From: a virus | Strand: one strand, 5' to 3' | DNA length: 21,533 nucleotides | IMG/VR virus record: IMGVR_UViG_3300034280_000314 | Span: 1 to 21,533 of that record | Shown here: in pieces, positions 1 through 21,533 of the stretch | Layout: each line of letters opens with the position of its first letter | Numbering within the stretch: position 1 is the stretch's first letter | The notes under the pieces: generated by a model | The model's input: only the letters and a program-made list of their open reading frames with translations | The model's database searches: none | Told to the model about the DNA's origin: nothing | Made by a program: the position numbers and the translations under genes

Positions 1-98
1 TGGCGAGTAACTGCCGCAGCTGCGGCCCGACTCCAACGGGTAACGCAGCCGGGATGCCCCACGAGACGGGGCCAATACACAACAGGAAAGGGTTCCCA

Positions 99-1556
99 GT
101 GCAGATTTATCTTGACGACACGATTGACTCATACCGCAAGTTCCTCCGCATCAAGTCGCTTCCGCGATACGAGATTCACGGCAGGATGGCGTGGTTCCCT
201 GACGAGTACGCAGGCGACATCGGCGTTAAGGCGAAGAAGGCAAAGACGTCAGCCTACGAGCCTCGGCCTGGCCTGTTTGACTACCAACGCGACATCGTCC
301 GCACGGCAGTAGAGAAGAAGCGATACGCCATCTTCGCTGACTGCGGGCTTGGCAAGACGCTGATGCTGTTGGAGTTCGCTCGGCACGTCCGCGAGGCGTG
401 CCCGAAAAAGCCGGTGCTGATTGTGTCGCCGCTCATGGTGGTGGCACAGACGATTGCCGAGGCTCAGAAGTTTTACGGCGACACGCTGCCCATCGAGCAG
501 GTAGCCGCCAAGGATCTCGCCAAGTGGATGAAGAAGCCCGGCGGGCGTCTCGGCATCACGAACTACGACGCACTGCGTGACGACACGCCAGACGGCAACC
601 TCGGCGGGCTCATCCTCGACGAGTCGTCGATGCTCAAGAGTCACTACGGCAAATGGGGCCAGGTGTGCCTACGCATCGGGGCAGGCGTGGAATGGAAGCT
701 GGCACTGACTGGCACGCCGGCACCCAATGACCGCATTGAGTACGCGAATCACGCCGTGTTTCTGGACGCCTTCCCAAACGTCAATTCGTTCCTCGCGAAG
801 TTCTTCATCAATCGCGGGCAGACGATGGAACGATGGGAACTCAAGCCGCACGCACTGAGGCCGTTCTACAAGGCACTGTCTCACTGGTGCATCTTTCTAA
901 CTGACCCGAGCACCTACGGCTGGGCCGACAACGTCCACAACATCCCGCCCATTCACGTCCACATTGACGACGTGCGGCTTTCTGCCGAGCAGGACAAAGC
1001 AGTTCAAGCCATCACCGGGCAGCTGTTTGTCACGCAACTCGGCGGCATTACCACCAGGGCGAAGCTCTCGCGTATGGCGAAGTGCGAAAGCAGCATCAAG
1101 CCACAGTACATCGTTGACATGGTGCGAGAGTGGCCGACTGAAAGCACCATCATCTGGTGCCGCTACAACGACGAGCAGGACATGCTCGCCGCGATGATGC
1201 CGGATGCTGCGAGCATCGACGGCAAGACGCCACAGGACGAACGCCAGCGGCTCGTTGACGAGTTCAAGGCTGGACGAATCAAGGTGCTCATCACCAAGCC
1301 GAAGATTCTCGGCTTCGGACTCAATCTGCAAATCTGCACGCGGCAAGTGTTCAGCGGATTGCAGGACTCCTACGAGGAGTATTACCAGGCTGTTAAGCGT
1401 TCCAACCGAGTTGGATCAACTCGCCCGCTGAACGTGCATATCCCAGTGACCGACATCGAACGCCCGATGGTTGAGAACGTGCTGCGTAAGGCACGTCGCG
1501 TCGAGGCCGACACCCGAGAGCAGGAGGAAATGTTTCATGAATCTTCTACCAACTGA
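99..1556 (+). CDS. SNF2-like superfamily 2 DNA helicase/ATPase
   Basis: Probably an ATP-dependent DNA translocase or helicase used in phage replication or recombination. Numbering from an upstream ATG at 54, the motifs are Walker A GLGKT (98-102), motif II LILDESS (186-192), motif III TGTP (219-222), and a C-terminal helicase domain with GFGLNLQ and QAVKRSNRVG (about 445-454), which matches the motif VI region of SNF2 proteins. I prefer the GTG at 99 because AGGAAAGGG at 84-92 sits 6 bases before it; the ATG at 54 has no such site. The frame stays open to the left edge, so a longer N-terminus cannot be excluded. Its 3' end overlaps the methyltransferase start by 20 bases, which suggests coupled translation. 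The helicase family is secure; the biological role is inferred. Confidence 0.85.
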   Translation: MQIYLDDTIDSYRKFLRIKSLPRYEIHGRMAWFPDEYAGDIGVKAKKAKTSAYEPRPGLFDYQRDIVRTAVEKKRYAIFADCGLGKTLMLLEFARHVREACPKKPVLIVSPLMVVAQTIAEAQKFYGDTLPIEQVAAKDLAKWMKKPGGRLGITNYDALRDDTPDGNLGGLILDESSMLKSHYGKWGQVCLRIGAGVEWKLALTGTPAPNDRIEYANHAVFLDAFPNVNSFLAKFFINRGQTMERWELKPHALRPFYKALSHWCIFLTDPSTYGWADNVHNIPPIHVHIDDVRLSAEQDKAVQAITGQLFVTQLGGITTRAKLSRMAKCESSIKPQYIVDMVREWPTESTIIWCRYNDEQDMLAAMMPDAASIDGKTPQDERQRLVDEFKAGRIKVLITKPKILGFGLNLQICTRQVFSGLQDSYEEYYQAVKRSNRVGSTRPLNVHIPVTDIERPMVENVLRKARRVEADTREQEEMFHESSTN

Positions 1557-2433
1557 CCAGAAGTACGCCGTTCATCATGGCGACTGCATCCCGCACATGC
1601 TGGAAGAAATGCCGCCGCATTCGGTGGATTTCTCTGTCTTCTCGCCGCCGTTCCCGAGCCTGTTCTCGTACACCTCGAAGGCCGAGGACATCGGCAACAG
1701 CGAGAACATGAAAGGCGAAGCCAAGATACACCTGTCTTACTTCTTTCGCGGGCTGGCCCGCGTGCTGAAGCCTGGCCGGGCTGTCGTCGTCCACGTCATG
1801 CAGATCCCGAGGCTCAAGCGTTCCGGCGAAGTCGGCCTGCACGACTACCGTGGACTCAACATCCGCCTCGGCGAGCGTGCCGGGCTCGTCTACGAATATG
1901 ACTGGGTGGTGCGGAAGAATCCGCAGGCACAGGCAATACGCACCCGCAGCCGTGAGTTGCAGTTCGCTGGCTTGGAGAGCGACAGGGCGAAGCAGCGTGG
2001 ATGCCTGCCCGACTACCTCATCAAGTTCCGTGCGCCGGGCGAGAACGAAGTAGCCATCGACTCCGATGGCGACGTTTCACGCAACGAGTGGATTGACTGG
2101 GCTGAATGCTGCTGGAGCGACATCCGCGAGACAAACACGCTGAACGTCAAAGAGGCACGCAGCGAAGAGGACACGAAGCACATCTGCCCGCTTCAGCTGG
2201 ATGTCATTGACAGGCTCGTCAGGCTGTACAGCAATCCCGGTGAGGTGGTGTTCTCGCCGTTCACCGGCATAGGCAGCGAGGGATACGTGTCGCTGCAGCA
2301 AGGCCGCCGCTTCTACGGCTGCGAACTGAAGCCCGAGTACCACGCTCAGGCATTGAAGAATCTGGCGAAGGCAGAGCGGACGCACCAGGCGAACAGCAGG
2401 ACGCTGTTTGATGCACCGGAGGCTGTTGCATGA
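1537..2433 (+). CDS. DNA methyltransferase, N4/N6 (SPPF-type) family
   Basis: S-adenosylmethionine-dependent amino-methyltransferase of 298 aa. The catalytic motif IV is SPPF at residues 36-39. The SAM-binding motif FTGIGSEG follows at 242-249, which is the beta-class order (motif IV before motif I). KHICPLQLDVIDRLV at 214-228 is the usual motif X region just ahead of it. The start is the ATG at 1537 because AGGAGG at 1522-1527 lies 9 bases upstream, inside the helicase gene; a TTG further upstream (1471) is in frame but less likely. No restriction endonuclease partner is adjacent, so protection of phage DNA against host restriction is the likely role. SPPF occurs in both N4-cytosine and N6-adenine enzymes, so the modified base is not decided. 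Confidence 0.88.
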   Translation: MNLLPTDQKYAVHHGDCIPHMLEEMPPHSVDFSVFSPPFPSLFSYTSKAEDIGNSENMKGEAKIHLSYFFRGLARVLKPGRAVVVHVMQIPRLKRSGEVGLHDYRGLNIRLGERAGLVYEYDWVVRKNPQAQAIRTRSRELQFAGLESDRAKQRGCLPDYLIKFRAPGENEVAIDSDGDVSRNEWIDWAECCWSDIRETNTLNVKEARSEEDTKHICPLQLDVIDRLVRLYSNPGEVVFSPFTGIGSEGYVSLQQGRRFYGCELKPEYHAQALKNLAKAERTHQANSRTLFDAPEAVA

Positions 2434-2741
2434 CCCGCCCCCACTACATCACGCCAGACATCGAAGACACGCTGCCGCTGTTTCGCCGCACCGATCCGGT
2501 GACGAGCAAGGCCGCAGCCGCAACCGTGAAGACGTTCGCAGGCGAGCACCACGCGGCGATCCTTGAGGCGCTGTCGCACGGCCCAGCTGGTGCGTCAGGC
2601 ATCGCTGCACGCTGCGGGCTGCTGGGGCACCAAGTCAACAAGCGGCTCGGTGAGCTTGCACGGGCTGGGAGGATCGTGGAGACGGGACGGCTCGTGGCGA
2701 GTAGCAGTGGCAGGGGCGAGAGGGAATGGAGGAATGCGTGA
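2430..2741 (+). CDS. small winged-helix DNA-binding protein
   Basis: A 103-residue protein whose ATG overlaps the methyltransferase stop (ATGA). Residues 41-85 form a plausible winged helix: HAAILEALSHGPAGASGIAA, then a recognition-helix-like GLLGHQVNKRLGELARAGRI and a basic beta wing. The N-terminal segment RRTDPVTSKAAA (19-30) is a motif I recognise from many small phage proteins. It probably binds DNA as a regulator or accessory factor. The target is unknown. Confidence 0.75.
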   Translation: MTRPHYITPDIEDTLPLFRRTDPVTSKAAAATVKTFAGEHHAAILEALSHGPAGASGIAARCGLLGHQVNKRLGELARAGRIVETGRLVASSSGRGEREWRNA

Positions 2742-3169
2742 TGAACAATCTTGTCGTCAGCCAAAGGGATATTGGCAGGCAATGCGAAGAGCAAGTTGCG
2801 TCAATCTGCTCAATGCTTGGCTACAGCGTTTACATCCCTGAAAAGCAATCGTGCACGCCGTGGGACATTGAGGTAAACGGCATGCGAGTTCAGGTAAAGG
2901 CTAGGGATGGAGTTTATAGGCGAGACAGGATCAAGCTAAGGACAAACAGATGCAACACAGAGATTGCCTACCTGTGTTCCGATGTCGATTTCTTTGTGAT
3001 TCGATTTCTACCGATCTGGTTTGTAATCCCATCGTTTGCCATTGCGAACCAAGCCGGAGAAGTGCGCAACGCGATTTATCCGGCAAAACTAGGCGAATGG
3101 ACTAATAGATGGGACGCGATCAAAGGCGACAGGGTGTTGTACTCACGGCAGAAGTGTTTTGAATTTTAG
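2741..3169 (+). CDS. PD-(D/E)XK nuclease-like protein
   Basis: A 142-residue protein. The ATG at 2741 overlaps the previous stop (TGATG) and has GGAGGAA at 2728-2734, 6 bases upstream; an in-frame ATG at 2726 is less well placed. The layout is that of a small PD-(D/E)XK fold: helix with E16/E17, GYSVYIPE, then D42 in PWDIEVNG and QVK at 51-53 as the catalytic strand, followed by DVDFFVIRFLPIWFVIP, a pattern of the PDDEXK_5-type endonucleases. The QxK variant replaces the usual E/DxK. The gene is visibly richer in A+T and in AAA, AAT and ATT codons than its neighbours, which suggests recent acquisition. It could be a homing-type, repair or host-DNA nuclease; activity is inferred only. Confidence 0.65.
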   Translation: MNNLVVSQRDIGRQCEEQVASICSMLGYSVYIPEKQSCTPWDIEVNGMRVQVKARDGVYRRDRIKLRTNRCNTEIAYLCSDVDFFVIRFLPIWFVIPSFAIANQAGEVRNAIYPAKLGEWTNRWDAIKGDRVLYSRQKCFEF

Positions 3170-3179
3170 AAAGCCGACA

Positions 3180-4097
3180 ATGGCTGCTGAATGGTTCCCC
3201 GTTGACGTCTCGCTCGACACCAAGCCAGAAGTGCAGGAACTCGTTGACCTAACCGGCGAGCCGGTTGAGGTCATCGTGTTCCGGTTGCTCAAACTCTGGG
3301 GCTGGGTGCAGCTAAACACTGCCGATGGCACTTTCCGTTCCACGCCTGCCAGGCTTGGACGCATCTGCGGCGGTGACGCACCGTTTTGGGAAGCCGTGGC
3401 GGCTGTCGGGTGGATCGTGTTCGACGGCGAAACTGCCCAGATACCCAAATGGGAAGAGCGTTTCGGCGGTGCCGCCAAGCGTAGAGCACTGAAAAACAGG
3501 CGTCAGGACAAGTGGAGACGCACCGGAGGCGCACCTGTAGACGCGCCTGTAGACGCGCACGAGGCGCAGGTGCGTCTACAGGCGCGTCTACCACAGTACA
3601 TAACAGGACAGGACATAACAGAACAGGAAATACAACCTGCTGCGCAGGTAGCTACGAGCGAACCGCCGAAGCGGCGGAAACGCTCGCAGCCCGCAGACGC
3701 CGTTTCGTGGTCTGCTGACGCAGGATGGCAGGGGATCACGGACGCAGACCGGCAGGAATGGCGTCAGGCGTACCCAGCGTGCGATCTAACGGCAGAACTC
3801 GCCAAAGCCGCCTCCTGGCTCAAGGCGAACCCGACAAAGGCTCACAAGAGCAACTGGCGACGTTTCGTCGTCTCGTGGCTGACACGCTCTCAGGACCGTG
3901 GCGGGACGAACCGTACGCCTGGCGTTCGTCCTGACGAGCGAGCACCGGCGAAGTCGTGGGACGAGCGTCCCAGCTACCGGGCAGAGTTCCAACGATCCAT
4001 GACGGACGCCGAGTACCGGCGTGCCAAACAGGGCAAGGGCGGCATGGTCGCCGCGCTTGCAGGCTCGATCAAACTCACGGACGAGGTGAACGAATGA
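3180..4097 (+). CDS. replication initiation / helicase-loader-like protein
   Basis: A 305-residue protein resembling phage O-type initiators. Residues 1-95 look like a winged-helix N-terminal domain (EWFPVDVSLDTKPEVQEL, then LLKLWGWVQL and FWEAVAAVGWI). Residues 100-175 are a charged, low-complexity linker. Residues 175-240 contain a short helical domain ending in HKSNWRRFVVSWLTR, a motif common at the end of phage replication proteins. The ATG at 3180 is chosen over an in-frame TTG at 3159; the RBS is weak (AGAAAG at 3168-3173). The linker-coding DNA carries a repeat array, as in lambda O. The 3' end overlaps the LexA-like gene (ATGA). A primosome role is inferred from architecture and position. 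Confidence 0.68.
   Translation: MAAEWFPVDVSLDTKPEVQELVDLTGEPVEVIVFRLLKLWGWVQLNTADGTFRSTPARLGRICGGDAPFWEAVAAVGWIVFDGETAQIPKWEERFGGAAKRRALKNRRQDKWRRTGGAPVDAPVDAHEAQVRLQARLPQYITGQDITEQEIQPAAQVATSEPPKRRKRSQPADAVSWSADAGWQGITDADRQEWRQAYPACDLTAELAKAASWLKANPTKAHKSNWRRFVVSWLTRSQDRGGTNRTPGVRPDERAPAKSWDERPSYRAEFQRSMTDAEYRRAKQGKGGMVAALAGSIKLTDEVNE
3534..3594. repeat. direct and inverted 12-base repeats within the initiator gene (candidate origin)
   Basis: Two perfect tandem copies of CCTGTAGACGCG occupy 3534-3545 and 3546-3557. After a 13-base spacer two inverted copies follow: TGCGTCTACAGG (3571-3582, one mismatch) and CGCGTCTACCAC (3583-3594, diverging over the last bases). Together they form a near-perfect long inverted repeat. 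The 12-base unit is a multiple of three, so the array encodes APVDAPVDA and related residues in the linker of the initiator. In lambda the origin iterons lie at the same place, inside gene O. Origin function is inferred. Confidence 0.6.
3600..3629. repeat. A-rich 15-base direct repeat next to the iteron-like array
   Basis: ATAACAGGACAGGAC (3600-3614) is followed at once by ATAACAGAACAGGAA (3615-3629), matching at 13 of 15 positions. The stretch is purine-rich on one strand and more A+T-rich than its surroundings. It begins 5 bases after the inverted-repeat array, the place where an origin's unwinding element would be expected. It also encodes linker residues ITGQDITEQE. Confidence 0.5.
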
Positions 4098-4333
4098 CAA
4101 CGACAATTGACGCCCCCCCGGTACTGACGCCCAGGCAGCAGGAAGTGCTGTCGTGGATCTCGGGATTCATCGACGTCCACGGCTTCTCGCCAACGGTGCG
4201 AGAGATCGCCGCCGGCTTTGGGTGGACCGTGAACGGGGCGATGTGCCACCTGCGGCCCATGCGCAAGAAGGGAGCCGTGTCGTGGGTTGACGGTCACTCT
4301 CGCACGATTCGTGTGATCGGCGGTGACGCATGA
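4094..4333 (+). CDS. LexA-type winged-helix DNA-binding domain protein
   Basis: A 79-residue protein matching only the LexA N-terminal DNA-binding domain: LTPRQQEVLSWISGFIDVHG, FSPTVREIAAGFGW and a wing ending in SRTIRVIG. The cleavage site and Ser/Lys peptidase domain of full LexA (about 200 aa) are absent. The ATG overlaps the upstream stop (ATGA), and GAGGTGAA at 4083-4090 acts as RBS. It could bind host SOS-like operators or phage operators without being inactivated by RecA. The domain identity is solid; the target is inferred. Confidence 0.8.
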   Translation: MTTTIDAPPVLTPRQQEVLSWISGFIDVHGFSPTVREIAAGFGWTVNGAMCHLRPMRKKGAVSWVDGHSRTIRVIGGDA

Positions 4334-4521
4334 AGCCCGAGTGGCAGTACCTCCCGGCACCGCTCGATGTCGTGCAGGCGCTCATGGATCGTGCGTGGGA
4401 CGACGACGTGAGCGACGACGACCGGACGCTGTTCGAGACGGGTGCTACGGCGCTGAAGGCTTCGCTAGAGCGAAACGTGAAGCTGGCAAGCGTCATTGAG
4501 AAATCGGAGTTGGGGCTATGA
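4330..4521 (+). CDS. small acidic hypothetical protein
   Basis: A 63-residue ORF joined by 4-base overlaps to the genes on both sides (ATGA at 4330 and at 4518). It has an acidic centre (DRAWDDDVSDDDRTLFE) and a predicted helical C-terminus. I do not recognise the family. The tight overlaps are the main reason to believe it is translated. Confidence 0.6.
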   Translation: MKPEWQYLPAPLDVVQALMDRAWDDDVSDDDRTLFETGATALKASLERNVKLASVIEKSELGL

Positions 4522-5837
4522 GGTACGCAAGCGTTTGCGACGGCATCGGAGCGGCCCATGTTGCTTGGAGGCATCTGGGCTGGGAGTGCGTATGGACGAG
4601 CGAGATCGAACCGTTTCCGGCCACGGTCGTCGATCACCACTTTGCGTTCAAGAACGTGGGCGACATGACCAAGATCACAGAGGAGATGCTTGATGAGCTC
4701 GGCCCAGTTGAACTTCTGGTCGGAGGAACACCGTGCCAATCCTTTTCAGTCGCAGGACTGCGAGGTGGCTTGGATGACCCGCGTGGCAACTTGGCCCTCC
4801 GATTCGTCCAGCTTGCTGCTGTCCTCAAGCCCGAATGGATCGTTTGGGAAAACGTCTCGGGCGTCCTCAGTAGTGGCGAAGGACGGGATTTTGTCACCTT
4901 CCTCGGGGCGTTGGGCGAACTCGGGTATGGGTTCGCATACCGAATTCTTGACGCTCAGTGGTTTGGAGTCGCCCAGCGCCGTCGCCGTGTGTTCGTTGTC
5001 GCACACGCTGGAGACTGGCGTCGTGCCGCAGCGGTACTTTTTGAGCGCGAAAGCGTGTTCGGGAATCCTCCGACGCGCGGCGAATCGTGGCAAGAAGTTA
5101 CCGGCCCAATTGCAGGATGCTCTAACGGCGGCGGCGCAAATGGGCCTGGAAGAACAGCCGGCGACGCCGACACGCTGGTGACTTCGTCGGTTACATCGAA
5201 GTGGAGCAAAGGCACTGGCGGCCCTTCGGGTGATGAGTGCCAGAATCTTGTCGCCTTTCACCCAACGCAAGACCCGATCAGCAGCGATGACGGCTCGACG
5301 CACGCGATGGGCTGCGGCTCGAAGGGCGGTTGCTGCACGCAGGCCGTGGCCGTCCGCACGGCCCAGACTTCTGCGGACGGGCACGGCGTGGCTCACGATG
5401 TGACGCATACGCTGGATCGTGTGCAGGGGCAGGCCGTGGCGTTCTCGCACTCTGCCGCCGCCAACTCGCACGGCGTCGCGTATGTCGAGGAAGGCACGCC
5501 TCCGCTTCGTGGAGGTGGTGCTGGGAACTCAATGCCCGCAGTTGCCTTCAACGCATATCAGCGAACCGAAGGCCAAGCGACTTGGCCTCTCGGCGCGAGC
5601 GACGGCCGAAAAGTCGAGGTTGGCGTTCGCCAAGCGATGGCCGTCCGCCGCCTAACTCCACGAGAGTGCGAGCGGCTGCAAGGCTTCCCAGACGATTACA
5701 CGCTCGTCACCTACCGCAACAAGCCAGCAGCAGACGGGCCACGATACAAGGCACTCGGCAACTCAATGGCGGTGCCTGTGATGCGTTGGATAGGCGAGCG
5801 GATTGCATCGGTTGATAGCCTCGACGGAGCAACGTGA
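4518..5837 (+). CDS. DNA (cytosine-5) methyltransferase
   Basis: A 439-residue C5 methyltransferase. Visible motifs are I (SVCDGIGAA, 5-13), IV with the catalytic Cys (GGTPCQSFS, Cys73), VI (ENV, 111-113), VIII (AQRRRRVFVVA, 152-162), IX (RRLTPRECERLQGFPDDY, 377-394) and X (YKALGNSMAVPV, 410-421). The target-recognition region between VIII and IX is long (about 165-375) and holds four imperfect modules beginning LVAF (244), QAVAV (275), QAVAF (305) and PAVAF (340), so it may recognise more than one site. It overlaps its neighbours by 4 bases (ATGA) and about 1 base (TGATG). No cognate nuclease is nearby, so it is probably an anti-restriction or regulatory methylase. Part of it is overprinted by the ORF at 4693-5181. 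Confidence 0.93.
   Translation: MRYASVCDGIGAAHVAWRHLGWECVWTSEIEPFPATVVDHHFAFKNVGDMTKITEEMLDELGPVELLVGGTPCQSFSVAGLRGGLDDPRGNLALRFVQLAAVLKPEWIVWENVSGVLSSGEGRDFVTFLGALGELGYGFAYRILDAQWFGVAQRRRRVFVVAHAGDWRRAAAVLFERESVFGNPPTRGESWQEVTGPIAGCSNGGGANGPGRTAGDADTLVTSSVTSKWSKGTGGPSGDECQNLVAFHPTQDPISSDDGSTHAMGCGSKGGCCTQAVAVRTAQTSADGHGVAHDVTHTLDRVQGQAVAFSHSAAANSHGVAYVEEGTPPLRGGGAGNSMPAVAFNAYQRTEGQATWPLGASDGRKVEVGVRQAMAVRRLTPRECERLQGFPDDYTLVTYRNKPAADGPRYKALGNSMAVPVMRWIGERIASVDSLDGAT
4679..4685 (+). promoter_or_regulatory. internal Shine-Dalgarno for the nested ORF
   Basis: AGAGGAG lies inside the C5 methyltransferase gene, 7 bases before the ATG at 4693. That ATG is out of frame with the methyltransferase. 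The strength and spacing are as good as any RBS in the window. Confidence 0.55.
4693..5181 (+). CDS. overlapping ORF nested in the C5 methyltransferase gene
   Basis: A 162-residue ORF in the +1 frame relative to the methyltransferase, entirely inside codons 59-221. Its ATG has AGAGGAG 7 bases upstream. The C-terminal part, around VPQRYFLSAKACSGILRRA and then RGKKLPAQL, together with the SGRWANSGMGS segment, looks to me like a phage protein family often annotated as a stand-alone hypothetical next to or overlapping such methylases. That recollection is from memory and unchecked. The same bases encode methyltransferase motifs IV, VI and VIII. It carries no catalytic motif I can name. If not translated, the similarity would only reflect the conserved methylase read out of frame. 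Confidence 0.5.
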   Translation: MSSAQLNFWSEEHRANPFQSQDCEVAWMTRVATWPSDSSSLLLSSSPNGSFGKTSRASSVVAKDGILSPSSGRWANSGMGSHTEFLTLSGLESPSAVAVCSLSHTLETGVVPQRYFLSAKACSGILRRAANRGKKLPAQLQDALTAAAQMGLEEQPATPTRW

Positions 5838-6103
5838 TGAGCGACATCGCCCTCATCTGCACAGCATCGATTTTGCACGCCGTGACGTTCACGGTGGGCG
5901 TGTTAGTGGGTATTAGTCTCAGAAAGGACACGAGACATGACAGCAACGAAGGAACGACGAAAGACGCGGGCTGGTGGCATCAGCCTGTCGGCGTTGGAAC
6001 TCAAGGCGGCGCTCGCAGCCGTGGGACAAGCGGTGCCGAGCCGGTCGCCACGGCCCATCTACCAGAGCGTGCTCCTATCGGGCGGGGTGCTTTCTGGGAG
6101 TGA
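5837..6103 (+). CDS. small single-pass membrane protein (hypothetical)
   Basis: An 88-residue ORF whose ATG overlaps the methyltransferase stop (TGATG). Residues 4-27 form a hydrophobic segment (IALICTASILHAVTFTVGVL) followed by a positive stretch SLRKDTRH, as expected for a small inner-membrane protein. The last 55 residues overlap the clamp gene by 167 bases out of frame and have no recognisable features, so this tail may be of little importance. A holin-like or host-envelope role is possible but unsupported. Confidence 0.45.
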   Translation: MSDIALICTASILHAVTFTVGVLVGISLRKDTRHDSNEGTTKDAGWWHQPVGVGTQGGARSRGTSGAEPVATAHLPERAPIGRGAFWE

Positions 6104-7061
6104 CGGTGACATCAGGATTGACGTCACGCTGGAAAACGCCCCCCCCGGCATCAATTTCCTGCTGCCGAAGGATCGCTTTTCCGCCATCCTCGGCAGTTTC
6201 TCAGGCGATGAAATCACGATCACGCCTGACGATTCGTCGTGCGTCATCAAGGCTGGTCGTGGCGAGTGGACGCTACCGACGGAAGACGCTGGCGAGTATC
6301 CGGCGTCGAACGTGGACGGCGCAAAGCCCGTCACGAGGCTCCCTGTGGATCAGTTCTGCCGTGCGGTGAAAGGCGTGGTTTTTGCTGTCGATGACGAGTC
6401 GAGCCGCTACGCTCTCGGTGCGGTGCTCGTGGAAGTCAAAGGCGAGGTTGTAACGTTTGTTGCGACGGACGGGCGACGGCTTTCGTGCGTCAACTGCGAG
6501 CACGACCTAGCGGTGGACGACTCGCAGACGCTCGTGCCGGCTCGTGCCATGGCGATCATTGCACGGCTCGCGGCTGCATTCGGTGATGCCAGCGTTCAGC
6601 TTGAGGCAACCAAAAACGAAATCGTTGCCACGGTTGGCAACGCTACCGTCACGGCTCGTCTGCTCGACGGTCGATACCCTCGGTGGCGTGACACGCTGCC
6701 GGAACGTGACGCTAAGGCAACGACGGTCAGCCGTGCGGATCTGCTGGCAGCGACGAGGGCCGCAGCCATCGTCACCAGCGACGAGAGCAAGGGCGTTGAG
6801 TTCGTGTTCTCTGGAGACGGCATCTGGCTGCACGGGCAGAGCAGAGAGAAGGGCGAATCGAGCGTCACCTGTGACGTGGTGGAAGCCGGCGACAAGGCGA
6901 CGGTCAAGCTCGATCCGCTCTTCGTGCAGCAGTGGCTTGGCGGCATCGACAGCGAGGCAGAGCCGGAAGTCGAAGTCGAAGCCGTGGACGCACAGTCTGC
7001 TGTGATTCTGCGATGCGGCGACAACACGGGCGTGATCATGCCACTGGCGGTGGACGCCTGA
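5937..7061 (+). CDS. dnaN: DNA polymerase III beta sliding clamp
   Basis: A 374-residue protein of normal bacterial DnaN length. Diagnostic features are the N-terminal ISLSALELKAALAAVGQAV, the second-domain VTFVATDGRRLS, the RYPRWRDTLP segment and the C-terminal NTGVIMPLAVDA, the equivalent of the usual IMPMRL end. It forms a ring around DNA that tethers polymerase. The ATG at 5937 has GAAAGGA at 5922-5928, 8 bases upstream. No phage polymerase is in the window, so it may replace or compete with the host clamp. The next gene starts on its stop codon (TGATG). Confidence 0.9.
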   Translation: MTATKERRKTRAGGISLSALELKAALAAVGQAVPSRSPRPIYQSVLLSGGVLSGSDGDIRIDVTLENAPPGINFLLPKDRFSAILGSFSGDEITITPDDSSCVIKAGRGEWTLPTEDAGEYPASNVDGAKPVTRLPVDQFCRAVKGVVFAVDDESSRYALGAVLVEVKGEVVTFVATDGRRLSCVNCEHDLAVDDSQTLVPARAMAIIARLAAAFGDASVQLEATKNEIVATVGNATVTARLLDGRYPRWRDTLPERDAKATTVSRADLLAATRAAAIVTSDESKGVEFVFSGDGIWLHGQSREKGESSVTCDVVEAGDKATVKLDPLFVQQWLGGIDSEAEPEVEVEAVDAQSAVILRCGDNTGVIMPLAVDA

Positions 7062-7375
7062 TGCAGAACGGTCGGCGTATCGAATATTGTGCGGCGAAGC
7101 TGCACGAGTTGTGGGCGCGCGGCGACTCCTACTTGGAGATCGCCGCCGCCCTCGGCTGCTCCGAGTCGTTCGTGCATCACCTGAAGGTACGGCACAAGCT
7201 GCCGCACAGACAGAAACCGACTCGGGAAATCTTTGAGGACGACCCGACGCCTGAGCAGATAGCAGAGCGTGCGGCTGAGTGCAGAGCGAAGCGAGTCGTG
7301 CCAACGCCGAAGGAAGAACGGTTCAGCATCCCAAAATACTCGTGGGACGGCTACCGCTTCCACGGTTTGAGTTGA
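7061..7375 (+). CDS. helix-turn-helix protein
   Basis: A 104-residue protein starting on the clamp stop codon (TGATG). Residues 10-48 contain a homeodomain- or sigma-4-like HTH: LHELWARGDSYLEIAAALG, then CSESFVHHLKVRHKLPHRQ. The remainder is charged and ends in SIPKYSWDGYRFHGLS, which I do not recognise. It may be a regulator, a GcrA-like DNA-binding protein or a distant terminase small subunit; no other candidate small terminase is visible. The HTH is clear, the role is not. Confidence 0.7.
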   Translation: MQNGRRIEYCAAKLHELWARGDSYLEIAAALGCSESFVHHLKVRHKLPHRQKPTREIFEDDPTPEQIAERAAECRAKRVVPTPKEERFSIPKYSWDGYRFHGLS

Positions 7376-7432
7376 CACGCTCGCTACGGTGGAAGCAGTG
7401 CCGCACGGAGCGGCTTTCACTAGGCGAAAGGA
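7372..7432 (+). promoter_or_regulatory. leader with TTGACAC box and strong RBS
   Basis: TTGACAC at 7372-7378 overlaps the previous stop codon and is followed after 6 bases by TAC. GGCGAAAGGA at 7423-7432 precedes the ATG at 7441 by 8 bases. The same two boxes recur ahead of the HNH gene (8389 and 8412). I see no clear -10 hexamer at 16-18 bases, so promoter function is tentative. Confidence 0.3.
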
Positions 7433-7440
7433 CGGACGTT

Positions 7441-7746
7441 ATGCGAAGGATTTGCATGGTTGTGGCTCTGGCGTTCTGTGGCGTTGTGGCCCATGCGGAC
7501 AACGTCGTGATCAACGCCAGGCGGGTGACGATCACCTCGGCACAGCAGGACGCCGAGACGATGGCACGTACGGGCATCCTGCGTCACTGCGGCACTGCTG
7601 GTGGCAGGAGAGAAGGCATTGGCTTCTCGTCGTCGTCGCCGGATGCGGCTCTGCGGAACTGCTGCTACTACGGGCGATACCGCATCGTGGAAAAGGCAGT
7701 CGCTCGTGGTCCGCGTGGCTGGTTCGCAGTGATTCGCTACGAATGA
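7441..7746 (+). CDS. small exported Cys-containing protein
   Basis: A 101-residue protein with a clear signal peptide: positive MRR, hydrophobic ICMVVALAFCGVV and a cleavage site at AHA (17-19) before DNVV. The mature part contains HCGTAGG, SSSSPDAALRNCCYYG and a C-terminal RGWFAVIRY, with three cysteines that could form a disulfide. The ATG at 7441 follows the RBS at 7423-7432. The family is not one I can name. Being exported, it may act in the periplasm or on the cell envelope. Confidence 0.75.
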   Translation: MRRICMVVALAFCGVVAHADNVVINARRVTITSAQQDAETMARTGILRHCGTAGGRREGIGFSSSSPDAALRNCCYYGRYRIVEKAVARGPRGWFAVIRYE

Positions 7747-7946
7747 GCACGCACTGGATCACGGTTGAGTTTCTCGGCGGCCCACTGGACGGCGCTTTGC
7801 GGCCCGTCCAAGTGGGCGTCGCCATTTACTACCTCGCCAATGGTGCGGTCATTCATGCGTACGCGCTGGACGAGATACACGAGGGGAACTATGTGCGGCA
7901 GGTGATGCGGCACTACGAAATCATCCACTCGTCGTGGTTTGCTTGA
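7743..7946 (+). CDS. small hypothetical protein
   Basis: A 67-residue ORF with ATGA overlap with the upstream gene. It is a beta-rich sequence beginning HWITVEFLGGPLDGALRPV and ending in RHYEIIHSSWFA. The GGPLDGA start resembles small phage proteins of unknown function that I have seen, but I cannot assign a role. Its placement between an exported protein and the resolvase gives little clue. Confidence 0.65.
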   Translation: MSTHWITVEFLGGPLDGALRPVQVGVAIYYLANGAVIHAYALDEIHEGNYVRQVMRHYEIIHSSWFA

Positions 7947-7967
7947 CGCGGGTGCGATGCTGCGTGC

Positions 7968-8378
7968 ATGAAGCCGATCACGTTCAGCGTCGCAGGCGAT
8001 CCAGTGCCGCAGCCACGGGCACGCATCACGACTCGCGGCAAGTTCGCGCATGCGTACACGCCGAAGAAGCATCCGATCAACGACTACCGAAAAGCAATAT
8101 CGCAAAGTGCGATAGAAGCGATGGGCGACGCAGAGCCGACGTCAGAGCCAGTAAGCGTCGTCATCGACGCTGTGTTCGCACGACCGAAGTCACACATGAC
8201 GAAGCGTGGTGTGAAGCCAACAGCACCGAAGCTTCCACGACCTGACTGCGACAACATAGCCAAGGGTGTGCTCGATGCGTTGGCGTTAATCGTGTGGCTT
8301 GATGACACGCTTGTGCAGCGACTTGTCGTGGAGAAGAGCTATGGCGATGAGGCGAGAACGACGGTGAGGGTGCAGTAG
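7968..8378 (+). CDS. rusA: RusA-type Holliday junction resolvase
   Basis: A 136-residue endonuclease that cuts four-way junctions as a dimer, used to resolve recombination or replication intermediates before packaging. The RusA signature is complete: RPDCDNIAKGVLDAL with D93, D95, K99 and D103, then WLDDTLV with D112/D113. The N-terminal VAGDPVPQPRARIT is also typical. E. coli RusA is about 120 aa. No strong RBS is seen before the ATG at 7968. It lies a short distance ahead of the HNH and terminase genes, a common place for this enzyme. Confidence 0.92.
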   Translation: MKPITFSVAGDPVPQPRARITTRGKFAHAYTPKKHPINDYRKAISQSAIEAMGDAEPTSEPVSVVIDAVFARPKSHMTKRGVKPTAPKLPRPDCDNIAKGVLDALALIVWLDDTLVQRLVVEKSYGDEARTTVRVQ

Positions 8379-8388
8379 CAAAAAAGAT

Positions 8389-8421
8389 TTGACACCCGCC
8401 GTACAACCAATGGCGAAAGGA
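8389..8421 (+). promoter_or_regulatory. second TTGACAC leader with strong RBS
   Basis: After an A-rich run, TTGACAC (8389-8395) is followed after 6 bases by TAC, and GGCGAAAGGA (8412-8421) lies 7 bases before the ATG at 8429. It copies the boxes at 7372 and 7423 with a shorter gap between them. No convincing -10 hexamer is present. Confidence 0.3.
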
Positions 8422-8428
8422 TTCACCT

Positions 8429-9769
8429 ATGGACAACACAAAGACCCAATCAAGCGAGAGCTTGGTTGACGTGCTGATTAGCGAGCATGAAATCGAGAAG
8501 ATTTGCACGTCCCGTGCATCGCAAAACAACAGCAACGCGAGGACATGCGAAGAGCCAGAGCGTCTGCGGGCTTCTGACTTGCTGGACCTTTACTACAAGC
8601 AGCAGGGCAGATGCTGTTGCTGCGCTGTAGCTTTGACAACGAAATCGATACAGCTTGATCACATTGTCGAAGCAAACCACAGGGCGAAACTCGCCGCTGT
8701 CATCGCCAGGCAGCCGCATTCGTTTGGACCAAGTGCAGCCATCTCGAATGTTCAGTGGATTTGCAAGACATGCAACTCCGTGAAGGAAACATGCCGCCGG
8801 CACAGAATCGAGCTAACGAACTACGTCAACGCTGTTGCAGTCCAAGCGAGCAATGGATTTCCGATTAGAAAGGCAATCAGCGTAACTGGGGCTTTTAAAA
8901 CAAAGTCGGAGCTTCGTGCGGATGCTCTGAAAAAGCTTTTTGACAGGCGGCGGCAATCACTTACGGTGCGTGAGGCCTGCGAAGCAATTCACGGCACCGA
9001 ATACGATTGCTGTTCGCAGCTTGTTGCCAAGGAATTGCGTCGCATTGGGTGGAGGGGCGCTTCGTGGCGTGCCTCGCAAAAGGTCTCGCTTGTGTTTGAT
9101 GTCGTGTCGTCTACTGCTAGTGCCATGAGGACAAAGAAAGATTGGTGGCGTCTCGTAAATGAGAAGATGGTCGAGACAATAGAGTCGTCTATTTGTTTCG
9201 TGCGATTTTGCCAAATCGTAGACGACAACGGCATACAACTTGCCGTGCGCGACGATGCGCCTGCATATCGGCCAAAAGCCTCGCTGCTTCGAGCGCCATG
9301 CTCGCAGGATCGTGCAGCAGTTCTGTTTGTCGCCAAAGAGGCAGGCGTGCGCGGAATGGCTCCATGCGACATCATTGAAGCAGTTGTTTCTGACAACAAA
9401 CCAGAGCAAATCGTTGTCGCCGCTATTGATGAATTAGTTGAGGCTGGGAGGCTCCAGCAAGCCGTCTCAGGGAATGGGGCATTGGTATACGCCGCTGATA
9501 GCAAAGAAGCAGCAGAAATCATCGGCGTGTCTTTGACACGACTTAAGAAGTGGGCTACGCGGAATTGGGATGGGTGCGAGAAGAAGCCAGAGTTTTTCAA
9601 GGCATCTGATAAGCCAAAAGGCCACCGCTTTTATGCGTTGGACAAACTCCATGAGTTTGTGGCAAGTCGAACGCCACACAGACTAGATCTGTCTGTCGCG
9701 GGGAAAAGAGAGTCTTGCGTCAACGGCGGATCGCTTGGCGGTCGGCCAAAACAGCGGCTTTTTGCGTAG
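8429..9769 (+). CDS. HNH endonuclease with multiple HTH-like segments
   Basis: A 446-residue protein. The N-terminal third holds an HNH nuclease with zinc ligands: GRCCCCA (C62/C65), LDHIVEANH (D77, H78), NVQWICKTCNSVK (N107, C112, C115, N116). Three DNA-binding-like segments follow: about 160-215 (LTVREACEAIHGTEY to LRRIGWRG), about 300-365 (MAPCDIIEAVV to AIDELVEAGRLQQ) and a MerR/excisionase-like HTH at about 370-420 (AAEIIGVSLTRLKKWA, then HRFYALDKLHEF), with a basic GGRPKQR tail. Its codon use is clearly more A+T-rich than flanking genes, suggesting transfer. HNH proteins beside terL can assist packaging, but the extra DNA-binding segments also fit a homing enzyme. Confidence 0.8.
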   Translation: MDNTKTQSSESLVDVLISEHEIEKICTSRASQNNSNARTCEEPERLRASDLLDLYYKQQGRCCCCAVALTTKSIQLDHIVEANHRAKLAAVIARQPHSFGPSAAISNVQWICKTCNSVKETCRRHRIELTNYVNAVAVQASNGFPIRKAISVTGAFKTKSELRADALKKLFDRRRQSLTVREACEAIHGTEYDCCSQLVAKELRRIGWRGASWRASQKVSLVFDVVSSTASAMRTKKDWWRLVNEKMVETIESSICFVRFCQIVDDNGIQLAVRDDAPAYRPKASLLRAPCSQDRAAVLFVAKEAGVRGMAPCDIIEAVVSDNKPEQIVVAAIDELVEAGRLQQAVSGNGALVYAADSKEAAEIIGVSLTRLKKWATRNWDGCEKKPEFFKASDKPKGHRFYALDKLHEFVASRTPHRLDLSVAGKRESCVNGGSLGGRPKQRLFA

Positions 9770-9897
9770 CAGATTGCTACGGAGACCCCCCAACAGGGCG
9801 GCAATGAAAAGGTACTTTGCCGGGTTTTCAGCGGAAGCCTCATACGCGAGCTTGCCTTTTATGACACTGTTTCCGGCCCGCATGCCCCCTATTTTTT
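9770..9897. other. non-coding gap before the terminase gene
   Basis: These 128 bases have no supported gene. A short inverted repeat GTAGCA/TGCTAC (9766-9771 and 9775-9780, 3-base loop) spans the HNH stop codon, and a T-run (TATTTTTTATG) precedes the terminase ATG. A 37-codon ORF at 9804-9917 reads through but has no proper RBS. A packaging (cos/pac) site could lie here; I see no proof. Confidence 0.3.
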
Positions 9898-11997
9898 ATG
9901 CCCAAAAACTCAGCTAGATCGCAACGCGAGGACGCCGCTCGCCTCAGGCACCAAAAAGAGAATGTGCGGGCGGGGCACCGATCCAGAGAAGTTCACAACA
10001 CCGCCAGAGACATTGGCGACCTTCCCGCCGTTGCAAACCACAAACGCAGAGACTCATGCCGAAACTCTTTCCAGCAGTTTTGCGAAACGTACGGCACTGA
10101 ATCCTTTCCGTTGGCGTGGTCCGCTGACCATCTGACGGCTATCGCCAAGATTGAGGCGGCTGTGCTGCGTGGCGAGTTGTTCGCCTTCGCCATGCCCCGT
10201 GGGTCTGGCAAGAGCACGCTGTCGATCTGGGCGTGCATCTGGGCAATGCTGTACGGGCACCGCTCTTTCGTAATGCTGGTCGGTGCGGATCAATCCATAG
10301 CTTGTCAGATGCTCGACATCGTCAAGGCTCACCTAGAAACAAACGACCTGCTTTTGGAGGATTTCCCAGAGGCGTGCTTTCCGATCCGTGCCCTTGAGCG
10401 AATTAGCCAGAGAGCCAAAGGCCAGACGTACCAAGGCGAGCCTACGCAGCTGGAGTGGACCGCAGACCAGATCACCCTAGCATGGATTCCTGGTGCGCCT
10501 TCAGCGGGTGCAGCTGTTCGCGTAGCTGGCATTACAGGCCGCATACGAGGTGCGCAGCACATTTGCGCAGACGGAAAAACAGTGAGACCGTCTCTTGTGC
10601 TGATCGACGACCCACAGACTGACGAGTCGTCAGCGTCGCCGTCGCAGGTCGCCACCCGTGAACGCATCCTTTCCGGTGCCATCCTCGGGCTCGCCGGGCC
10701 GGGCGCGAAGATCGCTGGCTTGGCGACCATCACGGTCATTCGTCCCGACGACCTGGCTGACCGGCTGCTGGACCGCATGCGGCACCCGTCGTGGCAAGGC
10801 GAGCGTACGAAGTTGATCTACGAGTGGCCGACGGCGGATGAACTGTGGGGCCAGTATTCCGAGATGCGTCGAGAGGGGCAGCGTAGCGGTGAAGGCACTG
10901 CGGCGGCTGACGCCTTCTATCGGGCGAATCAGGCGACGATGGACGCCGGGTCTCGGGTGGCGTGGCCGGAACGGAAGCACGACGACGAACTGACGGCGAT
11001 ACAGCATGCGTGGAATCTACGGATTGACCGTGGCGAGAGTGCGTTCCAAGCGGAGTACCAAAACGCACCGCTGGCGGATGACATCTCGTCCGAGAAACTC
11101 GACAAGCGGGCGCTCGCCGCTCGTGCGTTGACGCTCTCGCGTGGGACTGTCCCACTTTCCCACCAGACACTCACGGCGTTCATCGACGTGCAGGACAAAC
11201 TTCTTTACTGGCTGGTCGCATCGTGGGGCGATTCGTTCGGCGGTCACGTCGTGGCATACGGCACCTATCCCGACCAAGCGTCTACGTTCTTCGAGGCGAA
11301 GAACGCCAAGAAGACTTTGGCACTTTCTGCCAAGGGTGCCGGGTTCGAGGCGGCGCTGTCGGCTGGCTTGGAGTCGCTGACGCAGATTCTTCTCGGCAAG
11401 GATTGGATGCGTGAAGACGGCGTCGCCATGCGAGTGCGTCAGGTGCTCGTTGACGCCAACTGGGGGCAGTCCACTGAGACGGTGCGGACGTTCTGCCGTC
11501 GTTCGACGTTTGCGGCGATGTTGTTGCCATCTCACGGCAAGGGCATTGGTGCCAGCGGTGGCAGCTTGACCGAGAAGAAGGGGCGAGGCGAGAAGATCGG
11601 GCTGAACTGGGTCATGCGGCAGACGGCGACGAATCAACGCTACGGCGTCTACGACACGAACTTCTGGAAGACGTTCAGCGCGGCTCGGCTGCGGCTGGCG
11701 ATGGGCGACCCAGAGGCGATCACGCTGCACGCCGGCGAGCACGACATGCTCATCGAGCACCTGACCAGCGAATACCCGGTTCGCACTGAGGCACGCGGGC
11801 GAGTCGTTGACGAATGGAAGCTAGACAACCGCCGCGAGAATCACTGGTGGGACTGTCTCGTTGGGTCTGCGGTGGCGGCGTCGATTGCCGGCGTGCAGCC
11901 CGTGGCGACTGAGGCGGGTGGACGCCAGCGGAAAAAGGTGACAATCCCGACGAATTCAAACGGGAAAAAGATCATTCAGGTAAAGCGTCTCAAATGA
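9898..11997 (+). CDS. terL: terminase large subunit
   Basis: A 699-residue packaging motor and DNA-cutting enzyme. ATPase features are Walker A PRGSGKST (100-107) and Walker B LVLIDD (233-238) followed by PQTDES. The C-terminal RNase H-like nuclease has acidic residues at FIDVQD (D430), VLVDAN (D519) and HWWDCLVGSA (D652). The size and the WWDCLVGSAVAAS end fit the lambda gpA/GpA-like branch. The ATG at 9898 has no good RBS; a GTG at 9964 in the same frame is an alternative. The first ~50 residues are basic and poorly conserved in appearance. Its stop overlaps the next start (ATGA). Confidence 0.93.
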   Translation: MPKNSARSQREDAARLRHQKENVRAGHRSREVHNTARDIGDLPAVANHKRRDSCRNSFQQFCETYGTESFPLAWSADHLTAIAKIEAAVLRGELFAFAMPRGSGKSTLSIWACIWAMLYGHRSFVMLVGADQSIACQMLDIVKAHLETNDLLLEDFPEACFPIRALERISQRAKGQTYQGEPTQLEWTADQITLAWIPGAPSAGAAVRVAGITGRIRGAQHICADGKTVRPSLVLIDDPQTDESSASPSQVATRERILSGAILGLAGPGAKIAGLATITVIRPDDLADRLLDRMRHPSWQGERTKLIYEWPTADELWGQYSEMRREGQRSGEGTAAADAFYRANQATMDAGSRVAWPERKHDDELTAIQHAWNLRIDRGESAFQAEYQNAPLADDISSEKLDKRALAARALTLSRGTVPLSHQTLTAFIDVQDKLLYWLVASWGDSFGGHVVAYGTYPDQASTFFEAKNAKKTLALSAKGAGFEAALSAGLESLTQILLGKDWMREDGVAMRVRQVLVDANWGQSTETVRTFCRRSTFAAMLLPSHGKGIGASGGSLTEKKGRGEKIGLNWVMRQTATNQRYGVYDTNFWKTFSAARLRLAMGDPEAITLHAGEHDMLIEHLTSEYPVRTEARGRVVDEWKLDNRRENHWWDCLVGSAVAASIAGVQPVATEAGGRQRKKVTIPTNSNGKKIIQVKRLK

Positions 11998-12410
11998 ACC
12001 AGATCACACTCACCACCATTGACGGGCTTGACCCTCGTGACATGCTGGCGATCCGCTCCAGGCTGACGAAGCCGTCGAGCGAGTTTCAGCTTGAGGTTGC
12101 TCAGGTGCTTGAGGGTGACGCAAGCAGTTGCACGCCGGTCGCCGTCTGGCACGCTGACGGTGCGATGCTGGCTTGGGCGTGCTCGCACGTATGGCGTGGC
12201 ATGCAGACGCTTGAGCAGTACGTCGAGGAACGCTATCGGCAGACCGGCAAGGCGACGGCACTCACTGCGTTCCTTCTGTCGGCTGGCGTGATTGACGCAG
12301 CCAAGCCGCTTGCGGTGTTCTCGCCGTTCACGGCAGACATCGCCCGCAAGCTAGGCGTGGCAGACGTCGTGCTCTTCGAGCGTCGCGGCTCTGAATGGGC
12401 CGAAGTCTGA
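11994..12410 (+). CDS. hypothetical protein between terminase and portal
   Basis: A 138-residue protein overlapping terL by 4 bases. The pattern of beta strand (PVAVWHADGAMLAWACS), long helix (LEQYVEERYRQTGKATALTAFLLSAG) and strand-helix-strand (PLAVFSPFTADIARKLGVADVVLFER) is compatible with a GNAT acetyltransferase-like fold, but the acetyl-CoA loop is not evident. It may be a head-assembly accessory. The function is not assigned. Confidence 0.6.
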   Translation: MNQITLTTIDGLDPRDMLAIRSRLTKPSSEFQLEVAQVLEGDASSCTPVAVWHADGAMLAWACSHVWRGMQTLEQYVEERYRQTGKATALTAFLLSAGVIDAAKPLAVFSPFTADIARKLGVADVVLFERRGSEWAEV

Positions 12411-12458
12411 CGGCATACCCGGTCTGTGATTGCCGGTGCTTCCCGTAGCGTCTGACGC

Positions 12459-12662
12459 ATGAGCGACGAACTACGCGCAAAGATTGCCGAGACGGCATCC
12501 GGTCCCAAGCGGGTCCGCACCGACGCAGGCGAAGTCGAGGCACAGGATGTCGCCTCAATGATTGAGGCTGACAAGTACCTCGCGGCGAAGGCTGCGAGTA
12601 CGGGCAGCAACACGCGGCGTGGACTGCGGTTCAACAAGCTCACGCCTCCAGGGACGATCTAG
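12459..12662 (+). CDS. gpW-like head-completion protein
   Basis: A 67-residue protein between terminase and portal, exactly where lambda has W (68 aa). The pattern LRAKIAETASGPKRVRTDAG, then DVASMIEADKYLAAKAA and a basic RRGLRFNKL with PPG end resembles gpW-type joining proteins. Such proteins close the portal and allow tail attachment. No SD is seen; a short palindrome GCGTC-T-GACGC (12448-12458) lies directly before the ATG. The call relies on synteny and size as much as on sequence. Confidence 0.55.
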   Translation: MSDELRAKIAETASGPKRVRTDAGEVEAQDVASMIEADKYLAAKAASTGSNTRRGLRFNKLTPPGTI

Positions 12663-14110
12663 TGGGACTGTTGGGCAACCTGTTCACGCGAGGCAACAGG
12701 CCGCAGCCGGCGGCGGTGCCGGTGCGTGTCCGTGCAAAGTTTGACGCTGCCGAGAGGGGCGACGACTACCGCCACTGGTCAGCCGCTGACGCCTTCGCTG
12801 CCGATACCGCACTGTCTCCTGAGAAGCGGCGCACGATGCGGAACCGCGCTCGCTACGAGCGAACCAGCAACTCATACCTCGCCGGGATGTCGGCGACACT
12901 CGCTAACGACCTTGTCGGCACCGGGCCACGGCTGCAACTACTTGACGATTCCGAGTCTGCCCGCGTTGCCGAGAAGGCGTTTTTTAACTGGACGTGGCAG
13001 GTCGATCTAGCCGCCAAGCTCCGCACAATGCGTGAGGCTCTCGTCGTTGACGGCGAAGCGTTCGCCATGATGATCACCAACCCTCGCCTCCCTGGCGTGC
13101 AGCTTGACGTGCGGCTGGTCGAGGCAGAGATGGTGAGCGAGCCGGTCAACCCGGTGAGCCCAAGCGTTTCGCCGGATGGCTCGACCGTCGATGGTCTGGA
13201 GTTTGACGCAATCGGCAACGTCGTTGCGTACCGGGTGCTGAACTACCACCCCGGCGCAAACTTCAGGATCAACGCTCTTGAGTACCAGCGTGTGCCGGCA
13301 GCGCAGATTGTGCATTGGTTCCGCCCTCTGCGGCCCGGCCAGCATCGCGGGCTTCCCGAGGTGGCGCCGGCGTTGAAGCTCTTTGCACAGCTTCGCCGCT
13401 ACACCGAGGCTGTCTGTGCTGCCGCCGAGACTGCTGCCGACTTCGCTGGATTCCTGCGGACGAACTCGCCTGCCGCCGAGGTGGACGAGGTCGAAGCGTT
13501 TGCTGAGATGCCCATCGAAAAAAGAACGATGGTCACGCTGCCAGACGGCTGGACTTTCGAGCAACTCAAGGCAGAGCAGCCGACATCCACGTACGCGATG
13601 TTTAAGCGTGAGATTCTGAACGAGATCGGTCGCTGCTTGCAGCTGCCTTTCAATATCGCTGCGTTGGATTCGTCGTCGTACAACTACGCAAGCGGTCGCA
13701 TGGATCACCAAGTCTATGCGACTACGCAGAAAATCATGCGTGACGATCTTGAGCGTGTGATGCTCGACCGTCTGCTTGCCGCTTGGGTGAACGAAGCCGC
13801 GCTGGCTGGCGTGCTTCCCGATGGACTGCCGCCGTTCTCGGAATGGGAATGGTCGTGGCAGTGGGACGGCAAGGAACACGTTGACCCGTCCAAGGAAGCC
13901 AACGCGGCAGAGACTCGGCTCCGCACGCACACGACAACGCTGGCGACTGAATACGCCAAGCAAGGCAAGCAGTGGGATGTCGAACTGCGTCAGCGTGCCG
14001 CCGAGGTGGCGCTGATGAAGGAACTCAACCTCTTCGTTGACTTCACGCCGGAAACGAACTACGGCGGAACGCTCGACGAGAACGGCGAACCAATGGGAGC
14101 CAAAGAGTGA
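12662..14110 (+). CDS. portal protein (lambda gpB family)
   Basis: A 482-residue portal that forms the dodecameric DNA entry ring. The start is a GTG overlapping the previous stop (TAGTG), with AGGGACG 5-6 bases upstream. Recognisable lambda-family features are RNRARYERTSNSYLAGM, LANDLVGTGPRLQ, AFFNWTW, HWFRPLRPGQHRGLPEVAP and the C-terminal region with SSYNYASGRMD. The length is close to gpB (about 530 aa). The gene is followed by the capsid gene with a GTGA overlap. Confidence 0.93.
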   Translation: MGLLGNLFTRGNRPQPAAVPVRVRAKFDAAERGDDYRHWSAADAFAADTALSPEKRRTMRNRARYERTSNSYLAGMSATLANDLVGTGPRLQLLDDSESARVAEKAFFNWTWQVDLAAKLRTMREALVVDGEAFAMMITNPRLPGVQLDVRLVEAEMVSEPVNPVSPSVSPDGSTVDGLEFDAIGNVVAYRVLNYHPGANFRINALEYQRVPAAQIVHWFRPLRPGQHRGLPEVAPALKLFAQLRRYTEAVCAAAETAADFAGFLRTNSPAAEVDEVEAFAEMPIEKRTMVTLPDGWTFEQLKAEQPTSTYAMFKREILNEIGRCLQLPFNIAALDSSSYNYASGRMDHQVYATTQKIMRDDLERVMLDRLLAAWVNEAALAGVLPDGLPPFSEWEWSWQWDGKEHVDPSKEANAAETRLRTHTTTLATEYAKQGKQWDVELRQRAAEVALMKELNLFVDFTPETNYGGTLDENGEPMGAKE

Positions 14111-15939
14111 ACGCAATCAAGTTGGATTCTGGCGTCACGTTTCTGCAAGCCGCCGACGGCGAATCGGCACCGGCTGGCAAGAAGTTCAGGATCGTCGCCT
14201 ACACGGGTGCTCCTATCCGTCAGGGCTGGAGCCGCGAGCCTGTCGTGATCGACATGGCTGGCATGCAGCTGCCGGCGACTGTGCCCGTGGTGGTCGGTCA
14301 CGACTACGCACTTGGTTCCATCGTCGGGCAGGGTCGCCCGTTTATCGAAGCCGGGCAGATCATCGTTGAAGGCGAGATCCTGGCCGACAACGAGAACGCA
14401 CGTCAGGTCGCCGCTCTTGGTGCCGCTGGCTACCAGTTTCAGGCGAGCGTTGGTGCTGATGTCAGGCGGCACCAGAAGATTGACGCTGAAGGCGTCACCA
14501 CCGTCAACGGCACTGCCCACATCGGGCCAGTGCGAGTCGTCAAAGCCTCATCGCTGCGTGAGGTTTCGTTTGTCACCTTGGGCGCTGATGCAGCTACCAG
14601 CGTCGCCATTGCCGCCGAAGAGGTGGCAGAGGAGTCAGTCATGGCGGACCACGCCAGCGAGAAGCCTGCCGACGTCGTCGAGACGCCGGTGGAAGTCACG
14701 GCGAGCGTCGCCGTGGTGGCCGAGAACGAAGTCAAGCAGGACGCCAACGAGGCTCTCCTGGCTCGGCTCGCAACCTACGAAAAGAAAGTTTCCGACATGG
14801 AAAAGCTGATCGCCACCCGCGACGAGCGTCCTGCGGCTCCTGCCGTTCACATGGCGCAGCCGACCGCTCGCACGCCCGAAGTCATCGAGGCAGCGTTCGC
14901 CCTCCAAGGCGGCCTGCCGAATGTCGAGAAGCAGTACGACGCCAAGACCCTCGAAGCCGCTGGCAAGATCCAGCGGACCACGAGCCTCGGCGAAGTGCTG
15001 CTCTCGGCTGCCGAGGAAGGCGGCTACACCGGCTCGCGTCGGATCTCCGCTGCGACTCTGCGTCCAATTCTCGCTGCGGCGTGGGCGACCCACAGCATCA
15101 GCGGCATCCTGTCCAGCACCGTCAACAAGTTCCTCCTCGCCGGCTTTAACGGCGTTGAAAGCTCGTGGCGGTCGATCTCGTCGGTGCGTAGCGTGAACGA
15201 CTTCAAGGCGCTGACGAGCTACCGGCTCAACGGCGGCATGAAGTTTGAGAAGGTCGCCCCTGGCGGCGAACTCAAGAACGCTGCCGTCAGCGACGAGTCG
15301 CGGACGATCTCGGCAGAGACCTACGGCATCATGACGAGCGTCACTCGCAATGACCTCATCAACGATGACCTCGGTGCTCTGACTGCGGTTCCGCAGCGTA
15401 TCGGTCGCGGTGGTGCTCTGAAGTTGAATGACGTTTTCTGGGCTTCGTTCCAAGACGACTCGGCGTTCTTCACCACGGGCCGTGGCAACAAGAAGACCAC
15501 GGCTGGTGCTCTGAGCCTGTCGAACCTCAAGGCGATTGCCACGCTGTTCCGCAAGCTCAAGGATCCCGATGGCAACCCGGTTGCCGTCGAGCCCCGCGTG
15601 CTGCTCGTGCCGTCCGACATTGAACTGTCGGCTGCGGAGATCATGGGCTCGGCGTTGCTGGTTGGCGGTTCGTCCGCTGGCCCCAACGTGAACGTGCTCG
15701 CCGGTCGGTATCAGGTCGTTTCGACCAGCTACCTGTCCAGCGCCGAGGATTACTACCTGCTTGCGTCGCCGGCTGACATGCCGGTGATGGAGGTTGCCTT
15801 CCTCAACGGCGTGCAGTCGCCCGTGGTGGAGACGGCGGAAGCCGACTTCAACACGCTGGGCGTGCAGATGCGTGGCTACTTCGACTTTGGCGTTGCCAAG
15901 GCCGAGTACCTCGCCGGCGTGAAGGCTGACGCTTCTTGA
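14107..15939 (+). CDS. prohead protease-scaffold-major capsid fusion protein
   Basis: One 610-residue frame joins three functions. Residues 1-170 look like a herpes/HK97-type prohead serine protease: VPVVVGHDY (candidate catalytic H65), FQASVGADV (candidate S114), then REVSFVTLGA. Residues 170-255 are a linker with a helix (212-240) like a scaffold or delta domain. From about 256 the HK97-fold capsid follows, with SSWRSISSVRSVNDFK, SVTRNDLINDDLGAL and a C-terminus resembling Mu gpT/major head subunits. The start is a GTG at 14107 (GTGA overlap), with GGGAG before it. An internal SD and ATG (14641) may yield the capsid part alone. Confidence 0.85.
   Translation: MNAIKLDSGVTFLQAADGESAPAGKKFRIVAYTGAPIRQGWSREPVVIDMAGMQLPATVPVVVGHDYALGSIVGQGRPFIEAGQIIVEGEILADNENARQVAALGAAGYQFQASVGADVRRHQKIDAEGVTTVNGTAHIGPVRVVKASSLREVSFVTLGADAATSVAIAAEEVAEESVMADHASEKPADVVETPVEVTASVAVVAENEVKQDANEALLARLATYEKKVSDMEKLIATRDERPAAPAVHMAQPTARTPEVIEAAFALQGGLPNVEKQYDAKTLEAAGKIQRTTSLGEVLLSAAEEGGYTGSRRISAATLRPILAAAWATHSISGILSSTVNKFLLAGFNGVESSWRSISSVRSVNDFKALTSYRLNGGMKFEKVAPGGELKNAAVSDESRTISAETYGIMTSVTRNDLINDDLGALTAVPQRIGRGGALKLNDVFWASFQDDSAFFTTGRGNKKTTAGALSLSNLKAIATLFRKLKDPDGNPVAVEPRVLLVPSDIELSAAEIMGSALLVGGSSAGPNVNVLAGRYQVVSTSYLSSAEDYYLLASPADMPVMEVAFLNGVQSPVVETAEADFNTLGVQMRGYFDFGVAKAEYLAGVKADAS
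14628..14634 (+). promoter_or_regulatory. internal Shine-Dalgarno in the capsid fusion gene
   Basis: AGAGGAG is 6 bases before an in-frame ATG at 14641. It falls between the protease region and the scaffold/capsid region. It is a stronger SD than the one before the GTG of the full-length product. Confidence 0.6.
14641..15939 (+). CDS. scaffold-major capsid protein from internal start
   Basis: Translation from the internal ATG (Met179 of the fusion) would give a 432-residue protein with a short N-terminal scaffold-like helix and the complete HK97-fold capsid, without the protease. Lambda makes its scaffold Nu3 in the same way, from an internal start in the protease gene C. The strong SD suggests this is the abundant form and the GTG product the minor, protease-bearing form. 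This is inference from the sequence. Confidence 0.5.
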   Translation: MADHASEKPADVVETPVEVTASVAVVAENEVKQDANEALLARLATYEKKVSDMEKLIATRDERPAAPAVHMAQPTARTPEVIEAAFALQGGLPNVEKQYDAKTLEAAGKIQRTTSLGEVLLSAAEEGGYTGSRRISAATLRPILAAAWATHSISGILSSTVNKFLLAGFNGVESSWRSISSVRSVNDFKALTSYRLNGGMKFEKVAPGGELKNAAVSDESRTISAETYGIMTSVTRNDLINDDLGALTAVPQRIGRGGALKLNDVFWASFQDDSAFFTTGRGNKKTTAGALSLSNLKAIATLFRKLKDPDGNPVAVEPRVLLVPSDIELSAAEIMGSALLVGGSSAGPNVNVLAGRYQVVSTSYLSSAEDYYLLASPADMPVMEVAFLNGVQSPVVETAEADFNTLGVQMRGYFDFGVAKAEYLAGVKADAS

Positions 15940-15957
15940 TCTGAACACAAACCGTGA

Positions 15958-15989
15958 CCGCCGGGCGGGAGCCCAAGCCCGCCCGGCGG
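15958..15989 (+). terminator. perfect 12-bp GC hairpin after the capsid gene
   Basis: CCGCCGGGCGGG (15958-15969) pairs perfectly with CCCGCCCGGCGG (15978-15989) around an 8-base loop. It lies 19 bases after the capsid stop. No T-run follows, so it may be a weak terminator or an mRNA 3'-end stabiliser that favours capsid expression. Confidence 0.55.
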
Positions 15990-16030
15990 CATGATTCCAA
16001 CCAACTCCATTCCCAGAAAGTAGGTGATCT

Positions 16031-16354
16031 ATGGCTTCTTATTCTCAGGCTGGCTGTCTCATCGACTACACGCCTTCGGCTGCTGTTGCCGCTGGCGATG
16101 TCGTCCTTCTCGCTGATCTCGTGACCGTGGCCCCTCGTGCAATCGCCGCCAACGCGCTGGGTGCGGTGTCGGTTGATGGCGTGTGGAGCATCGCCAAGGC
16201 TTCGGGTGCTGTCTCGCAGGGTGCGCTCCTTTACTGGGATGCCACCAACAGCGTCGTCACCACGACTGCCAGCACGCACAAGCGGGCCGGCAAGGCCGCT
16301 GCTGCGGCTGCGTCGGGCGATGCGTCGGTGATGGTCATCCTCAACGTCGGTTGA
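16031..16354 (+). CDS. capsid decoration protein (DUF2190-like)
   Basis: A 107-residue small beta protein downstream of the capsid. AAGTAGGTGA at 16018-16027 gives an RBS before the ATG. The pattern ALGAVSVDGVWSIAKASGAV, then GALLYWDATNS, HKRAGKAAAAAASGDASVMVIL matches DUF2190-type capsid cement proteins. It would bind the outer head surface and stabilise it. It is isolated by hairpins on both sides, which may tune its expression separately. Confidence 0.82.
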   Translation: MASYSQAGCLIDYTPSAAVAAGDVVLLADLVTVAPRAIAANALGAVSVDGVWSIAKASGAVSQGALLYWDATNSVVTTTASTHKRAGKAAAAAASGDASVMVILNVG

Positions 16355-16368
16355 TTCCCGTCCCACTG

Positions 16369-16417
16369 CAAGCCGCCGGCGGCAGCGTTCATCCTTTCCG
16401 CGCCGCCGGCGGTCTTG
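16369..16417 (+). terminator. GC hairpin after the decoration gene
   Basis: CAAG plus CCGCCGGCGGC (16369-16383) pairs with GCCGCCGGCGG (16402-16412) and CTTG (16414-16417), with one bulged T and an 18-base loop. The core CCGCCGG is shared with the hairpin at 15958. Only a short CTTGTGG follows, so rho-independent termination is doubtful. Confidence 0.5.
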
Positions 16418-16432
16418 TGGTTAGAGGTGCCT

Positions 16433-17122
16433 ATGTCCGATCTACTCGCCACCGGTGCAGCATGGCTCGCCGGCCAGTTGTCGGCGGGTGCGTCGCGGTC
16501 TGTCCGCTACTCTCGCGGCGCAGACTTTGGCAGTGTTCTCGCAACCATCGGCACCAGTCGCTTTGAGTCGCAAGGCACGAGCGGCGTTGTGGAGATGTGG
16601 GAATCTCGGGACTTCGTTATCAAGGCTGGCTCGCTGCCGTTTGGCGAACCACTGCGACACGACAAGATTGTGGAGACGCTCAACGGCGTTGATGTCACCT
16701 ACGAAGTGACCAGCCCGCGAGGCGTGCCGGTGTTTCATTGGGGCGACGCATTCCGGCAGACGGTGCGTGTTCACACGATTGCCACTGCCGAGGCGGCACA
16801 GGTCGCTCCGACGCTCAGGCGTCGCTTCTGGGGTTCGTTTGCTGCGACGACCATCACTGACGCTCAGATCGTCGCCAGCCTCGCTAATGACCTGGGAGGC
16901 TCTCGGGCACAGTCGAGGACGATCACCGCACACACTGCGTATATCTACGTCGTCTTGCCGACGAGTTTCGGCGTACCGACGTTTGCCGTCAGCGGCTTGA
17001 CGTCGTCTGCCTGGGAGACGACGACACGGACGATCACGTTTGCTGGGCAGGCTGCGGCAAGCTACGGCATTCACCGCACAACGTATCCGATCACTGGCAC
17101 CGTCAATCTCGTGGTGACATGA
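16433..17122 (+). CDS. head-tail connector-like protein with a C-terminal fibre-type domain
   Basis: A 229-residue protein; the ATG at 16433 has AGAGGTG at 16424-16430 before it. Residues 1-120 look like a head-closure or head-tail joining protein (ATGAAWLAGQLSAG, SRGADFGSVLATIG, VIKAGSLPFGEPLRHDKI, VFHWGDAFRQTVRVHT). Residues 126-229 look different: RRRFWGSFAATTITDAQIV, TAYIYVVLPTSFGVPTF and YGIHRT match a small beta domain usually found at the end of tail-fibre proteins. The join is in frame with no sign of frameshift. The two-domain reading is by eye. Confidence 0.6.
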   Translation: MSDLLATGAAWLAGQLSAGASRSVRYSRGADFGSVLATIGTSRFESQGTSGVVEMWESRDFVIKAGSLPFGEPLRHDKIVETLNGVDVTYEVTSPRGVPVFHWGDAFRQTVRVHTIATAEAAQVAPTLRRRFWGSFAATTITDAQIVASLANDLGGSRAQSRTITAHTAYIYVVLPTSFGVPTFAVSGLTSSAWETTTRTITFAGQAAASYGIHRTTYPITGTVNLVVT

Positions 17123-17125
17123 CGT

Positions 17126-17404
17126 ATGTCAAGCATCAAGGGCACCAACGTACTCGCGCCGGTCGTGCCATTCGACACGACAGATACGCACGCATCGCAC
17201 GAGGCGCGCTACGGCAAGGGCGGCTACCGCAGCGTGGCCGACATCGCAGAGCGGGACGCTATCCCGGCTCTGAGGCGGGAGGCGGGCATGCTGGTCTGGG
17301 TGATCGACACGCAGAAGGCGTGGCGGCTCAACGACAACCTGACCACATGGACTGAAGTCACGGCAATCAACGAACCACAACTTGTAGACGGGGGCAACTT
17401 CTGA
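17126..17404 (+). CDS. small phage fibre/appendage protein
   Basis: A 92-residue protein. The segment SHEARYGKGGYRSVADIAERDAIPALRRE (given here in part: RYGKGGYRSVADIAERD) and then GMLVWVIDTQKAWRLNDN is typical of N-terminal attachment segments in phage fibre proteins. GGTGAC lies upstream of the ATG at 17126. It starts the adhesin block and overlaps the next gene (TGATG). Confidence 0.65.
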   Translation: MSSIKGTNVLAPVVPFDTTDTHASHEARYGKGGYRSVADIAERDAIPALRREAGMLVWVIDTQKAWRLNDNLTTWTEVTAINEPQLVDGGNF

Positions 17405-17997
17405 TGAGCAACACCATTCGCATTAAGCGTTCCACTGGATCGTCAGCGCCGGCAACGCTGCAAAACGCAGAGATCGCATACAGCGAAGGCGTGGCCGGCG
17501 GTGGCACGCTGTGGATCGGCGTTGGGACAGGCGGTGCGGGTGGCTCTGCCACCCAGGTCGTCGCAATCGGCGGGCCTTCCACGTATGCCACGAAAAGCTA
17601 CGTTGACTCGGCGGTCAATAACGCCAACTTGTCAAGCTACCTAACTACGTCTGCCGCTGCATCGACCTACCTTTCACAAGCGACGGCGGCCAGCACATAT
17701 GCAACGCAGAGCAGCGTAAGCACGGCGATCTCGAACGTGATCAATGCGGCTCCGGCTGCTCTCGACACGCTCAAGGAACTGGCCGACGCTCTCGGGTCGG
17801 ACGCTGCGTTCTCCACGACCGTCACAACGTCGCTCTCGGGCAAGATGGCAAAGGCCAGCAACCTAGCGGACGTGGTCGATGTTTCGGCGGCTCGCACGAA
17901 TCTCGGGCTAGGGACGATGGCAACGCAGGCGGCGAGCAACGTAGCGATCACGGGCGGCTCGATTGCAGGCATCGACTTGAACGGCGGGACGTTCTAA
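17404..17997 (+). CDS. tail fibre-type protein with Mtd-N-like start (copy 1)
   Basis: A 197-residue protein. The N-terminus SNTIRIKRSTGSSAPATL, then NAEIAYSEG and TLWIGVG, matches the first domain of the phage major tropism determinant (Mtd_N). The middle is Ser/Thr/Ala-rich with repeated short motifs (STYLSQAT, STYATQSS) likely to form a coiled or triple-beta shaft. The C-terminus ADVVDVSAARTNLGLGTMA is a classic tail-fibre repeat. It probably trimerises and attaches to the virion. Confidence 0.75.
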   Translation: MSNTIRIKRSTGSSAPATLQNAEIAYSEGVAGGGTLWIGVGTGGAGGSATQVVAIGGPSTYATKSYVDSAVNNANLSSYLTTSAAASTYLSQATAASTYATQSSVSTAISNVINAAPAALDTLKELADALGSDAAFSTTVTTSLSGKMAKASNLADVVDVSAARTNLGLGTMATQAASNVAITGGSIAGIDLNGGTF

Positions 17998-18000
17998 GCG

Positions 18001-18345
18001 ATGTCGAACACCGTACGCATACTCCGAAGCACCACGGCAGGCAACGTGCCGTCGTCTCTCGTCAGCGGTCAGATCGCTGTCAATGAGGCAGACGGCAAGC
18101 TGTTCTACAGGGCGGCCAACGGAACGGTCACGCAGTTTGCGTCTGGCGGTGGATCGTCACTGTCAGTGCATGCGAGCACATCGGCGTTCCCTGCGACTGG
18201 GTCAGAAACGACGCTTTACCTAGACGAGAGTAACTCTCGACTATTTCAGTGGGAATCGCCCGTCTACGTAGAGATCGGAGTCTCTGGTGGCGGTAGTAGC
18301 GGTTCGTCTGCATCTAGCTACGGTCGCGTCCTCCTTTTTGGGTAA
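18001..18345 (+). CDS. tail fibre-type protein with Mtd-N-like start (copy 2)
   Basis: A 114-residue paralogue of the previous gene at its N-terminus (SNTVRILRSTTAGNVPSSL, then GQIAVNEADGKLFYR). The second half differs: SAFPATGSETTLYLDESNSR, LFQWESPVYVEIG and a Gly/Ser-rich tail, a small beta domain seen in fibre proteins. It begins 4 bases after the previous stop. Confidence 0.72.
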   Translation: MSNTVRILRSTTAGNVPSSLVSGQIAVNEADGKLFYRAANGTVTQFASGGGSSLSVHASTSAFPATGSETTLYLDESNSRLFQWESPVYVEIGVSGGGSSGSSASSYGRVLLFG

Positions 18346-18351
18346 CACATT

Positions 18352-18723
18352 ATGGCCGCTCCAAATCTCGCAGCACCGACGACCATCACCGGCAAGGCGA
18401 CGTACCTGACGCTGGCGAATACGACGGAGACGGACTTGCTCGTCAACGCTGCTTCCAGCGGGAAGGCTCTCCGGGTGACGCTGGTGACGCTCGCCAACAT
18501 CGACGGCACGAGCAGTGTCGATGCCACGGTGAGAATCTACAACGCAGCATCCGGCGGCACAGGGTTCGCGTTGGCATCGACGGTGACGATCCCTGCGGAC
18601 GCTACGGTCGTCCTGCTCGGTCGTGACTCTTCGGTGTGGCTGGAGGAGGATCGCAGGCTCACGGTGACGGCAAGCGCGGGCGGCGACTTGGCGGTGGTCT
18701 GCTCCTACGAGGAGGCTAGCTAG
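18352..18723 (+). CDS. beta-rich virion-associated protein (hypothetical)
   Basis: A 123-residue protein rich in short beta strands and Thr/Ala: ATYLTLANTTETDLLVNAAS, KALRVTLVTLANIDG, TVRIYNAASGG, TVTIPADATVVLLGRD, RLTVTASAGGDLAVVCSYEEAS. The alternation suggests a jelly-roll or Ig-like beta sandwich, fitting a virion surface protein. The family name is not known to me. It overlaps the lectin-like gene (TAGTG). Confidence 0.6.
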   Translation: MAAPNLAAPTTITGKATYLTLANTTETDLLVNAASSGKALRVTLVTLANIDGTSSVDATVRIYNAASGGTGFALASTVTIPADATVVLLGRDSSVWLEEDRRLTVTASAGGDLAVVCSYEEAS

Positions 18724-19571
18724 TGGGGCTTCAGCGCGGCGGCGGATGCATTGGCAGGAGAGTCGTTCCGACTGCGACCAGCGCGAGCGGTGTGTGGAGT
18801 ATTACGGAACTAGAGTCGGCTGCTCGCGATGGAATCTGGCCGCTAACAATCGCGTCTCCCTCTGCACTACCCGGCCTGCAACTGTGGCTAGACGGTTCTG
18901 ACGCCGGCACTTTGTACGACGCCACCTCTGGCGGCTCGCTGGTTGCTGCGGACGGCGCGGTTTTGCGATGGGAGGATAAGTCAGGTAACGGAAGGCACTT
19001 CACGCAGGCGACCAGCGGAATACAGCCGCTGAGAAAAACGAACGTCAAGAACGGTCTGTCGGCCGTAGAGTTTACTGGCGACTGGATGAGCGGCACCTAT
19101 ACATACACAATCGGCACAATTTTTGTGGTGTGGAATCAACCGACTACAAGGTCCGATTTCACGTCAGTGGTAAGCGCTCGCACGTCTGGTTCTTCAAAGG
19201 TCGCAAACGGCTCGCTCAACTACAACCTTAACACGCCGTCCGTCGATACCGTGGCAGTGGACTCTAATCCCGGTAGTGTCACGGCTGTGGCGTATAGGCT
19301 GAATAGAGTTGCGATTACCAGCGCAAACTTTGTCAACTTTGCTACTGGCGTGTCTGCGCGTACTTCGCCAGACAGGTGGCAACACACTAGCGCATCATTT
19401 ACGGCAGTCACTGGAAGCAAGCCAATAGTCCTCGGTGCCGACTCGTTTGGCTCTACCGGCCGCACTATGAATAACGGGCACATTGGCGAGGTGATTGCCT
19501 ACTCGGGCACGCTCACGGCTGGGCAGGCGATAGCCGTGGAAACGTACCTAGTGAATAAATGGGGGCTGTGA
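18723..19571 (+). CDS. ConA/LamG-like lectin-domain protein
   Basis: A 282-residue protein with a GTG start overlapping the previous stop. Residues 50-282 form a concanavalin A/LamG-type beta sandwich: LPGLQLWLDGSDAGTLYDA (49-67), VLRWEDKSGNGRHFTQ (80-95), then AVEFTGDWMSG, and the terminal IGEVIAYSG plus QAIAVETYLVNKWG. These phrases are common in carbohydrate-binding phage and bacterial proteins. The first 40 residues have a Gly/Arg-rich region and GVWSITELESAARDGIWP, probably a virion-attachment segment. A glycan-binding host adhesin is the likely role. Confidence 0.8.
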   Translation: MGLQRGGGCIGRRVVPTATSASGVWSITELESAARDGIWPLTIASPSALPGLQLWLDGSDAGTLYDATSGGSLVAADGAVLRWEDKSGNGRHFTQATSGIQPLRKTNVKNGLSAVEFTGDWMSGTYTYTIGTIFVVWNQPTTRSDFTSVVSARTSGSSKVANGSLNYNLNTPSVDTVAVDSNPGSVTAVAYRLNRVAITSANFVNFATGVSARTSPDRWQHTSASFTAVTGSKPIVLGADSFGSTGRTMNNGHIGEVIAYSGTLTAGQAIAVETYLVNKWGL

Positions 19572-19768
19572 TGATCTACCGCAATCTCTCCACGGGACGC
19601 ATTGCACCGCTCCCGTGGCGTGTCCGCATGCCCGACGGCAGCACACGCACCGATCCCGATCAGTGGGCGAACAATCCAGAGGTTCTCGCCGCGTCCGGCT
19701 TTGTCGTCACCGAGCGGACGCCAGAGGATGATGAGCCGCTCGACGAGGCGACGGGAACGTGGGGCTAG
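19571..19768 (+). CDS. small hypothetical protein
   Basis: A 65-residue ORF starting on the lectin gene's stop (TGATG). It begins MIYRNLSTGRIAPLPWRVR and ends in an acidic tail ERTPEDDEPLDEATG. I do not recognise it. It may be a chaperone or accessory for the adjacent adhesin. Confidence 0.55.
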   Translation: MIYRNLSTGRIAPLPWRVRMPDGSTRTDPDQWANNPEVLAASGFVVTERTPEDDEPLDEATGTWG

Positions 19769-19829
19769 GCATAGCCGGTCGTGCCTTCATGACGAGGCGT
19801 GACAATGCCACGCACGAGGAGCCTACGCA

Positions 19830-20198
19830 ATGCCGACGTTTTCCCAGCTGCCTGGCGATCTCACGATCACCCATGTGATCGGCGATGAAATTAGCTTCAC
19901 GATTGACCTTGATGTCAACGTGACCGGCTACACGTTCACGGCTGGCGTCTATGTGGTCAGCACGCAAGGCTTCCAGGGCGCAGGTGGTGGCACGTCTCCC
20001 GGCATAGGGTCAACGGCTTTTACCCCCGTCATCACTGTCGCAAACGCTGCCAACGGGGTTCTGACGTGGGGTGCTGGTGAGACGCAGACTGGCGCCCTGT
20101 CTGCTGGTGTTCGCTATCGGCACTACGTTCGCTGGGTGGCGCCGGGCGGCATCACTCGCACGATTATTTCTGGCGACTTCATACCAGTGGCTCCATGA
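19830..20198 (+). CDS. BppU-like baseplate/adhesin beta protein
   Basis: A 122-residue protein with GAGGAG at 19816-19821, 8 bases before the ATG. The N-terminal THVIGDEISFTIDLDVNVTG and YTFTAGVYV resemble the beta-sandwich domain of phage baseplate upper proteins (BppU). The end VRYRHYVRWVAPGG and GDFIPV supports a compact Ig-like fold. It overlaps the large fibre gene (ATGA) and may link that fibre to the virion. Confidence 0.6.
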   Translation: MPTFSQLPGDLTITHVIGDEISFTIDLDVNVTGYTFTAGVYVVSTQGFQGAGGGTSPGIGSTAFTPVITVANAANGVLTWGAGETQTGALSAGVRYRHYVRWVAPGGITRTIISGDFIPVAP

Positions 20199-21533
20199 GC
20201 GACATCACAGTCAACGTCACAAACTCCGGCGCGGCGAACGTGTCGGTATCGTCAGCGGCGACCGTCAACACGACGGTCGGCAGCGGGGGCGATGTCAGCG
20301 TTGCTATTGGCGCGATCTCGCCGGGCGACGCCACAGTCGTCTCTGGGACCGTTCAGGTCGGCAAGGTGACGACGCTGGCCCCCGGCAGCAATGTCACGAT
20401 CAACAACTCAGGCACTGCGTTTTCTGCCGTGCTTGATTTTGGGATTCCAGGCGCGACAGCGGACGCCAGCCTGCTTTCGTCTGGGATCGTTCCAGACGCT
20501 CGCCTTGGGAGCAACATTCCTAGGCTGGTCAACAATCTTGTGCAGGCCGTGAATCTGCCCAGCTACGTTGACGATGTCGTGGACGTTGGCGGCACGTTGC
20601 CCGAAAGCGGCGACACGGGAAAAATCTACGTTGTGTCCACTGGCGCGAACGCCAATAAGATCTACCGATGGTCTGGCAGCACGTTCATCGAGATCTCGCC
20701 ATCTCCTGGCACGACGGATGCCGTGCCGGAAGGGTCAGCAAACCTCTACTTTACAAACGTCCGTGCCGCAGCCGCAGCCCCGGTGCAGAGCGTGGCGGGC
20801 CGCACTGGTGCCGTGACTCTTGCGGCGTCTGACGTTGGGCTTGGCAGCGTCGATAACACGTCAGACGCAAACAAACCTGTAAGCACCGCTCAAGCGTCTG
20901 CTGACTCTGCCGTGCAGTCATTCGCCGTACAAAGAGCCAACCACACCGGCACGCAGACGGCATCGACGATCAGCGACTTTGCAACTGAGTCGGCGAAGTA
21001 CGGGCCGGTCGTGTCCGTTGCTGGAAGAACTGGCGCGGTAGAAGTCGCTCCAGGCACGAACATCTCAATCACGGCATCCGGGCAGACGATCACTGTCGCA
21101 AGTACTGCGATTGGGAAAAACGATGCCATTGACTGCGGGTTCTTCTACGGCGTCTCCACGCCAACAATTGTCATCACGCAACATCCTGCAAACCAGACCT
21201 CCAGCAGCGGCGCAGCGTCGTTCAGCGTTTCCGCATACGTGACGCACGACGGCACGCCTTCGTACCAGTGGCAGAAAAAAGATTCCAGCGGCATGACGTG
21301 GACGCAGCGTACGTTGCCAAGTGCTGAATGGACTTCCGTAGCCTACGGCAATGGCGTGTTTGTGGCCGTCTCCAATGGCGAGGGAACAGGAAACGGAAAC
21401 ATTGCCGCTACTAGCACAGACGGCACGACATGGACGCAGCGCACGCTGCCATCTAATCAGGAGTGGGAAAGCGTAGCCTACGGAGGCGGCACGTTTGTTG
21501 CCGTAACTGCGGGTGCGGTTGCCGCCACTAGTT
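20195..21533 (+). CDS. large tail fibre protein, 3' end beyond window
   Basis: Open from the ATG at 20195 to the edge, at least 446 residues. Order: Val/Ser/Thr-rich N-terminus (1-80); a fibre segment with DVGGTLPESGDTGKIYVVS and NLYFTNVRA (128-190); two SVAGRTGAV repeats (199-207, 274-282), the first followed by DVGLGSVDNTSDANKPVS, a classic tail-fibre motif; an Ig-like start PTIVITQHPANQTSSSGA with YQWQ (323-360); then two propeller-like repeats, each TWTQRTLPS, W, SVAYG, FVAV (368-392 and 412-437). The last match sialidase/BNR-like modules. It is likely the main receptor-binding fibre. The stop codon is outside the window. Confidence 0.82.
   Translation, partial: MSDITVNVTNSGAANVSVSSAATVNTTVGSGGDVSVAIGAISPGDATVVSGTVQVGKVTTLAPGSNVTINNSGTAFSAVLDFGIPGATADASLLSSGIVPDARLGSNIPRLVNNLVQAVNLPSYVDDVVDVGGTLPESGDTGKIYVVSTGANANKIYRWSGSTFIEISPSPGTTDAVPEGSANLYFTNVRAAAAAPVQSVAGRTGAVTLAASDVGLGSVDNTSDANKPVSTAQASADSAVQSFAVQRANHTGTQTASTISDFATESAKYGPVVSVAGRTGAVEVAPGTNISITASGQTITVASTAIGKNDAIDCGFFYGVSTPTIVITQHPANQTSSSGAASFSVSAYVTHDGTPSYQWQKKDSSGMTWTQRTLPSAEWTSVAYGNGVFVAVSNGEGTGNGNIAATSTDGTTWTQRTLPSNQEWESVAYGGGTFVAVTAGAVAATS

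Follow-up and report, generated by a model that had tools for sequence, protein, structure and literature searches.

Can a phage gene for a C5 cytosine DNA methyltransferase carry a second gene across its own catalytic motifs, and what might the second product contribute to the first? These questions are raised by a locus in a viral sequence of 21,533 bp, analysed over its whole length and called the window here, which by its gene content is an ordinary tailed-phage segment with replication, terminase, portal and head genes. The features to which we refer are the following, in window coordinates:

54-1556: helicase (PHROGs)
3159-4097: replication initiator (PHROGs)
4518-5837, plus strand: alpha, C5 cytosine DNA methyltransferase of 439 aa with motifs I-VIII, IX and X (PF00145, E 3e-54; PHROG 116, E 5e-88)
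4679-4685, plus strand: Shine-Dalgarno (SD) sequence AGAGGAG of beta, within alpha codons, 7 nt before the ATG
4693-5181, plus strand: beta, nested gene of 162 aa in the +1 frame relative to alpha (ATG at 4693; stop ends at 5181)
4722-4748, plus strand: alpha motif IV, GGTPCQSFS, overlapped by beta
4974-5000, plus strand: alpha motif VIII, QRRRRVFVV, overlapped by beta
4996-5097, plus strand: conserved C-terminal core of beta, residues 102-135 (LSHTLETGVVPQRYFLSAKACSGILRRAANRGKK), compared by hhalign with the Dcm-type linker
5643-5699, plus strand: alpha motif IX (VRRLTPRECERLQGFPDDY), alpha residues 376-394, in the alpha frame beyond the overlap
5742-5783, plus strand: alpha motif X (RYKALGNSMAVPVM)
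5937-7061: polymerase-processivity-factor-like protein (PHROGs)
9898-11997: terminase (PHROGs)
12662-14110: portal (PHROGs)
14107-15939: fused head-protease/major-head-like protein (PHROGs)

The overlap corresponds to alpha codons 59-221 and contains motifs IV (GGTPCQSFS), VI (WENV) and VIII (QRRRRVFVV). This arrangement, a 162-codon +1 ORF wholly inside the methylase, spanning the three motifs and preceded at 7 bases by AGAGGAG, had been proposed in a preliminary description of the window, and its positions all proved correct. The same description had taken A-ending methylase codons in the overlap as a sign of a second coding constraint; the codons GGA GGA ACA are indeed found at 4722-4730, but the enrichment is modest, third-position A amounting to 21% in alpha within the overlap versus 9% before and 14% after it.

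Anti-SD pairing is predicted to be stronger at the beta start (-9.1) than at the methylase start (-6.1). At homologous loci, an ATG is found at or near the beta start position in 110/133 cases, and an SD-like AGGA, GGAG or GAGG motif lies 5-13 nt upstream of 104/133 (78%) of the starts, versus 12% of the other ATGs in the same genes. Anti-SD energies of beta starts and of random in-frame interior positions, a less specific test, did not differ (P 0.25). Within the window gene alone, synonymous-codon shuffling yielded an equally long run in 41% of the shuffles (P = 0.41) and a +1 frame free of stops across the beta span in 7% of them. As the length of the ORF in this single gene is no more than expected by chance, proof that beta is coding can only be comparative.

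Coding in both frames

To this end, 80 IMG/VR loci were collected by means of the methylase protein, and thus not selected for the second frame. The +1 ORF was present and open in 80/80 of them (tblastn E 1e-26 to below 1e-100). Across the aligned span of 71 non-redundant relatives, no in-frame stop was encountered in the +1 frame, versus 206 expected by synonymous shuffling. We further analysed the fourfold degenerate sites of alpha, whose third positions coincide with position 2 of the beta codons. Identity at these sites was 34% upstream and 37% downstream of beta, which is near saturation, versus 51-96% inside it; expressed as difference, values of 0.62-0.66 outside stand against 0.10-0.48 inside the overlap (by column, Mann-Whitney P = 2e-18), and a sequence-resampling bootstrap put the difference between the two at 0.31 +/- 0.01. 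The constraint spans the whole beta ORF and drops off at its end. In the P1-type group, fourfold identity in alpha was likewise 0.82 in the beta core, versus 0.44 before and 0.49 after it.

The pattern is most pronounced at alpha codons 181-195, where identity at codon positions 1, 2 and 3 was 0.48, 0.80 and 0.85. Since amino-acid identity of alpha in this stretch is only 0.43, conservation here is driven by the nested frame. In the beta core, third positions that are silent in beta differ at 0.58, versus 0.10 at sites silent in alpha; beta-silent sites thus vary while alpha-silent sites are fixed, which points to a +1-frame protein and not to a DNA or RNA element. A cis-acting element with an incidental ORF is refuted as the sole cause by this +1 periodicity and may be regarded as very improbable: such elements also suppress synonymous change, and the lack of an Rfam match in the window pertains to described families only, but the freely varying core sites are exactly the third positions silent in the +1 frame, and the constraint runs along the entire ORF and ends with it, with none of the 206 expected stops. 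A chance ORF that owes its likeness to the conserved methylase motifs, a reading to which the unremarkable length of the ORF in the window would lend itself, is refuted and practically dismissed, because the sites that fix beta residues are conserved where alpha itself is not, and because the same frame of a comparison set of 80 related Dcm-type methylases holds a median of 11 stops, with a median longest run of 85 codons.

Taken together, the substitution patterns show that beta is a real protein-coding gene under strong protein-level selection, conserved across very different phages. Dual coding over the catalytic motifs, as the preliminary description had suggested, is supported by the homologues with their intact ORFs and start sites, by synonymous variation that is restricted within the overlap and unrestrained beyond it, and by the absence of second-frame stops in related methylases; on these grounds we regard it as nearly certain.

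Distribution of the nested frame and its likeness to a methylase segment

The nested frame was found in hundreds of relatives, phage P1 among them. Its phage and plasmid hosts include P1 (dmt), P7, SJ46 and related plasmids, phages of Vibrio, Pectobacterium, Enterobacter, Providencia, Aeromonas and Morganella (Straboviridae), mycobacteriophages, and phages of Streptococcus, Lactobacillus and Caulobacter, including the 322-kb CcrBL9; bacterial genomes with the frame are those of Acidobacteria, Proteobacteria, Planctomycetota, Actinomycetota and Desulfobacterota-type bacteria. All 80 of the 80 beta loci from GTDB overlap a C5 methylase with the same relative reading frame, three of them (L231, L236 and L240) with rearranged or broken frames, and the same holds for 9/9 beta places (6 genomes) in a 299-genome sample and for all phage and plasmid loci that were opened; in the phage and plasmid listings, methylases are named under nearly all beta matches. 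Neither the 80 GTDB loci, the 9 places of the 299-genome sample nor the opened phage and plasmid loci yielded a free-standing beta. Another possible reason for such constant nesting is that overlapping genes do not easily come apart.

Several individual loci deserve mention. In the bacterial loci L236 (2830-3888), L240 (2983-4491) and L231 (2962-3456 and 3466-4326) the nested frame either continues into the methylase C-terminal half or has this half behind it in the same frame, so that alpha and beta exchange the C-terminal half. In an Escherichia marmotae plasmid (L454:1077-2144), where the methylase is unannotated, the nested frame is intact and the alpha frame is broken after the overlap. 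The P1 ORF (L161:2183-2656, corresponding to about 66728-67201 of AF234172, where it is unannotated) shares with the window the conserved core and an internal start, here a GGAG 7 nt before the ATG; it differs by a shorter beta N-terminus, and dmt includes an adenine methylase portion as well. Beyond GILRR, the final ~20 beta residues of P7 and SJ46 are unlike those of P1, which gives the impression of an exchanged tail.

The C-terminal phrase of beta had been thought to belong to a recurrent phage protein, and it does recur in phages: PHROG 16143 matches the window beta (E 1.7e-12, residues 28-121), 24/27 relatives and, at E 5e-82, orf14 of Streptococcus phage MM1. The latter is nested in orf13 and was annotated by its depositors as 'C5 methyltransferase beta subunit'. 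The nested frame as such is thus annotated in MM1 and grouped in PHROGs. Searches of Pfam and NCBIfam with beta gave no match, and PDB searches by sequence and by fold gave nothing meaningful (model pLDDT 66). The C-terminus is predicted as helical and basic with pLDDT above 90. Our literature search found no paper that describes a gene nested within phage C5 methylases, and none on the conservation of beta, its presence in P1 or a frame change.

The beta core, with the consensus LSDTLETGDVPQRYFLSAKACxGILRRAEKRGK, lies directly 3' of alpha motif VIII, and alpha fourfold sites are 90-96% identical in the stretch following it. At that place, Dcm-type enzymes read in their own frame LxDILxxxVxxKYxLSdxLWxYLxxYAxKHxxxGNGFG, between motif VIII and the target recognition domain (TRD). 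With an unbiased Dcm set, hhalign returned a weak match between the beta core and this in-frame linker (P 2e-4, probability 46%). Wider profiles gave P 2.1e-6 and 8e-8 and aligned the two at exactly the corresponding place, over only about 34 residues and with a wider canonical set and bridging loci that had been retrieved with a motif-containing query. In the bridging viral loci (L419, L430, L436 and L444), translation of the nested frame gives LSDILEENPDQKYFLSE..RANKHKEKGNGFGQ (LSDILEENPDQKYFLSESALQRMTARANKHKEKGNGFGQ), which shares 46% identity with the canonical linker (P 1.3e-13), and alpha reads GHLRGKPRPKVFP from the DNA that encodes this linker-like segment. Alignment of the window alpha with canonical enzymes recovered motifs I-VIII, IX and X and no counterpart of the linker segment. 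These comparisons support a correspondence of the beta core to the canonical linker, which would be missing from alpha's own frame.

In L419, L428, L430, L436 and L444, the nested frame extends further into the recognition-domain segment (KHKEKGNGFGQVIYQRLTDTITK), and these loci offer the most favourable material for following how the frame changed.

A possible two-polypeptide methylase

What, then, might beta do? We consider it probable, though by no means assured, that the locus encodes a two-polypeptide C5 methylase with beta as a nested partner subunit. In this model, alpha would provide the catalytic motifs I-VIII together with motifs IX-X, and translation of beta would start within alpha, at an SD and ATG of its own. 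Over its N-terminal two thirds, beta would be overprinted on alpha motifs IV-VIII, and its helical C-terminal core would represent the Dcm-type segment linking motif VIII to the TRD, as though this segment had moved into the other frame and been retained as a second chain. Beta may bind alpha and complete or adjust its DNA-recognition part, and the nesting may secure co-synthesis of the two. The preliminary description had offered a regulator of the methylase or an independent role; a methylase partner is favoured here, because beta was encountered only inside methylase genes and appears to carry a stretch known from ordinary methylases.

Alpha itself retains motifs IX and X, with some sequence in the place of the TRD, and thus might work alone. 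Its AF2 model is confident at residues 1-181 and about 370-439 and not at 182-360, which are unfolded in the model, weak evidence in view of the shallow alignment. The retention of both motifs by alpha would also suit a real nested protein that regulates the methylase, as inhibitor, chaperone or translational brake, and forms no structural part of it; so would the separate start and SD of beta and its constant co-encoding with alpha. We nevertheless consider such a regulator unlikely: it would have no need to resemble a methylase linker segment, and occasional free-standing copies would be expected. Less probable still is a function of beta unrelated to the methylase, such as DNA binding or anti-defence, merely overprinted on a conserved gene. 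Independent roles are frequent among viral overprinted genes, and the confidently predicted, helical and basic C-terminus would be compatible with one; the strict confinement to methylase genes, with no free-standing beta in 80 and 9 bacterial places or in the phage and plasmid loci opened, argues against it.

The reading of beta as a partner subunit can be compared with known systems. The gene for the large subunit of M.EcoHK31I contains an internal ORF, in a different frame, from which the small subunit is read. The window resembles this system in that its beta gene likewise lies out of frame inside the gene for the large polypeptide, and in that its large polypeptide has C5 motifs I-VIII and X. 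The two differ in that motif IX of M.EcoHK31I lies only on the small polypeptide, whereas in the window it lies on alpha with none in beta, which instead appears to carry the linker that follows motif VIII. With motif IX on alpha, the locus is therefore not of the M.EcoHK31I type and works like M.EcoHK31I at most. That C5 methylases can function as two polypeptides is documented for M.EcoHK31I (YGGCCR), consisting of a large and a small polypeptide, and for M.AquI (CYCGRG), split into alpha and beta (PMC3404938). The small subunit of M.AquI has the distal TRD and motifs IX-X, whereas in the window motifs IX-X are on alpha and beta is fully nested. MM1 orf13/orf14 shows the same +1 nesting and shares PHROG 16143 with the window beta; its beta is without the KACxGILRRA helix and ends early, and its methylase falls in another clade of the methylase tree.

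PHROG 1008-like frames (K1ind1 ORF28, LHTSCC gp80 and the ShroomBoi gp71 locus) are also +1 ORFs over phage C5 methylases, and differ in that a motif-IX-like LNPxFxxWLMGxPxxW replaces the KYFLSxKACxGILRRA core. Some of them are annotated as a second methyltransferase, and in K1ind1 and LHTSCC both frames are so annotated. The presence of motif IX in the K1ind1-type second frame is suggestive by eye and weak by profile comparison (P 0.0035), and this class may represent an EcoHK31I-type arrangement. This second C5 methylase class with a long +1 ORF was observed in K1ind1 (L254:1365-2189 and 1453-2145), in L250-L253, L255 and L257, and in L280.

Origin and meaning of the nested arrangement

In the methylase tree, nested forms appear in two places, a group comprising the window, P1 and mycobacteriophages and a group comprising MM1 and L419 beside the Dcm type; the K1ind1-type nested forms make up a third, well supported group. 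A single clade for the +1 family was considered and rejected, as the tree forces at least 2 changes. As the nested groups do not form one methylase clade, their history was not a simple single event, and the phylogeny suggests that the nested arrangement is either old and was lost, or has arisen more than once.

Dual coding over catalytic motifs thus extends to phages of Proteobacteria, Actinobacteria and Firmicutes and to genomes of Acidobacteria and others, with phage P1 as a testable example. We tentatively propose, as a plausible but far from secure extension, that the frame-shifted linker of a single-chain enzyme survived as a separate, obligately nested subunit, and that P1 Dmt and its like may be unrecognised two-polypeptide enzymes. 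If so, many 'orphan' phage C5 methylases would seem weak or inactive when the annotated ORF is cloned alone. Should beta be a subunit, one-gene annotation and cloning of such methylases would miss part of the enzyme, and the family would illustrate the conversion of a segment between domains into a second polypeptide by a change of frame.
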